Shown here one piece after another: positions 1 to 64,000 of a stretch of 64,000 nt of DNA. Numbering within the stretch: position 1 is the first letter of the stretch; every line of letters starts with the position of its first letter. The DNA is taken from the NCBI RefSeq assembly GCF_001715195.1, contig NZ_MDWE01000012.1:62001-126000 (forward strand), in the 5' to 3' direction. The notes under the pieces were generated by a model that saw nothing but the letters and a program-made list of their open reading frames with translations, did not search any database and was not told where the DNA came from. The translations under genes were made by a program, and so were the position numbers. The DNA comes from Rhodohalobacter halophilus (GTDB lineage: Bacteria > Bacteroidota > Rhodothermia > Balneolales > Balneolaceae).

Positions 1-42
1 CTCATAATCGATTGGTCGCAGGTTCAAGTCCTGCTGGGTCCA
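1..42 (+). tRNA. tRNA-Met/Ile (CAT anticodon), 3' part only
   Basis: The left edge cuts a tRNA gene. Visible are a seven-base anticodon loop CTCATAA (1-7, anticodon CAT at 3-5), a short variable loop, a T-arm with stem 18-22/30-34 around loop TTCAAGT, the 3' acceptor strand TGGGTCC (35-41) and discriminator A at 42. CCA is not encoded. A CAT anticodon means elongator Met, initiator Met or lysidine-modified Ile; the missing 5' half would decide. The T-arm and acceptor sequence recurs at 224-247. Confidence 0.85.
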
Positions 43-66
43 CTCATTTCCTTCTCTTTATGCCAA

Positions 67-223
67 CCCCAAAATCTGGGTATTGTTTTTGGATGAACCA
101 TTTTATCTGTGTTGTGAAAACAGATCTGCACTTTCACAACTAGGTTTGTACTCGACTCCCAGGATTTGAGTATTGTTTTTGGCTGAGGCCATCTTATCTA
201 TATTGCGAAAACAGTGTTTTCGC
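67..223. repeat. Two diverged direct repeats, each ending in an inverted repeat
   Basis: Positions 67-123 and 157-214 are recognisable copies of one sequence, sharing TATTGTTTTTGG near the start and GAAAACAG at the end, with one single-base indel. Each copy ends in a hairpin. Copy 1 pairs GTTGTGAAA (111-119) with TTTCACAAC (132-140). Copy 2 pairs GCGAAAACA (205-213) with TGTTTTCGC (215-223). The stems differ in sequence but still pair, as expected if the structure is selected. No gene is supported here. Function unknown; a duplicated tRNA-flanking segment is the simplest reading. Confidence 0.6.
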
Positions 224-247
224 GGTTCAAGTCCTGCTGGATCCACT
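224..247 (+). pseudogene. tRNA 3'-end remnant
   Basis: Positions 224-247 match the T-arm/acceptor end of the tRNA at 21-44 in 23 of 24 bases; the single difference is A for G in the acceptor strand. Upstream of the remnant lies the hairpin repeat, not a tRNA 5' half, so it cannot form a tRNA. Such remnants arise from duplication of a tRNA 3' end, either by tandem duplication or by insertion of an element that used the tRNA as its attachment site. No integrase is visible in the window. Confidence 0.6.
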
Positions 248-594
248 CCTTCGCCAAGGATTCGAAGTGCGCGCACTAAATTACCATGGCTACGATGGAC
301 ACATACTCCTTTTTTGAGTAGAAGTTTTGTAATCAGCGAGATGATGGTTCCCATAATGAACACTCTTTTTATAAATTTTTGTGAGAGTACAACCAATCGA
401 CATTCGGTTTGTTAATTTAATAGCGACTTTAGTACAAGAAGTGAAGAGGTTATTCTAATCTGCTAAAAAAAGATATTAACTAGAGATAAATTACCTGAGT
501 TGAAGTTCACTGCTTATGAGTGGTCCAAAAAATGGGAAGCTTACAAATTCAATTCAGCCTGTCCTTTAACAAACTCACCGGAGGAACAACTCAC
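248..594. other. Non-coding stretch between tRNA remnant and small membrane gene
   Basis: About 350 bases without a convincing gene. Open frames on either strand give low-complexity peptides with no recognisable domain. A GGAGG ribosome binding site at 580-584 belongs to the gene starting at 595. Confidence 0.5.
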
Positions 595-804
595 ATGAAA
601 AGTAAAACTAAAATTCACGATGGAATTGTCGGAGTCATATATCTGACAAGCGTATTGTTGGCCGTTTATATCAATTTGAACTGGCTCTATCTGGCTGGTG
701 CTGTGGCCGTTCTTCAAATTATGAGTATGTTTACCGGGTTTTGTCCGGTTTATTATCTGCTTAACAGAACCATGTCGGATAAAGAACAGGTGAATGTTGC
801 TTAG
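595..804 (+). CDS. Small inner-membrane protein, DUF2892/YgaP-like transmembrane domain
   Basis: A 69-residue protein with two hydrophobic segments, about residues 12-28 and 31-48, followed by a GFCPVYYLL segment. This arrangement and the Cys-Pro near the end of the second helix are typical of the DUF2892 domain, also found as the membrane part of the YgaP rhodanese. No rhodanese domain is attached here. The start was chosen at 595 because GGAGG lies ten bases upstream; a longer in-frame ATG at 520 would add 25 residues of non-family sequence. In the family the role is poorly defined; some members sit near sulfur or redox genes. Confidence 0.8.
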   Translation: MKSKTKIHDGIVGVIYLTSVLLAVYINLNWLYLAGAVAVLQIMSMFTGFCPVYYLLNRTMSDKEQVNVA

Positions 805-846
805 TATCATTTACCATTCAAGTGGTTATAAAAAAATGAAACGACA

Positions 847-905
847 CAAATGCCCAAAAGCAGAAAACACTAAATGTAGTAATTCCTTTGGGCATTCTTT
901 TTTGC
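847..905 (+). terminator. Rho-independent terminator, long loop
   Basis: AAATGCCCAAA (848-858) pairs with TTTGGGCATT (887-896), followed by TCTTTTTTT. It lies 45 bases after the small membrane gene. The roughly 28-base loop is long for a classic terminator, so confidence is moderate. Confidence 0.5.
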
Positions 906-974
906 ATTAGATTAAATGTAAGCTATAACCTATTCTCAACAATCCAGCATCGTGAATTTCTTCTGAGCAATTGA

Positions 975-1130
975 TTACTCCTCATTTTCAGCCTCATGGC
1001 CGGGACGGGTACGGGATGGCGGATCGCTGGCAGGAAATGTTTGTTCCAGCTCTCTATTTAGTTTCCTATTCTTATTTGTGGATTTTTCATCCTTCGTTCG
1101 CTCTGTACTCTTATGATTCTCTTCACTCAT
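975..1130 (-). CDS. Short hydrophilic protein with ETFPASDPPS motif
   Basis: A charged protein of 51 residues, or 61 if it starts at 1160. It ends in a segment reading LEQTFPASDPPS followed by Arg/Glu-rich residues. A similar (E)ETFPASDP(P/V)S motif occurs in many small uncharacterised bacterial proteins; I know of no assigned function. No membrane segment or signal peptide. The start is uncertain because none of the three in-frame ATGs (1130, 1151, 1160) has a clear Shine-Dalgarno, so the family-like MSEEN start was chosen. A candidate attenuator or small RNA on the same strand lies just upstream (1312-1445). Confidence 0.6.
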   Translation of the reverse strand: MSEENHKSTERTKDEKSTNKNRKLNRELEQTFPASDPPSRTRPGHEAENEE

Positions 1131-1186
1131 AATCTTAGGATTGGTTATCATTCTCTGCATCGTTTGTTTATGAAGCTATTATCTAA

Positions 1187-1315
1187 ACAGGAGATTTGCT
1201 GGAAGCATTCAATGAGGATTATCTGAAAAATGAACCGGTTCTGAGAACGTTTGAGCGTTTATGCTCCTTTGTTATGCTTGAACTCGGTCGATTAAAAGAT
1301 CTCCAGTCGATATAA
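1187..1315 (+). pseudogene. Possible C-terminal remnant of an unidentified protein
   Basis: A 42-codon open frame bounded upstream by TAA at 1184-1186. It has no ATG at its beginning, only TTG at 1196. The peptide (GDLLEAFNEDYLKNEP then VLRTFERLCSFVMLELGRL) looks like an amphipathic helical tail of a real protein rather than random sequence. I do not recognise the family. It may be a decayed gene end or chance. Confidence 0.2.
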
Positions 1316-1445
1316 AAAAAGGGATTGAGGTTTTCAGCCTCAATCCCTGAATGGTTGTTGAGAAGCGTGCTCAATCGCTTCTCAGATAGTAACTCTTGTT
1401 TTTTATTTGTGTATCGTGGTTCTCTGCATATAAGACACAGAAAAA
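1312..1445 (-). ncRNA. Candidate small RNA or attenuator with intrinsic terminator
   Basis: Read leftwards on the minus strand: an 8-codon frame MQRTTIHK (1403-1429), a 9-bp hairpin (1376-1384 with 1359-1367), then a 10-bp perfect stem CCTCAATCCC/GGGATTGAGG (1321-1330 with 1338-1347, 7-base loop) followed by a U-run (complement of 1312-1320). The last element is a textbook minus-strand terminator, yet no annotated minus-strand gene ends here; the nearest, at 1597-2076, ends 250 bases upstream. It could be a free-standing small RNA or a leader/attenuator in front of the 975-1130 gene. Confidence 0.4.
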
Positions 1446-1596
1446 CAGAAACCCTTACACAAATTTTAAATTTAATATTGAGCCTCTTTTTTGACCTTTA
1501 ACCTTATGATATTCAGTAACTTAAATTGAACTTTGCAAACCTTTCAACTGTCTGAAATAAATTTTCTGAACAATTTGTATCAAAAATTGAGAGTGT

Positions 1597-2076
1597 TTAT
1601 TCACGTGTTGAAAAATCCTGATTAAAAGGATTAACCTCTGCCCGATCTGTTACAACCACCTCCGAATGACCTGTTGATATGTGGCAACTGTTGCACGCCT
1701 GTATCATTACGAGATTTCGATCTCTGACCCGATCCCAATCACCTGACTCAACGGCATCTTCCAGGTCTTCGATAGTGGGTTCGAGCATCGTCTGTGTAAG
1801 CTGGCCAACCGGCTGATCGTGATAAACCAGATCTGCCAGAATCAGCTCTTCAGTAGCCTCTTCCAATTCGTGAATGTAGAAATCAAGCAGATCTACGTTT
1901 TGGTTCTCTATCGCGTATGAAATTTTATGAATCACCGTCTGCATTAAGGTCATTGTTTCATATAGTGCCGGTTCCTGAAGTTCAGCAACCCGGTTTTCAA
2001 GGTTGGTAACTTTTACCCAAAGATATCCACTCAGTACGACGAGAAATATGCAGATGGCGGCTAAGGCTTTATTCAT
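1597..2076 (-). CDS. Membrane-anchored c-type cytochrome-like protein, one CxxCH
   Basis: A 159-residue protein with an N-terminal hydrophobic segment (about residues 5-22, signal anchor or signal peptide), a short coiled-coil-like stretch, a largely helical middle, and one heme c attachment motif CNSCH near residue 128. The motif sits in MIQACNSCHISTGH, after helices that resemble a four-helix cytochrome fold. Expected to be exported and to carry one covalent heme, acting in periplasmic electron transfer or sensing. Start taken at 2076; the frame extends to 2118, but that would put extra residues before the signal segment. Partner unknown. Confidence 0.65.
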   Translation of the reverse strand: MNKALAAICIFLVVLSGYLWVKVTNLENRVAELQEPALYETMTLMQTVIHKISYAIENQNVDLLDFYIHELEEATEELILADLVYHDQPVGQLTQTMLEPTIEDLEDAVESGDWDRVRDRNLVMIQACNSCHISTGHSEVVVTDRAEVNPFNQDFSTRE

Positions 2077-2159
2077 AATGGCAAGGATTTTAAAGATTTC
2101 AATTGATTCAATTATCAAAATAGATAAAGCACGGTAAAGAACTAACCTTCATACCGATT

Positions 2160-3278
2160 TTAACCAAGTGCATGTGTCAGGTCTTCGATCAGATCGTCGG
2201 GATGTTCCAGTCCAACGCTCATCCGGATCAGGTTTTCAGGTGTGACAGAGCCTTCACCTTCACTGCTCTGGCGGTGCTCCCATGTGCTCTCCACACCGCC
2301 CAGGCTGGTGGCCCGCTTAATCAGTTTTGAGCGCCCAACGATGGCAATCGCTTCTTTTTGATCGGCATCAACCTGGAATGAGACCATACCCCCAAAACCT
2401 TTCATCTGCTTTTTGGCAATTTCGTGACCGGGGTGAGAGGGTAGACCGGGATAGATCACCCTGGAGATTTTTGCATAATCACTCAGAAAGTGAGCAATTT
2501 TTTCGGCATGTTCATTGTGGCCCTTCATTCTATAAGCCAGCGACCGGGTACTGCGGCTCAGCATCCAGCAGTCCTGTGGCGAAGGAACAGCCCCTCCCAT
2601 TTTCTGGATCAATTTGATCCGTTCAAACCACTCATCATCTTTTTTGGCAACCAGAGCACCGCCCAGAATATCGCTGTGACCGCCAAAGTATTTGGATGTG
2701 GAGTGCAGAACGATATCCACACCGAGCTCCAGCGGAAGCTGATTAACCGGTGTGGGCCAGGTGTTGTCGGCTACTGTTTTGAGCCCGTGTTGATTTGCTA
2801 AAGTGGTAACTGCTTGGATATCCGTTATGCGCATCAGCGGGTTGGATGGCGTTTCGATCCAGATGAGTTTGGTATTTGGTTTGATATGTTTCTCTATGTT
2901 CACAAGATCGGTCATGTCGATGAAGCTGGATTCAAGACCCCATCCCGTCATAATTTTTTTGACCATTTTGCGATTTCCCGCATACACATCTTCGGGGATG
3001 ATGATATGATCGCCCGGATGAAGAGATTGCAGAATCGCCATTCCTGCCGCTATTCCTGACGAAAACGCCGCTGCAGCTTCACCGCCTTCAAGTGTGGCGA
3101 TCAGGTGTTCGAACTGTAGCCTGTTGGGATTACCCAGCCGCGTATAGTGCAGATCCGATTCATCCCGTCCCTCCGCGTCGATCTCATAAATTGTACTGGG
3201 TGAAATTGGAGGCACAATCGATTTGGATGGATTGTGAATATCGAGGCCGGCATGGATGGCTTTGGTTTCAAATCGCAT
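2160..3278 (-). CDS. Cystathionine gamma-synthase/lyase-family PLP enzyme
   Basis: A 372-residue member of the Cys/Met metabolism PLP family (fold type I), normal length. Visible: the active-site YTRLGNP stretch (45-51), the GEAAAAFSSGIAA cofactor-phosphate region, VYAG Tyr (~99), Asp171 in ADNTW facing the pyridine nitrogen, and the Schiff-base lysine K196 in STSKYFGGH. It catalyses gamma-replacement or beta/gamma-elimination on homoserine esters, cystathionine or homocysteine. Sequence alone does not separate MetB, MetC and MccB activities. The family usually has Phe-Ala where this has Trp-Pro (DNTWPTP), which could bear on substrate. metH and metF lie 54-58 kb away in the same window. Confidence 0.88.
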   Translation of the reverse strand: MRFETKAIHAGLDIHNPSKSIVPPISPSTIYEIDAEGRDESDLHYTRLGNPNRLQFEHLIATLEGGEAAAAFSSGIAAGMAILQSLHPGDHIIIPEDVYAGNRKMVKKIMTGWGLESSFIDMTDLVNIEKHIKPNTKLIWIETPSNPLMRITDIQAVTTLANQHGLKTVADNTWPTPVNQLPLELGVDIVLHSTSKYFGGHSDILGGALVAKKDDEWFERIKLIQKMGGAVPSPQDCWMLSRSTRSLAYRMKGHNEHAEKIAHFLSDYAKISRVIYPGLPSHPGHEIAKKQMKGFGGMVSFQVDADQKEAIAIVGRSKLIKRATSLGGVESTWEHRQSSEGEGSVTPENLIRMSVGLEHPDDLIEDLTHALG

Positions 3279-3431
3279 AGTCTTCCGTTTTTTTGAGTAA
3301 GGTGGAATTAGTGAATAAAATAGTCTTTACAGTTCCTCTCCTTTGCAATGAGGAGGTAAAGGGAAGGTCCAAGTTAAATAGTCAATTGTCCTTAAACCTT
3401 CATAATAGTACCAAAATCACGCATCTTTATA

Positions 3432-3466
3432 CAAAAAAATTGCAGACCCTTTCCGGAGTCTGCAAT
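3432..3466 (-). terminator. Intrinsic terminator of the Crp/Trx/OsmC cluster
   Basis: TTGCAGAC (3440-3447) pairs with GTCTGCAA (3458-3465). The U-run on the minus strand is the complement of the A-run at 3433-3439. It lies about 45 bases past the OsmC-family stop codon on the same strand. Confidence 0.75.
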
Positions 3467-3510
3467 CCAATAACCACAACCCTCTTGATGAATAGTTAAG
3501 GAAAATATTT

Positions 3511-3966
3511 CTATACAGCTACCTTAATTTGTACGGATGGAATCAGCTTTACCTCAGCTTTGATCGAGCGGGTAATCAGACAGATCTGTTCCGCTTTTTC
3601 AAGAAGCCGATACGCTTTCTTCTCTTTAGATTCATCGTTGATGGTGAGGTCAGCCTCAATCGTAACTTCACTCATAATATATTTACCGTTCTCATCGCGA
3701 CTCATTTTTCCGGTACTCCGGATCTGCAGGTCTTCAAAATCGAGTTTTGAATACTCAGCCACGGCAGTGAATGATGTCAGAAAACAGCTGCTCACCGATG
3801 CCGTAAAAAGATGCTCCGGCGACCAGATTCCCTCAACTCCTCCGGGAAATTCCGGTGGAGTGGCAACATCGAGTGAATCTTCAAGTATGGGAGATTTCAT
3901 CGTTCCGATGCGCCCTTCCTTCCACAAGATGTTTACTTCATAGTTATGCTCTTTATCGCTGCTCAT
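3511..3966 (-). CDS. OsmC/Ohr-family peroxiredoxin-like protein
   Basis: A 151-residue OsmC-family protein with the two characteristic cysteines: one in SVSSCFLTSF (~61) and one in AEQICLITRSI (~130), plus the SPEHLFTASV motif. Family members reduce organic or fatty-acid hydroperoxides with the paired cysteines at the dimer interface. Its 5' end overlaps the thioredoxin gene by 14 bases, so the two are translationally coupled; thioredoxin is a plausible electron donor. Whether it is of OsmC, Ohr or YhfA type cannot be settled here. Confidence 0.85.
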   Translation of the reverse strand: MSSDKEHNYEVNILWKEGRIGTMKSPILEDSLDVATPPEFPGGVEGIWSPEHLFTASVSSCFLTSFTAVAEYSKLDFEDLQIRSTGKMSRDENGKYIMSEVTIEADLTINDESKEKKAYRLLEKAEQICLITRSIKAEVKLIPSVQIKVAV

Positions 3967-4285
3967 ATTCGGCCGTTTTTTGATTAATAATCTGTTCTAA
4001 CTGTGCAGGTTGAACAACTCCGGCCTGCTGCCATAAAATCTCTCCATTCTTGAACAGGATCAGTGTAGGCACTCCGCGTACCTGATATTTGATCGCCGCC
4101 TGAGGGTTCTTCTCTGCATCGATTTTGATGATATTGATATTATCACCCAGACGTTTTTTCAGGTCTTGCAGAATCGGGCCCATCATTTTGCAGGGACCAC
4201 ACCAGTCTGCATAAAAATCAACTAAAACGGGAGTATCCCCGCTAATTATGTCATTGAATGTCATCTGCTTTGTTTCTGTACTCAT
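3953..4285 (-). CDS. Thioredoxin
   Basis: A 110-residue single-domain thioredoxin with the WCGPC active site (~29-33 from this start), the YADWC approach, and the cis-Pro loop VRGVPTL. No signal peptide, so cytoplasmic. Start taken at 4285 (MSTETK); an ATG three codons upstream (4294) is equally possible. It overlaps the OsmC-family gene and sits in a cluster with a Crp-type regulator, suggesting a dedicated reductant for the peroxidase rather than the housekeeping thioredoxin. Confidence 0.9.
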   Translation of the reverse strand: MSTETKQMTFNDIISGDTPVLVDFYADWCGPCKMMGPILQDLKKRLGDNINIIKIDAEKNPQAAIKYQVRGVPTLILFKNGEILWQQAGVVQPAQLEQIINQKTAEYEQR

Positions 4286-4373
4286 TTCGTTCATTCTCTT
4301 TTGGGTTATTGGTGTTTAAACTTGTCTGCCATAAAATTCCTTTCATTTTATGCAGGGGGAGACTAAGACTAAA

Positions 4374-4619
4374 CTATTTTATCTCCTCATATTCCACATC
4401 TTCAATCGGCTCCTCTGATGCAACGGCTCTGGGTGCACATTGTCCGGCCATGCAACCTGTATTGGTAACGGCCTGAAACAGGAAAAAGATTGATAGTGCC
4501 CCGGATAGGGGTGCATTGTGAGCCAGCCAGTTATACCCAAGTGCAAGGCCAAAAATCAGGGCAACCCAACGCATCGGATGCCAGTTTGTAAACAACTGTT
4601 CAGATAGATTTGAAAACAT
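4374..4619 (-). CDS. Small two-helix membrane protein with C-x4-C motif
   Basis: An 81-residue protein with two hydrophobic segments (~16-33 and 39-52) and the sequence GCMAGQCAP after the second, then an acidic tail. It resembles small DUF2892-like membrane proteins that carry a GCxxxxC end and are common in Bacteroidota. The paired cysteines and position next to thioredoxin suggest a redox or sulfur role; this is inference. Confidence 0.65.
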   Translation of the reverse strand: MFSNLSEQLFTNWHPMRWVALIFGLALGYNWLAHNAPLSGALSIFFLFQAVTNTGCMAGQCAPRAVASEEPIEDVEYEEIK

Positions 4620-4753
4620 GAATGAAAATTGTGGTTATTGAAAAAAATGTGACAGTGTGTAGAACGTTTGTATGCGATATTTCTTACCTATTAAACGTCT
4701 CTGTTAATGAATGATAAACTACTGAGCAGAAATGCAAAACTCAGTTACAATTG

Positions 4754-5398
4754 TTACAGAAGTGTGATTTTGTTACGACTCAGCCTTACCAGCTTATTCC
4801 CCTCCATCTGCTTTAGCAGACGGCTGATGACAACACGCGCAGTTCCCAGCTCGTTGGCAAGCTCCTCGTGGGTGATTTTGATGGATCTTTTGCCACTTAC
4901 TTCAGATCTTTTTTTCAGAAAACGAAGAAGACGTTCATCCATCTTTTTGAAAGCGACCGCATTCACTACATCAAGCAACTCCTGAAATCGCTGATGATAA
5001 ATACGAAAAATGTAATCGATCCACTCCGGATGGTTTTTTGTGAGGATACCCAGTTTTTGCACAGGCAGAAGCAGAACCTCACTCTTTTCGTTAGCCACAG
5101 CTTTCAGCTGGTTGCTTTCATTATACAACCCGTTCAGTACCGACATAATACAGGTGTCTCCCTCTTTTAGGTAGTAGAGGAGTAGCTCTTTAAAATCGTC
5201 ATCAGATTGGTAAACCTTTACACTGCCTTTAAGAATGATAGGAATTGCGCGAATTGAAGTATTTTCTTCAAACAGTATATCCCCGGCATCCATTTTTTTA
5301 ATCTGCCCGTAGCGCTTTAAGTCGGAGAGAAACTCTTCTGAAGCTTTAAATTCCGAAATACTTTTCAGCTTGTTGATAGACTCTTGTTCTTTAATCAT
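4754..5398 (-). CDS. Crp/Fnr-family transcription regulator
   Basis: A 214-residue protein with an N-terminal cyclic-nucleotide-type beta-roll (residues ~20-130), a long dimer helix, and a C-terminal winged helix containing HEELANELGTARVVISRLLK, the Crp-type recognition helix. There are no clustered N-terminal cysteines, so it is not an iron-sulfur Fnr, and the usual cAMP phosphate-cassette Arg-Ser is not evident; the ligand is unknown. It heads the minus-strand cluster with the small membrane protein, thioredoxin and OsmC-type protein, so control of that redox cluster is plausible. Confidence 0.88.
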   Translation of the reverse strand: MIKEQESINKLKSISEFKASEEFLSDLKRYGQIKKMDAGDILFEENTSIRAIPIILKGSVKVYQSDDDFKELLLYYLKEGDTCIMSVLNGLYNESNQLKAVANEKSEVLLLPVQKLGILTKNHPEWIDYIFRIYHQRFQELLDVVNAVAFKKMDERLLRFLKKRSEVSGKRSIKITHEELANELGTARVVISRLLKQMEGNKLVRLSRNKITLL

Positions 5399-5427
5399 AT
5401 TAAAAAATATACAAGAGAATCTGCATT

Positions 5428-5898
5428 TCAGCCACTTAAGTTGTCGGGATTTGGAATCGCTTTAAATCGCTCTTCACACAACTCCTTCAATGCCATATTC
5501 ATCTGCTTAAAGCCCAACTCGGTTTTACGTAAGCCACTCTTCAGAAATGGAACCATCACTCCGGAAAACGATTCGCCATGTACAAATGCCGTGCTGCCAT
5601 TCGGCAGCTTGCTGAGTCTGAAATAGTGCTCCCCGTCAAAAAGTCCTTTCATTAAGAGTTTACCTTTCCACCGAAACTCCTTCTGGGTTTCATGTCTCAA
5701 AATACTGGGGTTAAACTTCATAGGCTTTTGTGAATCCGGGGGGAGGATGGTGATCAATAACTGCTCCTTGGAATCGGATGCCCATTCAATACTTCGTATA
5801 AATGGGTTCCAGTCAGGATAATTCTGAAAATTCATCAATGCATCCCAAACAATGTGAATCGGGGCGTGAATATGTACAATCGTTTTGATTTGCTTCAT
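5428..5898 (-). CDS. SRPBCC (START/Bet v1-like) domain protein
   Basis: A 156-residue single-domain protein. IKTIVHIHAPIHIVWDALMNFQNYPDWNPFI is the classic first strand and helix of a polyketide-cyclase/Bet v1-like ligand-binding fold, here cited over its first 30 residues, and a long C-terminal helix (KSGLRKTELGFKQMNMALK) closes the cavity. Start taken at 5898, where the family homology begins; the frame runs up to 5940. Ligand and role unknown. It lies 29 bases upstream of the Crp-type gene on the same strand and could be cotranscribed. Confidence 0.75.
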   Translation of the reverse strand: MKQIKTIVHIHAPIHIVWDALMNFQNYPDWNPFIRSIEWASDSKEQLLITILPPDSQKPMKFNPSILRHETQKEFRWKGKLLMKGLFDGEHYFRLSKLPNGSTAFVHGESFSGVMVPFLKSGLRKTELGFKQMNMALKELCEERFKAIPNPDNLSG

Positions 5899-6087
5899 TG
5901 AAGACCAAATGTAAAAAATTAGCAGTGCAGAACTTGCCATAATTACGGTAAAAATCGATAGTTGTTACAAATCGTTCATTTTTTGATTGCACGATTTAAC
6001 AAATTTGTTTCAGAATTGAGGGTATAAAAAAGTATTTTTACGGTTGAATTTTACATTGAAGAATTAGACAAAAACGAAAGAATCTAT

Positions 6088-6936
6088 ATGCAGGTATATT
6101 TGAACGGTGAATTTTTAGATCAAAAAAAGGCGGCGGTTTCTGTAGCCGATCGCGGCTTTGTGTTTGGAGACGGTGTGTATGAAGTAACACGGGTTGTAAA
6201 CGGGAAGTTTTTCCAGGAGAAGGAACATCTTGATCGTTTGGATGAAGGGTTGAGGGGGCTGAAAATTAAGCTTCGGAGTGAGATCAGAGATTCAATACCG
6301 AACATCAGCCGTGAACTGATTCAGCGTAATGGACATGCAGAAGGTGAAGCGACAGTTTATCTTCAGGTGACAAGAGGGGCCGCATTTCCGCGAACACACA
6401 CGTTTCCGGAGCCAGAGGTGCCCGCTACGGTTTACCTCTCATCAGGACCTTTCAAGCCGCATAAGGAGCTTCACGAAAAAGGAGTGGATGTGATAACCGT
6501 ACCCGATGTGCGCTGGACACGGTGTAACCTAAAGACAGTGAATTTATTGCCTAACACGCTGGCACGCCAGCAGGCAAAAGAGGCGGGAGTCAACAGCGCC
6601 GTGATGATTCGGGATGGCGTTGTGACAGAAAGCCCGAATGCGAATATCTTTGCAGTAAAAGATGGAACACTCTACACATTTCCTGCATCGAACTACATTT
6701 TGAACGGCATAACCCGTAAGGTGATAATCGATATTGCCAAATCACTTGATATACCTCTGGTTACCGAACCGGTTCGCCAGGATGACCTGTATGAACTGGA
6801 TGAACTCTTTTTTACCGGAACTACCACCGATGTACAGCCTATCGTCCGAGTAGATGGAAGAGAGATTGGAAATGGAACTCCGGGAAGAATTGTGAAATCG
6901 ATTCAACAGGAATACAACAGCCGACTTTACGGATAG
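6088..6936 (+). CDS. dat: D-amino-acid transaminase
   Basis: A 282-residue fold-type IV PLP aminotransferase. DRGFVFGDGVYEV (21-33), the Schiff-base lysine K149 in CNLKTVNLLPN, E181 in VTESPNANIF, and FTGTTTDVQP near the C terminus match D-alanine/D-glutamate aminotransferases more closely than branched-chain enzymes. The reaction interconverts D-Ala and D-Glu with their 2-oxoacids, supplying D-Glu for peptidoglycan. The gene stands alone with its own terminator. Confidence 0.87.
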   Translation: MQVYLNGEFLDQKKAAVSVADRGFVFGDGVYEVTRVVNGKFFQEKEHLDRLDEGLRGLKIKLRSEIRDSIPNISRELIQRNGHAEGEATVYLQVTRGAAFPRTHTFPEPEVPATVYLSSGPFKPHKELHEKGVDVITVPDVRWTRCNLKTVNLLPNTLARQQAKEAGVNSAVMIRDGVVTESPNANIFAVKDGTLYTFPASNYILNGITRKVIIDIAKSLDIPLVTEPVRQDDLYELDELFFTGTTTDVQPIVRVDGREIGNGTPGRIVKSIQQEYNSRLYG

Positions 6937-6964
6937 AGGCTTAGAAAAATTTGATTCATTTTTA

Positions 6965-7008
6965 TTAACCGCGTTTTTGGAATCACACCGGAGCGCGGTT
7001 TTTTATTT
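6965..7008 (+). terminator. Intrinsic terminator after the D-amino-acid transaminase
   Basis: AACCGCG (6967-6973) pairs with CGCGGTT (6994-7000), then a T-rich run TTTTATTTATT. It lies about 30 bases past the stop codon. Confidence 0.75.
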
Positions 7009-7094
7009 ATTGAGGGGGATGTTGAAATGGAGTAGGAGAGATCCCTACCGGATTGGAAACCCGTACTCTAACACCTCAATAGACCATGGGGAGT

Positions 7095-7111
7095 TTCCCT
7101 ATTTTAGGGAA
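7095..7111. promoter_or_regulatory. Inverted repeat upstream of the DksA-like gene
   Basis: TTCCCTA (7095-7101) is repeated inverted as TAGGGAA (7105-7111) around a TTT spacer, 62 bases before the start codon. It could be an operator or a leader hairpin; no matching regulator is identifiable. Confidence 0.3.
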
Positions 7112-7172
7112 TCACGATTCTCGGTATCCTGATTGTAGAACATAACAACAGGAATTTATAAACCCCGAGACA

Positions 7173-7610
7173 ATGAAATCGATGAAGAATTTTCCACAAT
7201 CAACTGAAGACCTTAAGACAAATCTGTCACCTGAAGAGCTTGCTTATTTTGAAGCGATCATCTTGAGAAAGAGAGAAGAAACACAGGATGAGCTGGAGTA
7301 TCTGCAGCGGCAGGTTGAAGAGATCCGTTCATCTGATGATGACGATGCTTCCAGTTTAACACATCATATGGGAGACCTGGGGAGCCGGGAAGAGAGCCTG
7401 GATTTAACATATCGGCTGATCCAGAGAAATCGAAAGTTCATCAATGAGTTGAACCGTGCACTGGTACGAATTGAAAACGGAACGTACGGAATTTGCCGGG
7501 CAACAGGAGAGCCAATTGAGAAGGGACGCCTTGAGTTTGCACCGCATACAAGATATAGTATTGCCGCCAAAAAGAGCGGATTAGACAAGAGAAGAGCAGC
7601 ATTTGCGTAA
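7173..7610 (+). CDS. TraR/DksA-family protein lacking the zinc cysteines
   Basis: A 145-residue protein: an N-terminal coiled coil (about residues 20-100, with an acidic SSDDDDASS tip region) and a C-terminal globule GTYGICRATGEPIEKGRL typical of the DksA/TraR family. Canonical DksA has two CxxC pairs; only one cysteine remains (GIC). Family members bind the RNA polymerase secondary channel and modulate initiation with ppGpp. Zinc-free versions are known in Bacteroidota and elsewhere. The acidic residues at the coiled-coil tip suggest the channel function is kept. Confidence 0.85.
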   Translation: MKSMKNFPQSTEDLKTNLSPEELAYFEAIILRKREETQDELEYLQRQVEEIRSSDDDDASSLTHHMGDLGSREESLDLTYRLIQRNRKFINELNRALVRIENGTYGICRATGEPIEKGRLEFAPHTRYSIAAKKSGLDKRRAAFA

Positions 7611-7661
7611 AATGCAGAAAAGGGAGATATAGATATCCGGTTAGGGGTTCCGGGTATAAAG

Positions 7662-7702
7662 AAAAAAAGCCCGTCCTGATGAAAATCGGGACGGGCTTTT
7701 CT
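7662..7702. terminator. Bidirectional intrinsic terminator
   Basis: A 12-bp stem (7669-7680 with 7685-7696) closed by a GAAA tetraloop, preceded by an A-run and followed by TTTT. It separates the convergent DksA-like and cold-shock genes and can end transcription from both sides. Confidence 0.9.
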
Positions 7703-7731
7703 GTTTCCGGTTGAGCCGGAAAATAGGTCGC

Positions 7732-7950
7732 TTATTCGTATGTAAGACTGTTTACATCAACCGCGCTAAGACCTTTAGGTGTCTCTTCAACATCAAATTC
7801 GACTTCTTCGCCGTCTTCTAGTCCCTGGTTTGGAGCCAGGTTATTTACGTTGTTTCTGTGAACAAAAATATCTTTGCTTCCGTCATTTGGCTTGATGAAT
7901 CCAAATCCTTTTTCTGCATCAAACCACTTAACTGTTCCTTGTTGTGTCAT
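7732..7950 (-). CDS. Cold-shock protein, CspA family
   Basis: A 72-residue single cold-shock domain with RNP1 KGFGFI and RNP2 IFVH, beginning GTVKWFDAEKGF. It binds single-stranded nucleic acid as an RNA chaperone. Upstream on the minus strand lies a long non-coding region (7951 to about 8090), in keeping with the long structured leaders of csp mRNAs. Confidence 0.95.
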   Translation of the reverse strand: MTQQGTVKWFDAEKGFGFIKPNDGSKDIFVHRNNVNNLAPNQGLEDGEEVEFDVEETPKGLSAVDVNSLTYE

Positions 7951-8413
7951 TGTATTGTATTGGTATTGTTAGTGCACCCAAGAAAGGGTATTTCAGAAGA
8001 GTAGAGTTGAATGAACGCGTCAGTCTCAAGAAAGGCTTACCGGGTGTTATTGTATTGTGAATGGGTAGTATAACGGATTTATTGATCAATACCTAACATT
8101 TTGCAATAGCTGAAATGAAAATATTTTCCGTTACAACGCTTTTGACGGGGGATCGATCAAGATGAATCTGAAAACCGATCAAAATATTCTCATTTTGAGA
8201 GTATGACCGTCCATACTCAATTCAATGGAAGTTTTTATAGACAACCGATTTTTCACCAAGACTCCAAAATTTTGAAAAAGTTAGGTATGTCACTCAGAAA
8301 AAAGTAAATTTTCAACCCGATAGATAGGGGTAGGAAACTTAAGTTCTGTCTAACGTCTGATCTACCGCTCGACAGGCACCTGCCTGAAATGAACCATAAC
8401 AAAATGATTACAA
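7951..8413. promoter_or_regulatory. Divergent regulatory region, cold-shock gene and sugar porter
   Basis: 463 bases between divergent genes. On the cold-shock side is an AT-rich leader with repeated TATTGTATTG (near 7950-7975 and again near 8048-8058). On the porter side is a near-perfect palindrome GAGTATG (8199-8205), 6-base spacer, CATACTC (8212-8218), extended by TTGA/TCAA with a one-base bulge. This is the size of a LacI/GntR-type operator and lies about 195 bases before the porter start. No coding frame is supported. Confidence 0.4.
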
Positions 8414-9844
8414 ATGGATAGTGATAATATCTCTGCAGAGGTGAAAATTGATAATATGGGGAGAGTTCTGTTTCTCTCTACAATTGCCGCCATCGGCGGT
8501 TTTCTTTTCGGCTTTGACAGTGGCGTAATTAATGGAACCGTTGGTGCACTTCAGCAAGCTTTTGATTCGGATGCAGTTGGAACCGGTTTTAATGTAGCCT
8601 CGATGCTGCTTGGTTGTGCTGCGGGGGCCTTTTTTGCGGGTACGCTGGCCGATAAATTTGGCCGAAAACCGGTACTCTTGGTTACAGCCGTGGCATTCAT
8701 AATCAGCGCCTGGGGTTCGGGATCTGCGGGCTCATCAATGGCATTTGTATTTGCTCGCATTCTCGGGGGACTGGCCGTAGGAGCTGCCAGTGTACTCGTT
8801 CCGGCCTACATCAGCGAGATTGCTCCGCCAAAAGTTCGGGGGGCATTAACTACGTTGATGCAGTTGATGATTGTGATCGGACTGTTTATTGCGTTTCTGA
8901 GTAACTATTACATTGCCGGAACAGCCGGTGGTGCTACCGAGACTTTTTGGGGTGGATTCGACGCATGGCAGTGGATGTTTTGGGTTGAAGCGTTACCTGC
9001 TGCGATCTTTTTTCTGGGTTTGATTTTTATACCTGAATCGCCGCGCTATCTGGTGGCTGCCGGCAAACTGGATGAAGCTCGAGAGGTGCTCACAAGCCTT
9101 TCCAATGGTGAAGATGCTGATAATAAAATTCGTGACATACAGTCTACTCTTGAGGAGAACCGAAAACCAAGGCTGTCTGATATCATTTCTGAAAAGACAG
9201 GTAAAATTCACCCGATTTTATGGGTGGGTCTTGGATTGACGACCCTGCAGCAGTTTACCGGAATTAATGTGGTGTTCTACTACGGAGCCACGTTGTGGCA
9301 GGCTGCCGGATTCACCGAAGAGAATGCACTGCTTCAAAATGTGATTAGTGGGTCAGTAAATGTTCTCTTTACATTTGTGGCTATCGCGCTGGTTGATAAA
9401 GTGGGCCGAAAACCGCTCTTGCTGGTAGGGGCTTTGGGGCAAGCACTTATGCTTGGAATACTCGCGTTAATATTTGGAACGGCAGCCGTTTCTGATGGCG
9501 GTTCGCTTCAGCTTGAAGGAAATATGGGGCTTTATGCACTGCTCTCAGCAAATGGGTACATCGCATTCTTCGCCTTTACCTGGGGGCCAATTATGTGGGT
9601 GATGCTTGGAGAGATGTTCCCGAATCAGTTCCGGGGTGCAGCACTTGCAGTTGCGGGTCTGGTCCATTGGGGCTCCAACTTTACCATCACCATGACCTTC
9701 CCGATTCTGTTGGCTTCAATTGGCTTGGGCTTGTCATATGGAATCTATGCGGCGTTTGGTGTGATCGCCTACTTCTTTGTGAAGAAGTATATCAAAGAGA
9801 CAAAAGGACGTACCCTGGAGGATATGTCCCGCGATGTGCAGTAG
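8414..9844 (+). CDS. MFS sugar porter (sugar:H+ symporter type)
   Basis: A 476-residue twelve-helix transporter of the sugar-porter family. Signatures: GFLFGFDSGVINGT in helix 1, DKFGRKP in loop 2-3, PESPRYLV after helix 6, QQFTGINVVFYYG in helix 7, DKVGRKP in loop 8-9 and KETKGRTLEDM at the C terminus. Such proteins import hexoses or pentoses with protons (XylE, GalP, Glf types); the substrate cannot be read from sequence. No sugar kinase or isomerase adjoins it. A palindrome upstream suggests local repression. Confidence 0.93.
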   Translation: MDSDNISAEVKIDNMGRVLFLSTIAAIGGFLFGFDSGVINGTVGALQQAFDSDAVGTGFNVASMLLGCAAGAFFAGTLADKFGRKPVLLVTAVAFIISAWGSGSAGSSMAFVFARILGGLAVGAASVLVPAYISEIAPPKVRGALTTLMQLMIVIGLFIAFLSNYYIAGTAGGATETFWGGFDAWQWMFWVEALPAAIFFLGLIFIPESPRYLVAAGKLDEAREVLTSLSNGEDADNKIRDIQSTLEENRKPRLSDIISEKTGKIHPILWVGLGLTTLQQFTGINVVFYYGATLWQAAGFTEENALLQNVISGSVNVLFTFVAIALVDKVGRKPLLLVGALGQALMLGILALIFGTAAVSDGGSLQLEGNMGLYALLSANGYIAFFAFTWGPIMWVMLGEMFPNQFRGAALAVAGLVHWGSNFTITMTFPILLASIGLGLSYGIYAAFGVIAYFFVKKYIKETKGRTLEDMSRDVQ

Positions 9845-9896
9845 AAGTATTGAACCCGAGGATTAACATGTTTATTTAAACAACCTGAGAATGATG

Positions 9897-9940
9897 AAAA
9901 CTTGAGGCCCACCTTTAACCGGGGAGGGCCTCAAGTTTTT
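9897..9940. terminator. Intrinsic terminator after the sugar porter
   Basis: AAAACTTGAGGCCC (9897-9910) pairs with GGGCCTCAAGTTTT (9926-9939). A-tract and T-tract flank the stem, so it may act on both strands, ending the porter transcript and also that of the convergent PEP carboxylase. Confidence 0.85.
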
Positions 9941-10125
9941 ATGGTAATGGCGAACTCATGGAGACAAATTGAGACAGAAGCAGATATTCAAACTGTCTAA
10001 ACCACACATCATTCCAATGCCGGTTCAAATCAAATAGATTAAACTTGAACCCGTTTTACACCCAATTTAAGTGGTTCCTCCACTAGCACTTCATACTTAG
10101 AATATAACACCTTCCCACTGAAGAC

Positions 10126-12918
10126 TTATCCTGTACTCTGCATCGCAGCGGCAACACCGTTAATACTGAGAAACAGAAGCTGTTTGAGCTCTTTCAACTC
10201 CTCCTCACTATCTGCTCTGTCTCGTCGATTCAGCAGTTCAACCTGAATTAGATTGAGCGGGTAGGTAAAGTTATTTCTGAATCGGATTGAGTTTTGGATC
10301 ACTTTGCGGTGATCAAGGATATTATCCTGTTCTGTAATAGAGAGAATGATCTGTCGCGACTGCTCATAATCGTTCACAATTTTGTTGTGAATTTTTTGAT
10401 CTGCTCTGCGGCTGTACATCTCTGAAGTCAGCATATGAGTTCGCGCAAGTTCTCGCTGAGCGTTGTCTACGATGGTTCCGAAGAAACTCCACTCGCGATA
10501 CCACTTTTTCAGAAGGTCCATGATTTCCGGTTTCTCTTCGAGCAGTGGTTTAAGTGCTGCTCCCAAACCATACCAGCCTGGCACATTGTAACGTACCTGA
10601 GTCCAGCCAAAAACCCACGGAATGGCTCTCAGGTTTTCGAATTGGAGACCACTTTTTCCGCCTCGTGAAACCGGGCGTGATGCGATAGGCAGATTCCCGA
10701 TATGCTCAACCGGAGTGATCGTTTTAAACCATGGCCAGAAATCATCATCATCAATGAGGTCGCGGTACGCTGCCATCGATTCAGATGCGATGCGGTTCAT
10801 GATTGATTCTGTCTCATCACCCTCCACGATTGGCTTCTGGCCTTCACCCGCGGTTACACGGGCAACGGCATTTACAATCTGCTCGAGGTGACGCCGTGTA
10901 ATTTCGGGAAGTGAGTAGCGGAAGGAGATAATTTCACCCTGCTCGGTAAATCGGATACGTCCGTTGTTACTGATGGAGGGCAGGCCCAGAATTGCGCGAT
11001 TGGATCGTCCGCCTCCCCGGCCAACAGATCCGCCACGGCCATGGAACAGTCTGAAATCCACATTCTGATCTCGCAACACTTCACCCAGCTCAAGCTGTGC
11101 TTTTTGAAGTGCCCAGTTGGCCATCCAGTAGCCGCCATCCTTATTACTGTCGGAATAGCCAAGCATAATCTCCTGGAAATTACTCCTGGCCTTCACCTGC
11201 TCTTGATAAACCGGGTTAGTCAAAATGCTCTTCATCTGACTGGCACTCAAGTCGAGGTCTTCGATGGTTTCAAAAAGAGGCACAACATCTATTTCGCTCT
11301 CAACCTGTCCCTTTTGGAGTTTCCAGAGTCCGGTCTCCTTTGCAAGCAGCACCACCTCGAGCATGTCACTCACTCCGTGCGTCATACTGATGATATAGCT
11401 GCCGAAAGCATTTGGGTCAAGCTGTTTCAGGGTGCTGATCAGTTTGAATACGTCCAGAATTTCAACGGTAGGTTCACTAAAGGCTGCGTTGATGGGGGAG
11501 AGTGGACGCGGATTCCGTAGCTCCTGCATCAGCAGATCCACTTTCTCCTGCTCATCTAATGAAGCGTAATCTTGATGTACATTCGCGGCGTTCAGCAGTT
11601 CGCTAACAGCGCTCTCATGCCTTCCGCTGTGCTGTCGGATATCGAGGGCGGCAAGGTGCAGTCCAAATGTATTAACCCGGATTCGTAGATCGTTGAAATT
11701 TCCATAACGGGCTACATCCTCAAGCCCGGCCTCTTTTAATGAGTCAGCAATTAAATCTAAATCCTTTTTGAAATCACTGGCAGAGTAGGTGGCTGAACTC
11801 AGTACCTCTTGTTCGGTTCCGTTTAGCGCGTCAAGCATATTTTGCAGGCGATGCATGATGTGCGTTAACTTTTGGCGAAACGGCTCATTTTTGTAATGTC
11901 GCTTATACTGATCGCTTAGCGGAACTTCTTTTTCATCTTTTTGAAGTGAATGAAGAAGTTTTTCGGGAACATTCACAAAATTTTTGGAGACGGAAAGATA
12001 TCGCCTCACCATTCTCAACTCGTTCATATACTGCTTCAACGCCACACGCCGGTGATCGAGTAAGGTTTTCCAGGTTACATCACGTGTAACATTCGGGTTG
12101 CCGTCTCGGTCGCTGCCAATCCATGAACGATATTTCAGAACGATGGGGAGGTCCGGGGTTTTGCCATACTGCTGAGAAAAAGCAGACCGGATATCATCGT
12201 AGAGACGGGGAACAGTGTTCCAGATAGCGTTTGAAAAAAAGTAAAGCCCATTTTCCACTTCATCTTCAACCGTGAGCCGTTCCGGACGAACTTCGTCAGT
12301 GGAGATTAGCAGCGCAATTTCGTTGATGATTTGATGGAGATACGCCTCCTTCTCATTTGGTGTGAGATTTTGATCATCCAGATGATCTATTTTTGAGGTA
12401 ATGCTCTCCTGTTTATAGAGAATACTTCGGCGCCGTGCTTCAGTCGGGTGAGCCGTAACCGTTGGCTGTATATCGAGTTTTTTAAATAGATCCAGTGCGT
12501 CTTCAAAACTCATCCCTTTCTGTTTAAAATACTTCAGCGCATCAGCAATACTTTCGGGCCGCGGGTTGTTGACGTCTATGGTTTTGGACCGTTCACGGTT
12601 AATTCGGATAATTTCGTGCTGTTCCAGAGAATTGACAAGATGAAAGAAGATGGTTGTTAATCTCAGCAGGCTGCGAATCTCATCATTCGTTAGTTGACCG
12701 ATCTTTTCGGAAAGCTCACGATTGGCTTTTGTCCCGTTGCTTTCGAACGAGGATGCTGCTTTCTGAGGAAGTTCAGCAGACAACTCACTTAGCGATTTTT
12801 TGTCTGTATGCTCAAGGTAATCTTCAAGAAGTGCGGTAAGTGAGGTCAGTTTCTTGGTGAGAGACTCACTGATGTTAGATCTCTCTGCGTATTTTTTGAT
12901 TGTTTCTTTCCACTTCAT
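10126..12918 (-). CDS. ppc: Phosphoenolpyruvate carboxylase
   Basis: A 930-residue protein of normal family length. Catalytic landmarks: VTAHPTEARRRS with the essential His, SWIGSDRDGNPNV, GYSDSNKDGG, the glycine loop FHGRGGSVGRGGGR with its active-site His, and a C terminus ending in STG (family NTG). It fixes bicarbonate onto PEP to give oxaloacetate, replenishing the TCA cycle. Start taken at 12918 (MKWKETIKKYAE); the frame extends upstream to 12969. It follows the antiporter operon on the same strand after 98 bases, so readthrough from there is possible. Confidence 0.95.
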   Translation of the reverse strand: MKWKETIKKYAERSNISESLTKKLTSLTALLEDYLEHTDKKSLSELSAELPQKAASSFESNGTKANRELSEKIGQLTNDEIRSLLRLTTIFFHLVNSLEQHEIIRINRERSKTIDVNNPRPESIADALKYFKQKGMSFEDALDLFKKLDIQPTVTAHPTEARRRSILYKQESITSKIDHLDDQNLTPNEKEAYLHQIINEIALLISTDEVRPERLTVEDEVENGLYFFSNAIWNTVPRLYDDIRSAFSQQYGKTPDLPIVLKYRSWIGSDRDGNPNVTRDVTWKTLLDHRRVALKQYMNELRMVRRYLSVSKNFVNVPEKLLHSLQKDEKEVPLSDQYKRHYKNEPFRQKLTHIMHRLQNMLDALNGTEQEVLSSATYSASDFKKDLDLIADSLKEAGLEDVARYGNFNDLRIRVNTFGLHLAALDIRQHSGRHESAVSELLNAANVHQDYASLDEQEKVDLLMQELRNPRPLSPINAAFSEPTVEILDVFKLISTLKQLDPNAFGSYIISMTHGVSDMLEVVLLAKETGLWKLQKGQVESEIDVVPLFETIEDLDLSASQMKSILTNPVYQEQVKARSNFQEIMLGYSDSNKDGGYWMANWALQKAQLELGEVLRDQNVDFRLFHGRGGSVGRGGGRSNRAILGLPSISNNGRIRFTEQGEIISFRYSLPEITRRHLEQIVNAVARVTAGEGQKPIVEGDETESIMNRIASESMAAYRDLIDDDDFWPWFKTITPVEHIGNLPIASRPVSRGGKSGLQFENLRAIPWVFGWTQVRYNVPGWYGLGAALKPLLEEKPEIMDLLKKWYREWSFFGTIVDNAQRELARTHMLTSEMYSRRADQKIHNKIVNDYEQSRQIILSITEQDNILDHRKVIQNSIRFRNNFTYPLNLIQVELLNRRDRADSEEELKELKQLLFLSINGVAAAMQSTG

Positions 12919-13066
12919 ATGAGATGAATCCGTTTTTACGTGATTAATAATTTTAGCAAATGCAGCCATACCCCACAGGCCAGGGTTATAAATAATCAGC
13001 CTGCATTGGGATGAACAAAAACAATTGCATTTGCAGTCCGGCAGCCGTTAAACGACTGCCCGTATC

Positions 13067-14782
13067 TCATATAAGGTAGAGGAGCGAGAACACCAATACG
13101 GTGAACAGTATTAAACTCATGACAACTTCCATTGCCGGGCTGTATCGAGTTGCTTCATTATTTCGGTCAGTGAACGGATTCAGCCAAGTCATCGGATTTT
13201 TAAACTTCTGTGTGAGGAATCTGGCGATATCCCAAATTTTATCTTCGACACGATCATAGAAGTTATCTACACCGTTCACAAAAACCTTTCGTGTGAGTGG
13301 AGCTGCTTTTCTGTAAAACCAGTCCACATCAAGCGCGATAATCAGCTCACCGGCAAGCTTTTTGCGCAACAGCCAGAATCCGGCAAAGGTCATCAAACTA
13401 ATTTGTGTAATCTCCACAAAGTGATACACCGTAAAGGGATTATAGTCATATTCGAAAGGGAGGTACATGTAAAGCGCTTGCGGATAGAGGCCATAAAAAA
13501 TACAGGCGAATGCCGCAATTCCCATCCCGATGTACATATTCTTCGGGATCGGCTTAACGTCAATATCGTTATCCTCCTTCCCGAACCAAGTGTAGTAGGG
13601 AAGTTTCAATCCAACACTCAGGAATGTGCCTACCGAAGCAAACAGGAGCATCAGCATTGCCATTTCGTTATGGGCATAGCCGGCTGCGCTAATCGTCATC
13701 GATTTACTGATGTATCCGTTAAAAAGCGGCAGACCTGAAATGGAAAATCCGCCTACGAGGTAGAGACCCAGAACATAAGGCATTTTTTTGGCGAGGCCGC
13801 CGAGATGCACCAGCTTGGAGGTGCCTGTTGCGTACAGAACAGCTCCGGTACTCATAAAGAGGAGTGATTTATAGAGAATATGGCTATAAGCGTGTGCCGT
13901 AGCCCCATTCAGTGCCATGTCGGTACCTATCCCGATACCGCACACCATAAATCCAACCTGACTGATAATGTGATAGGCCAGAATTTCGCGAATGTCTTTA
14001 CAGATTACCGCGTAAACAACGCCGTATATGGCCATGGCCGCACCGAACCAGATGAGTAATTCCCATCCCGGAAAAACACGTATCAAAACATAAACGGCGG
14101 ATTTGGTAGTAAAGGCGCTCATAAATACCGCACCTGTAATGGTTGCCTTCGGGTAGGCATCTGCCAGCCATGTGTGCAGCGGAATGACTGCCGCGTTGAT
14201 GGCAACACCCACAAGCATCAGCACATTGGCAATGGTGTAATTTTGTTCGAGGGACTCCACCATCAGCGAACCGGTGGTCATATAGTGCCAAATGATTCCG
14301 GCCAGGAGCAGTCCTCCGCCCAATATGTGATAGAGCAGATAGCGTGTACCGGCTTTATCGGATGCTTCTGTACGGTTCGCCCAGATCAACCAGGTGGAAC
14401 TGACGGCCATCAACTCCCAGAATATGATGAGCGAGAGCAGGTCGCCTGCGTACGTAACGCCCAAGGCACTTCCTGCATAAACCAGAGCGTTGATCTGCTG
14501 ACCAAGATCTTTGATATGCCAAGCATAGGTTCCCGCAACAAATGCCGTAATGGCAAAGATAATCCCAAATACACGGCTCAACGCATCCACTTCCATAACA
14601 ATAAGCTCAAAATTACCCAGAGATGCCGTTACGGAGTATCCGTCGGGACGGGTAAGTACAAAAGCAAGCGCAGCGATGGGGAATATTAGAAACGCTGAGC
14701 TCCTGATTTTTTGTGGAAGCAGCGAGAGCAGAACCGCTCCGATAATTAAAATGACACCCGGTATGGTTAAAATCTCAATCAT
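13067..14782 (-). CDS. Mrp/NuoL-type antiporter subunit, third D-like copy with C-terminal arm
   Basis: A 571-residue proton-pump subunit (proton_antipo_M family) with about 14 core helices. Expected channel residues are present: Glu in FWELMAVSS (helix 5), Lys in TTKSAVYVLIR (helix 7) and Lys in SHILYKSLLF. After the core come an amphipathic stretch beginning DVDWFYRKAAPLTRKVF, a charged linker and one last hydrophobic helix (SLILFTVLVFSLLYLI), an arrangement recalling the lateral helix plus anchor of NuoL. Last gene of the antiporter operon; its start overlaps the 70-aa gene by 8 bases. Confidence 0.85.
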   Translation of the reverse strand: MIEILTIPGVILIIGAVLLSLLPQKIRSSAFLIFPIAALAFVLTRPDGYSVTASLGNFELIVMEVDALSRVFGIIFAITAFVAGTYAWHIKDLGQQINALVYAGSALGVTYAGDLLSLIIFWELMAVSSTWLIWANRTEASDKAGTRYLLYHILGGGLLLAGIIWHYMTTGSLMVESLEQNYTIANVLMLVGVAINAAVIPLHTWLADAYPKATITGAVFMSAFTTKSAVYVLIRVFPGWELLIWFGAAMAIYGVVYAVICKDIREILAYHIISQVGFMVCGIGIGTDMALNGATAHAYSHILYKSLLFMSTGAVLYATGTSKLVHLGGLAKKMPYVLGLYLVGGFSISGLPLFNGYISKSMTISAAGYAHNEMAMLMLLFASVGTFLSVGLKLPYYTWFGKEDNDIDVKPIPKNMYIGMGIAAFACIFYGLYPQALYMYLPFEYDYNPFTVYHFVEITQISLMTFAGFWLLRKKLAGELIIALDVDWFYRKAAPLTRKVFVNGVDNFYDRVEDKIWDIARFLTQKFKNPMTWLNPFTDRNNEATRYSPAMEVVMSLILFTVLVFSLLYLI

Positions 14783-14987
14783 AGTAGTTGATGTCGCGGT
14801 TTACAATATTTTTAGCAATGAACTTGGCAAAGTAGATGATCACGATACAGCTTACAAAACCGAACAGCGCATAGAATGCAGGTATTGAGTTCCACCAGTG
14901 GCTGTCATAATCGGCCAGGTAGGTGAACTCCAGCACAAGCGTGACCAGAAACAGAATTCCTAATATGATCCAATGCCAGTTTTTCAT
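14775..14987 (-). CDS. Small two-helix membrane protein of the antiporter operon
   Basis: A 70-residue protein: helix 1 (about 5-24), a loop with two Trp and a His, helix 2 (about 34-56), and a C terminus ending DINYYD. It overlaps the preceding D-type gene by 4 bases and the next by 8, so it is translated as part of the operon. Small proteins with a similar ...(D/N)YYD end recur, as I recall, beside Mrp/Mbh-like clusters without a given name. A structural subunit at the junction between antiporter modules is the natural guess; unproven. Confidence 0.7.
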   Translation of the reverse strand: MKNWHWIILGILFLVTLVLEFTYLADYDSHWWNSIPAFYALFGFVSCIVIIYFAKFIAKNIVNRDINYYD

Positions 14988-16471
14988 GGTGATACAGAGT
15001 TAAAAAGTGATGTGCTGATTTGTGAAGCAAGATCGAAAAAGTTGAAAAACAGATTCGGGAAAAGGCCGAACAGAACAGAAAGTGTTGCCGTGACGATTAT
15101 CGGGACTACCATAAACGGCGAGGCTTCCCCATATTTTTCGAGGCCTTCCCCTTTTCTGAAGTACGCCCGGTGAATGATCGGGAAGAAGTAACCTGCATTC
15201 AGCAGACCACTTACAATTAATATGATTACAGGGATCATCATATCCCCCTCAAGCGAACCGGAAACAAGGAAAAATTTACTGAAAAATCCGTTGATGGGTG
15301 GGATTCCGGCCAGTCCCATCGACCCGACGACAAATGCTCCCATGGTCCAGGGCATCACTTTGGCGATCCCGTTCAGGTTACTGATGTTTTCCCGATGAAG
15401 GTTTACAATGATGGCACCGGCGCAGAAGAAGAGGGTAATCTTCATGGTAGCGTGTGCCGCAATGTGCATAATGCCACCCTGAATGCCGAGTGGAGTTAAG
15501 AGCGCAATACCTAATACAATGTAGGACAGATGCCCTACGGTTGAATAGGCAAGCCGGCGTTTGAGATTATCCTGCGCAAAGGCGATCAGTGATGCAATCA
15601 GAATTGTGGCACCGGACAGTACAATTAAAATTTCGTTGAAGCCGTAATCGCCCATTACATCCACGCCGAAGACGTAACCGACAACACGAAGTACGGCAAA
15701 AACACCCGATTTTACAACGGCAACTGCGTGAAGCAGTGAACTAACGGGTGTGGGAGCTGCCATCGCTGCAGGCAGCCAGCCGTGAATTGGCATAATCCCC
15801 GCTTTAACGCCAACTCCGCCCAAAAACAGGATAAACATCACCAGCATCATGTGGTAGGGAATGTCGGCATCACCGAGAATTCCTCCCGGTGTAAAATCGA
15901 GGGTTCCGGTATAGTAGTAAACCATTCCGGCTGCAGCAATCAGGAGAAGACCGGCTGTAAGCGTGAATGCCAGGTATTTCCGTCCGGCTTTAATGGCATC
16001 GTCCGTTTCGGTATGAATAACCAGCGGATAGGTAGCAAGAGTTAAAAGTTCATAAAAGACAATAAAAGTAAGCAAGTTACCGGAGAAGGCAATCCCGATG
16101 GTTGCAGAGAGACAGATAGCAAAACTTGCGTAGTATCTCGTCTGTTTGTGCTCTTTGTGTCCGCGTACATAGCCGATGGAGTAGAAGGAGGTGAAGATCC
16201 ATAGGCCGGATGCGATGACTGCGAAGAAAACTCCCAGAGGATCAGCGTTTAGTGCCAGCGGTAAACCCGGAGCCAGATCAAACAGATGGAGTGTAACACT
16301 CTCCCCATTCAAGGCTGATGGAAGCAGTGTCATAACCAGGCCAAACTTCACAAGTGCGGCAATAATTGTCCATGTCTCCCGAAGGTTGGGTTTGGATGAA
16401 CTCCACAGTATGAGCGGAACCGCTGCAAGCGATGATAAAATTGCTAATAAAGGTACAAGCGTAAGATCCAT
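14984..16471 (-). CDS. Mrp-type antiporter subunit D, second copy
   Basis: A 495-residue member of the proton_antipo_M family, about 14 helices. Helix-5 Glu in VFYELLTLATYP, helix-7 Lys in VVKSGVFAVLRVV, GWLPAAMAAPTPVSSLLHAV as the family signature, and a His/Lys pair in helix 10-12 (HIAAHATMKITLFF). Such subunits carry a proton or sodium half-channel. It lies 57 bases after the first D subunit and overlaps the 70-aa gene. Divergence from the first copy argues for distinct positions in one complex rather than recent duplication. Confidence 0.88.
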   Translation of the reverse strand: MDLTLVPLLAILSSLAAVPLILWSSSKPNLRETWTIIAALVKFGLVMTLLPSALNGESVTLHLFDLAPGLPLALNADPLGVFFAVIASGLWIFTSFYSIGYVRGHKEHKQTRYYASFAICLSATIGIAFSGNLLTFIVFYELLTLATYPLVIHTETDDAIKAGRKYLAFTLTAGLLLIAAAGMVYYYTGTLDFTPGGILGDADIPYHMMLVMFILFLGGVGVKAGIMPIHGWLPAAMAAPTPVSSLLHAVAVVKSGVFAVLRVVGYVFGVDVMGDYGFNEILIVLSGATILIASLIAFAQDNLKRRLAYSTVGHLSYIVLGIALLTPLGIQGGIMHIAAHATMKITLFFCAGAIIVNLHRENISNLNGIAKVMPWTMGAFVVGSMGLAGIPPINGFFSKFFLVSGSLEGDMMIPVIILIVSGLLNAGYFFPIIHRAYFRKGEGLEKYGEASPFMVVPIIVTATLSVLFGLFPNLFFNFFDLASQISTSLFNSVSP

Positions 16472-16528
16472 CTATTTTGTGTGTAATTAATATCTTATAA
16501 ACTGAATCTGATCAAAGTCATTTATTGG

Positions 16529-18010
16529 TTACATCGGAAATACATCAAACAGAATTCCCACAATGGCAGCATTTGCAAACCCAATCACAAAGAGTGCAAT
16601 TGCGAGGACAGATGTTGGAAACATCATGCTGAAACTCACCTCATTTCGCTCTGCATCGGCTGCCTCTTTCTGATCTTTCTTCGGATTCATCATATATACA
16701 TTTTCAAGAATTCTGAAGAAGTAGACTGCGTTGAGCAGCGAACTGATCAGAATTACAGCGAGGAAAATCCAGTTCTCATTATCAATGGTTCCAAGAGCGA
16801 GGTACCACTTGCTGAAGAATCCGGCAAGAGGCGGAAGGCCAACCATCGAAATGGCTGCAACGCTAAACCAGGCCATAGTCCAGGGATATTTTTTTCTGTA
16901 GGTGTCATCGAACAGGCTGATATCGGAGTGCCCCTCTTTCATCCGAAGGCTTCCGGCAATCAGGAACAGGCACGCTTTCATGACGGCGTGGTTGAGAACG
17001 TGGAGCAGTGCCCCGGCAAATCCAAGCGGATTGGCAAGGCTGAGCCCCATAATAATGTACCCGATCTGTGAAACACTACTGTAGGCCAGCATCCGCTTCA
17101 TTTCTGTTTGAGCGATAGCCATAATGGAACCGTAAAGAATACCGACGGCCGCCAGGCTTCCGATAATTGTGGTCATCGGTATCACAGCATCTGTAAGTTC
17201 AACCCCAAACAGGTAGAAAACGATACGGAAGAGAATATAGGCGGCAACTTTTGTGCCGATAGGTGCAATGAGTGCAGTGGAGCTGGATGAAGCGTAGGTG
17301 TACGAATCGGGCAGCCATCCGTGCATTGGGAAGAGCGCCGCCTTAACTCCGATACCGACCACCATCAAAATGAGAGCGGCAACCACAGACGTATCAGCTG
17401 CAAAGTTTGGCAGCATGGCCGCCATGTCAATAATATTTAGGGTACCGGTAATGGTGTAAAGGAAACCAACTCCCAACAGGTAGAGTGTACCGCCTGCAGT
17501 ACCGATTATCAGATATCTGAATGCGGCGTATGGGGCCGGCCGTGAACCAATGGCAATTAATGCATAACTGGCCAGTGAGGATATTTCAAGAAATACATAG
17601 AGATTGAAGAGATCGCCGGTCAGAATCATGCCGTTAAACCCGAGTAGTGCGAGCATCGCAAGCGCGAAATATGGCATCTCTTTCCCCGGATACTCCGTTC
17701 GGGCAATTTTACGAGAATGGATAAATACAAAAAATGCGACCGTATTGATCACCAGAATGAAGAAACCGGAGAGTCCGTCGTAAACAAATTCGATCCCCAC
17801 CGGGGGCTCCCAGCCGCCAAAAAAGTAGCGGATGCTACCCGTTTGAAGATAGGAGGCAAAGCCGTAGAGAGAGAGTACGGACGCAATACCGGACCCTAAA
17901 ACGGCAAGGGGCTGCGATGTGGATGGTCTCCACAGGCCGAATGCCGGAATCATAATGGCAAACAGTACAAATGTAAGGGCAATTAATGCGGGTAGGTGCG
18001 ACTCAATCAT
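16529..18010 (-). CDS. mrpD: Mrp-type Na+/H+ antiporter subunit D
   Basis: A 493-residue, about 14-helix subunit. Glu in YVFLEISSLASYALI (helix 5), PMHGWLPDSYTYASSSS, Lys in IGTKVAAYILFRI (helix 7) and HVLNHAVMKACLFL (helix 12 Lys) are the expected ion-channel residues. It follows the MrpC-like gene with a 4-base overlap, the standard C-D order, and is taken as the true MrpD. Confidence 0.9.
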   Translation of the reverse strand: MIESHLPALIALTFVLFAIMIPAFGLWRPSTSQPLAVLGSGIASVLSLYGFASYLQTGSIRYFFGGWEPPVGIEFVYDGLSGFFILVINTVAFFVFIHSRKIARTEYPGKEMPYFALAMLALLGFNGMILTGDLFNLYVFLEISSLASYALIAIGSRPAPYAAFRYLIIGTAGGTLYLLGVGFLYTITGTLNIIDMAAMLPNFAADTSVVAALILMVVGIGVKAALFPMHGWLPDSYTYASSSSTALIAPIGTKVAAYILFRIVFYLFGVELTDAVIPMTTIIGSLAAVGILYGSIMAIAQTEMKRMLAYSSVSQIGYIIMGLSLANPLGFAGALLHVLNHAVMKACLFLIAGSLRMKEGHSDISLFDDTYRKKYPWTMAWFSVAAISMVGLPPLAGFFSKWYLALGTIDNENWIFLAVILISSLLNAVYFFRILENVYMMNPKKDQKEAADAERNEVSFSMMFPTSVLAIALFVIGFANAAIVGILFDVFPM

Positions 18011-18384
18011 TGAATTTCTTCTAACAGTTCCTGTTCGTCGAGGGTACCGTATCGGTTATAGATGGCCATCAAAAGGGTAAAGGCAACACCCAGGGTTGCC
18101 ACACCAACAACAATGGCAGTAAGCATCAGTGTATGCGGCAGGGGGTTGAGATAGTTTGCAACCTGTTCAACCGGAATGTTTGCATCTCTTACGGGTACAG
18201 TTGCGTCCCATTTTGAAGCAATGGAGACAAAGTAGAGCACTACCGAGACCTGAAATATGGCCAGACCAATGGTTTTCTTTACCAAGTTCTTTTTAAATAG
18301 GATGCCATAGAGCCCCACGCATAGCAGAATTACCACAAACCAATAAGCGTAGTGGCCCAGAAAAAAATCAAGCATAATCTTCAC
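18007..18384 (-). CDS. mrpC: Mrp-type antiporter subunit C (NuoK-like)
   Basis: A 125-residue, three-helix subunit related to NuoK. Features include FKKNLVKKTIGLAIFQVSVVLYF, the segment after helix 1, and the LPHTLMLTAIVVGVATLGVAFTLL helix characteristic of MrpC. It overlaps the B-type gene by 17 bases and mrpD by 4. Confidence 0.9.
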   Translation of the reverse strand: MKIMLDFFLGHYAYWFVVILLCVGLYGILFKKNLVKKTIGLAIFQVSVVLYFVSIASKWDATVPVRDANIPVEQVANYLNPLPHTLMLTAIVVGVATLGVAFTLLMAIYNRYGTLDEQELLEEIQ

Positions 18385-18808
18385 CTTTTACCATGTTATC
18401 ATAAATCATTACCAGGATTGCCATGACGGCAAGGCCGATACCGACTTCAATGATGAGAATTCCCCAGTAACGAACCATTGCGGGTTCCATTCCTGTAAAT
18501 GGCAACAGTTCGTAATCCAGGAAATATCCACCCATAAGCATGGCTACCAGGCCTGTTGCAAAGTATATGATGACTCCGATTACAGCCAGGGGGGTAGTGG
18601 CAAACTCCTGAATTTGCAACCTTGAAACCCGGCGCCCGCCTGATATTCTGATTAATAAAACCGATGCGGCAAGAAGGGTTCCGCCCTGAAAGCCTCCGCC
18701 GGGGCTGTAGTGACCAAAAAAGATCACATACCAGCCAAAAAGCATGATGTAAGGTGTAAGAAGTCGGGACCCGAGCAGAACAATCGGGCTTTCATCCTGA
18801 TGTCTCAT
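18368..18808 (-). CDS. mrpB: Mrp-type antiporter subunit B
   Basis: A 146-residue MnhB-domain protein with four helices; GHYSPGGGFQGGTLLAASVLL is the family fingerprint. In classical Mrp this domain is MrpB; in Mbh order it corresponds to MbhF. Overlaps neighbours by 4 and 17 bases. Confidence 0.9.
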   Translation of the reverse strand: MRHQDESPIVLLGSRLLTPYIMLFGWYVIFFGHYSPGGGFQGGTLLAASVLLIRISGGRRVSRLQIQEFATTPLAVIGVIIYFATGLVAMLMGGYFLDYELLPFTGMEPAMVRYWGILIIEVGIGLAVMAILVMIYDNMVKGEDYA

Positions 18809-19107
18809 ACTACCCTCCGTCGGTTTCTCAGGATTAAAATAGTTATCAGGCCGGCTGTAAAAACCACAACCTGCTCACCAAACGTATCAATACTTCTGTA
18901 ATCGCCTAAAATAACGGTTACAATATTGGGTGTTTTGGCATCATTATATGCCTCTTGAATCACGTAGCTTCCAACAACCGTTGTGCCTGTGATGCTCTCC
19001 TCGGCATGCATCAGGTTATCCGGATCACCCCGGTATGGGAGGTCGCTGGCCGCATAGATTAAGACAGATGCGAATAAAATCAATATGATGATTTTTAGTG
19101 CTTTCAA
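18805..19107 (-). CDS. MbhE-like subunit (MrpA C-terminal segment as a separate gene)
   Basis: A 100-residue protein with an N-terminal helix, an exported loop (about 25-60) and a helix preceded by DYRSIDTFGEQVVVFTAGL. That segment corresponds to the last part of large MrpA proteins and to MbhE of membrane-bound hydrogenases. Its existence as an independent gene marks the split-MrpA organisation. Overlaps both neighbours by 4 bases. Confidence 0.8.
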   Translation of the reverse strand: MKALKIIILILFASVLIYAASDLPYRGDPDNLMHAEESITGTTVVGSYVIQEAYNDAKTPNIVTVILGDYRSIDTFGEQVVVFTAGLITILILRNRRRVV

Positions 19108-19349
19108 TCGTTTGAATGTCTTGTGGTTTGATAGATTACAACAACATATAGTACTCCGGATACACCGGCACCGATCACGGCTTCAGTAAATCCCACGTCG
19201 ATAGCGCCCATGGCTACAAAAAGAAGGGCCATCAAAAAGCTGAATACGGTAGTCATCACCACGGCAACCAGCAGGTCTTTCACCTCGAGGGCAACAATGG
19301 CCGAGATTAACAGAAATAGATAAATGACAAGCTCTAATTCCCAGATCAT
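19104..19349 (-). CDS. MbhD-like subunit (DUF4040, MrpA C-terminal helices)
   Basis: An 81-residue three-helix protein with FTEAVIGAGVSGVLYVVVI near the end, the signature of the DUF4040/MbhD region related to NuoJ. In classical Mrp it is fused within MrpA. Overlaps MrpG and the MbhE-like gene by 4 bases each. Confidence 0.83.
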   Translation of the reverse strand: MIWELELVIYLFLLISAIVALEVKDLLVAVVMTTVFSFLMALLFVAMGAIDVGFTEAVIGAGVSGVLYVVVIYQTTRHSND

Positions 19350-19675
19350 GATGTTTCTCCTCCTTTTTTATCGTCGTGAAGGAGTGGTTTCAGACCTTTT
19401 TTAAGCGCAGCTCTTGCAAGTGCGTGAGTACCGATGGGATTGGAGAGTGCAATAAAAAGGACAATTAAAAACAGTTTTCCACTGCTGAGCGTAAACCCCT
19501 CATAGATAATGAGTCCTACTATAACGAAGACAACTCCGAGTGTATCACTTTTACTTACAGCATGTGATCGTGAGTAAAAATCGGGTAATCTCAAGATCCC
19601 GATACTACCCACCAGCATGAAGATGATACCGAGCGATACAAACAGAATGGTGATAATGGATTGCGCTTCAAGCAT
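19346..19675 (-). CDS. mrpG: Mrp-type antiporter subunit G
   Basis: A 109-residue three-helix protein. GSIGILRLPDFYSRSHAVSKSDTLG is the MrpG/MnhG fingerprint, followed by LSNPIGTHALARAA. Overlaps mrpF by 8 bases. Ends in a charged tail rich in Lys and Asp. Confidence 0.92.
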   Translation of the reverse strand: MLEAQSIITILFVSLGIIFMLVGSIGILRLPDFYSRSHAVSKSDTLGVVFVIVGLIIYEGFTLSSGKLFLIVLFIALSNPIGTHALARAALKKGLKPLLHDDKKGGETS

Positions 19676-19943
19676 TACGTCTTACTTTAGGTGATGATAA
19701 ATATTTTGCGATGGCCAATACACCAATAAAGCCAAGAATGGCGTAAGCCAGGGTGATATCAATAAACATATCGATACGCCCGAACAGAAAGCCGATCAGG
19801 CAGACCAGAACAATGGTTTTTGTGGCAATGGCATTGGTAGCCAAAAGCCGGTCAAATAGGGTTGGCCCCTTCACAACCCTGATCAGCGGAACAGCGATAA
19901 TAATGGTGAGTACCACAGCACTGTATAGAAAAAAGTTTTCCAT
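19668..19943 (-). CDS. mrpF: Mrp-type antiporter subunit F
   Basis: A 91-residue three-helix protein with KGPTLFDRLLATNAIATK, the MrpF/MnhF motif, and an Asp in helix 3 (IDITLAYAILGF). Six bases separate it from mrpE. Confidence 0.92.
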   Translation of the reverse strand: MENFFLYSAVVLTIIIAVPLIRVVKGPTLFDRLLATNAIATKTIVLVCLIGFLFGRIDMFIDITLAYAILGFIGVLAIAKYLSSPKVRRNA

Positions 19944-19949
19944 TAAGAA

Positions 19950-20498
19950 TTAGTTTTTAGTCGTGATTTCAATATCACTGATTACCTGGCGCTCTTCCGT
20001 TTCAAAAAGTTTAAGTACTTCCCGCGGCATTTCGTCCGAAATAATCCCGGAATAAGATGATTCGTCAAGAGCGTGCACCAGAAAGTTGTCTCCGTCAATG
20101 TCTACGGTCAGTGTTCCGGGGGTAAGTGTGATGGAGTTGCCTAAGATCATTTTTGCGTGTGCACTCGGGAGATCTACTTTAAACGTAACCACACTCAGTT
20201 TTGTAGGAAGTGCGGGATTTGCGATCACTTTAACTACATGAAAACCTGCTACAATGATTTGATAAATCATCCAGAAAAAGTAGTAAACCGCTCTGAAGTA
20301 ACGCAGTTCTTTCAGGTCGTCCATGTCGTCTTCGAAAAAACGGTGCGTCTTAAGTTTGTAGTTGATAGCCATCACACCGGCTACGGAAAGCACACCCATG
20401 GTTAGATGCACTGCATCAAAAAAACCGCTCATAACCACCCAGAACAACATCAAAGAGATGAACGAGAGCGATAAACTATATAGCGAGAGCTTATTCAT
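19950..20498 (-). CDS. mrpE: Mrp-type antiporter subunit E
   Basis: A 182-residue protein with two N-terminal helices and a cytoplasmic domain containing LGNSITLTPGTLTVDIDGDNFLVHAL, the MrpE/MnhE fingerprint. It is the first gene of the operon. The order E-F-G-(A')-(A'/B)-B-C-D matches the first eight subunits of archaeal Mbh complexes rather than the classical A-G order. Confidence 0.92.
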   Translation of the reverse strand: MNKLSLYSLSLSFISLMLFWVVMSGFFDAVHLTMGVLSVAGVMAINYKLKTHRFFEDDMDDLKELRYFRAVYYFFWMIYQIIVAGFHVVKVIANPALPTKLSVVTFKVDLPSAHAKMILGNSITLTPGTLTVDIDGDNFLVHALDESSYSGIISDEMPREVLKLFETEERQVISDIEITTKN

Positions 20499-20820
20499 TA
20501 GTTAGCGTTAAAAAATTGATGACGTTTTGTTTTTCGGCCTATAAACTATCAAAAAGGTGATATCAACCGCAATAAAAATCGAACGGTTTAGGATTTGTTT
20601 ACAAATTTCAAAAAAACCAAGATTCGTTATATCCTTCAGTAAAATGTTTCTTAAATTTAGAGCTGAAATTGAAAAAGCACTTGAACGGGGATGTACAGTT
20701 TTCCTTCGTCTGAGGTTTAACTTGGGGAAGAATTTTGTATCTTTGCCACCTGAAAAAGAGGCTGCATTACGGCAGCGAAATAAAAGATTAAGTGCTCAAC
20801 ATTTTAATTAACCTGTTTGA
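20499..20820. promoter_or_regulatory. Divergent promoter region, Mrp operon and nuoLMN
   Basis: 322 bases separating mrpE (minus) from nuoL (plus). On the plus strand, TTTAAC (20716-20721), 16-base spacer and TATCTTTG (20738-20745) match the TAnnTTTG -7 element of Bacteroidota-type promoters and would start transcription about 65 bases before nuoL. An open frame here (20557-20811) is low-quality and read as non-coding. Confidence 0.5.
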
Positions 20821-22839
20821 ATGGAGTCACCTACAGCGCTTGTAAGTCTTATTGTTGGTTTACCGCTTCTCGGTTTTTTAATAAACGGGATTCTGGGCCT
20901 TTCATCAGATTCGTACCGATCTAAAAAAAGTGTAATTGGTACACTTGCCAACTTTGCGGTATTTATCCCTTTTTTAATCACACTCTACCTGTTTTTTAAC
21001 TTTAATCCGGAAACAGGAGCTCTGAATGCGAAGCTCTTTACCTGGATTGAGGCCGGCAGTTTTAGTGTCGATATTGCTTACCAGATCGATCAGCTCTCGC
21101 TGATTATGATGATGGTGGTAACCGGTGTCGGCTCACTGATTCACCTCTACTCGATCGGCTATATGTCGCACGATCCGGGCTTTTGGAAGTTTTTCGCCTA
21201 TCTGAACCTCTTCATCTTTGCGATGTTGAATCTGGTGATGGCAGACAATCTTCTCCTGCTTTTCCTCGGATGGGAAGGCGTGGGTCTCTGTTCGTATCTG
21301 CTCATTGGGTTCTGGTACACCGATATGAGTAAATCGGACGCCGCCAAAAAAGCTTTTCTATATAACAGGGTAGGGGATTTTGCATTTCTGATTGCAATTT
21401 TTGCCATTTTTGAAGCTGTAGGTAGTCTGAAGTTTGATGTGATTTTGGCAAACCTCGACGCATTTTCGGCAAGCTGGTCGTTCTGGGTTCCGTTCCTGAT
21501 GTTCATTGGGGCAACCGGTAAAAGCGCTCAGATTCCGCTATTTGTTTGGCTGCCCGATGCGATGGCCGGCCCGACTTCCGTCTCTGCCCTGATTCACGCG
21601 GCAACGATGGTTACATCCGGAATTTATCTGATTACCAGACTCTCACCAATGTATGTGTTGAGCCCTGAAGTGATGATGATTGTGGCTGTGATCGGTGCAC
21701 TTACAGCTATTGTGGCTGCAACAATAGCCATTACACAAAACGATATTAAAGGGGTTCTGGCCTACTCTACGGTTTCTCAGCTTGGTTTTATGTTCCTGGC
21801 ACTGGGTTCAGGTGCATTTACTGCTGCGCTTTTTCATGTGGTAACTCATGCATTTTTCAAAGCTTGTCTCTTCCTGGGTTCCGGTTCAGTTATTCACACC
21901 ATGGAGCATGTGGAGCATAAACTCCACGATGATGGAAAAGATGTTCATTTTGACCCGCAGGATATTCGAAATATGGGTGGTCTTCGAAAATATATGCCAT
22001 CCACCTACAAAACCTTTTTGATTGCAACGGTAGCCATTGCCGGAATTCCGCCACTGGCCGGATTCTTTTCAAAGGATGAGATCGTAATGCACGCCTTTAA
22101 TATGGGTTTTGGTGAGTTTGCCGGTGCGATGTACTTCATCCTTTGGGGTGTAGCCACAATTACTGCATTCCTGACCGCATTCTATATGTTCCGTTTAACG
22201 CTGACCACATTCCATGGCTCGTTTAAACTTCCGCAAAAAGTGAAAGGTGCAGAAAATGCAGAGTCATATCTGCACGAGAGCCCATCAACTATGACGATTC
22301 CGCTTTGGGTTCTTGCAGGGCTTTCCATTGTGGGTGGTTTTATCGGGATCCCGAACTTTATTTCAAAAACGTTCGGCGGCGACGGGCACATCAACTGGCT
22401 CCACGACTGGCTTTCGCCCATTGCATCTGATATTCCGCTCACGCTTTCAATTGCGGCGGAATGGGTTCTCATGATCTTTGCCATTGCAGTGGCTGTTGGT
22501 TCTGTTATGCTGGCTTTTAAAATGTATGGAAACGATCAGCAGGAGGAGTCGGATGCCAAAATCGCCAACCGGTTTGGTACTCTTTATCAAATCTGGAAGC
22601 AGAAGTATAACCTCGACGAAGCATACGAAGGCGCAGTGGTTCATCCCACGGTACGGTTTTCAGACAAAGTGCTGGCTGTATTTGACATGAAAGTTGTTGA
22701 CGGAATTGTAAATGCAGTAGCCGGAATTGTTCGTCTGATCGGCAGTCTGCTTCGATATATTCAAACCGGAATTACCACCAATTACGCACTCTTTCTACTG
22801 CTGGGCGTGATTTTGGTCCTCTCAATGATACTCTTTTAA
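20821..22839 (+). CDS. nuoL: NADH-quinone oxidoreductase subunit L
   Basis: A 672-residue, 16-helix proton-pumping subunit. LFLGWEGVGLCSYLLIGFW with helix-5 Glu, GKSAQIPLFVWLPDAMAGPTSVSALIHAATMVTSG with its Lys and His, and THAFFKACLFLGSGS are diagnostic. The region from about 590 to 640 forms the lateral arm, and ALFLLLGVILVLSMILF is the last helix. First of nuoL-M-N; no nuoA-K or nuoE/F/G genes are adjacent, so complex I genes are split between loci. Confidence 0.95.
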   Translation: MESPTALVSLIVGLPLLGFLINGILGLSSDSYRSKKSVIGTLANFAVFIPFLITLYLFFNFNPETGALNAKLFTWIEAGSFSVDIAYQIDQLSLIMMMVVTGVGSLIHLYSIGYMSHDPGFWKFFAYLNLFIFAMLNLVMADNLLLLFLGWEGVGLCSYLLIGFWYTDMSKSDAAKKAFLYNRVGDFAFLIAIFAIFEAVGSLKFDVILANLDAFSASWSFWVPFLMFIGATGKSAQIPLFVWLPDAMAGPTSVSALIHAATMVTSGIYLITRLSPMYVLSPEVMMIVAVIGALTAIVAATIAITQNDIKGVLAYSTVSQLGFMFLALGSGAFTAALFHVVTHAFFKACLFLGSGSVIHTMEHVEHKLHDDGKDVHFDPQDIRNMGGLRKYMPSTYKTFLIATVAIAGIPPLAGFFSKDEIVMHAFNMGFGEFAGAMYFILWGVATITAFLTAFYMFRLTLTTFHGSFKLPQKVKGAENAESYLHESPSTMTIPLWVLAGLSIVGGFIGIPNFISKTFGGDGHINWLHDWLSPIASDIPLTLSIAAEWVLMIFAIAVAVGSVMLAFKMYGNDQQEESDAKIANRFGTLYQIWKQKYNLDEAYEGAVVHPTVRFSDKVLAVFDMKVVDGIVNAVAGIVRLIGSLLRYIQTGITTNYALFLLLGVILVLSMILF

Positions 22840-22862
22840 ACGATTTTGTAGATTAGGTAAAT

Positions 22863-24482
22863 ATGGAGATCCTACTAAATATTACGATCTATCTTCCGCT
22901 ATTAGGTATAGCGGCAATACTGTTGATGAAGAACGAATCGGCTGTGAAATGGAGCAGTTTGGTGGTGACTACGGCTACGTTCCTGTTATCCCTTCCACTC
23001 TTCTTTAATTTTGATATTGCATCCTCATCCGTACCGCAATATGTGACGGAAGGCGGGGCAATTTTTGCCGGAATGGATGTTAAATATCTTGTCGGTCTTG
23101 ACGGACTGAGCATGTTGCTGTTTATGCTTACTACGCTCATGGGGCCCATTGTGATACTTTCATCCTGGAACTCCGTTACGAAAAGCCTTAAAGGATACTA
23201 TGCGATGCTGCTTCTGCTTCAGACGGCATCTCTCGGTGTTTTTGCCGCACTCGACCTGGTTGTGTTCTATGTGTTTTTTGAACTATCGCTGATTCCAATG
23301 TACTTCCTGATCGGAATCTGGGGCGGGAGTGACAAAATCCGTGCTACCATCAAATTTTTTATCTACACACTGGTGGGTTCGCTTATCATGCTTGTTGCAC
23401 TGCTCTATCTTGGCTTTCATGCCGGCGCAGCAATGGGGGGTGTAGACTTCACCGCTGACTGGAGATTTATTTCAAGTCCGGAATACACGATTGGTTTGGT
23501 TGAGCAGACATGGCTCTTTCTGGCATTTTCTCTCGCATTCTGTATTAAAGTGCCACTCTTCCCATTTCATACATGGTTGCCATATGCTCACACCGAAGCA
23601 CCCACTGCCGGTTCTGTCGTACTTGCGGCAATAATGTTGAAGATGGGAACGTACGGTCTGATTCGTGTTGTACTTCCCGCATTCCCGAATGCGTTCATGG
23701 AGTTTGCTCCATATATGGCCGTATTGGCTGTCATCGGAATTATTTACGGTGCGCTGGTGGCGATGGTTCAGAAAGATGTGAAGAAATTAGTTGCCTACTC
23801 ATCAGTAAGTCACATGGGGTTTGTAGTACTTGGAATTTTTGCTCTGAATGACATTGCAATGCAGGGCGCTATCATTCAAATGATTAATCACGGGTTGGCT
23901 ACCGGAGCTCTTTTCCTGATTGTGGGTATGATTTACGATCGCCGGCACACCCGAATGATTTCAGACTATGGCGGAATAGCAAAGCAGGTACCTGTATTTG
24001 CCGTCATGTTTATGATTGCAACTCTTGCATCTATCGGTCTTCCCGGGTTGAACGGATTTATCGGTGAGTTTTTGATTTTGAACGGATCATTTAGCTCGGC
24101 ACTCTATGCAAATAAAGTGTACGCCATTCTTGCCGCCACGGGTGTGATTCTTGCAGCAGTCTATATGCTCTGGATGTTTCAGCGTGTACTTTTTGGGCCA
24201 ATCACCAATGAAGAGAATAAAAAGCTGACCGACCTTAATATGCGCGAAATCGGTCTGTTGATTCCTCTTGTACTATTTATGGTGTGGATTGGAATTCGCC
24301 CGGTTGATTTTACACAGTATTCTGAAGAGTGGGTAGAAACTTTTATTACAACTTCTGAAGAGAAAAGCATGGCAGTGTTAGATCAGGCCGACATGAATGA
24401 GCTTCCAAACTGGACGACTAAAATCTACAATGTGGAAGAGCATCAGTCAGGTTCTCAATTTTTGGTAAATAAAACAGACTAA
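22863..24482 (+). CDS. nuoM: NADH-quinone oxidoreductase subunit M
   Basis: A 539-residue, 14-helix antiporter-like subunit. Helix-5 Glu in YVFFELSLIPMYFLIGIWGG, KVPLFPFHTWLPYAHTEAPT, Lys in MLKMGTYGLIRV and the helix-12 region MINHGLATGALFL are the expected proton-path features. It starts 23 bases after nuoL. Confidence 0.95.
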   Translation: MEILLNITIYLPLLGIAAILLMKNESAVKWSSLVVTTATFLLSLPLFFNFDIASSSVPQYVTEGGAIFAGMDVKYLVGLDGLSMLLFMLTTLMGPIVILSSWNSVTKSLKGYYAMLLLLQTASLGVFAALDLVVFYVFFELSLIPMYFLIGIWGGSDKIRATIKFFIYTLVGSLIMLVALLYLGFHAGAAMGGVDFTADWRFISSPEYTIGLVEQTWLFLAFSLAFCIKVPLFPFHTWLPYAHTEAPTAGSVVLAAIMLKMGTYGLIRVVLPAFPNAFMEFAPYMAVLAVIGIIYGALVAMVQKDVKKLVAYSSVSHMGFVVLGIFALNDIAMQGAIIQMINHGLATGALFLIVGMIYDRRHTRMISDYGGIAKQVPVFAVMFMIATLASIGLPGLNGFIGEFLILNGSFSSALYANKVYAILAATGVILAAVYMLWMFQRVLFGPITNEENKKLTDLNMREIGLLIPLVLFMVWIGIRPVDFTQYSEEWVETFITTSEEKSMAVLDQADMNELPNWTTKIYNVEEHQSGSQFLVNKTD

Positions 24483-24486
24483 TACT

Positions 24487-24777
24487 ATGGAGCCACTCAC
24501 AAAAGAAGAGATTGAGTCGCATTTGAAAGAACTGAGTAACTGGTCGTTCAAAGATGATCAGATCGGAAAAGATTTCAGTTTTGACAACTTTAAAGATGCA
24601 CTCGCTTTTATGGTGAAGGTTGGTTTTGAGGCTGAAGATCTTGGGCATCACCCCAACTGGAGTAATGTTTACAACTCCGTCTCTATTCAGCTTAATACAC
24701 ACGATGCAGACAACAAGGTTACGAAGAAAGATATTCAACTCGCAAAGGCGATAGACAAGATTTACAAAAAGAACTGA
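24487..24777 (+). CDS. Pterin-4a-carbinolamine dehydratase
   Basis: A 96-residue PCD/DCoH-family protein. Catalytic features: the FKDALAFMVKVGFEAEDLGHHPNWSNVYNSV region with the HH pair followed by PNW, then the THDAD segment that carries the last active-site residues. It dehydrates 4a-hydroxytetrahydrobiopterin formed by aromatic amino-acid hydroxylases. It sits 4 bases after nuoM and 1 base before nuoN and must be cotranscribed with them, an unexpected partner. Pterin synthesis genes occur at 40-41.5 kb. Confidence 0.92.
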   Translation: MEPLTKEEIESHLKELSNWSFKDDQIGKDFSFDNFKDALAFMVKVGFEAEDLGHHPNWSNVYNSVSIQLNTHDADNKVTKKDIQLAKAIDKIYKKN

Positions 24778-24778
24778 A

Positions 24779-26218
24779 ATGAACTATTTGCACGATATTC
24801 AATCCTTTTTGCCGGGTATAGTTGTTGCGATAACCGGTTTAACCGCTATTCTTATAACAGCTTTTAAGAAGAGTACCGGCCTGGTTTACAACGTATCATT
24901 GGCCGGTCTGGTTGTGGCTACAATATTAGCGATCCAATCACTTTTTGGTGAGGCCGGCACTTCCTTTTCCGGAATGATTGTATATGGAGGGCCTGCTGCA
25001 TTCGGCGGAGTGATTATAACTCTCGGTACGCTGTTGTCTCTGATCTTATCCCGGGAATATTTACAGTCAAAAGGGCTGGAGTCTGGCGAGGTGTACGGTA
25101 TGATGCTTTTTGCAACCACCGGTATGCTGGGGCTGGCTGCATCCAACGATTTGATCAGCCTGTTTGTAAGTCTTGAGACCATGTCTATTAGTCTTTATGT
25201 ACTGGCCGGTTTGTGGTACTCCAAAAACTATGGTGCAGAGTCTGCACTCAAATACTTCTTGCTTGGTGCATTTTCGACCGGATTTTTACTCTACGGAATT
25301 GCCTTGATCTACGGAGCAACCGGTCATACCAACTTCATGGAAATTGCTGCTGCCGCAGATACTTCTCTGCTGTTTTTAGGAGGAGTGGGGATGCTATTGG
25401 TAGGGTTGTTTTTTAAAATATCTGCAGTTCCATTCCATATGTGGACTCCGGACGTATATCAAGGAACTCCCACCACACTTACCGGATATATGGCAACAGC
25501 AGGTAAGGCAGCCGCATTTGTTGCCTTTATCCTCGTTCTGTCCAGAATGCTTTCAGGATCAGAAACAGGCGAATGGAGTCATGTAATTTCCGTTGTGGCT
25601 ATTCTAACTATGATTGTCGGTAATCTGATTGCTCTTGCGCAGGACAATGTAAAGAGAATGCTTGCATACTCCAGTATTGCTCATGCCGGCTATTTGATGG
25701 TTGGCCTTGCGGCAGGTACGGCAGCAGGCTACAGCGGTGTGCTTTACTATCTGTTTGCATACACACTGATGAACATAGGTGCTTTTGGAGTTATTGCGTT
25801 TTATGAAAGAAATAAAGAACTCGATTTTACGGAGATCGACAGTTATGCAGGACTGGGATATAAAGTTCCTGCCATGGGTGTAATGCTCTCAATATTTCTC
25901 TTCTCTCTGGCCGGAATTCCCCCGTTTGTAGGCTTTGTCGGTAAGTACTATGTGTTTGCTGCCGCAGTTCAGGCAGACATGGTTATGTTGGCAATTGTAG
26001 GTGTACTCGCGAGTGCGGCCAGTGTTTACTACTATCTGAGAGTGATGGTATATATGTACTTCAAAGAGGCGCACAAAGAGTACTCTCTCAAATCTCCCGG
26101 AATGCTGTTCAAGCTTCTATTGATCCTGCTTGCGGTTCTGACGGTTTATTATGGAGTGGAGCCGGTACTGCCAACGACCGGTCTTTTCGAGCTTCTTACA
26201 TCTTTTAGCTACGTGTAG
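24779..26218 (+). CDS. nuoN: NADH-quinone oxidoreductase subunit N
   Basis: A 479-residue, about 14-helix subunit. Helix-5 Glu in LETMSISLYVLAGLWY, KISAVPFHMWTPDVYQGTPT with its Lys, Lys in ATAGKAAAFVAFIL, and the helix-12 region YLFAYTLMNIGAFG are typical. It ends the operon and is followed by a terminator. Confidence 0.95.
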   Translation: MNYLHDIQSFLPGIVVAITGLTAILITAFKKSTGLVYNVSLAGLVVATILAIQSLFGEAGTSFSGMIVYGGPAAFGGVIITLGTLLSLILSREYLQSKGLESGEVYGMMLFATTGMLGLAASNDLISLFVSLETMSISLYVLAGLWYSKNYGAESALKYFLLGAFSTGFLLYGIALIYGATGHTNFMEIAAAADTSLLFLGGVGMLLVGLFFKISAVPFHMWTPDVYQGTPTTLTGYMATAGKAAAFVAFILVLSRMLSGSETGEWSHVISVVAILTMIVGNLIALAQDNVKRMLAYSSIAHAGYLMVGLAAGTAAGYSGVLYYLFAYTLMNIGAFGVIAFYERNKELDFTEIDSYAGLGYKVPAMGVMLSIFLFSLAGIPPFVGFVGKYYVFAAAVQADMVMLAIVGVLASAASVYYYLRVMVYMYFKEAHKEYSLKSPGMLFKLLLILLAVLTVYYGVEPVLPTTGLFELLTSFSYV

Positions 26219-26248
26219 CAATAAAATACTTGCTCAGATTTTAAATGG

Positions 26249-26282
26249 TAAAAAGGCTCTCACTTGAGAGCCTTTTCTGTTT
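26249..26282 (+). terminator. Intrinsic terminator of the nuoLMN operon
   Basis: AAAAGGCTCTC (26251-26261) pairs with GAGAGCCTTTT (26266-26276) around loop ACTT, with the T-tract in the 3' arm. It lies about 30 bases past nuoN. Confidence 0.85.
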
Positions 26283-26315
26283 GTGAGGCAGGTGAGAATA
26301 TCTGAGTGCAATAGA

Positions 26316-26346
26316 TTGTGGATCTCCGTTTCAATCCGTATCTTTA
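26316..26346 (+). promoter_or_regulatory. Promoter of the rpsF operon
   Basis: TTGTGG (26316-26321), 17-base spacer, TATCTTTA (26339-26346). The -10 fits both sigma-70 TATCTT and the TAnnTTTG form. The predicted start near 26352 falls just before the leader hairpin. Confidence 0.5.
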
Positions 26347-26354
26347 TAGGCTCT

Positions 26355-26391
26355 GTTGTCGGCGTAACGTACGACGACTGTTTTCAAACAG
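26355..26391 (+). promoter_or_regulatory. Structured 5' leader of the rpsF operon
   Basis: GTTGTCG (26355-26361) pairs with CGACGAC (26372-26378) with a 10-base loop, followed by a second hairpin CTGTTT/AAACAG (26378-26391). r-protein operons starting with rpsF often carry an S6:S18-binding leader for autoregulation; this position and structure are compatible, but the diagnostic motif was not verified. Confidence 0.35.
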
Positions 26392-26423
26392 AAAACAACC
26401 AAAGATAACCTACATATTATAGA

Positions 26424-26810
26424 ATGAAGAAAGATTTCTACGAACTGACTTACATTCTGAATCCCGTTCTCGACGATGAGAAGTTTTCAGAGCTTGTAAG
26501 TTATGTGAACAAACTGATTGAAGATAACGGCGGTGACGTCGTTGAAGTTGATGAGTGGGGTGTTAGAAAGCTCGCCTACGATATCGACAAGAAAAGTTCC
26601 GGTTACTACGTGAACATGTACTTCAATGCTCCGGCCGATGCGATTAATGTGGTTGAGCGAAATATGAGAATTCATGATGACATCATGAGGTATCTCACGC
26701 TCAAGTACGATCCGAAGATGACTCGTTACTATGAACTCAGAAAGAAAGGCGAAGTGCCAACTATTTTTGAAGAGGTAGAGGAAGAGAACGACGATAACGA
26801 CGACGAATAA
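26424..26810 (+). CDS. rpsF: 30S ribosomal protein S6
   Basis: A 128-residue S6: YELTYILNPVLDDEK start, GGDVVEVDEWGVRKLAYDI core strand, and a very acidic C-terminal tail (EEVEEENDDNDDE), like the glutamate-tailed S6 of other bacteria. First gene of rpsF-rpsR-rplI; the ssb gene often found between S6 and S18 is absent. Confidence 0.97.
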   Translation: MKKDFYELTYILNPVLDDEKFSELVSYVNKLIEDNGGDVVEVDEWGVRKLAYDIDKKSSGYYVNMYFNAPADAINVVERNMRIHDDIMRYLTLKYDPKMTRYYELRKKGEVPTIFEEVEEENDDNDDE

Positions 26811-26830
26811 ATCAAATTAGGGAATAGATT

Positions 26831-27082
26831 ATGATTAACAATCCATCGCATCCAAAGAAAGGGCACCTTAAAAGTAAAGAGTGCAAGTTTACTAAAGCAG
26901 GTATTGAATATATCGACTACAAGCAGACTGATGTTTTAGAGCGCTTTATGAACGATCAGGGCAAAATACTGCCTCGCCGGGTAACGGGTACCAGTGCACG
27001 GCATCAGCGAATGCTCTCCAGAGCTGTAAAAAGAGCACGATTTTTGGCTCTGATTCCATATGTAACCGAAAACATGCGATAA
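26831..27082 (+). CDS. rpsR: 30S ribosomal protein S18
   Basis: An 83-residue S18 with [50 protein letters not shown], the family core, here named only by its opening [12 protein letters not shown] and closing [10 protein letters not shown]. It pairs with S6 on the 30S platform. A single Cys remains near the N terminus, so a zinc site is unlikely. Confidence 0.97.
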
Positions 27083-27099
27083 GACACAGATATTAGATT

Positions 27100-27546
27100 A
27101 TGAAGCTTATTTTAAAAGAAGACGTAGATAAATTAGGTTCTGCCGGTGATCTAGTTGACGTGAAACCCGGTTACGGACGAAATTTTCTGATCCCAAAAGG
27201 GAAAGCAGTTCTGGCTACTGAAGGTGCCATTCGACAATATGAGCACCTCAAACGAGAAGCAGCTTTGAGAGCTGAACTTTCTGTAGAAGCAGCCAAAGAA
27301 TTGGCGCAACAACTCGAGAACACCTCCGTTACAATTCCTGTAACAGTTGGCGAAGACGAAAAAATTCACGGCACGGTTACAAATATCCAGGTTGCAGAGG
27401 CTCTTGAAGAGCGGGATATTTTGGTTGACCGACGTAAGATTTCGCTTGATCAGGATATCAAAACATTGGGTGAATACACCGCAACTGTTGAAGTTCTTGG
27501 AGAGCTTAAGCCACAAGTTAAGGTTTGGGTTGTTAAAGAGGACTAA
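27100..27546 (+). CDS. rplI: 50S ribosomal protein L9
   Basis: A 148-residue L9: N-terminal domain with LGSAGDLVDVKPGYGRNFLIP (key VKPGYGRNFL), the long connecting helix (about 40-75) and the C-terminal RNA-binding domain. Last of the r-protein trio; dsbD begins 43 bases later. Confidence 0.97.
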   Translation: MKLILKEDVDKLGSAGDLVDVKPGYGRNFLIPKGKAVLATEGAIRQYEHLKREAALRAELSVEAAKELAQQLENTSVTIPVTVGEDEKIHGTVTNIQVAEALEERDILVDRRKISLDQDIKTLGEYTATVEVLGELKPQVKVWVVKED

Positions 27547-27589
27547 GATTGATGTTCTGAGAGTTTAATCTCTTAATTCGATTTATTAA

Positions 27590-29512
27590 ATGAATAAAAT
27601 TGGATTTTTAATGGGGATCGTCTTTATGGCGTTATCCCCATTTTTTGTATATGGACAACTTCTCGATCCGGTAGATTACCGTATCACAAATTCTCCGGAA
27701 ACCGCTCAGGCCGGGGAAATTTTTAGCGTTGAGGTCGAGGCAACGATCGAAGGTGACTGGCACCTCTATTCCGTTTTAAATGATCCGGATGCCGGGCCTT
27801 ATCCAACAACTTTCTCTTCTGGTTCAACCCGAATGGCAGTAGCCGGGCAAGTGGAAGAGAGCGAAGCAGTAATTGCATTCGATCCTAATTTTCAGACAGA
27901 ACTTGGCTGGCACTCAAACGGAGCCGATTTTAAAATCCCAGTAGCCTTTCGGTCAGAGCTGGAAGGTGAACAAACCATTGTGCTGGAGGTTCTCTACCAG
28001 GTATGTGACGATGTCTCCTGTTTACCGCCAAAAACAAAAACGATTGAGGCATCAATCGTTCTGGATGGAGTTGCAGAGAACCCATATACAGATTTTGAAG
28101 AGATAGGGGAAACAGAAGAACTTGTTGCATTCGAATTAACCAGTTCAGGCGGCGTCCCTCTGGATGATCTTTGGGGGTATATCTGGATTGCAATTACTGC
28201 CGGCCTTGCGGCGCTCTTAACGCCCTGTGTATTTCCATTGATACCTCTTACAGTGTCCTATTTTTCCAACCAGGGCTCAGGACAAAAGGGAGAGAAGAAA
28301 TCCAATATTGGGCAGGCGTTAATTTTTGGACTCTCCATAATTTTAATATTTACCGGATTGGGAGCTATCCTTTCCGTAATTCTCGGAGTGAGCGGTGTAA
28401 GTCAGTTTGCATCTAACCCGTGGGTGAATCTGTTTATCGGCATGCTCTTTATCTTTTTTGGGGTGAGCCTTCTTGGTCTATTTGAACTGAGGCTTCCCTA
28501 TCAGCTTACCAACTGGCTGAACAGAAAAAGCAACGAGAGCGGTGGTGTGACAGGTACCCTTTTTATGGGCTTTACAATCAGTGCTGTCTCTTTCTCTTGC
28601 ACAGCACCATTTGTGGGGGCTATTTTAGCCGCAACGGCAGGAGGAGAGTGGTTCTATCCAATTGTGGGGATGCTGGCGTTCTCAACGGCTTTTGCGCTGC
28701 CATTTGTACTCCTGGCACTATTCCCGAGCTATTTAGAGTCTCTGCCCAAAAGCGGATCCTGGATGAACGTGGTAAAAGTGATTCTTGGGTTTGTAATTTT
28801 AGCAGCATCCATCAAGTTTTTGGCGAATGCCGACATTATTTGGGATTGGGGAATTGTTACGAGGCCGCTGGGTATCGCCGCCTGGATCACATTCTTTCTG
28901 CTTGCCGGATTTTACATACTTGGATTTTTTGCACTTCATGGCGAGGAGCGCCCAAAATCAATTACAACCGGTCGTTTACTGCTTGCGATTCCATTTTTGC
29001 TCTTTAGCCTTTATTTGACCCCCGGTATGATGGGCGCATCACTTGGAATTTGGGATGCGTGGCTTCCTGCTTCCAAGGCAACGGATGTAAGTGTCGTTCG
29101 CTCAATTAGCAGTTCAGGAGGCGGGGCTGCTCAAGAGTCCATCTGGTCGGATGATTACGATGCCTCTGTTGAAAAAGCGATCGCAGAAAACCGCCCGATA
29201 TTTATCGATTTTACGGGGTATACATGCACCAACTGCCGGGCTATGGAATCTACTGTTTTTCCATTGGAAAATATCCAAGATAGGTTTTCCCAGATGGAAA
29301 ATGTAAAGCTCTACACGGACGGCGGCTCTAAAGCTGAAGAGAATCAGCAGTTTCAATTCGATCTTACCGGTACCCTTGCTCTTCCCACCTATGTAATTGT
29401 AGATCCGCACAGCGGACAAGTACTGGATCAATTGATTGGCTTTACAAGGGCTCCAGATTTTGAAGAATTTCTAAATAGAGGAATTGAGCGATATCGGCAG
29501 GTTCGATCGTAA
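27590..29512 (+). CDS. dsbD: Thiol:disulfide interchange protein DsbD
   Basis: A 640-residue three-part protein. A signal peptide (about 1-22), an exported N-terminal DsbD-alpha domain with the pair C139/C144 (CDDVSC), an eight-helix membrane domain (about 190-500) with TPCVFPLIPL and SFSCTAPF, and a C-terminal exported thioredoxin domain with C546-x2-C549 in YTCTNCRAME. It passes electrons from cytoplasmic thioredoxin across the membrane for cytochrome c maturation and disulfide repair. It may be cotranscribed with rplI, as no terminator separates them. Confidence 0.94.
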   Translation: MNKIGFLMGIVFMALSPFFVYGQLLDPVDYRITNSPETAQAGEIFSVEVEATIEGDWHLYSVLNDPDAGPYPTTFSSGSTRMAVAGQVEESEAVIAFDPNFQTELGWHSNGADFKIPVAFRSELEGEQTIVLEVLYQVCDDVSCLPPKTKTIEASIVLDGVAENPYTDFEEIGETEELVAFELTSSGGVPLDDLWGYIWIAITAGLAALLTPCVFPLIPLTVSYFSNQGSGQKGEKKSNIGQALIFGLSIILIFTGLGAILSVILGVSGVSQFASNPWVNLFIGMLFIFFGVSLLGLFELRLPYQLTNWLNRKSNESGGVTGTLFMGFTISAVSFSCTAPFVGAILAATAGGEWFYPIVGMLAFSTAFALPFVLLALFPSYLESLPKSGSWMNVVKVILGFVILAASIKFLANADIIWDWGIVTRPLGIAAWITFFLLAGFYILGFFALHGEERPKSITTGRLLLAIPFLLFSLYLTPGMMGASLGIWDAWLPASKATDVSVVRSISSSGGGAAQESIWSDDYDASVEKAIAENRPIFIDFTGYTCTNCRAMESTVFPLENIQDRFSQMENVKLYTDGGSKAEENQQFQFDLTGTLALPTYVIVDPHSGQVLDQLIGFTRAPDFEEFLNRGIERYRQVRS

Positions 29513-29732
29513 AAGTGAATTCAATGCATCTCTGCACAGAAAAAAGTGGCATTTAAAGTATCTAAACGTTTTTTTACATAAAAACTGACTCACAGATAAA
29601 ATTTAGCAAAATAAATAGTGATTCAGTTTGGCAGTTAGGGATATGATCTAATATATTCCACGATACGAACATGTAAACACAGTCGAACACAGATTTTTAA
29701 TATTTATTCAGTATTAAATTAAGGATCTGTCT

Positions 29733-29761
29733 TTGACATTGAAGTGCAAATGATCTATCAT
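29733..29761 (+). promoter_or_regulatory. Promoter of the exbB operon
   Basis: TTGACA (29733-29738), exactly 17 bases, TATCAT (29756-29761): a near-consensus sigma-70 promoter. Predicted transcription start near 29768 leaves a leader of about 40 bases to the ATG at 29810 and rules against the upstream ATG at 29744. Confidence 0.65.
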
Positions 29762-29809
29762 TTTGCTTCAATTTTAGCTCTTAACCAAAACTTAACGCGG
29801 AGTAATAGT

Positions 29810-30520
29810 ATGACTTCATCTTTAGCTCTCTTTTTTCTTCAAGCTGGAGCTGATGCTGGCTTTTTTAACGTAATCGTCGAAAAATTTAATGAAGGTGGTG
29901 AATTCATGTGGCCTGTATTGATAGCCCTGATTCTTGGATTGGCTATCTTTCTTGAGCGCATCATCACATTGAACCTGGCTGATATCAACACCAGAAAATT
30001 TATCCTCGAGGTGCAGGAAGCACTGCAGGAAGGCGGTATTCCAGCTGCACAAGAACTTTGTGCTTCTACAAGAGGTCCAGTTGCATCAGTATTTCAGGCC
30101 GGCCTTATGCGTGCGGATGAAGGTGTAGAGGCTGCTGAAAAGGCCATTACAACTTACGGTTCAATTGAAATGAGTTTCCTTGAAAGAGGACTTGTTTGGC
30201 TTTCACTCTTTATTTCTATTGGTCCGCTACTCGGATTCCTCGGTACTGTAGTAGGTATGATTGAGGCGTTTGATGCCATTGAAGCAGCAGCGGATATTTC
30301 TCCGTCTCTTGTAGCTCGCGGTATTAAAATTGCGCTTTTGACAACTGCAGGTGGTCTGTTGGTAGGTATTATTCTTCAGATCGGGTACAACTACTGTGTA
30401 TCAAAAATTGACCGAATTATTTCAGACATGGAAGAAGGCTCCATTACTCTGATCGACTCTATTATTCTTCTGAAAGAAGGAAAGCAAATTGTTCCTGACA
30501 ACGACTCAGACGAAGCCTAA
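29810..30520 (+). CDS. exbB: MotA/TolQ/ExbB-family proton channel protein
   Basis: A 236-residue protein with three helices: about 35-52, a second in the LVWLSLFISIGPLLGFLGTVVGM segment, and a third in IALLTTAGGLLVGIILQIGYNY. The GTVVGMIEAF and TTAGGLLVGI motifs are diagnostic. With ExbD it uses the proton gradient to energise TonB. Start at 29810 is preferred over 29744 because GCGGAG precedes it and the promoter overlaps the longer version. Confidence 0.93.
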   Translation: MTSSLALFFLQAGADAGFFNVIVEKFNEGGEFMWPVLIALILGLAIFLERIITLNLADINTRKFILEVQEALQEGGIPAAQELCASTRGPVASVFQAGLMRADEGVEAAEKAITTYGSIEMSFLERGLVWLSLFISIGPLLGFLGTVVGMIEAFDAIEAAADISPSLVARGIKIALLTTAGGLLVGIILQIGYNYCVSKIDRIISDMEEGSITLIDSIILLKEGKQIVPDNDSDEA

Positions 30521-30556
30521 AACAAACCATAACCCAAACAATCAAAGGAAATTATT

Positions 30557-30826
30557 ATGATTGATAATTTAGCTATAGGGTTAGTATTAGGCCTGATTGG
30601 TATAGGAGTAGTAGGAATACTGGTTTCCGGAATTCGAAATGTAATTAACGGTAAATCAGACCTGAAGCGAGTAGGTATTATGGGTGTTCCCGTAGCCGTT
30701 TTCGCAATCTCCTATGCTTCGCTGGGTACAGCTAACCAGGCGGGTGTTGCCACCATGTTATTTATGATTGGTGTCATGCTTGTCGGTATTGTGATAACAG
30801 GAACCCGCGGAACATTTAAATTTTAA
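30557..30826 (+). CDS. Small three-helix membrane protein between exbB and exbD
   Basis: An 89-residue protein with three hydrophobic helices (about 5-25, 42-58, 63-82) joined by a short basic loop (RNVINGKSDLKR). I do not recognise a named family. It lies 36 bases after exbB with AAAGGAAA upstream and 4 bases before the first exbD, so it is an integral operon member and a candidate accessory subunit of the energiser. Confidence 0.7.
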   Translation: MIDNLAIGLVLGLIGIGVVGILVSGIRNVINGKSDLKRVGIMGVPVAVFAISYASLGTANQAGVATMLFMIGVMLVGIVITGTRGTFKF

Positions 30827-30830
30827 ATGT

Positions 30831-31373
30831 ATGCTTAATAAAAAGCGAAATAGAGAAAGCGGTGAGATCGACGGTTCATCCCTTGCGGATATCGCCTTTC
30901 TTTTGCTCATCTTCTTTCTTGTTGTAACCACTATTGATGTCGATACAGGTATTGGTCTGGTCTTACCTCCCATACCTGACGATATTGAACCCCCACCGGT
31001 ACGGGAGCGTAACCTGATGAATATTCTGGTTAATGCTCAGGGTATGATTCTGATTGATGAAGAACCTGCTTCAATCGGCGAGGTGCGAGATCGTATCAAG
31101 CGCTTTGTTGATAATAATGGAGTAGATCCTGATCTGTCTGAATCTCCGGATGATGCGATTGTTTCTATCAAGACAGACAGAAGAACGCCATACAACATTT
31201 ATATAGACATGCTTGATGAAGTTATGGGTGCATACGCCGAACTCCGCCATCAGGCATCTATGGACAGATTTGGTGTGCCGTTCACGTCACTTGAACAAAA
31301 CAGTGAAAGACACACTGAGATACGTGATGCGTATCCTAAGAAAATCTCAATCGCAGAACCTGACGAGGGGTAA
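30831..31373 (+). CDS. exbD: Biopolymer transport protein ExbD/TolR, first copy
   Basis: A 180-residue protein. A single helix with SSLADIAFLLLIFFLVVTTID carries the essential Asp (of ADIAF), followed by a periplasmic domain. Longer than the usual ~140 residues through an extra C-terminal segment with DAYPKKISIAEPDEG. It is followed after 5 bases by a second ExbD, an arrangement typical of Bacteroidota. Confidence 0.92.
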   Translation: MLNKKRNRESGEIDGSSLADIAFLLLIFFLVVTTIDVDTGIGLVLPPIPDDIEPPPVRERNLMNILVNAQGMILIDEEPASIGEVRDRIKRFVDNNGVDPDLSESPDDAIVSIKTDRRTPYNIYIDMLDEVMGAYAELRHQASMDRFGVPFTSLEQNSERHTEIRDAYPKKISIAEPDEG

Positions 31374-31378
31374 CGGAT

Positions 31379-31825
31379 ATGGCACATTTTAAGAAGAAAC
31401 AAGCAGGAACTAAGCAGGGTGTACCAACATCTGCAATGCCTGATGTTGTATTTATGCTTCTCATTTTCTTTATGGTAACAACTGTATTGAGAGAAGTTGA
31501 GCTGCAGGTGCAGGTAAATTACGCTGCTGCCGAAAACATTGAAAAAATCGAACAGAAGCGTCTTGTGAGTTATATCTACATCGGGCCTGAAAGACTCTCA
31601 GGCAACCGGTTAGGTGAAACTCGTGTACAGATTGACGACGCTCTTATTGATGACATGGGTTCCATCAGGACTATTATGTATGACAAACTGATGGAAGAAC
31701 CCCGATTGATCGTTTCTCTGCGTGTTGATGAAGACTCTGAATTCGGTATTATTACTGATGTCCAGCAGGAACTTCGACATGCCGGTACACTGAGGATAAA
31801 CTACTCTACCCGACGAGAGATCTAA
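31379..31825 (+). CDS. exbD: Biopolymer transport protein ExbD/TolR, second copy
   Basis: A 148-residue protein with SAMPDVVFMLLIFFMVTTVLRE; the Asp in MPDVVF is the proton-carrying residue. The periplasmic part ends LRINYSTRREI. The two ExbD proteins differ enough to suggest a heteromeric ExbD pair. Confidence 0.92.
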   Translation: MAHFKKKQAGTKQGVPTSAMPDVVFMLLIFFMVTTVLREVELQVQVNYAAAENIEKIEQKRLVSYIYIGPERLSGNRLGETRVQIDDALIDDMGSIRTIMYDKLMEEPRLIVSLRVDEDSEFGIITDVQQELRHAGTLRINYSTRREI

Positions 31826-31848
31826 ATCAACATTATTAACTAACATTT

Positions 31849-31895
31849 TAAAAGGCATTTGCCCTCACTATCGGGTAACTGCCTTTTTTTATTTA
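31849..31895 (+). terminator. Intrinsic terminator of the exb operon
   Basis: AAAGGCA (31851-31857) and GCCC (31861-31864) pair with GGGT (31873-31876) and TGCCTTT (31880-31886), then a run of T. It ends just before the thiL start. Confidence 0.75.
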
Positions 31896-31901
31896 ATCAC
31901 C

Positions 31902-32933
31902 ATGGCAAAAAACAAAGAGTTTCAGCAGATACAGGATATCGGTTTTAAATCGATGATTGATAAGTTTAAAGACTACACCGGTAGCAAACGGAGCAAGGTG
32001 GTAAAAGGAATTGGGGATGATGCTTCTGTAGTAAGAGAAACCGACGGAAACTTAACATGTACCACCTCTGAGATATTTTTGGAAGGAGTACATTTTGATC
32101 TGACCTACACACCGTTTACGCACCTGGGCTATAAAATCGTTACGGCAGCCGTTAGTGATATTTATGCTATGAATGCTGAACCTCTACAGATTCTGATTGA
32201 TGTAGCTGTACCCAATAAGTACTCTGTCCAGATGATAGAAGAGCTCTACAAAGGGATTGACGCGGCAGCTAAGGATTATAACGTTCAGGTTACAGGCGGG
32301 GATACAACGGCATCACATCAGCTTTTGGCAATCTCTGTAACGGCCACAGGTTCTGCTGCGGAAAAGGATATTATTTTTCGGGCGGGTGCTAAACAGGGAG
32401 ATATTATCTGTGTGACCGGTGAACTTGGAAGTGCCATTGCCGGTTTGAGAATTCTGCTTAGAGAAAAGAAGGCGTGGCAGGAGAATCCTGAGCAGCAGTT
32501 CCAGCCCGACTTACAGGCTTATGAACATGTTGTTCAGCGTCAACTTCTCCCAAAAGCCAGAATTGATCTTTATCAAGCTCTTGGAGAGTCTGACATTAAG
32601 CCCAACTGCATGATTGATTTGACACAAGGACTTGTGGCAGATCTGACAGAAGTTCTTAGGCAATCGGGGGTAGGTGCAGAGATCTATTCTCCCGCTGTTC
32701 CAATCAGTCTCGAAGCGCGAAATGTGGCCGATGAGATGAATGAGGACGTTGATAAGTATGCTTTTTACGGCGGTGAAGATTTTGAGATGCTGTTTACTTT
32801 ACCTGAACCACTCGTGGAAAAATTCAAAGCTGAGTTTGATGATTTTATTGTAATTGGACGTATTTCAGATAAGGATAAACAACTCACCGTTAATACGGGA
32901 GAAGAGCACAATTATCAAATTGATTTGAACTAA
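31902..32933 (+). CDS. thiL: Thiamine-monophosphate kinase-like protein
   Basis: A 343-residue PurM/ThiL-family ATPase. IGDDASVV, VSDIYAMNAEP, TGGDTT and YGGEDFEML follow ThiL closely. It phosphorylates thiamine monophosphate to the diphosphate. Two motifs differ from the usual form: TSEIFLEGVHFD has Glu where most have Asp (TTDLLVEGVHF), and IDLTQGLVADL has Gln where the metal-binding Asp of ISDGL(S/A)xDL is expected. Either the enzyme tolerates this or its activity is changed. Stand-alone gene without other thiamine genes. Confidence 0.82.
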   Translation: MAKNKEFQQIQDIGFKSMIDKFKDYTGSKRSKVVKGIGDDASVVRETDGNLTCTTSEIFLEGVHFDLTYTPFTHLGYKIVTAAVSDIYAMNAEPLQILIDVAVPNKYSVQMIEELYKGIDAAAKDYNVQVTGGDTTASHQLLAISVTATGSAAEKDIIFRAGAKQGDIICVTGELGSAIAGLRILLREKKAWQENPEQQFQPDLQAYEHVVQRQLLPKARIDLYQALGESDIKPNCMIDLTQGLVADLTEVLRQSGVGAEIYSPAVPISLEARNVADEMNEDVDKYAFYGGEDFEMLFTLPEPLVEKFKAEFDDFIVIGRISDKDKQLTVNTGEEHNYQIDLN

Positions 32934-33066
32934 CCGGGCATGAAAATGAGGTCAATTACGTTGTAACGGGGTGCATGAATCACGTCAGCGTAAAAAAGTG
33001 AAACTGCATAATGTTACAGAAAAGAGTTATATTTAATGCTCTTTTAGTTTTACCAAAGAAGATTTA

Positions 33067-35163
33067 ATGGCTAAGAAAAATATATCAAAAAAAAGCTCTA
33101 AAGATTCTAAATCTGACGAGTCAAAAAAAGCGCCCAAATTTCCCAACTGGATCTATTTAGTCCTGTTTTTGGTACTGATTGCTTTTAATTTCTATTTCAT
33201 CCCGGGAGAAAGCTCTGAGCGAATTAAGTACAGCGAATTTCTGGAATATGTTCAGAAAGGGTATGTAGATGAAATTCTGATCACTAATGGAAAAAACATC
33301 CAGGGTGAATACTCCGAAAAAGCTTTCGAGGAGGGAATTGCAGAACGACCGGAGCCCTCTGAAAATCGATGGGATCGATCGGAAGGCAGTGGCAGTAAGT
33401 TTACAACTACTATGCTTGAGGGAGATGATATCCGCTCTACACTCGATGAACATGGTGTGGTTTATGATGTTCGAATCGAGGAGAATTGGTTTAGCGGAAT
33501 TCTCATCTGGTTAATACCCATAGCTCTGATCATCGCTTTCTGGGTATTTATTTTCAAACGGATGAATCCGGGTCAGCAGGTTCTGAACATTGGCAAAAAT
33601 AAAGCTAGTCTTTACGATAAACAGACAGAAAGTAAAGTATCTTTTAAGGATGTAGCAGGGTTACAGGAAGCAAAAGCAGAAGTTGAAGAAGTTGTAGAGT
33701 TTCTCAGTAATCCAAAGAAATTCACAAACCTTGGTGGTACGCTTCCAAAGGGCGTTTTGTTGGTAGGCCCTCCGGGAACCGGGAAAACCCTGTTGGCAAA
33801 AGCTACAGCCGGTGAAGCGGATGTTCCGTTCTTTTCTCTGAGTGGCTCCGATTTTGTTGAAATGTTTGTAGGTGTTGGTGCAGCCCGGGTTCGGGATCTG
33901 TTTAAACAGGCAAAGGAGAAGGCACCATGCATTGTATTTATAGATGAGATCGACTCCATTGGACGTACGCGAGGACGCGGAATGCAGATGAGTTCCAACG
34001 ATGAACGCGAGAATACACTGAATCAGCTGCTAAGTGAGATGGATGGTTTTAACAGTGACAAAGGTGTGATTATCATGGCGGCTACCAACCGCCCGGATAT
34101 TCTCGATTCGGCACTCCTGAGGCCTGGGCGATTTGATCGACAGATCATGATTGATAAACCGGATCTGAATGGCCGAATGCAAATTCTGGACGTTCACTCC
34201 AAAAAACTGAAGTTATCTGATAAGATTGACATGAAGGTCCTGGCATCTCAAACTCCGGGGTTTGCCGGTGCAGATCTTGCGAATCTCTGTAATGAAGCCG
34301 CATTGATGGCCGCTCGCCGAGGAAAGAAGGCTGTGGAAATGATCGATTTCCAGGATGCTATCGAACGTGTGGTTGCCGGCTTAGAGAAGAAAAACAAACT
34401 GATCAGCAAGGATGAACGAAAGATTGTTGCATACCATGAAGCCGGACACGCAATCGTTGGCTGGTTCCTAGAACACACTGACCCCGTTTTAAAAGTGAGC
34501 ATCGTTCCGAGAGGTTTTGCTGCACTTGGATATACGCTTCAAACACCGCTTGAAGATCGATTTTTGATGACAACCGAAGAGCTCGAAGATAAAATCTGTG
34601 CACTTTTGGGAGGGCGAGTTGCTGAAGAGATCATATTTGGAAAAATCTCCACCGGAGCTCAAAATGATCTGGAGCGAATTACCAATATGGCGTTTGCAAT
34701 GGTTGCCGAATATGGGATGAGTGATGAACTTGGCTATATTTCACTGAAAGATTCCAACAGCCCGAACGACAGCTACGGATTTAATAAAAAATATTCCGAA
34801 AATACAGCTCAAAAGATAGATGATGCGGTTCGTGCAATCATTCAACGGAATTACACCCGAACCATCGAATTGCTGAATGAGCATAGGGATAAGCTTGAGG
34901 AGATGGCCGAAACACTTCTCGATAAAGAAGTTCTGAATCATATAGATCTGAGAGAGATGCTCGGAGATCGACCCAGTGGAAATTACCCTGAGGGGATTTT
35001 TGAGAGCGAAGATCAGAAAAAAGCAATTACGAATGGATCGACCTCCTCTGAAGATAGCAACGAGCAACCTGAAGAGGGAGATCGAAAGGAGGAAGTAGAT
35101 GTAACTGATTCAACATCTGATTCTGATTCGGTAGATGACACCGAGGAATCAGAGAAGTCTTGA
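33067..35163 (+). CDS. ftsH: ATP-dependent zinc metalloprotease FtsH
   Basis: A 698-residue membrane AAA protease. A first helix (about 26-45), a periplasmic domain, a second helix (about 141-160), the AAA module with Walker A GPPGTGKT (~234), Walker B IVFIDEID, second-region homology RPGRFDRQI, and the zinc site H457EAGH461 with a downstream Asp. After about residue 635 it carries an acidic, Ser/Asp/Glu-rich tail. It degrades membrane proteins and regulatory proteins. Single gene with its own terminator. Confidence 0.97.
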
Positions 35164-35183
35164 TTAATGACAGTTAATTGTGT

Positions 35184-35225
35184 TTAAAGAGCTGCTTGCT
35201 GTCGGTAAGCAGCTCTTTTAGTTTG
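35184..35225 (+). terminator. Intrinsic terminator of ftsH
   Basis: AAAGAGCTGCTT (35186-35197) pairs with AAGCAGCTCTTT (35207-35218), then TTAGTTTG. Lies 23 bases past the stop codon. Confidence 0.85.
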
Positions 35226-35358
35226 TCATTACCCTGAGAGTGTTACTGCCACTTCTTATTATTTTGATAACATATCAGTAACGAGTTCATAATGTAGCGG
35301 GGATAAGTTGTAACTGTTGAAACTCAACAGTAATCAAAAACAACTTTTTCCAAATATT

Positions 35359-36840
35359 ATGGACATCAAAATTTTAGTAAAACCACTTCTTATTGCTTCG
35401 CTTGCAATGGGTATCTTCGTTTCATGCGGTGATGATGATAACCCGGTTGGACCGGATCCGGAACCGGAGCCGGAAGAGCAGCACCCTTATGCTGATGATA
35501 TCGTTGAGAATGGAGTCATAATTTCGGGACCAATTGACGGAGACAGAACATTCAGTGCAGACTCTGTCTATTATCTCGATGGTTATGTTTTCGTAGAAAG
35601 CGGTACCCTGACGATTGAGCCCGGAACAGTCGTGATGGCGTTTGAAACTCCATCATCAGTAGCCGAAGGAAACGAAACCTCCCTCATTATTACCCGAAAC
35701 GCTCAAATCGACGCACAGGGAACGCCTGAAAATCCTATTATATTTACATCGGAATTTGATGAAGAGCCATTAGGAGGAAGCATTACTCTTGATGAAACGA
35801 ACTCCAAACTTTGGGCCGGAATTATTATGCTGGGTAATGCTCCTGCCTATACCAACGGGAATACAGATTCAATTCAGATTGAAGGAATTGTGGATCCTGA
35901 CGAAAGATCACAATATGGCGGTGATGAAGAGAATCATAGTTCAGGAATTATGCGCTACGTTTCCATTCGATTTACCGGTGCAGAGATTGGGCCGGGTGAT
36001 GAGATTCAGGGACTGACCCTGGGGGGTGTTGGTGCCGGAACAACTCTGGAGTATATCGATATTTTTGTCTCAGCAGATGATGGAATTGAGATATTCGGCG
36101 GTACGGTTGATATCAGACATATTTCAGTTGCATTCTCTGAAGATGACTCTTTCGATTTTGACTTGGGATGGACCGGAACAGGTCAGTACCTTTTTGCAAT
36201 GCAAGGCGGTAACGATGCAGACAAAACTGCAGAGTGGGATGGCGCCTCACCTGATAATGCCCCACTCTACTCAAACGCCAGGCTTTATAACATGACCCTT
36301 TTGGGTACCGGTTACAACGCTACATTCCCGGGTGACGGTAACCCAACAGTAATTATGAGAGACGGTTCTGCCTACTCCATCTACAACTCTATTATTGCTG
36401 AGGCAAATGGATTAGGGATTGAAATTGAGGACAGGGGAGAGTCTGAAGATTCTTTCGATAAAACGGTTCTTGATGTAAATGGTGACGGTGCCGCAGTTGC
36501 CGGTAACATCTGGTACACAGGAAATGCAACCAGCATTGAGACGATGATTCATGTGACTGATCATCCGGATGTTCACGATGCTGACGGCTCTCAAATTGCA
36601 GCATGGCTTACAAATCTTGGTAATGTGTTTGAAGATCCTGAATTGGGGGGTGTTTGCCGAACTCAAGGCTGTGGAGTGTTAAATCCGGTTCCTGCCTCCG
36701 CATCAGCCACAACGATCGCTGCCACCGTAGCAGACTCTAATGTAGATCAAACAACGTATGTTGGTGCGTTTGAACCCGGACAACCACTTTGGATTTCCGG
36801 ATGGACTACCTTAGCTCGATACGGATATCTTGCTGACTAA
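35359..36840 (+). CDS. Predicted surface lipoprotein with right-handed beta-helix-like repeats
   Basis: A 493-residue exported lipoprotein. The signal peptide ends at IFVSC, giving acylated C23, then a DDD stretch and a Pro/Glu linker, which fits surface export signals of Bacteroidota lipoproteins. The rest is rich in short beta strands with Gly/Asp turns (TLTIEPGTVVMAF; ADDGIEIFGGTVDIRHI) as in pectate-lyase-like folds. No catalytic motif seen. It directly precedes a TonB receptor, suggesting a ligand-binding partner of that receptor. The frame opens at 35317 but the signal peptide begins at 35359. Confidence 0.65.
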   Translation: MDIKILVKPLLIASLAMGIFVSCGDDDNPVGPDPEPEPEEQHPYADDIVENGVIISGPIDGDRTFSADSVYYLDGYVFVESGTLTIEPGTVVMAFETPSSVAEGNETSLIITRNAQIDAQGTPENPIIFTSEFDEEPLGGSITLDETNSKLWAGIIMLGNAPAYTNGNTDSIQIEGIVDPDERSQYGGDEENHSSGIMRYVSIRFTGAEIGPGDEIQGLTLGGVGAGTTLEYIDIFVSADDGIEIFGGTVDIRHISVAFSEDDSFDFDLGWTGTGQYLFAMQGGNDADKTAEWDGASPDNAPLYSNARLYNMTLLGTGYNATFPGDGNPTVIMRDGSAYSIYNSIIAEANGLGIEIEDRGESEDSFDKTVLDVNGDGAAVAGNIWYTGNATSIETMIHVTDHPDVHDADGSQIAAWLTNLGNVFEDPELGGVCRTQGCGVLNPVPASASATTIAATVADSNVDQTTYVGAFEPGQPLWISGWTTLARYGYLAD

Positions 36841-36858
36841 TCATCCTGAGAACCTCCG

Positions 36859-36893
36859 TAAAAAGGGAAGCTGATTCAGCTTCCCTTTTTTGT
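36859..36893 (+). terminator. Intrinsic terminator between lipoprotein and TonB receptor genes
   Basis: AAGGGAAGCTGA (36863-36874) pairs with TCAGCTTCCCTT (36876-36887), followed by TTTTGTTT. The receptor therefore probably has its own promoter or depends on readthrough. Confidence 0.8.
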
Positions 36894-36983
36894 TTACACA
36901 AGCTTAACAAAGTGATAACGCTGAGGAAGCATTTGTCAGGTAATTTTAGACAGTTATAAAACCAACCATTATTTGATAATTCG

Positions 36984-39899
36984 ATGAAATACTTTATCAC
37001 AATTCTATTTAGCATGCTGTTAGCCGTTTCAGCCTATGCTCAAAAAGGAACTCTTACCGGAACGGTAGTGGATGAAGAGACCGGTGAAGAGATGATCGGT
37101 GTCAATATTTTTGTCCCAAGCGCATCTGATGGAGGGGTAACAGATGTGACCGGCAAATATAATATCCGGCTTGATCCGGGCAGCTATACTGTAGAGTTTT
37201 CCTATATCACCCATCAAAAAAAAATAGTAGAGGATGTTGAAATTCGCTCGGGTGAAGTTACACAGCTCGATATCACATTGGCTCAATCCAGCCAGGAACT
37301 GGATGAGGTTGTAGTTTCTGCAAGAAGAATTGATAACAACGAGGTATCACTGCTTCGGCTTCAAAAGCGCTCTCTTCCGGTTCAGGATGGAATTTCATCA
37401 GAAGAGATTAACCGAATAGGGTTTAGTAACTCTGCCGAGTCGGTTCGTCAGGTAACAGGAGCTTCAGTTGAAGGCGGTAAATTTATAGTGATGCGTGGAT
37501 TGGGCGATCGCTACAGTATTTCAAGTATGGATGGGATTGTACTGCCTACTACAAATCCGTATCGAAACAGTGCCAGCCTCGACCTGATACCATCGAGCAT
37601 GGTGGATAACATTGTAGTGAAGAAGACTTTTTCACCCGATCTTCCAGGTAATTTCACAGGAGGAGCGGTGGATATTACCACAAAATCGCTGCCCGATCGC
37701 TACTATCTCAGACTCAACACGTCCATTAGTTTTAATGATCAAACCACGTTTAACAACAACTTTCTGACAGACCCAATTAATAATAGTCTAAGCAGACTGG
37801 GGTATGATGACGGTTCCAGAAAACGCAATTCAGATTGGGCAGATAATGAGTACCTAAACCGACTGAATTTTTATTTAATTCAGATACAGAATAACAACCT
37901 TTCAGATCAGCAGATTCAGGGGTTCAATTCAACCATGCAGTCATTTTCAGAGAGGCCATTTCATGTCAATCCCCGAACTCCCGGACTGGATCATAGTCTA
38001 AACGTATCATTTGGAAACCGGCACTTTTTTGGTGATACACAGCTTGGATACAACGTTGGAATAAATTACAGCAAATCGTATTCACAATACGATGAACGTG
38101 AAATTAATAACTACTCTGCACGTATTCCGGATGGTAGCGGCAGCCGGATGCAGGAGTTTCAGTTAAACAGAGGGAGCGAAAGTATAGATGAGGTCAATAA
38201 CGGGTTGATCGGCTCCGTTACACTTCAACTTAATCCGACAAACGAAATTACAACAACCTCAATCTACAATAACAATGCAACGGAGTCGGTGTTGGATATG
38301 CAAAATGGCGCCTATCCCGGTGCACTCTCATCAGGTTCTTATAACAACAGGGTGATCTCATTTGTGCAGAGAGAGCTTTTTAATAATCAATTAAAAGGTC
38401 GCCATACCTTTGATAATCTGGAGGTTAAATGGTCGGGTAACTACATTCTTTCCAGTCAGTATGAGCCGAACACGAGATTTATCGGATCTCCGGTTGATAC
38501 ACAAGGGCGATACTTTTATGTACGTGAAGTCCAGCTTCCATTCCACTTTTTCAGAGATTTGAATGACACACAGTATAACGCAAAACTGGATGTGGAGTAT
38601 AAGTTTTCGAACCGGTTTAGTGTAAAAACCGGTGGGTTCTATACACAGAAAGACCGCGAGTTTAATGAGTATCGATATCAGTTAGAGAATAACGGTACAA
38701 ACGCCTCAAATCCTGAGTTTTTGAGTTTTGGAGAAGCATCGGGAGATTTTGCGAACTATTTCTCTGCGAATAATACAGGAATTCTGGGGAGGAACAGCGA
38801 GGGGGATCTGATTCTTGGATTAACCTACCGGGATCAGACCCGACCGGAAAATAGCTATACGGGAACTGAAGGAATTTCCGCGGGATATTTAATGGGAGTT
38901 TGGGATGTAACGGATCGATTGAAACTCTTTGGCGGTGTCCGTATTGAGCATACAGATTTCTCTGTACTCTCGGGATCGAGAAATGAAGCACTTCGGGAAG
39001 GCAGTATTAATGAAGTGGATGTACTGCCATCCATGAATCTCATTTTTGCACTGAATGAGGATTCCAATCTCCGGTTGAGTGGAAGTCAGACTCTTGCCCG
39101 ACCAAATATGAGGGAGCTGGCACCGTTCGCTTCGTTTGATCTTTTAGGAGGTTTCCCGATCGTGGGGAATCCCAACATCGACCGGACAAATGTGATGAAC
39201 TTTGATGTTCGGTATGAAATTTTTCCGAGTGCGGGCGAACTTTTTGCCTTGAGTGCTTTTTATAAAGACTTTACCAACCCGATTGTAATGGAGCTGGATG
39301 TTGCGACAGATCAGCCTCAGTATCAATATATCAACACTAATAATGGACTCCTCTACGGTTTTGAAGTTGAATTCAGAAAACAGCTTGGATTCATTGCCTC
39401 TGCACTGGAGAATGTTAAATTCTCGACAAACTTCACCTACACAAACTCGAGAGTGGACCTGAGTGAACGGGAGTTTGAAACACGAGAGTTACTCGATTCA
39501 TCCATCAAGTCGTACAGGCCGTTTCCATACCAATCCCCGTACCTTATCAACATGATGTTGGTTTATGAAAACAGCGAAACCGGATGGGACGCTGCACTCT
39601 ATGCAAATATGGCAGGGAAAAGACTGGCGGCCAATGGGGCGGGTGCTGCACCGGATGTGTACGAGGTGAACGGAAAGCTGGATAATAATGGTCGGGTGAA
39701 AAGTGAAATCCCGACGCCGGATATGAGTTTCAGGGTTCAAAAAACATTCCTGAACCGATTGTCAGCAGCATTGAGCGTAAGTAACCTCTTGGATTACAGC
39801 GTGGTTCAGTATCAGAAAGATGCAGATCAGTACTTCACGAACAGTGCATTAAATCCGGGCAGAACATTTAAGCTGAGTGTTACCTACCGGATAAACTAA
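36984..39899 (+). CDS. TonB-dependent outer-membrane receptor
   Basis: A 971-residue protein. A signal peptide (cleavage after AYA), a carboxypeptidase-regulatory-like domain (about 20-110, TGTVVDEETGEEMIGVNIFV), a plug domain (about 115-235, with KFIVMRGLGDRYS) and a beta-barrel ending in the terminal strand LSVTYRIN. NVGINYSKSYSQYD and similar alternating strands make the barrel. Substrate unknown. The exbB/exbD operon 5 kb upstream could energise it. No SusD partner is present, so it is not a classical polysaccharide-utilisation pair. Confidence 0.92.
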   Translation: MKYFITILFSMLLAVSAYAQKGTLTGTVVDEETGEEMIGVNIFVPSASDGGVTDVTGKYNIRLDPGSYTVEFSYITHQKKIVEDVEIRSGEVTQLDITLAQSSQELDEVVVSARRIDNNEVSLLRLQKRSLPVQDGISSEEINRIGFSNSAESVRQVTGASVEGGKFIVMRGLGDRYSISSMDGIVLPTTNPYRNSASLDLIPSSMVDNIVVKKTFSPDLPGNFTGGAVDITTKSLPDRYYLRLNTSISFNDQTTFNNNFLTDPINNSLSRLGYDDGSRKRNSDWADNEYLNRLNFYLIQIQNNNLSDQQIQGFNSTMQSFSERPFHVNPRTPGLDHSLNVSFGNRHFFGDTQLGYNVGINYSKSYSQYDEREINNYSARIPDGSGSRMQEFQLNRGSESIDEVNNGLIGSVTLQLNPTNEITTTSIYNNNATESVLDMQNGAYPGALSSGSYNNRVISFVQRELFNNQLKGRHTFDNLEVKWSGNYILSSQYEPNTRFIGSPVDTQGRYFYVREVQLPFHFFRDLNDTQYNAKLDVEYKFSNRFSVKTGGFYTQKDREFNEYRYQLENNGTNASNPEFLSFGEASGDFANYFSANNTGILGRNSEGDLILGLTYRDQTRPENSYTGTEGISAGYLMGVWDVTDRLKLFGGVRIEHTDFSVLSGSRNEALREGSINEVDVLPSMNLIFALNEDSNLRLSGSQTLARPNMRELAPFASFDLLGGFPIVGNPNIDRTNVMNFDVRYEIFPSAGELFALSAFYKDFTNPIVMELDVATDQPQYQYINTNNGLLYGFEVEFRKQLGFIASALENVKFSTNFTYTNSRVDLSEREFETRELLDSSIKSYRPFPYQSPYLINMMLVYENSETGWDAALYANMAGKRLAANGAGAAPDVYEVNGKLDNNGRVKSEIPTPDMSFRVQKTFLNRLSAALSVSNLLDYSVVQYQKDADQYFTNSALNPGRTFKLSVTYRIN

Positions 39900-39954
39900 T
39901 CACGAACCTTTATTACTGACTTCGATTTATAGTCAGATTAAGCATTTCCATCCC

Positions 39955-39995
39955 GGAAGCCCGAACAGAGTTGGTAACTGTTCGGGCTTTTTGAT
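39955..39995 (+). terminator. Intrinsic terminator of the TonB receptor gene
   Basis: AAGCCCGAACAG (39957-39968) pairs with CTGTTCGGGCTT (39978-39989), then TTTGATTG. Confidence 0.88.
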
Positions 39996-40161
39996 TGTTG
40001 GAACGTTTCTGCTCAAATCTTTTATTACATTCTGTCTTTAAACTGGCGGGAACCGTATTCTGTTTGACGGTGTTTCTACAGTTGATCGAAGAGTAAAATA
40101 GACGGTAGTCAATGATATCAACCGTTTTCGATTAATTTGAAAAAAGACAAAGATACAGACA

Positions 40162-40593
40162 GTGATTTACGTAACAAGAAAGGCGCATTTTAACGCATCA
40201 CACCGGTTGCATAATCCTGAAAAATCCGATGATTGGAATAAGGAGACATTTGGAAAGTGCAATAATCCAAACTGGCATGGCCATAACTATCAGCTGGAAG
40301 TAACCGTTGCGGGTGAACCCAACCCGGAAACAGGTTATGTAATCGATCTGGGAAAACTTAAGTCGATTATACACCGGAAAATTTTGGAGCCATGTGATCA
40401 TAGAAATCTCAACTTGGAAGTGGATTTCTTAAAAGGAATGATTCCCACCTCAGAAAACCTGGTGAAAGCCTTTTTTATGGAGTTACAGGATGAAGTGAAT
40501 GAAGCCGCGTATGGAGAATCCGGACTCTACTCTGTAAAGCTTTTCGAAACTGAACGAAACATTGCCGAATATTGTCCTAATCGGGCAGTTTAA
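40162..40593 (+). CDS. 6-pyruvoyltetrahydropterin synthase-like protein
   Basis: A 143-residue protein starting at GTG. Zinc ligands H14, H39 and H41 are visible, with C33 as catalytic nucleophile in [11 protein letters not shown]. The spacing CxxxxxHGH is that of tetrahydrobiopterin-type PTPS (PTPS-II), whereas QueD enzymes have CxxxHGH. PTSENLV (about 94-100) completes the active site. It would convert dihydroneopterin triphosphate to 6-pyruvoyltetrahydropterin. FolE2, which makes the substrate, follows 20 bases later. Confidence 0.88.
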
Positions 40594-40613
40594 ATTCTGA
40601 AACAGACAAACCT

Positions 40614-41513
40614 ATGATTTCAACAAATCTCAAAAGATTTTACGATCCTACATTTGTGGTAACAGATCAGTACAAAGAGAGTTTACCCGATTTGCAAAAT
40701 GGCCCGGCATCCCTTATCGAGGGTGCAAACGTGCCGATTCAACAGGTAGGTATTTCCAACTTTAAACTACCGTTGAAATATCCAACACCATCCGGTGAAC
40801 TTCTGACACTCGAAACATCAGTTGATGGATATGTTGGGCTGGATGCCGGTAAAAAAGGGATTAACATGAGCCGTATTATGCGAACGTTTTACAAGTTCCA
40901 GCATGATGTTTTTCATCCCGATAAACTAAGAGAAGTACTTGAACAGTACCGGGAAGATCTGGAGAGCCGGTCGGCATTCTTGAAGTTATCATTCAGTTAC
41001 CCAATGCTTCAGGAAAGTTTGCGGTCAGGGATGAGCGGCTATCAATATTACAATGTGGCTATAGAAGGAAAATTGGATGAGAACGGCGTATTTACGCGAT
41101 TTGTCCATCTCGATTTTGAATACAGCAGTGCGTGCCCTTGCTCGTTTGAACTGGCTGAGCATGCTCGTGAAACACGCAATGTGGCTGCAATTCCCCACAG
41201 CCAGCGGAGTGTTGCAAGTATTACGGTTCAGCTCAACAGTGAAATGATGATTGACGACCTGGTTGAAAGCTGCAGAACTGCTTTAAAAACGGAGACCCAG
41301 GTTATGGTGAAACGTGAAGATGAACAGGCTTTTGCTGAATTGAACGGTGCGTACCAGAAGTTTGTGGAGGATGCAGCTCGACTTCTGTATGACGAACTCA
41401 ATACCGATGAGCGCATTCGCGATTTTGTGGTTCGTTGCGCTCACCTCGAAAGCCTTCACAGTCATGATGCCGTTAGCCGAATTTGTAAAGGTGTTCCAAA
41501 CGGATTGAGATAG
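40614..41513 (+). CDS. folE2: GTP cyclohydrolase FolE2 (type IB)
   Basis: A 299-residue GTP cyclohydrolase [17 protein letters not shown] at the start, [12 protein letters not shown] with the metal-binding Cys, and the C-terminal [10 protein letters not shown] are diagnostic. It converts GTP to dihydroneopterin triphosphate using metals other than zinc. It forms an operon with the pterin synthase. Confidence 0.93.
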
Positions 41514-41621
41514 TAAACATTATTTGAAATAGAAACAGTTCAGGCAGGCTTAAATCCCCTCTAAGGTTTTGAGGTTGCTTTCTTGTAATTACTTTTTCGA
41601 AGCCAACGCTTTGAGCGGGAA

Positions 41622-41662
41622 ATAAAAAAAGGCGATTGAAATGAATCAATCGCCTTTAATTT
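41622..41662. terminator. Bidirectional intrinsic terminator between folE2 and kgd
   Basis: AAAGGCGATTG (41628-41638) pairs with CAATCGCCTTT (41647-41657). The A-run at 41624-41630 serves as U-run for the minus strand, ending the kgd transcript 20 bases past its stop; TTTAATTTTG serves the plus strand. Confidence 0.85.
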
Positions 41663-41679
41663 TGAACTTTGATTGAGGA

Positions 41680-44600
41680 TTAAACCGACAGAGCCTGGTC
41701 CACGAGATTATTTTGTTCAGCTTCGTGAATTTTCTTCTGTCCGGCCGCCGGAGAAGCTGATGCTTGTCTTCCAACATAGCTCAAATTCTGTCCCTTCTTA
41801 AGAACTTCCATGAACCTTGGGGCAGCGTAACTCCAGGCACCCATGTTTTTCGGCTCTTCCTGGCACCAGACGATATCCTTCACATGCTTCATCTCGTTCA
41901 GGTAGTTCTCAATATCTTTATCCGGGAACGGATAGAGTTGCTCGAGGCGTGTGATCGCCACATTTCCAAGTCCTCGCTCTTCCCGCTCTTTGTATAGATC
42001 GTAGTATACTTTTCCTGAGCAGATTACAATGCGGTCGATCGCTTTTGGATCTTCAACTTCCTGATCTCCGATAAAAGGCATAAACTTGCCGTTTGCCAGC
42101 TCTTCAACATTAGAAACAGCAAGCGGGTGCCTTAACAGGCTCTTCGGCGACATGATAATCAGAGGTTTCTTCTTCTCCTGAAGCGTCTGCTTTCTTAACG
42201 CATGAAAATACTGCGTAGGGGTTGTGAAGTTTGCAATCTGCATATTGTCTTCAGCACAGAGTTGTAGGAAACGCTCAAGGCGGGCAGAAGAGTGCTCCGG
42301 CCCCTGTCCTTCATATCCGTGCGGAAGTGTCATAACCAACGCAGAATTTTGACCCCACTTTGCTTCTGAAGAGGATATAAACTGATCGATAATGATTTGA
42401 GCACCGTTCACAAAGTCTCCGAACTGTGCTTCCCAAATAACAAGCGCGTCCAGTTTTGCTGCTGAGTAGCCAAACTCAAATCCGAGGGCAGCAAATTCAC
42501 TCAACAAGCTGTTGTAGGGATAGAAAGGTCCCTGATCCTCAGATAGATTGTTTAATGGAATAAATCGCTGTGCTGTTTCAGTTCCGTGCAGAACTACATG
42601 ACGATGTGAGAATGTACCTCTCTCCACATCCTGCCCGACTAACCGAATGGTGCGGCCACTTTTCAGAAGTGAGCCGAAGGCGAGTGCTTCAGCAAAGCCC
42701 CAGTCTATTTTTTTGTCATTTTTCTGAGCAGCATCAGCACGTTTTGCAAGCTGTCGGAGAAGTTTAGGGTTTGCATCAAAGTTTTTCGGAACCGTGTTCA
42801 ATTTCACCGCAATCTCTTTCAGTTCCTCCACAGAGTAAGTGGTGTCCGGGAACTCGTCCCGCTCTTTTTGAAGCTCTTCCGAACGGTCAAGCATTTTATC
42901 GGTTACCTCAAGGGCCGGTGAGCTCTTGGCATCTTCGAACGCTTTGTTCAGAAGTTCATCAAACTCATCAAAAATAGCCTGAATTTCCTCTTCACTGAAC
43001 TCGCCTTTACGCAGGAGCTCTTTTACATAAATATCTCGAACCGGATCGTGATTTTCGATCTCTTTGTACATACCGGGCTGAGTAAAAGCGGGTTCGTCAC
43101 CTTCATTATGCCCGTGTTTTCTATAGCAGATCAGATCAATAACCACATCCTTTCCAAACTTCTGGCGATACTCCAATGCGAGGTTCATTACGTGAACAGC
43201 AGCTTCCGGATCATCTCCGTTTACGTGGAAAATGGGAGCCAGTATCATTTTGGCTAAGTCCGAAGCGTATTCAGTTGAACGAGCATCCTCAGGCAGAGTG
43301 GTAAATCCAATCTGGTTGTTAATAATCACATGAATGGTTCCGCCGGTTTCATAAGCTCTCAATTGAGACATGTTTAATGTTTCGGCTACCACTCCCTGGC
43401 CGGCAAACGCTGCATCACCGTGCATTAAAATTGGAACAATCTTTTTCTTGGCGTTACCTTCACCGTCAAAATGGTCCTGGCTGGCACGTGTAGCACCCTC
43501 AACAACCGGATTTACAGCTTCTAAATGACTAGGGTTTGGCAAGAGTTCAAGCTCAATCGATTTACCGCTCTTGGTTTCATAAGCGCCTTTTGAGCCGAGG
43601 TGATATTTCACATCACCTGAACCCTGAATACTGTCCGGATCGATGTTGCCTTCAAAATCGGCAAAAACTTTCCGGTACGGCTTATTCATTATGTTAACAA
43701 GAATGTTGAGTCGTCCTCTGTGAGCCATCCCGAGGAAAAACTTCTCAATATCTTTCTCACCGGCTTTTTCCATCAAAAAGTGCATCATCGGGATGAGCGT
43801 ATCGGCCCCCTCGAGTGAAAAACGTTTGTGGCCGATATACTTTTTGTGCAGGAACTGTTCAAAAGCCATCGCCTGATTCAGCTTATGAAGAATATCTTCT
43901 TTCTCCTCTTTGGAAAGATTTGGACTGTTTGTGGTCGACTCCATCGATTCACGCAGGAATCGCCGTTCATCAAGATTGAGAAGATGTTTGTACTCTGCAC
44001 CAATCTTGCCGCAATAAGTACTTCTGAGCAGCTGGATGATATCACGAAGCTTCGCAGTTTTCTTACCTCCCAGGCCATCACAGAAAAATTCACGATCCAG
44101 GTCCCACAGTGTGAGTCCGTAATATTCAAGATCGAGCTCGGGGCTCTGTCCCGGGCCTGATCCCAGAGGATCCAGATCGGCCAGAACATGACCTCGCATT
44201 CGATACATGTTCATCAGGCGCCAAACAGCAATAGCACGGCGATCTTGCTCCAGTGTATTCGCTTTTCCGCTGAGCTGTCCTTCATACTTATCTTCACCAT
44301 ATGGCAGAGGCTGGTAAGGGATTTCCAGATCACGGAAAATGTTGTCATAAAAATCTTCTTCACCGTTCAACAGGCTGTGAACTTTTTGCAGGAACATGCC
44401 TGACTCAGCGCCCTGTATAATTCTGTGATCGTAGGTACAGGTGACGGTCATCACCTTACTCACACCAAGCTGGTTCAGTACATCCTGGGCCATCGACTGA
44501 AATTCTGCCGGATAGTTGATGGCACCGGTTGCAATGATGGCACCCTGACCTTGCATCAGACGCGGTACGGATGATACTGTACCAATTGTACCGGGGTTTG

Positions 44601-45330
44601 TAATACTGATCGTTGTGTTTTGAAAGTCAGATACTTCCAATTTGCCATTACGGGCTTTGTCTATGATCTTAGCATAAGCGTAGAGAAATTCCTTGAAGTT
44701 CATCGTATCCACGCCTTTTATGTTGGGTACAACAAGGTTGCGGGATCCGTCCCGGCTTTCAAGGTCAACCGCAATCCCCAGGTTAACCTGCCCCGGTTTT
44801 ACTTTATAGTGTGTTCCTTCTTGTTGTGTATAAAAAGAGTTGATATTTGGAAACTCTTTCAGTGCGCGAATCACTGCCCATGCAATAAAGTGAGTGAACG
44901 ACGCCTTCGGTTCACCCCGCTTTAGCAGGTGGGTGTTGACAATAGAACGATCTTCGGTGAGCATTTTTACCGGAAGAACACGCAGTGAAGTGGCCGTAGG
45001 CACCTCAATGCTTTCGTCCATGTTATCTACAATTTTGGAGGCAACACCTTTAATTTTTTCAAGCTCGGCACCTTCAGGAATAGATGGAGTATCATCTTTC
45101 TGATCCGTTTTCGCTTTTTTAGCAGGGGCCGGCTTGCTCTCTTTCTGTTTCCTCTCTGATGGTGCAGGCTGTTTGGTTTGCTGATCAGGAGCCGGTATTT
45201 CATTTCCGTCAATCTGGTCAAAATATTTTCGCCAATGATTGGGTACGGATTCCGGGTTGGTTTGATACTGTTCGTATAGCTCTTCAACAAGAGCAGAATT
45301 TGGGCCGAATACAGATTCAAGTGATTTCAA
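41680..45330 (-). CDS. kgd: Fused 2-oxoglutarate dehydrogenase E2-catalytic/E1 enzyme (KGD/OdhA type)
   Basis: A 1216-residue fusion. Residues 1-40 are the E1 N-terminal segment (FGPNSALVEELY), 45-90 a Pro/Lys/Gln-rich linker, about 100-330 a succinyltransferase (E2) catalytic domain with DHRIIQGAESG (H302), and about 350-1216 the thiamine-diphosphate E1 (HRGRLNILVN, GDAAFAGQG, NNQIGFTT). There is no lipoyl or E3-binding domain. This is the architecture of actinobacterial KGD/OdhA, where the lipoyl domain is borrowed from another complex. Role: oxidative decarboxylation of 2-oxoglutarate in the TCA cycle. Confidence 0.92.
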   Translation of the reverse strand: MKSLESVFGPNSALVEELYEQYQTNPESVPNHWRKYFDQIDGNEIPAPDQQTKQPAPSERKQKESKPAPAKKAKTDQKDDTPSIPEGAELEKIKGVASKIVDNMDESIEVPTATSLRVLPVKMLTEDRSIVNTHLLKRGEPKASFTHFIAWAVIRALKEFPNINSFYTQQEGTHYKVKPGQVNLGIAVDLESRDGSRNLVVPNIKGVDTMNFKEFLYAYAKIIDKARNGKLEVSDFQNTTISITNPGTIGTVSSVPRLMQGQGAIIATGAINYPAEFQSMAQDVLNQLGVSKVMTVTCTYDHRIIQGAESGMFLQKVHSLLNGEEDFYDNIFRDLEIPYQPLPYGEDKYEGQLSGKANTLEQDRRAIAVWRLMNMYRMRGHVLADLDPLGSGPGQSPELDLEYYGLTLWDLDREFFCDGLGGKKTAKLRDIIQLLRSTYCGKIGAEYKHLLNLDERRFLRESMESTTNSPNLSKEEKEDILHKLNQAMAFEQFLHKKYIGHKRFSLEGADTLIPMMHFLMEKAGEKDIEKFFLGMAHRGRLNILVNIMNKPYRKVFADFEGNIDPDSIQGSGDVKYHLGSKGAYETKSGKSIELELLPNPSHLEAVNPVVEGATRASQDHFDGEGNAKKKIVPILMHGDAAFAGQGVVAETLNMSQLRAYETGGTIHVIINNQIGFTTLPEDARSTEYASDLAKMILAPIFHVNGDDPEAAVHVMNLALEYRQKFGKDVVIDLICYRKHGHNEGDEPAFTQPGMYKEIENHDPVRDIYVKELLRKGEFSEEEIQAIFDEFDELLNKAFEDAKSSPALEVTDKMLDRSEELQKERDEFPDTTYSVEELKEIAVKLNTVPKNFDANPKLLRQLAKRADAAQKNDKKIDWGFAEALAFGSLLKSGRTIRLVGQDVERGTFSHRHVVLHGTETAQRFIPLNNLSEDQGPFYPYNSLLSEFAALGFEFGYSAAKLDALVIWEAQFGDFVNGAQIIIDQFISSSEAKWGQNSALVMTLPHGYEGQGPEHSSARLERFLQLCAEDNMQIANFTTPTQYFHALRKQTLQEKKKPLIIMSPKSLLRHPLAVSNVEELANGKFMPFIGDQEVEDPKAIDRIVICSGKVYYDLYKEREERGLGNVAITRLEQLYPFPDKDIENYLNEMKHVKDIVWCQEEPKNMGAWSYAAPRFMEVLKKGQNLSYVGRQASASPAAGQKKIHEAEQNNLVDQALSV

Positions 45331-45417
45331 AACGACGTATGGGTCTTTAATTGAATTGGGTTAAATGTATGGTAGATTGCAGTCTCACAATCCTCAATAG
45401 ATAAAATTTTTTTTTGT

Positions 45418-45440
45418 TTCGTTTGGTTCAGCCAAACGAA
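45418..45440. repeat. Perfect inverted repeat upstream of kgd
   Basis: TTCGTTTGG (45418-45426) and CCAAACGAA (45432-45440) around TTCAG, 88 bases before the kgd start codon. On the kgd transcript strand it is followed by an A-run rather than a U-run, so it is not a terminator. An operator or a leader hairpin are the options. Confidence 0.6.
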
Positions 45441-45453
45441 GCTGGGGCTCGTC

Positions 45454-45505
45454 TGTTTTACCATAATCTAATGTTCGAATGTTTTACCATAATCTAATGT
45501 TCGAA
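45454..45505. repeat. 26-bp perfect tandem repeat
   Basis: TGTTTTACCATAATCTAATG plus TTCGAA occurs twice head to tail (45454-45479 and 45480-45505) without mismatch. Either recently duplicated or maintained as a double binding site. Confidence 0.85.
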
Positions 45506-45691
45506 ACAATCCTGTTGAACATTAAAGGATTAACAAGTCAGTAAATTAACCATTTAACTATTAAAATACGATGAATATCACATACTTTTAATAGCATTTG
45601 AAGTTCTGAAATCTGAGTTCATCAAAGGCTTTTCATTCATTATATTCAAACCGATAAGTTTAATTAGTTTCATTTGATTTAAAAGGAGTTT

Positions 45692-47485
45692 ATGAGCGGT
45701 AAAAGCAGTGAAAAAACAGGGGCGGAGAATATTACATGGGATCTTTCCGATCTTTATAAATCTCCCGACGACCCAAAGCTGAACAGTGATAAAAAGAGTA
45801 TTCTCCGGGAGGCTGAGAAGTTTGCAGGAAAATATCATGGTCGAGTCTCATCACTTTCTGCCTCTGATTTTGCCGAAGCTTTGAGAGCATACGAGAAGCT
45901 GATCCAAAAGGCAGGAAAAATCGGTTCGTACTCCCACTTGATCTGGTCAACCAACACTGAGGATGCCGCTCTGGGTAAATTGTTACAAGAGGCAAATGAG
46001 CTGGGTTCAGAGCTTAGTCAAAAGCTGGTCTTTTTTGATGTGGAGTGGATGAAAGTGGATGATGACCGCGCAGAAGAGTTGATCAACTCTGAAGAGCTGT
46101 CAGGGTGGAAGCACTACCTGACCGTATCCCGGCTCTATAAGGATCACACACTATCGGAGGATGCCGAACAGGTGATGAGCGCCAAATCGGTAACCGGCCG
46201 CTCTGCCTGGAATCGATACTTCGATGAAACTCTGGGTGCGGCACGGTTTGAACTGGACGGTGAAGAGATGACCGAGCAACAGGTATTGAGCAAACTGCAC
46301 AGCCCGGACCGTGATCTTCGCAGGAGAGCTCACGCATCATTGACCCAAACATTTAAAAAACTTTCCAGAACGCTCACCTTTATTTTCAATACCCTGCTGG
46401 CTGATAAGCACACAAATGATAAACTCCGCGGGTATGAAAGCTGGATAACTTCCAGGAACCTATCTAACCAAACAGACAGTGAAACGGTGGAGGCACTGAT
46501 TTCTGCCGTAACCGGCCGTTACGAATTGGTGCAGCGTTTCTACAAGTTAAAGCGCCAGTTGCTGGATGTAGATGAGCTGTTTGATTATGACAGATATGCT
46601 CCGATCGCAAAAAACCGGGAGACAGTAAAGTGGAAAGAAGCACAGGCAATGGTGCTTGAAGCCTACGGTGATTTTCACCCACAGATGAAATCGATTGCTG
46701 CAGAATTTTTCGACAAAAAGTGGATTGATGCGGCCATACGACCCGGAAAGCGGGGAGGTGCCTATTCGGCAAGCACGGTAACCAGTGTTCACCCTTATGT
46801 ATTTATGAATTTTGACGGACAGCTGCGGGATGTCCAGACATTGGCGCACGAGTTGGGGCACGGAGTGCATCAGTATTTATCACGAAAGCAGGGTGAGCTT
46901 CAGTCATCTACTCCGCTTACAACCGCAGAGACGGCATCTGTTTTTGGCGAGATGCTCGTTTTTAACAAACTGATGGAAAAGATAGATGATCCGAGGGAAA
47001 AGTTGGCGCTTTTGATCAGCAAGATTGATGATACGATTGCCACTGTTTTTCGTCAGATCTCCATGAATCGATTTGAAGACCGAATTCATACAGAACGTCG
47101 AGAAAAAGGTGAATTGACAACGGAACAATTTTCAAAACACTGGTATGAAACCCAGCGCGATCTATACGGTGATTCTATAACCATTACAGATGAATACCGG
47201 CTCTGGTGGTGCTATATACCGCACTTCTTACACACACCGGGGTATGTGTATGCTTACGCATTTGGAGAGTTGTTGGTGCTCGCTCTCTATGACTCATATC
47301 GTAATCAAAAGAATGGTTTTGCCGATAAGTACATCGAACTGCTGGAGGCCGGCGGGTCGGACTGGCCGCACGAAATTGTTGCCAAATTGGATATTGATAT
47401 TCGGGATGCTGAGTTTTGGAATCGCGGACTTGATCTATTTGAATCTATGATTGAACAGGCGGAAGAACTTGCAGGTACTCTTTAA
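45692..47485 (+). CDS. pepF: Oligoendopeptidase F (M3 metallopeptidase)
   Basis: A 597-residue M3B peptidase with the zinc site H386ELGH390 followed by VHQYLSRKQG and the third ligand region ETASVFGEML. WDLSDLY near the start is the family opening. Cytoplasmic; it hydrolyses peptides of about 7-17 residues during protein turnover. Preceded by a strong AAGGAG. Confidence 0.94.
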   Translation: MSGKSSEKTGAENITWDLSDLYKSPDDPKLNSDKKSILREAEKFAGKYHGRVSSLSASDFAEALRAYEKLIQKAGKIGSYSHLIWSTNTEDAALGKLLQEANELGSELSQKLVFFDVEWMKVDDDRAEELINSEELSGWKHYLTVSRLYKDHTLSEDAEQVMSAKSVTGRSAWNRYFDETLGAARFELDGEEMTEQQVLSKLHSPDRDLRRRAHASLTQTFKKLSRTLTFIFNTLLADKHTNDKLRGYESWITSRNLSNQTDSETVEALISAVTGRYELVQRFYKLKRQLLDVDELFDYDRYAPIAKNRETVKWKEAQAMVLEAYGDFHPQMKSIAAEFFDKKWIDAAIRPGKRGGAYSASTVTSVHPYVFMNFDGQLRDVQTLAHELGHGVHQYLSRKQGELQSSTPLTTAETASVFGEMLVFNKLMEKIDDPREKLALLISKIDDTIATVFRQISMNRFEDRIHTERREKGELTTEQFSKHWYETQRDLYGDSITITDEYRLWWCYIPHFLHTPGYVYAYAFGELLVLALYDSYRNQKNGFADKYIELLEAGGSDWPHEIVAKLDIDIRDAEFWNRGLDLFESMIEQAEELAGTL

Positions 47486-47502
47486 AATCACCCCTACACC
47501 TT

Positions 47503-48966
47503 ATGGATAAAAAACGTGAAGAAAAGGCGCTATTCGAGTTTAAGCACGCAGTGGACGACATTGTGCAGCTACTCCGGAAATCAACTGAGGCAGATACGGT
47601 TTACATGTATTGGGTAAACCGAACCCGCGGGCAGTTTGTGCTGGAAACCAACTCCACAATATTGCCAAACGTGATGTTCAAAGACCGCATCAACTTTGAC
47701 GAGTTTTTCCTGAATGGTTTTAAAGAGGTTGAACAGGTGATGCAGCTTAAAGTGGATGAAGATCTTGAAGCCGTAGAATTGAGTCACTATCACGATTTTG
47801 TTCCTGTTCGTTTTTTAACTCTTGTGCCATTTATAAATAATGGAGAGACGGTTGCCATAACGGTAATAGAGACAGAATTTCAGATCAATCTGACGGATTA
47901 TGATGATGTGATCTCATCGTACCGGAATGCATTGGTAAACTTATTGAATACCTACCTTGAGCTCACAGATCTTTATGACAAGCAGAAGGAGTGGATTAAA
48001 TATGACCTCGGGCTGGACAAGATCAATCCCAAAATGCATAAAGCGGAAATTTTAGAACGAACCGCCCTCGAAATGCAAAAACTTGTGCCAAATGGCGGTG
48101 TTACGGTTGTTGCACGGGGCATGGAATGCTGGAGCAGTGTTTACCGAACGGTTAACTCTCCTGACCATCCGGCTTTGGGGCTGATGGTTGAGGAAAAGAG
48201 CATTGCCTATGATGCTTTACAGAAGGGGAGCGACCAATTTGTCATCCATTTCAATCAGAATCCTAAACGGATTTGCAGTGCAGAGTATAAAACAGATGGC
48301 GCAACGTATGCCATTCCTATTTTGATTAACGATCGCCGACATGCTGTTGTGCTTACCTACCATCACAACCCGTTGGTATTTAAAGATTCAGTGAAACATA
48401 AGCTGAAGAACCTTGTTCGGGTTGCGTCTCTGAATATTCAAATCAACCAGGGCAGAGTGGATGTGGATCAGGATCTGTTAACCAGCGAATACGGAAGCTT
48501 TATTCCTGAACTGTGGGAGCGAAGCCTGAACGTTCAAATTAGGCGATCGGGTATAACGGACGAACGTGCATGGTTCGGGTTTGTGTCGATCAACAATTTG
48601 CAGGAGATTCGTTCCAGGCTCCGCCTTGAAGATCTTAAACGACTTCAGAAATCTGTAGTTAACTTGCTCAATCCCGCCCGATATGGACAGAAAGGCCTGA
48701 TTGGGTTTAATACCGATTACATCTATGCCGTTCTATTATCTGGGAGTGATCCTGAAAGTGAAGCCAAGTGGAAAAATTCCGTGCAGGAACAGCTTAAGGA
48801 TCCCGTTGAACTGTTGGGCGGACAAAAAGTGCACCTCTCCATGACATTCGGAATGACGGAAGTGGACGTATCTGTGGGGGATGTTTATGAGCATATCAAG
48901 CGAGCAAAAAAAGTGCTTTCCGACTCAATGAAAGATCAACAGTCGAGATCTGCCAGTAATTTTTAA
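47503..48966 (+). CDS. GAF-like protein with degenerate GGDEF-like C-terminal domain
   Basis: A 487-residue soluble protein. Residues about 1-155 and 170-330 look like two GAF-type sensor modules. About 355-475 resemble a diguanylate cyclase fold in outline: FGFVSINNL strand, a helix, then LSMTFGMTEV and a final EHIKRAKKVLSDS helix as in GGDEF domains. No GGDEF signature is present, so cyclase activity is not expected; it may bind a ligand or partner. It lies 17 bases after pepF and 18 before deoB, suggesting cotranscription. Assignment rests on pattern only. Confidence 0.55.
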   Translation: MDKKREEKALFEFKHAVDDIVQLLRKSTEADTVYMYWVNRTRGQFVLETNSTILPNVMFKDRINFDEFFLNGFKEVEQVMQLKVDEDLEAVELSHYHDFVPVRFLTLVPFINNGETVAITVIETEFQINLTDYDDVISSYRNALVNLLNTYLELTDLYDKQKEWIKYDLGLDKINPKMHKAEILERTALEMQKLVPNGGVTVVARGMECWSSVYRTVNSPDHPALGLMVEEKSIAYDALQKGSDQFVIHFNQNPKRICSAEYKTDGATYAIPILINDRRHAVVLTYHHNPLVFKDSVKHKLKNLVRVASLNIQINQGRVDVDQDLLTSEYGSFIPELWERSLNVQIRRSGITDERAWFGFVSINNLQEIRSRLRLEDLKRLQKSVVNLLNPARYGQKGLIGFNTDYIYAVLLSGSDPESEAKWKNSVQEQLKDPVELLGGQKVHLSMTFGMTEVDVSVGDVYEHIKRAKKVLSDSMKDQQSRSASNF

Positions 48967-48984
48967 ATCAATCGGATATTCAGA

Positions 48985-50148
48985 ATGCCAAGATTTTTTA
49001 CGATCGTCATTGACGGACTCGGAATTGGAGCTCAGGAAGACGCAGCCGACTACGGCGATGAAAATGCCAACACACTGAGGCATGTGTGTGAACAGACAGG
49101 GTGCCGGCTTCCAAATTTTGAAAGGTTGGGACTTGGCAACATAGAGCCACTGGGAACTGTAGAGGAGTGTCAGCAGCCGATTGCAGATTTCGGAAAAATG
49201 AGAGAAGTATCAGCGGGAAAAGATTCTACAACCGGTCATTGGGAAATTGCGGGAATTCACCTTGAAAAACCGTTCCCCACATATCCCAATGGATTTCCGG
49301 AAGAAGTGATTGACGCCTTTTGTAAAAAAACAGGAACAGAGGGTGCTTTGGCAAATGTACCATACTCCGGAACGGATGTGATCCGTGATTTTGGAGAGAA
49401 ACACCTGAAAACCGGTAACCCCATAGTCTATACTTCGGCAGACAGCGTTTTCCAGGTGGCATGCCATGTAGATGTGGTTCCACTCGAGACACTTTATGAC
49501 TGGTGTGAATTTGCCCGTAATGAAGTGATGGTCGGAGAGCATAGTGTTGGCCGGGTGATTGCACGCCCTTTTCATGGCGAAACAGGTAAGTTTGAACGAT
49601 TGTCAGATGATCGGCATGATTTTTCTTTATCACCTCCAATACCAAACCTGCTATCTCTGCTTAAAGAAAATGAGGTTAAAACCTATTCTATTGGAAAGAT
49701 CATCGATCTGTTTGCTGAAGAGGGATTTGATCAATTTCGCAGAACAAAAAGCAATGCCGAGGGTTTATCGCAAACCCTTAGTCTGATGAGTGCCAACATA
49801 GACAATAGTTTTGTGTTCGTAAACCTGATCGATACAGATCAGAAATATGGCCACCGGCAAGATCCGGATGGTTTTGGGCAAGCGCTTGAGGAGATCGATC
49901 GGGCGGTTCCGGCTCTGCTCAATAAACTGAATGAGGGAGATGTGTTAATATTTTTGGGCGATCATGGTAATGACCCAACCGATGAAAGTACCGACCATAC
50001 TCGCGAGTTTGTGCCGCTGATTGTTGTCAGAGGCGGTAAAGAGTCAGGACAGAGTTTAGGAATTCGGAAGACTTTTTCGGATGTATCAGCTTCAGCGCTC
50101 GAATTTTTTGAGATTGATAATAATCTGCCCGGTAACTCATTTCTTTGA
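48985..50148 (+). CDS. deoB: Phosphopentomutase
   Basis: A 387-residue alkaline-phosphatase-superfamily enzyme. FTIVIDGLGIGAQ with metal-binding Asp, the phospho-acceptor Thr region GKDSTTGHWE, NLIDTDQKYGHRQD and LGDHGNDPT with metal ligands are as in DeoB. It interconverts (deoxy)ribose 1- and 5-phosphates in nucleoside salvage. No other deo genes adjoin. Confidence 0.93.
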   Translation: MPRFFTIVIDGLGIGAQEDAADYGDENANTLRHVCEQTGCRLPNFERLGLGNIEPLGTVEECQQPIADFGKMREVSAGKDSTTGHWEIAGIHLEKPFPTYPNGFPEEVIDAFCKKTGTEGALANVPYSGTDVIRDFGEKHLKTGNPIVYTSADSVFQVACHVDVVPLETLYDWCEFARNEVMVGEHSVGRVIARPFHGETGKFERLSDDRHDFSLSPPIPNLLSLLKENEVKTYSIGKIIDLFAEEGFDQFRRTKSNAEGLSQTLSLMSANIDNSFVFVNLIDTDQKYGHRQDPDGFGQALEEIDRAVPALLNKLNEGDVLIFLGDHGNDPTDESTDHTREFVPLIVVRGGKESGQSLGIRKTFSDVSASALEFFEIDNNLPGNSFL

Positions 50149-50283
50149 TCCGTGAGATTTGTTATTACCTCGGATGCATTCCATTCGATACATAATTCAG
50201 TCCATTATATCACATTGCAGGAGGGAGGTTTTCAGGAGGGAATGTGATCTTTTTGGTGTGGAGGCTGATTTGATGAAATTCAT

Positions 50284-50312
50284 TTCAAAAAAAGTGATTT
50301 TGTTTGTATCTT
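50284..50312 (+). promoter_or_regulatory. Promoter of the primary sigma factor gene
   Basis: TTCAAA (50284-50289), 17-base spacer, TATCTT (50307-50312), giving a leader of about 100 bases before the GTG start. Confidence 0.45.
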
Positions 50313-50418
50313 AAACAGTTCGAGTTTCGGCTGAAATAAAACATTCTTCAAACCCGCTCGTTTACTAGTCAGATCACACAGGCGCAAGCACAATTTTTTA
50401 ATCAAATCTTCTTAAAAC

Positions 50419-51273
50419 GTGGCAAAAAGTTCAGGAATTTCTACCCGCGAATCTGAATCTTTAGATCGATACCTTCACGAAATTGGAAAAGAGAAACTCA
50501 TTACCCCGGATGATGAAGTCCGTTTGGCAAAAGAGATTCAAAAAGGATCGCAGAGAGCCCTCGAGGAGCTGACCAAGGCGAACCTTCGTTTTGTTGTATC
50601 GGTTGCCAAACAGTATCAAAACCAGGGATTGTCGCTGGGTGATTTGATTAACGAGGGGAACCTCGGCCTGATCAAAGCAGCTAAACGGTTTGATGAAACT
50701 CGTGGATTTAAGTTTATCTCTTACGCCGTATGGTGGATTCGTCAATCTATTCTTCAGGCACTTGCCGAACAGAGCCGAATTGTTCGACTGCCGCTGAACC
50801 GAGTAGGTGCACTCAACAAAATTGGTAAAGAGCTTTCCAAACTGGAACAGGAGTATGAGCGTGTTCCTTCTGCTGCTGAGCTGGCTGAAAGTTTGGACAT
50901 GACGGTATCTGAAGTAGCGGATACACTCAAAATTTCCGGTCGCCATCTCTCGATGGACGCTCCGTTTGCTCAGGGTGAAGATAACCGATTACTTGACGTT
51001 CTCGAAAACGAAGAGATTCCAAATCCTGATAACGACCTGATGGGCGAATCGCTCAAGGTTGAAATTGAACGGGCACTATCCAAACTAACCAAACGAGAAG
51101 CGGAAGTTATCCGACTCTACTTTGGAATCGGGCGCGAGCATTCGCTCACGCTTGAAGAGATCGGCGAGCGATTTGACCTTACTCGAGAGCGTGTGCGTCA
51201 AATTAAAGAGAAGGCGCTTCGTAAACTGCGACACCATAACAGAAGCGCTGCGCTCAGAGCTTATTTGGGGTAA
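50419..51273 (+). CDS. rpoD: RNA polymerase primary sigma factor (RpoD/SigA type)
   Basis: A 284-residue sigma-70 factor starting at GTG. Region 1.2 ([20 protein letters not shown]), 2 ([34 protein letters not shown] with [15 protein letters not shown]), 3 and 4 ([29 protein letters not shown]) are intact. Region 1.1 is absent, as in Bacteroidota primary sigma factors, which recognise TAnnTTTG. It should be the housekeeping factor. Confidence 0.95.
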
Positions 51274-51556
51274 TGACAACGTTCTCGTCTGGAGCTCCGC
51301 TCCGAAGACGACCGGCAGCAGCTTTGCAGCATGATCTCTTGGCTCAATCTTGGCGGGTGTTTGTAGATAATATTTAAACCCACTCGCCACTATTCTGTTT
51401 TTCATTTAAGCCATTCTCACTATTCGGCGATGATTTTTTGCTCATTTCCATTCGCTACGCATGTGCTGTACCGATGGGACAGGGGAATTAGAATGACGAA
51501 TATCGATTGATGAATAATTGTCAATCCCTGAATTAGCTTGACCGTTGAAGCCTGTA
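51274..51556. other. Non-coding stretch after the sigma-factor gene
   Basis: No gene or convincing terminator seen. Together with the palindrome that follows, it makes a 341-base gap before the sensor kinase. Confidence 0.5.
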
Positions 51557-51588
51557 ACCTGCTTCACATGAACATGTGATTTGCAGGT
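51557..51588. promoter_or_regulatory. 32-bp nested palindrome before the sensor kinase
   Basis: Outer arms ACCTGC (51557-51562) and GCAGGT (51583-51588); inner arms TCACATG (51564-51570) and CATGTGA (51573-51579) around AA. It ends 26 bases before the kinase start codon. Either an operator for a dimeric regulator (autoregulation by the NarL-type protein encoded next is possible) or a stable leader hairpin controlling translation. Confidence 0.6.
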
Positions 51589-51614
51589 AAGCTCGAAGTT
51601 GTTAGCTTTCCTGA

Positions 51615-54497
51615 ATGACTTGGCGATTATTACTTATCACATTTTACCTGTTTCTGACCGTCGGTTTAGAGCCGCTATTTGGCCAGTTGCTTCCATTTCG
51701 CACCTACTCCATCGAAAGCGGATTGAGTGAATCCGGAGGCCACGACCTTCTTCAGGACTCTAAGGGCTACGTTTGGGTAGCTACAGGCTATGGTCTGAAT
51801 CGGTTTGATGGGAAACTGTTCCGGCAGTATTATGAAGATAATGGGCTTGCCAATAATCGGGTTCATGCGTTAATGGAAGATTCCGGGCATAAAGTTTGGG
51901 CAGGCACTGAATCCGGCATATCAATTGTTGAGGGGGATACACTCCAAACCCCCGACTATCTACTTGAGCTTTCAGGTAGTTCTATACAGGCACTTTTTGA
52001 AGATCGAAATGGTGCAGTTTGGATCGGTACAACTTCGCGGGGTCTTTGGAGGTTAACCAGAAACCGGATCCTTGAAAATATCAGCGAAAAATATTTTCCC
52101 GGGATCAGGAATGTTCATGCAATCGGGCAGACAGAAGACGAGGCGATCTGGATAGCATCTACCGAAGGTTTGGTTCGCTTGGAGGCAGACAGTGTACGGA
52201 TCTTTTCAGAAGAAGACGGGATAGCCGGGTCAGGTTTTCAGGAACTTACAGTAGATCGCTACAATCGAGTGTGGGTTGGTTCATCCGATGGACTGATTCG
52301 GTACGATCACGACTCATTCAGGCTATTTGGCCGAGATGCAGGACTGGACAATACGCAAATCACGTCTATTTCAGTACAGGATTACAGAACGATTTGGGTT
52401 GGAACGGAAGGCGGCCTCAACCGATTTGACGGCAGCAGATTTACCGGATATACTCGTGATCAGGGTTTACCGGTGACCATCATTCGGTCGTTGATGATTG
52501 ATCGTGAAGATAATCTTTGGATCGGTACTCTCGGCTCAGGAATTTCGCACTATTCCGGCCCCGTTTTTGAAAGTTTCAATATCGATACCGGTATTCCCAA
52601 TAATGTGGTAACCGGATTTATTGAAGATGCAGATGGTGCCATTTGGATCGCAACGTACGGCGGCGGAGTGACTCGTTATGACGGCGAGAGGATGACAGTG
52701 CTGGACGAATCTGATGGATTGATAAACAACAAGGTCTATACTTTTTATCGGGACAGCAGCGACCGGATCTGGATTGGAACAAGAGAAGGGATCAGCATCT
52801 ATGAAAATGGTCGTTTTACAACATTTGAAGCTTTTGACATTGAATTCAGGTCTGTTCGAAAAATTTATCTCGATGAAGCGTCCGGAGAGATTTGGATTGC
52901 TACCTATAACGCTGGCCTCTACCGGATTGATGATGATGGCTATGATCAGTTTAATACGTCAAATATTTTTCTCAATGATACGGTTATGGACATCAAAAAA
53001 GATGAGGATGGAATCTATTGGTTTGCTACCTATGGAGGGGTAGTCCGCTACGATGGAGAAGAGTTTCAATTTATCACCATCGCAGATGATCTTCCAAGTA
53101 ACGGTGTAATACAGATATTTATTGATGATGAGGGAGAAAAATGGTTTGCCACGTTCAACGGCCCGGCGCGCTACAGAGATGGAAAGGTTGAGAGATTAAT
53201 ACGTACCCGGCAAATTGATACTATATTCTATTTTACCATTCAGGATGGTGATGGCCGTTATTGGTTTGGAACAAACAGAGGCTTAGCCCATCTTCGCAAG
53301 GAGGATATTTATGCAGCCCAAACGGAGCTGGATAGAATGACTTCCTACCGATTTTATACTACCAATCAAGGATTGATAGCAAACGAACTGAATGCCGGTG
53401 GTTCATACCTTGCATCGGATGGAAGTTTATGGCTCGGTACGGTTGAAGGAGTCAGCCGATTTAACACGTCTCTTTTAAAAACAAATTCTGTAGCACCGGG
53501 GCTGGAGTTTGAAGAGATCCTTATCAGTGGTAATCAGGTTGATCCCTTTAGAGAACACACATTTTCGCACGAGCATAATTTTCTTCAGGCAACATTTTCA
53601 GGCCTGACGTTTGAAGCACCTGAGCAAATTATCTACGAGTACAGGCTCAGAGGTTTTGATGAGGGGTGGCAGCTGGGCCGGGAAAACTCTGTCAGATATC
53701 CCTCACTACCGCCCGGAGAGTATCGGCTGCAGGTAAGGGCGTATAATGCCGATGGAGCGGGCGGAGATAAAACTGCACAATTCGCATTTAACATTTTGCA
53801 TCCATTTTATCTGCAATGGTGGTTTATTCTCTTTCTGCTGATACTTTTTATTGGTTTTATACTATTTACAATTCGTTACTACCGAATTCGAAAACAGGTG
53901 GATATTGAAAAGATGCGGGTCCAAATAGCCAGTGATCTTCATGATGATGTGGGATCTTCATTAACCGAGCTTGCTCTGCAATCAGACTTTTTGCAGGCGT
54001 TTGAAATCAGTGACGATATGCGCGGTACTCTTCAGCAGATGGGTGAGCAGAGTCGAAAAATTGTGAGCAGTTTGGATGATATTGTTTGGTCGATTGATTC
54101 GAGAAATGATACCGCCGGAGATTTGACTGACAGAATGCAGGATTATGTGAACCAGATGTTCAGTAATGGAAAATGTAAGGTCATATACGATTTTGATGAT
54201 CTGGATATGGATGAAAAACTGCCGGTTCAGATTAAAGAGAATATCTATCTGATTTTTAAAGAAGCCGTGAACAATATTGTGAAGCATTCAAACGCATCGA
54301 GAGCCGATGTTCGTTTTTCGTTTGATGGAAAAGGTTTTGATCTGCTGGTTTCAGATAATGGAACCGGAATAGATAAAAACCGCAAGAGCGGTCAGGGTCT
54401 TAACAATATTCAGATGCGAGCTGCTCGGGTAGGTGCGGATGTGGATATTAACTCGAATGATGGATTTTCAATCAGAGTAAAGGGTAAATTGTTATGA
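51615..54497 (+). CDS. Two-component sensor histidine kinase with beta-propeller sensor
   Basis: A 960-residue hybrid-free sensor. A signal peptide, about a dozen Reg_prop repeats (pattern xDRxGxxWIGTxxG, residues about 25-610) forming two propellers, a Y_Y_Y domain (about 640-725), a transmembrane helix (about 735-756), then HisKA_3 with phospho-acceptor H776 in SDLHDDVGSS and a HATPase with DNGTGI. Similar proteins sense carbohydrates or surface signals in the periplasm, but most of those carry a fused AraC regulator; here the regulator is a separate NarL-type gene overlapping by 4 bases. Confidence 0.92.
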   Translation: MTWRLLLITFYLFLTVGLEPLFGQLLPFRTYSIESGLSESGGHDLLQDSKGYVWVATGYGLNRFDGKLFRQYYEDNGLANNRVHALMEDSGHKVWAGTESGISIVEGDTLQTPDYLLELSGSSIQALFEDRNGAVWIGTTSRGLWRLTRNRILENISEKYFPGIRNVHAIGQTEDEAIWIASTEGLVRLEADSVRIFSEEDGIAGSGFQELTVDRYNRVWVGSSDGLIRYDHDSFRLFGRDAGLDNTQITSISVQDYRTIWVGTEGGLNRFDGSRFTGYTRDQGLPVTIIRSLMIDREDNLWIGTLGSGISHYSGPVFESFNIDTGIPNNVVTGFIEDADGAIWIATYGGGVTRYDGERMTVLDESDGLINNKVYTFYRDSSDRIWIGTREGISIYENGRFTTFEAFDIEFRSVRKIYLDEASGEIWIATYNAGLYRIDDDGYDQFNTSNIFLNDTVMDIKKDEDGIYWFATYGGVVRYDGEEFQFITIADDLPSNGVIQIFIDDEGEKWFATFNGPARYRDGKVERLIRTRQIDTIFYFTIQDGDGRYWFGTNRGLAHLRKEDIYAAQTELDRMTSYRFYTTNQGLIANELNAGGSYLASDGSLWLGTVEGVSRFNTSLLKTNSVAPGLEFEEILISGNQVDPFREHTFSHEHNFLQATFSGLTFEAPEQIIYEYRLRGFDEGWQLGRENSVRYPSLPPGEYRLQVRAYNADGAGGDKTAQFAFNILHPFYLQWWFILFLLILFIGFILFTIRYYRIRKQVDIEKMRVQIASDLHDDVGSSLTELALQSDFLQAFEISDDMRGTLQQMGEQSRKIVSSLDDIVWSIDSRNDTAGDLTDRMQDYVNQMFSNGKCKVIYDFDDLDMDEKLPVQIKENIYLIFKEAVNNIVKHSNASRADVRFSFDGKGFDLLVSDNGTGIDKNRKSGQGLNNIQMRAARVGADVDINSNDGFSIRVKGKLL

Positions 54498-55150
54498 ATC
54501 GAGATGTAAAAAATGGTATGATCGAAGTTGGAATTGTAGAAGATAATACAAAAATTCGGGATCTGATCCAGCGCTACCTGGAGATGCAGGAGGGCATTAG
54601 CTGTAAAGTAGCGGTTGAGTCTGTTGAGGATATGCTGGAACATCTAAAAAAAGAGAATAAACCCAATATTATTCTGATGGATATTCAACTTCCGGGAATG
54701 TCGGGAATTGAAGGTATCGGTATTATTAAAAAGGATTTTCCTGAGATCGATATTATTATGCTCACTGTTTACCACGACTCTCACAAAATTTTCGATTCTT
54801 TGGTTGCAGGTGCATCCGGCTACCTTTTAAAACACACCTCCCTGCCTGAAATCAAAGAAGCGGTGGAGGATCTTGCCAAAGGCGGAGCACCGATGTCGCC
54901 ACAAATTGCACGGAAAGTGATTCAATACTTCAACAAACCGGCAACAAAGAAAAAGCCCGAGAGTGATTTGACAAATCGGGAGCAGGACATTGTGAATGGC
55001 TTGGTTGATGGACTCAGCTATAAAATGATTGCCGATCGATACGATATCTCCATCGATACGGTTCGGGCACATATTCGCAATATCTACAAAAAGCTGCATG
55101 TAAACTCCAAGGCTGAAGTGATTGCAAAATCACTGAGAGGAGAAATTTAA
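54494..55150 (+). CDS. NarL/FixJ-type response regulator
   Basis: A 218-residue protein: receiver domain with phospho-acceptor D63 in LMDIQLPGMSG, conserved Lys in YLLKHTS, and a C-terminal LuxR-type helix-turn-helix (SDLTNREQDIVNGL to RAHIRNIYKKLHV). Overlapping ATGA with the sensor kinase gene shows a cognate pair. A second ATG at codon 11 (MIEVGIVEDN) may be the true start. Confidence 0.93.
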   Translation: MNRDVKNGMIEVGIVEDNTKIRDLIQRYLEMQEGISCKVAVESVEDMLEHLKKENKPNIILMDIQLPGMSGIEGIGIIKKDFPEIDIIMLTVYHDSHKIFDSLVAGASGYLLKHTSLPEIKEAVEDLAKGGAPMSPQIARKVIQYFNKPATKKKPESDLTNREQDIVNGLVDGLSYKMIADRYDISIDTVRAHIRNIYKKLHVNSKAEVIAKSLRGEI

Positions 55151-55526
55151 CGACTGCCGGATTAAGTATTACAAGTCTCTGTTCGTCTAACGCCTGGGTA
55201 TAAAAGGACCCATTTTACCGATTTATGTTGTCAGATCTCTTTACATAATTTTCATGATAACCTCTCTTTAATCACTGATAAACAGTGTTTATAAAATATA
55301 GTGATACATTAGTTATACATTAAAAGTGTGTCGTGAAAATGATTTGGTTCTAACCGGCAAACCGGCTTATATTAGTGGGTGTTACATCATAAAACAGTGG
55401 CCAATCTTCAGATGTAACCGTCTCAAACCCTCCAACCCCACTCGAATTATATCTGCTTCATTCCCTTATAGTTCATACATTTGCCCATCTATTTGATTTA
55501 CAAACATTGAATGAAGGCACAATTCC
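55151..55526. other. Non-coding stretch before the mechanosensitive channel gene
   Basis: 376 bases, AT-rich. A small inverted repeat AACCGGCAAACCGG lies near 55352. No coding frame or clear terminator. Confidence 0.45.
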
Positions 55527-56792
55527 ATGAACTTGATGCAATCCGATTTTCTCCACAGACTCACAAACCTTTTACCTGAACATATGAGAGGGGAGAGTGC
55601 AGAGGCAGCACTCGGACTGGCTCTTATTTTTCTGATTGCGTCTCTGGTTCATCTAATTATTCGGGTATGGATTGTTCGTTTATTGACGAAGTTTGATGAA
55701 AAAACAGAGACGGAATGGTATGCCATCATTCTGAGGCACAAACTTCCACAGCGGGCACTTTTTATGATCCCGCTGTTGATTATATACAACGGGTTAGAAC
55801 TTGTGCCGCAGTTTCATGAGGATGTAACGAGTTTCATATTAAGAGTCACCGCAGCCTTGATGATTCTTGTAGGTGCCCGGGTTTTCGATGCATTTCTATC
55901 ATCCATGCACTCACTGTATCTGCTGCGGCCGGATGCTCACTTGACGCCCATCAAAAGCTACATACAATTAGGAAAAGTAATTGTGTATGTTTTGGCAGGT
56001 TTCTTCATCATTTCAAGCCTAGCAGATAAATCTCCCTGGTATTTCCTGAGTGGAATTGGTGCCGTTATGGCGATTATTCTGTTGTTATTCAGAGATACCC
56101 TGCTCTCGCTTGTAGCCAGTGTTCAGTTAACAAGTAATGATTTAATACGGGTTGGGGATTGGATAGATATGCCACAATTTGGTGCAGATGGTGATGTGAT
56201 CGACATTGCGCTGAATACGGTTCGTGTGCAAAACTGGGATAAGACAATTACCGTCATTCCAACTCACAAATTTCTTGAGCACAGTTTCCGTAACTGGCGC
56301 GGGATGCAGGAATCAGGTGGACGAAGGGTTATGCGATCTTTAAAAATAGATTTATCCACAGTTCGGTTTCTATCCTTTCGGGAAATAGAAAAGCTCAAGG
56401 AATCGCACCTGCTCAAAGAGTACATAGAGGGGAAGATGAAGGAGATTGGAGAGTACAACGAAAAATATTTGAAAGGGCATTCCTCAACACTTACAAATGG
56501 CCGGTGGTTGACCAATATTGGAACATTCCGAAGATATGTGATTGAGTATTTGAAAAAACATCCCAATGCGCGTCAGGATATGACGATGCTGGTACGTCAG
56601 CTCGAGCCGACTGAAACCGGGTTGCCCCTTCAGATATACTTTTTTGCTGCCACTACTGTTTGGGCAGAATATGAGGGTATTCAGTCTGATGTATTTGATC
56701 ACCTGTTAGCCATCGCTCCGGAATTTGGGCTGAAAGTATTTCAACAGCCTACTGGTTACGATTTCCGTGAACTGAAGCACCAGAATGGATGA
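55527..56792 (+). CDS. MscS-family channel, YbdG (miniconductance) type
   Basis: A 421-residue protein with five helices in the first half and an MscS pore/cytoplasmic region: FRDTLLSLVASVQLTSNDLIRVGDWIDMP, a family landmark named here by FRDTLLSLVAS and RVGDWIDMP, then VQNWDKTITVIPTHKFL. Long loop before the C-terminal half as in YbdG. Releases solutes on osmotic downshift. Ends 89 bases before the convergent metH. Confidence 0.9.
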   Translation: MNLMQSDFLHRLTNLLPEHMRGESAEAALGLALIFLIASLVHLIIRVWIVRLLTKFDEKTETEWYAIILRHKLPQRALFMIPLLIIYNGLELVPQFHEDVTSFILRVTAALMILVGARVFDAFLSSMHSLYLLRPDAHLTPIKSYIQLGKVIVYVLAGFFIISSLADKSPWYFLSGIGAVMAIILLLFRDTLLSLVASVQLTSNDLIRVGDWIDMPQFGADGDVIDIALNTVRVQNWDKTITVIPTHKFLEHSFRNWRGMQESGGRRVMRSLKIDLSTVRFLSFREIEKLKESHLLKEYIEGKMKEIGEYNEKYLKGHSSTLTNGRWLTNIGTFRRYVIEYLKKHPNARQDMTMLVRQLEPTETGLPLQIYFFAATTVWAEYEGIQSDVFDHLLAIAPEFGLKVFQQPTGYDFRELKHQNG

Positions 56793-56881
56793 AATCAGCC
56801 TTGTTGGGATTTAGATCCCTACTCGATTCATGCGGAAAGTACGAAGACAGAGGTGCTTCCCATAGCAGAGGCTCAGAAACC

Positions 56882-59800
56882 CTATGCTTCATAAGCAAGA
56901 TTAGGACTCAGCCACTGCTCTATCTCTTTTACGCTCATTCCTTTCCTTCGTGCATAATTCTCAATCTGATCTTTCTGAACATTTCCCAGGTTGAAATATT
57001 TTGCCTCAGGATGAGCGAAATAGAGACCGCTTACAGAAGCTGCAGGGGACATCGCCAGATGTTCGGTAAGGCTGATCCCCGTGGCGTTCTCTACATCTAA
57101 CAGATTAAACAGAGTTCGCTTTTCGGTGTGGTCGGGCTGAGCCGGATAGCCGGGAGCCGGACGAATACCCCGATACTTTTCACGGATCAACTCATCATTA
57201 TCAAAGTCTTCTGACGGTGAATATCCCCATAAGTTTCTTCGAACTTCTTCGTGGAGAAACTCGGCAAACGCTTCTGCTAATCGATCGGCGAGTGCTTTGG
57301 CCAATATTGCGTTGTAATCATCGTGATCCGCCTGAAATTTCTTTACGAGTTCATTTACTCCGTGCCCGGTTGTAACGGCAAAAGCTCCGAGGTAGTCCGC
57401 CCGTCCCAAATCTTTCGGAGCAATGTAATCGGCCAACGCTTTATTCGGTTGTCCGGATCTTTTTTCAGCTTGCTGGCGAAGAGTATGAAATGTAGCGATC
57501 ACCTCTTTTCTCTGTTGATTTTTGTAAAGCTGAATATCGTCACCAACTGAATTTGCAGGAAATAGTCCAACCACTCCATTCGCCGTATAGAGTTTTTCAT
57601 CAATGATTTTATCGAGAAGATGATTCGCTTCATCAAACAACTTACGGGCTTGTTCGCCTGATTTTTCATCCTGCAATACATCCGGAAATTTTCCTTTCAT
57701 CTCCCACGCGATAAAAAACGGTCCCCAATCAATGTAGCGACGAAGCTTTTCAAGGGGAAAATTTTTAAACTCAGTCACCCCGGGCGAGCAGGGCGGAGTG
57801 ATACTCGTTTTTTTCCAGTCTATGACAGTTCGGTTTTCCCGGGCTTCTTCAATTGAGAGATACGTTTTTTTCTTGTTCCGGCTGGAATACTGTTTTCGTA
57901 AGCCTATGTATTCCGATTTTATTTCATCCAGAAATCCTTCTTTCAGCGTTTGAGAAACAAGCCGGTTTACAACCGTAACGCTGCGGGAAGCGTCCAGCAC
58001 ATGAATAACCGGTTCATCATAGTTGGGAGCAATTTTTACAGCTGTGTGCATTCTGGAAGTTGTAGCACCTCCGATTAAAAGCGGCGTTTTAAAGCCGCCG
58101 TGATTCATCTCTTTGGCAACGTGAACCATCTCATCGAGTGATGGGGTGATCAGCCCGCTGAGGCCTATCACATCTACAGCATGCTCTTTTGCCACGGCCA
58201 ATATCTTATCGGCCGGATTCATCACACCAAGGTCAATCACTTCGTAATTGTTACAGCTTAGGACAACAGAGACAATATTTTTTCCGATATCGTGAACGTC
58301 TCCTTTTACGGTTGCCAGCAACACTTTTGCCTTCGGCTTACTCTCTTTGTTTTGATCTTTCTCCGCCTCAATATATGGGATCAGTATCGCGACACCTTTC
58401 TTCATTACCCGGGCGCTTTTCACAACCTGAGGCAGAAACATTTTGCCGGCGCCGAAAAGATCACCAACCACGTTCATGCCATCCATCATCGGACCTTCAA
58501 TTACTTCAATCGGATGGTCGTACTTCTGCCGGGCCTCTTCCACATCCTCCTCGATGTAGTCCACAATTCCTTTTACCAGCGCATGCTTGATGCGCTCTTC
58601 AACGGGACCATTGCGCCACTCATCCTTTTTCTTTTCTGTTTTCTCTTCACCTTGGTCCTTGATGCGGTCGGCATACTCAATCAGTCGTTCGGTGGCGTCA
58701 TCGCGGCGGTTCAATAGTACATCTTCTACAAGCTCCTTAAGCTCGGGCTCAATCTCCTCATAAACTTCAAGCTGAGTGGGATTGACAATTGCCATATCCA
58801 GTCCGGCCTGGATGGCATGATAGAGAAATGCCGAGTGCATCGCCTCCCGCACGGTGTTGTTACCACGAAATGAGAATGAGATATTGCTCAAACCGCCGCT
58901 GGTCTGCGCCTTCGGCAGATTCTGTTTAATCCACCGAATCGTCTCAATAAAATCGACGGCATAGTTGTTGTGCTCTTCAATTCCGGTGGCAACCGTAAGG
59001 ATATTCGGATCAAGGATAATATCCTGAGGAGCAAACCCTACGTCATCAACCAGAATATCGTACGCTCGCTTACAGATCTCTTTCCTGCGCTCAAGGCTGT
59101 CGGCCTGACCCTCCTCATCAAACGCCATCACAACCACGGCAGCACCGAAATCCAGAATTTCTCTTGCCTGCTTTTTAAAGGCCTGTTCACCCTCTTTCAG
59201 GCTGATGGAGTTCACCACACTTTTCCCCTGCGTGGTTTTGAGTCCCGCTTTGAGTACACTCCACTTTGAGCTGTCTATCATAAAAGGGATTCGGGCAATA
59301 TCCGGCTCAGCTGCCATTAGGTTGATAAAATCGGTCATAACCTGCTCGGAGTCGAGCAGGCCTTCATCCATATTTACATCGATGATCTGTGCTCCGCCCT
59401 CAACCTGATCGCGCGCAACCGAGAGTGCTTCTTCATACTCCTCATTTTTGATGAGTCGTTTGAATTTGGCCGATCCGGTAACATTTGTTCTCTCACCAAT
59501 GTTCACAAAATTGGTGTCCGGCCGAACAACCAGAGGTTCAAGACCACTCAGACGAAGGTAGGGCTTGGGCTCAGCTTTTGTTCTCGGCTTGTGGTTGGCA
59601 GCCTCCTCGGCAATGGCCCGGATGTGATCGGGGGTGGTTCCGCAGCATCCGCCCACCAGATTCACCAATCCCTCTTTAGCATAGTTTTTCAGCTGCTCAG
59701 CCATGTAGTTTGGAGATTCATTATACTCACCCATTTCGTTTGGCAATCCGGCATTAGGGTAGAGGCTGGTGAAACAACTGGCGTGTTTCGATAGCTCCTG

Positions 59801-60577
59801 AATGTAGGGACGCATCTGGCTGGAGCCGAGGGCACAGTTCAGGCCAATACTCAACAGCGGATTGGCATGTTGAACAGAGTTCCAGAACGCTTCGGTTGTC
59901 TGGCCTGAAAGGGTTCGGCCGCTCTGATCGACAATGGTTCCGGAAATCATTATCGGTAGCTGCCGTCCAATTTTTCGCATGTGGCGGTGTGCTGCATAGA
60001 TAGCCGCTTTGCAGTTCAGCGTATCAAAAACGGTTTCAATAAGAAGAGTGTCCACGCCGCCATCTACCAATCCACGGATCTGTTCTTCGTAGGCATCTGC
60101 AAGTGTATCGAACGTGATGGCCCGATAGCCGGGATTTTCAACATCGGGGGAGAGGGAAAGGGTTTTGTTGGTGGGTCCGACCGCTCCGGCGACGAATCTT
60201 GGTTTGTCAGGATTCTTTTTGGTGAAGGCATCGGCCGCTTCCCGGGCCACCCGCGCCGAAGCAAGGTTTAATTCATAAGCCATATCCTGAAGCAGGTAAT
60301 CTTCCTGCGAAATGGGATTGGCATTAAAGGTGTTGGTCTCGATCATATCCGCACCGGCATTTAGAAACTGAGAGTGGATCTCTCGGATAATATCGGGTTG
60401 TGTTATGCTCAACAGATCGTTATTCCCTTTGAGTTCATTTTCGGCAGGCTTGAATTTTTCACCACGGAAATCCTCTTCCGTAAGCTTATAGCCCTGTATC
60501 ATGGTTCCCATTGCGCCGTCGAGAATGAGAATGCGCTTATTGAGTATAGAGAAGAGCGGATGAGCGGAACGAGACAT
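56882..60577 (-). CDS. metH: Cobalamin-dependent methionine synthase
   Basis: A 1231-residue four-module enzyme of normal length. Homocysteine module (1-340) with the zinc Cys pair in [10 protein letters not shown], pterin module (about 350-620), B12-binding module with cobalamin-ligand His in [10 protein letters not shown] (about 750), and the C-terminal SAM-activation module with [12 protein letters not shown]. It transfers the methyl of 5-methyltetrahydrofolate to homocysteine. Transcribed away from metF, which makes that methyl donor. No cobalamin riboswitch is evident in the short intergenic region. Confidence 0.96.
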
Positions 60578-60719
60578 AGATTATTTTCTTTATTTACTGC
60601 TAAATTTACTGCTAAACGAATGAGTGTGAAAAATCTGCATTTTTAGCCTTAAAAGCATGTTTTGATTTCGTAAGTTTGAAACTTAGAATTGATATAAGAT
60701 TTTAGACGGTAGATCACCA
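60578..60719. promoter_or_regulatory. Divergent metH-metF promoter region
   Basis: 142 bases. TTTACTGCTAAA is tandemly repeated (60593-60604, 60605-60616) just upstream of metH. TAAATTTA (60601-60608) could be the metH -7 element and TAAGTTTG (60671-60678) the metF -7 element. No riboswitch fold was recognised. Confidence 0.45.
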
Positions 60720-61673
60720 ATGAAAGTAAGTGAACATTACGACAGAGCAACGGAACCACTCATTTCGTTCGAAATTATCCCTCCCAGAAGAGGCGGCGGA
60801 ATTAAAACCATTTTCGAATCACTTGATCAAATCGTGGAGAAAGTGAGCCCGCCATTTATTGACGTTACCTATCACGCTGCTGAATCGCACGTTGAGGAGC
60901 AGCCGGATGGAACATTAAAAAGAGTTGTCCGAAGGAAACGCCCCGGTACCATTGGGTTGTGTGCCGCAATTCTTCACAGGTACAATATCGATCCGGTACC
61001 TCACCTTATTTGCGAAGGTTTTACCAAAGAGGAGAGTGAAGACGCCCTTATTGAGCTTAATTACCTGGGGATACATAATGTACTTGCCGTGCGGGGTGAT
61101 AATACAGGAACGCAAGTACCGATGCATACCAACGGAACAGCAAATAAGTATGCAATTGATCTCGTGAAGCAGATTCAAAACATGAATAGTGGTGAATACC
61201 TGGAAGAGCTGGTGAATGCAGAACCGTCAGATTTTTGTGTGGGTGTGGCCGGATATCCGGAAAAACATTTTGAAGCTCCAAATCTTGACTGGGATATACA
61301 GCGCCTTAAGGAGAAAGTAGATGCCGGCGCGGATTATGTTGTTACCCAGATGTTTTTTGATAATGATGTCTATTTTAAATTTGTGGAGAAGTGCAGGGCA
61401 AATGGAATAGATGTGCCAATTGTGCCCGGTTTGAAAATATTGAGAACGATCAATCACCTGAAAACACTGCCTCGCCATTTTCATCTAAACATCCCTGATG
61501 AACTGACCGAAGAGGTCGATGCGAATCCGGGCCGCGTAGAGGAGATAGGCGTGAAGTGGGCACAAAAACAATCGCTTGAACTGATGGAACATGGCGCCCC
61601 CGGTATTCACTATTACATCATGGGAAATCCAAAATCGGCCCTCGATGTAATCGATTACATTCAGAATAAATAA
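60720..61673 (+). CDS. metF: 5,10-methylenetetrahydrofolate reductase
   Basis: A 317-residue MTHFR. FEIIPPRRGGG (start region), the VTYHAAESH strand, VLAVRGDNTG, YPEKHFEAP and YVVTQMFFDN are landmark motifs of the FAD-binding TIM barrel. It makes 5-methyltetrahydrofolate for MetH. Divergent from metH. Confidence 0.95.
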   Translation: MKVSEHYDRATEPLISFEIIPPRRGGGIKTIFESLDQIVEKVSPPFIDVTYHAAESHVEEQPDGTLKRVVRRKRPGTIGLCAAILHRYNIDPVPHLICEGFTKEESEDALIELNYLGIHNVLAVRGDNTGTQVPMHTNGTANKYAIDLVKQIQNMNSGEYLEELVNAEPSDFCVGVAGYPEKHFEAPNLDWDIQRLKEKVDAGADYVVTQMFFDNDVYFKFVEKCRANGIDVPIVPGLKILRTINHLKTLPRHFHLNIPDELTEEVDANPGRVEEIGVKWAQKQSLELMEHGAPGIHYYIMGNPKSALDVIDYIQNK

Positions 61674-61691
61674 TAAAGATAATTTTAATTC

Positions 61692-62549
61692 ATGCAGCAG
61701 AAGATTCTGATTGCGGACAGCGGCGCTACCAAAACCGATTGGCTTTTTTTTGAAGGCGAGATTCAAAAATTATATCGTACCGGCGGTTTACACCCGGCAT
61801 ATATAGATCCGGTTGCTGATGCCAATGAGCTGCGATCTGAACTGCCGGATATTCAGCCTGACAGGATCTATTTTTATGGTACCGGATTAGGAAATCAAGT
61901 TTCAGATGAAAAGATCCATGCTTTTTTGCGTGATGTATTTCCCACTGCGAATAAGATCGTTGTGAAAAGTGATCTTGAGGGCTCAGGGCACGCTTTTTTT
62001 GGGGACGAGGATGGTGTAGTAGCCGTTTTGGGAACCGGCTCGGTTTGTGCCAGGATTGAATCGGGCAAGCCGGTTCAGAAATCTGCTGCTTTGGGATATG
62101 CCATTGGTGATGAAGGGAGTGCAGCAGATTTAGGCCGGAGAATTTTACGAGGCTATTTCAGAGAGCAGTTTTCAGAAGAGACACTTCATTTTTTGAAGCA
62201 GAAGTTAAATCCGTCGGATTACGGCAGTATGATGGCGCGAGTCTATCAAGCCGAAAAGCCCAATCGCGAGCTTGCATCACTTGCAGGTGAAGTGTTGAGC
62301 GGATCGTTACCCGAAGAGCTGAACAGTTTAATAGCTCTGGCTTTTGAAGAGTTCATTCATCAACAACTATCGATGTTGAACTTGAACGGCAGTGAAAACA
62401 TTATTTTTACCGGTAAAGTAGCGGATTCGCACAAAGAAAAACTGCTAAATGTGATGGAAAAATCCGGCTTTTCCAATGTTGAAGTGCGATATCCCGTCAT
62501 TGAATCATTTCTGGAAAGAGTGAAAAGTCGTTCGATCAAAATCTGGTAA
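61692..62549 (+). CDS. BadF/BadG-family ATPase, N-acetylglucosamine-kinase-like
   Basis: A 285-residue ASKHA-fold protein. Phosphate-1 motif ADSGATKTDW, GTGSVCARI phosphate-2 and GDEGSAADLG are those of N-acetylglucosamine kinases (PF01869). It would phosphorylate a hexosamine in peptidoglycan-sugar recycling; substrate unproven. Begins 18 bases after metF. Confidence 0.85.
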   Translation: MQQKILIADSGATKTDWLFFEGEIQKLYRTGGLHPAYIDPVADANELRSELPDIQPDRIYFYGTGLGNQVSDEKIHAFLRDVFPTANKIVVKSDLEGSGHAFFGDEDGVVAVLGTGSVCARIESGKPVQKSAALGYAIGDEGSAADLGRRILRGYFREQFSEETLHFLKQKLNPSDYGSMMARVYQAEKPNRELASLAGEVLSGSLPEELNSLIALAFEEFIHQQLSMLNLNGSENIIFTGKVADSHKEKLLNVMEKSGFSNVEVRYPVIESFLERVKSRSIKIW

Positions 62550-62578
62550 GTTAGAATCACAAATTAATACAATTTCTT

Positions 62579-63346
62579 TTGATACTCACAGATACCCACT
62601 GTCATCTCTACCTCGAACAGTTTAATGAAGATATTGAGGAAGTCTATCGCCGATCGGTAGAAGCGGGAGTTACTCACATATTCCTTCCTGCAATTGATTG
62701 GAAATCGTTTGAAAAGATGGATGATCTGTATCATCCGGAGATCACGTTTTACAAAATGGCGGGAATCCATCCTTGCAGCGTGGAAGATGTATGGCCGTTT
62801 GAGGAACAGAAGCTGGCTGATCTTTGTGAACGGGATGATGTGGTAGCTATTGGCGAAACCGGACTGGATTACTACTGGAGTACCGATTTTGTGGACCAGC
62901 AGAAAGCCAGCTTACGTATGCACTGCAACATAGCCAAAGCTACCGGAAAACCTATTGTACTGCACAATCGAGATAGCACAACCGACCTGCTCGACATGAT
63001 TGAAGAAGAACAAGATGGAACTCTTACCGGGGTGTGGCACTGCTTCACCGGTACGGTTGCTGAAGGTAAACGGGCTATAGATTTGGGGCTTCATCTTGGA
63101 ATTGGCGGGGTGTCTACATTCAAAAATGCGGGTGTTAACAAAACCGTATCGCAGCTTCCGCTTGAAAAAATGATACTCGAAACAGACGCACCCTACTTAA
63201 CACCGGCGCCACATCGCGGTAAGCGGAATGAACCCTCTTACATTAAATTGATTGCGGAAAATCTGGCCGAGTTGCACGATCGATCTTTAGAAGAGATTGC
63301 AGAGATTACGACAGAGAATGCATTCAGGCTTTTTGGTGTGAAATAA
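62579..63346 (+). CDS. TatD-family metal-dependent hydrolase
   Basis: A 255-residue TIM-barrel hydrolase starting at TTG. H7 and H9 in THCHLY, Glu in AIGETGLDYY, His in VLHNRD and Asp in ETDAPYLTPAP bind metals as in TatD nucleases. The family acts in DNA quality control or on D-aminoacyl substrates; named a DNase by analogy. Confidence 0.92.
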   Translation: MILTDTHCHLYLEQFNEDIEEVYRRSVEAGVTHIFLPAIDWKSFEKMDDLYHPEITFYKMAGIHPCSVEDVWPFEEQKLADLCERDDVVAIGETGLDYYWSTDFVDQQKASLRMHCNIAKATGKPIVLHNRDSTTDLLDMIEEEQDGTLTGVWHCFTGTVAEGKRAIDLGLHLGIGGVSTFKNAGVNKTVSQLPLEKMILETDAPYLTPAPHRGKRNEPSYIKLIAENLAELHDRSLEEIAEITTENAFRLFGVK

Positions 63347-63669
63347 GGATCATTATCGTCTTTCGAATCCCGAAGAGTTTTTATATCGGTTTGCCCGATG
63401 AGTCATAGATTGCAGGTCTCAAGTGACAAGCTCACAAACATATTCAACATTCATTATTCAAAATTTCCTTCTCCTCCCAATGTTTTGCATCGGCAATGAT
63501 AACCTCACAACTCTGTGACAAAATAGATGATCTATTTGGTAAAACTGCCTCATCAGATCTTTCTATCAATAAAATCTGTAGCTTCAATCGGAAAACCCGT
63601 AATTTGTAAGCTTAATTAAAATTATACTACATCGATCTGCAAAACGATCACATTAACAGACATTCCCTG
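63347..63669. other. Non-coding stretch before the edge transporter
   Basis: 323 bases without a supported gene. TATACT at 63623-63628 is a possible -10 for the following gene; no good -35 at the right spacing. Confidence 0.4.
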
Positions 63670-64000
63670 ATGACTTACTTTGCATTCGTCCGTAAGGAGA
63701 GGCGGCTTCTGACCTTTGCAATATCTTTCACATTTTTTTCGAGTTTTGGCCAAACGTTTCTGCTCTCGCTGTTTGTACCCTATTTTCTGACGACCTTTGA
63801 GCTGAGTAACGCTTCTTTTGGTACCCTGTATTCCTTAGCTACACTAACCGGCGCGATCGCTCTTCCCTACCTTGGGCAGTACATCGATCGAATTCCATTG
63901 CGAAACTACAGCATGTACGTGGCCGGAGGGCTTTTTCTTGCAGCCGTAATGATGGCGATCTCTTGGCACGTTGCCATCCTATTTATTGCCTTAATCTTCT
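63670..64000 (+). CDS. Major facilitator superfamily transporter, 5' part
   Basis: An open frame from ATG at 63670 to the window edge, 110 codons, no stop. The peptide starts MTYFAFVRKERRLLTFAISFTF and has three hydrophobic segments with a motif-A-like GQYIDRIPLRNY after helix 2, typical of MFS exporters. Length, substrate and end lie outside the window. Confidence 0.7.
   Translation, partial: MTYFAFVRKERRLLTFAISFTFFSSFGQTFLLSLFVPYFLTTFELSNASFGTLYSLATLTGAIALPYLGQYIDRIPLRNYSMYVAGGLFLAAVMMAISWHVAILFIALIF

Follow-up and report, generated by a model that had tools for sequence, protein, structure and literature searches.

Genes for subunits of complex I enclose a gene for pterin-4a-carbinolamine dehydratase (PCD) in Rhodohalobacter halophilus, and its position raises the question of whether this pterin enzyme takes part in respiration or only shares a site with respiratory genes. 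We analyzed a stretch of 64,000 nucleotides around this gene (the whole stretch is here called the window) and compared it with relatives across the class Rhodothermia and beyond. The reading that we favor, with a probability of about two-thirds, is that the gene encodes a catalytic housekeeping PCD that is carried in the nuoLMN cluster without being a subunit of complex I or a helper on which complex I depends. The features that matter for the argument are the following.

13067 to 20498, minus strand: Mrp-type Na+/H+ antiporter operon, divergent from nuoL (profile matches)
20821 to 22839, plus strand: nuoL (TIGR01974, 682.7 bits)
22863 to 24482, plus strand: nuoM (TIGR01972, 583 bits), with 4 bases between its end and PCD
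24487 to 24777, plus strand: PCD, 96 amino acids (PF01329, NF002018, matches to solved structures)
24634 to 24732, plus strand: catalytic motif E50-x3-H54-H55-P56-x5-Y62-x9-H72-x9-D82, read in the translation of PCD
24779 to 26218, plus strand: nuoN (TIGR01770, 410 bits), with 1 base between PCD and its start
26251 to 26276, plus strand: terminator-like hairpin of 11 pairs, about 30 bases 3' of nuoN (consensus match only)
26424 to 27546, plus strand: rpsF-rpsR-rplI, the conserved right flank, by which the site can be recognized where complex I is absent

The original prediction, that 24487 to 24777 encodes a PCD, held up well. The 96-residue product matches the full length of the Pfam model Pterin_4a (PF01329; model positions 1 to 91 of 91) at 104.8 bits, against a cutoff of 26 (E = 2.6e-30), and NCBIfam NF002018 (4a-hydroxytetrahydrobiopterin dehydratase) at 108.7 bits, with a cutoff of 108; 11 solved PCD/DCoH sequences match it as well, the best being 4c45 (1.2e-19). 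It is the only PCD copy in the genome. Its translation carries the pattern E-x3-H-H-P-x5-Y-x9-H-x9-D, which we take, from the PCD literature, to be the catalytic motif. The window PCD has this motif intact, as do 105 of the 106 PCDs of the class that were tested (the sole exception being G031), including all 90 nuoN-linked copies scored (the linked copy of G030 was left out) and all 54 of those from genomes that lack phenylalanine hydroxylase (PAH; PF00351). Given the family match and the intact motif, the window PCD is probably an ordinary, catalytically competent enzyme. In its full-length match and motif it resembles PCDs of the PhhB/PCBD type (PF01329, COG2154), from which it differs in having no hydroxylase partner in the genome. 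The closest database relative, 86% identical, comes from a record labeled Chitinophagaceae (LKNA01000001.1; L035); because the next four relatives belong to Balneolaceae, this is probably a mislabeled Balneolaceae genome.

Where the original prediction spoke of a gene inside the nuo operon, the location can be stated more narrowly. PCD does lie inside the distal cluster of antiporter subunits, nuoL-nuoM-PCD-nuoN (20821 to 26218, with the hairpin at its end), and these are the only nuo genes in the window; nuoH is on another contig (G000:C8), flanked by apparent nuoA to nuoG genes, so the complex I genes are split. The proteins adjoining NuoH on that contig match the NuoA, NuoE, and NuoG families. 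An open reading frame just 5' of nuoL (20557 to 20811), considered as a candidate nuoK, matched nothing in Pfam or NCBIfam. The 4-base and 1-base gaps proved exact, and from this spacing PCD is probably transcribed and translated together with nuoLMN, a layout that suggests the co-expression with complex I genes that had been proposed.

The arrangement is not specific to this strain. Our class-wide sample comprised 108 genomes from 19 families, each rated 90% complete or better, with nuoN called at E ≤ 1e-90. Profile searches found PCD in 107 of the genomes and nuoN in 97, and in 91 of these 97 PCD immediately precedes nuoN on its strand, across 16 of the 19 families and with 29 to 332 bases between the two profile matches; such conservation excludes chance neighbors. 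Of the 58 relatives in a closer sample, 50 gave a PCD match and 56 a nuoN match (E ≤ 0.001, paralogues included), and some of the misses are contig ends, as in G014, where no PCD matched and the contig stops just 5' of nuoN, and G017, where nuoN begins at base 21 of its contig. In the class-wide sample, a single genome (G011) gave no PCD match and was left out as evidence: its sole nuoN match at E ≤ 1e-90 is of a longer second type, and it has two NuoH genes and approximately 390 contigs, so its lack of the nuoLMN-PCD stretch may reflect a gap in the assembly. In all three genomes of family f8, PCD and nuoN are apart.

Elsewhere in our sample of the phylum, PCD was found in 66 genomes of other classes, 58 of them also with a listed nuoN, and in none of these 58 does PCD lie within 1 kb of nuoN. 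With 91 linked genomes in the class and none among the 58 outside it, the linkage is a trait of this class. Because 16 of 19 families are linked and the site lacks PCD in other classes, we infer that PCD would have entered the nuoM-nuoN interval when the class was young and been inherited there since. A tree of PCD groups the unlinked f1 copies with the linked f1 copies, except for the long-branched G031, and places G096 with f10; with few alignment columns and many weak forks, it is too short for the deep forks. As a separate observation, G202, G237, and G146, all from outside the class, have PCD in divergent orientation close to where a nuo operon begins (L165:13706-14317, L166 near 13963, and L167:14085-14405), which may be another kind of association with complex I genes.

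In the complex I genes of Rhodothermus marinus, the NhaD and PCD genes reportedly lie between nqo13 and nqo14 and are co-transcribed. The arrangement has been known from one species since 2005: the complex I genes of R. marinus with nhaD and pcd were described by Melo et al. (2005, BBA 1709:95-103), as cited in PMC8063116, and this citation was the only mention of PCD among complex I genes that our literature search returned. The window is a further member of this published arrangement. PCD again lies between nuoM and nuoN, and two other genomes (G059 and G062) have exactly the order nuoL-nuoM-antiporter-PCD-nuoN; unlike R. marinus, the window has no antiporter between nuoM and PCD and instead has an Mrp operon divergent from nuoL. 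What is new here is that the linkage is conserved throughout the class.

The original prediction had left a link to respiration unexplained, and a necessary link is not supported by comparison of lineages in which one of the two partners is missing. Eleven of the 108 class genomes lack nuoN (E ≤ 1e-90), and all 11 also lack NuoH, which was present in all four of the other genomes searched; every one of the 11 has PCD. In 8 of them, all in the window's own family, Balneolaceae, PCD immediately precedes rpsF and points the same way, followed by genes of the size of rplI and dsbD in the order seen in the window. Judged from this gene order, nuoLMN was removed around PCD, which stayed at its old site. 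One of the 8 (G097) keeps PCD there with its motif intact and lacks complex I, PAH, MoaC, and MoaA altogether. Conversely, nuoL, nuoM, and nuoN are present and nuoM is joined to nuoN with no PCD between them in G028, G038, and G046: the only PCD of G028 is a deeply divergent paralogue elsewhere that misses the full motif, G038 has a motif-bearing PCD at another locus, and a profile search of G046 (90% complete) found no PCD. This double dissociation is also new. An obligate subunit or assembly factor is rejected from both sides, as PCD was not lost with complex I and the nuoLMN cluster occurs without PCD inside it. Because lineages that lost one partner kept the other, PCD is probably a neighbor of the complex I genes and does not itself belong to complex I, and a dedicated complex I role appears unlikely. 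Separately, we note that complex I has been lost in several Balneolaceae genera (L064 to L070; no NuoN or NuoH), in which the site 5' of rpsF holds PCD and a divergent PF16980 antiporter.

A weaker form of the respiratory idea casts PCD as an accessory protein or assembly factor, either for complex I alone or for complex I plus a Na+/H+ antiporter, by analogy with Raf2. According to PMC5859369, Raf2 is a PCD-like Rubisco assembly chaperone that is encoded in Rubisco operons and described as an inactive PCD. Alpha-carboxysome clusters also encode a PCD-like protein, whose absence is reported to have been without effect in a heterologous host. Like both proteins, the window PCD has the PCD fold and a gene that lies in an operon for a large complex; Raf2 is a precedent for the recruitment of this fold as assembly factor of the client in whose operon it is encoded. 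The linkage in most nuoN-bearing genomes, the persistence of PCD in 55 linked genomes without PAH, and the recurrence of a sodium/proton antiporter beside PCD would all fit. However, PCD is kept in all 11 sampled genomes without complex I, G028, G038, and G046 have complex I without a linked PCD, and PCD adjoins nuoN in none of the 58 genomes of other classes. Moreover, Raf2 is described as inactive, whereas the motif is intact in all 90 linked copies tested, on which ground we reject a Raf2-type inactive PCD in the window, and the presumed client is dispensable. We therefore hold such a factor to be unlikely; if a respiratory role were true, it would be a second case of the PCD fold being recruited to a large complex.

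The role named in the original prediction, recycling of tetrahydrobiopterin as the usual partner of PAH, finds no known partner in this genome. PF00351 had no match in the window genome (97.8% complete), which refutes this role here unless an unrelated pterin-dependent hydroxylase exists, and it was absent from 57 of the 108 class genomes and from 56 of the 107 with PCD. Across the class, PAH is present in 15 of 16 genomes with an unlinked PCD (the exception being G097) and in 36 of 91 with a linked PCD (Fisher p = 5e-5), although the unlinked genomes represent a handful of lineages and thus a small effective sample, and by our estimate the contrast would be far weaker per independent lineage. 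Both counts speak for a PAH partnership, yet as an account of the window gene it is improbable. The contrast is suggestive only: read literally, PCD would be kept either by PAH or by its linkage to complex I, and this would favor a complex I link.

MoaC is absent from the window genome and from 43 of the 108 class genomes in total, and 22 class genomes, the window genome included, have PCD and lack both PAH and MoaC. For linked genomes in this group, the median NG86 dN/dS of PCD was 0.096 (0.04 to 0.29; 21 usable pairs from 20 genomes), compared with 0.286 in linked genomes with PAH (137 pairs), 0.186 in linked genomes with MoaC only (85 pairs), and 0.391 in unlinked genomes with PAH (11 pairs), in a comparison whose pairs are non-independent and whose divergence is unequal between groups. 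Purifying selection on PCD in genomes without PAH and MoaC is strong. The gaps of 4 and 1 bases had invited a further idea, that the gene is a passenger whose 3' end helps to start translation of nuoN and whose protein is unimportant, but a dN/dS of about 0.1 with an unbroken catalytic motif and the retention of PCD where nuoN is gone make this very improbable. A role in molybdenum cofactor (Moco) metabolism, listed for the family in PMC3223725, is hardly credible, since the window genome lacks both MoaC and the MoaA C-terminal domain, which refutes it here unless there is another route to the cofactor, and that domain was found in none of the 22 genomes with PCD but without PAH and MoaC (the window genome and 21 others), while both positive controls matched.

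We return to a housekeeping PCD carried at this site as the preferred reading. Its chemistry would most likely be the dehydration of 4a-hydroxy-tetrahydropterins. Where PAH is present, PCD could serve it; in genomes without PAH and the Moco pathway, PCD would have to act on another pterin, perhaps, more speculatively, a 4a-hydroxylated tetrahydropterin or folate that arises by oxidation. The gene stayed at its site where complex I was lost, and elsewhere complex I was retained with no PCD separating nuoM from nuoN. Two considerations count against this reading: linkage across most of the class suggests some benefit of co-expression, and the linkage to complex I might stand in for PAH in keeping PCD. 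A tentative possibility for the Balneolaceae that lack PAH and Moco is that PCD, active and strongly selected, performs an undescribed third function connected with the energized membrane, for example, repair of pterins or folates oxidized by respiration or setting up of the module of complex I and Na+/H+ antiporter. Such a role would explain why the PCD gene accompanies nuoLMN as well as antiporters of the NhaD or Mrp type. That 22 genomes have PCD without either recognized pterin-using partner pathway is likewise new, and they offer a clean setting for PCD function outside aromatic hydroxylation in a widespread family.

The Na+/H+-antiporter-like gene that recurs as a neighbor of PCD varies in kind and position. 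In 49 of 90 linked genomes, nuoM is followed directly by PCD, and in 37 the two are separated by a transporter that resembles the PF16980 protein of G062; of the remaining 4, the stretch is cut in two (G058 and G074) and another transporter is present in two, matching NhaD in G107 and CitMHS/ArsB-like in G060. The name NhaD for the PF16980 proteins rests on the parallel with R. marinus, and NCBIfam gives them no name. Among the 8 Balneolaceae genomes that lack complex I and have PCD in place, 7 have a PF16980 transporter divergent from PCD, and the eighth (G097) has NuoL/NuoM-like genes and small open reading frames there, arranged like the Mrp operon of the window; G096, also without complex I, retains the antiporter-PCD pair. 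By family, the transporter in the slot between nuoM and PCD is of the PF16980, NhaD (TIGR00775), or CitMHS/ArsB/MamN-like type (L103:925-2319, L124:792-2207, and L077:5385-6968). Because different families hold different types, these sequences suggest that the complex I cluster has exchanged its ion antiporter repeatedly. The members of the window's own Mrp operon, assigned by profile, are MNHE, MrpF, MnhG, MbhD, MbhE, MnhB, chain-4L, and three Proton_antipo_M proteins. This operon has three separate large NuoL/M/N-like subunits (571, 495, and 493 amino acids), and its MbhD/MbhE-like small subunits are split.
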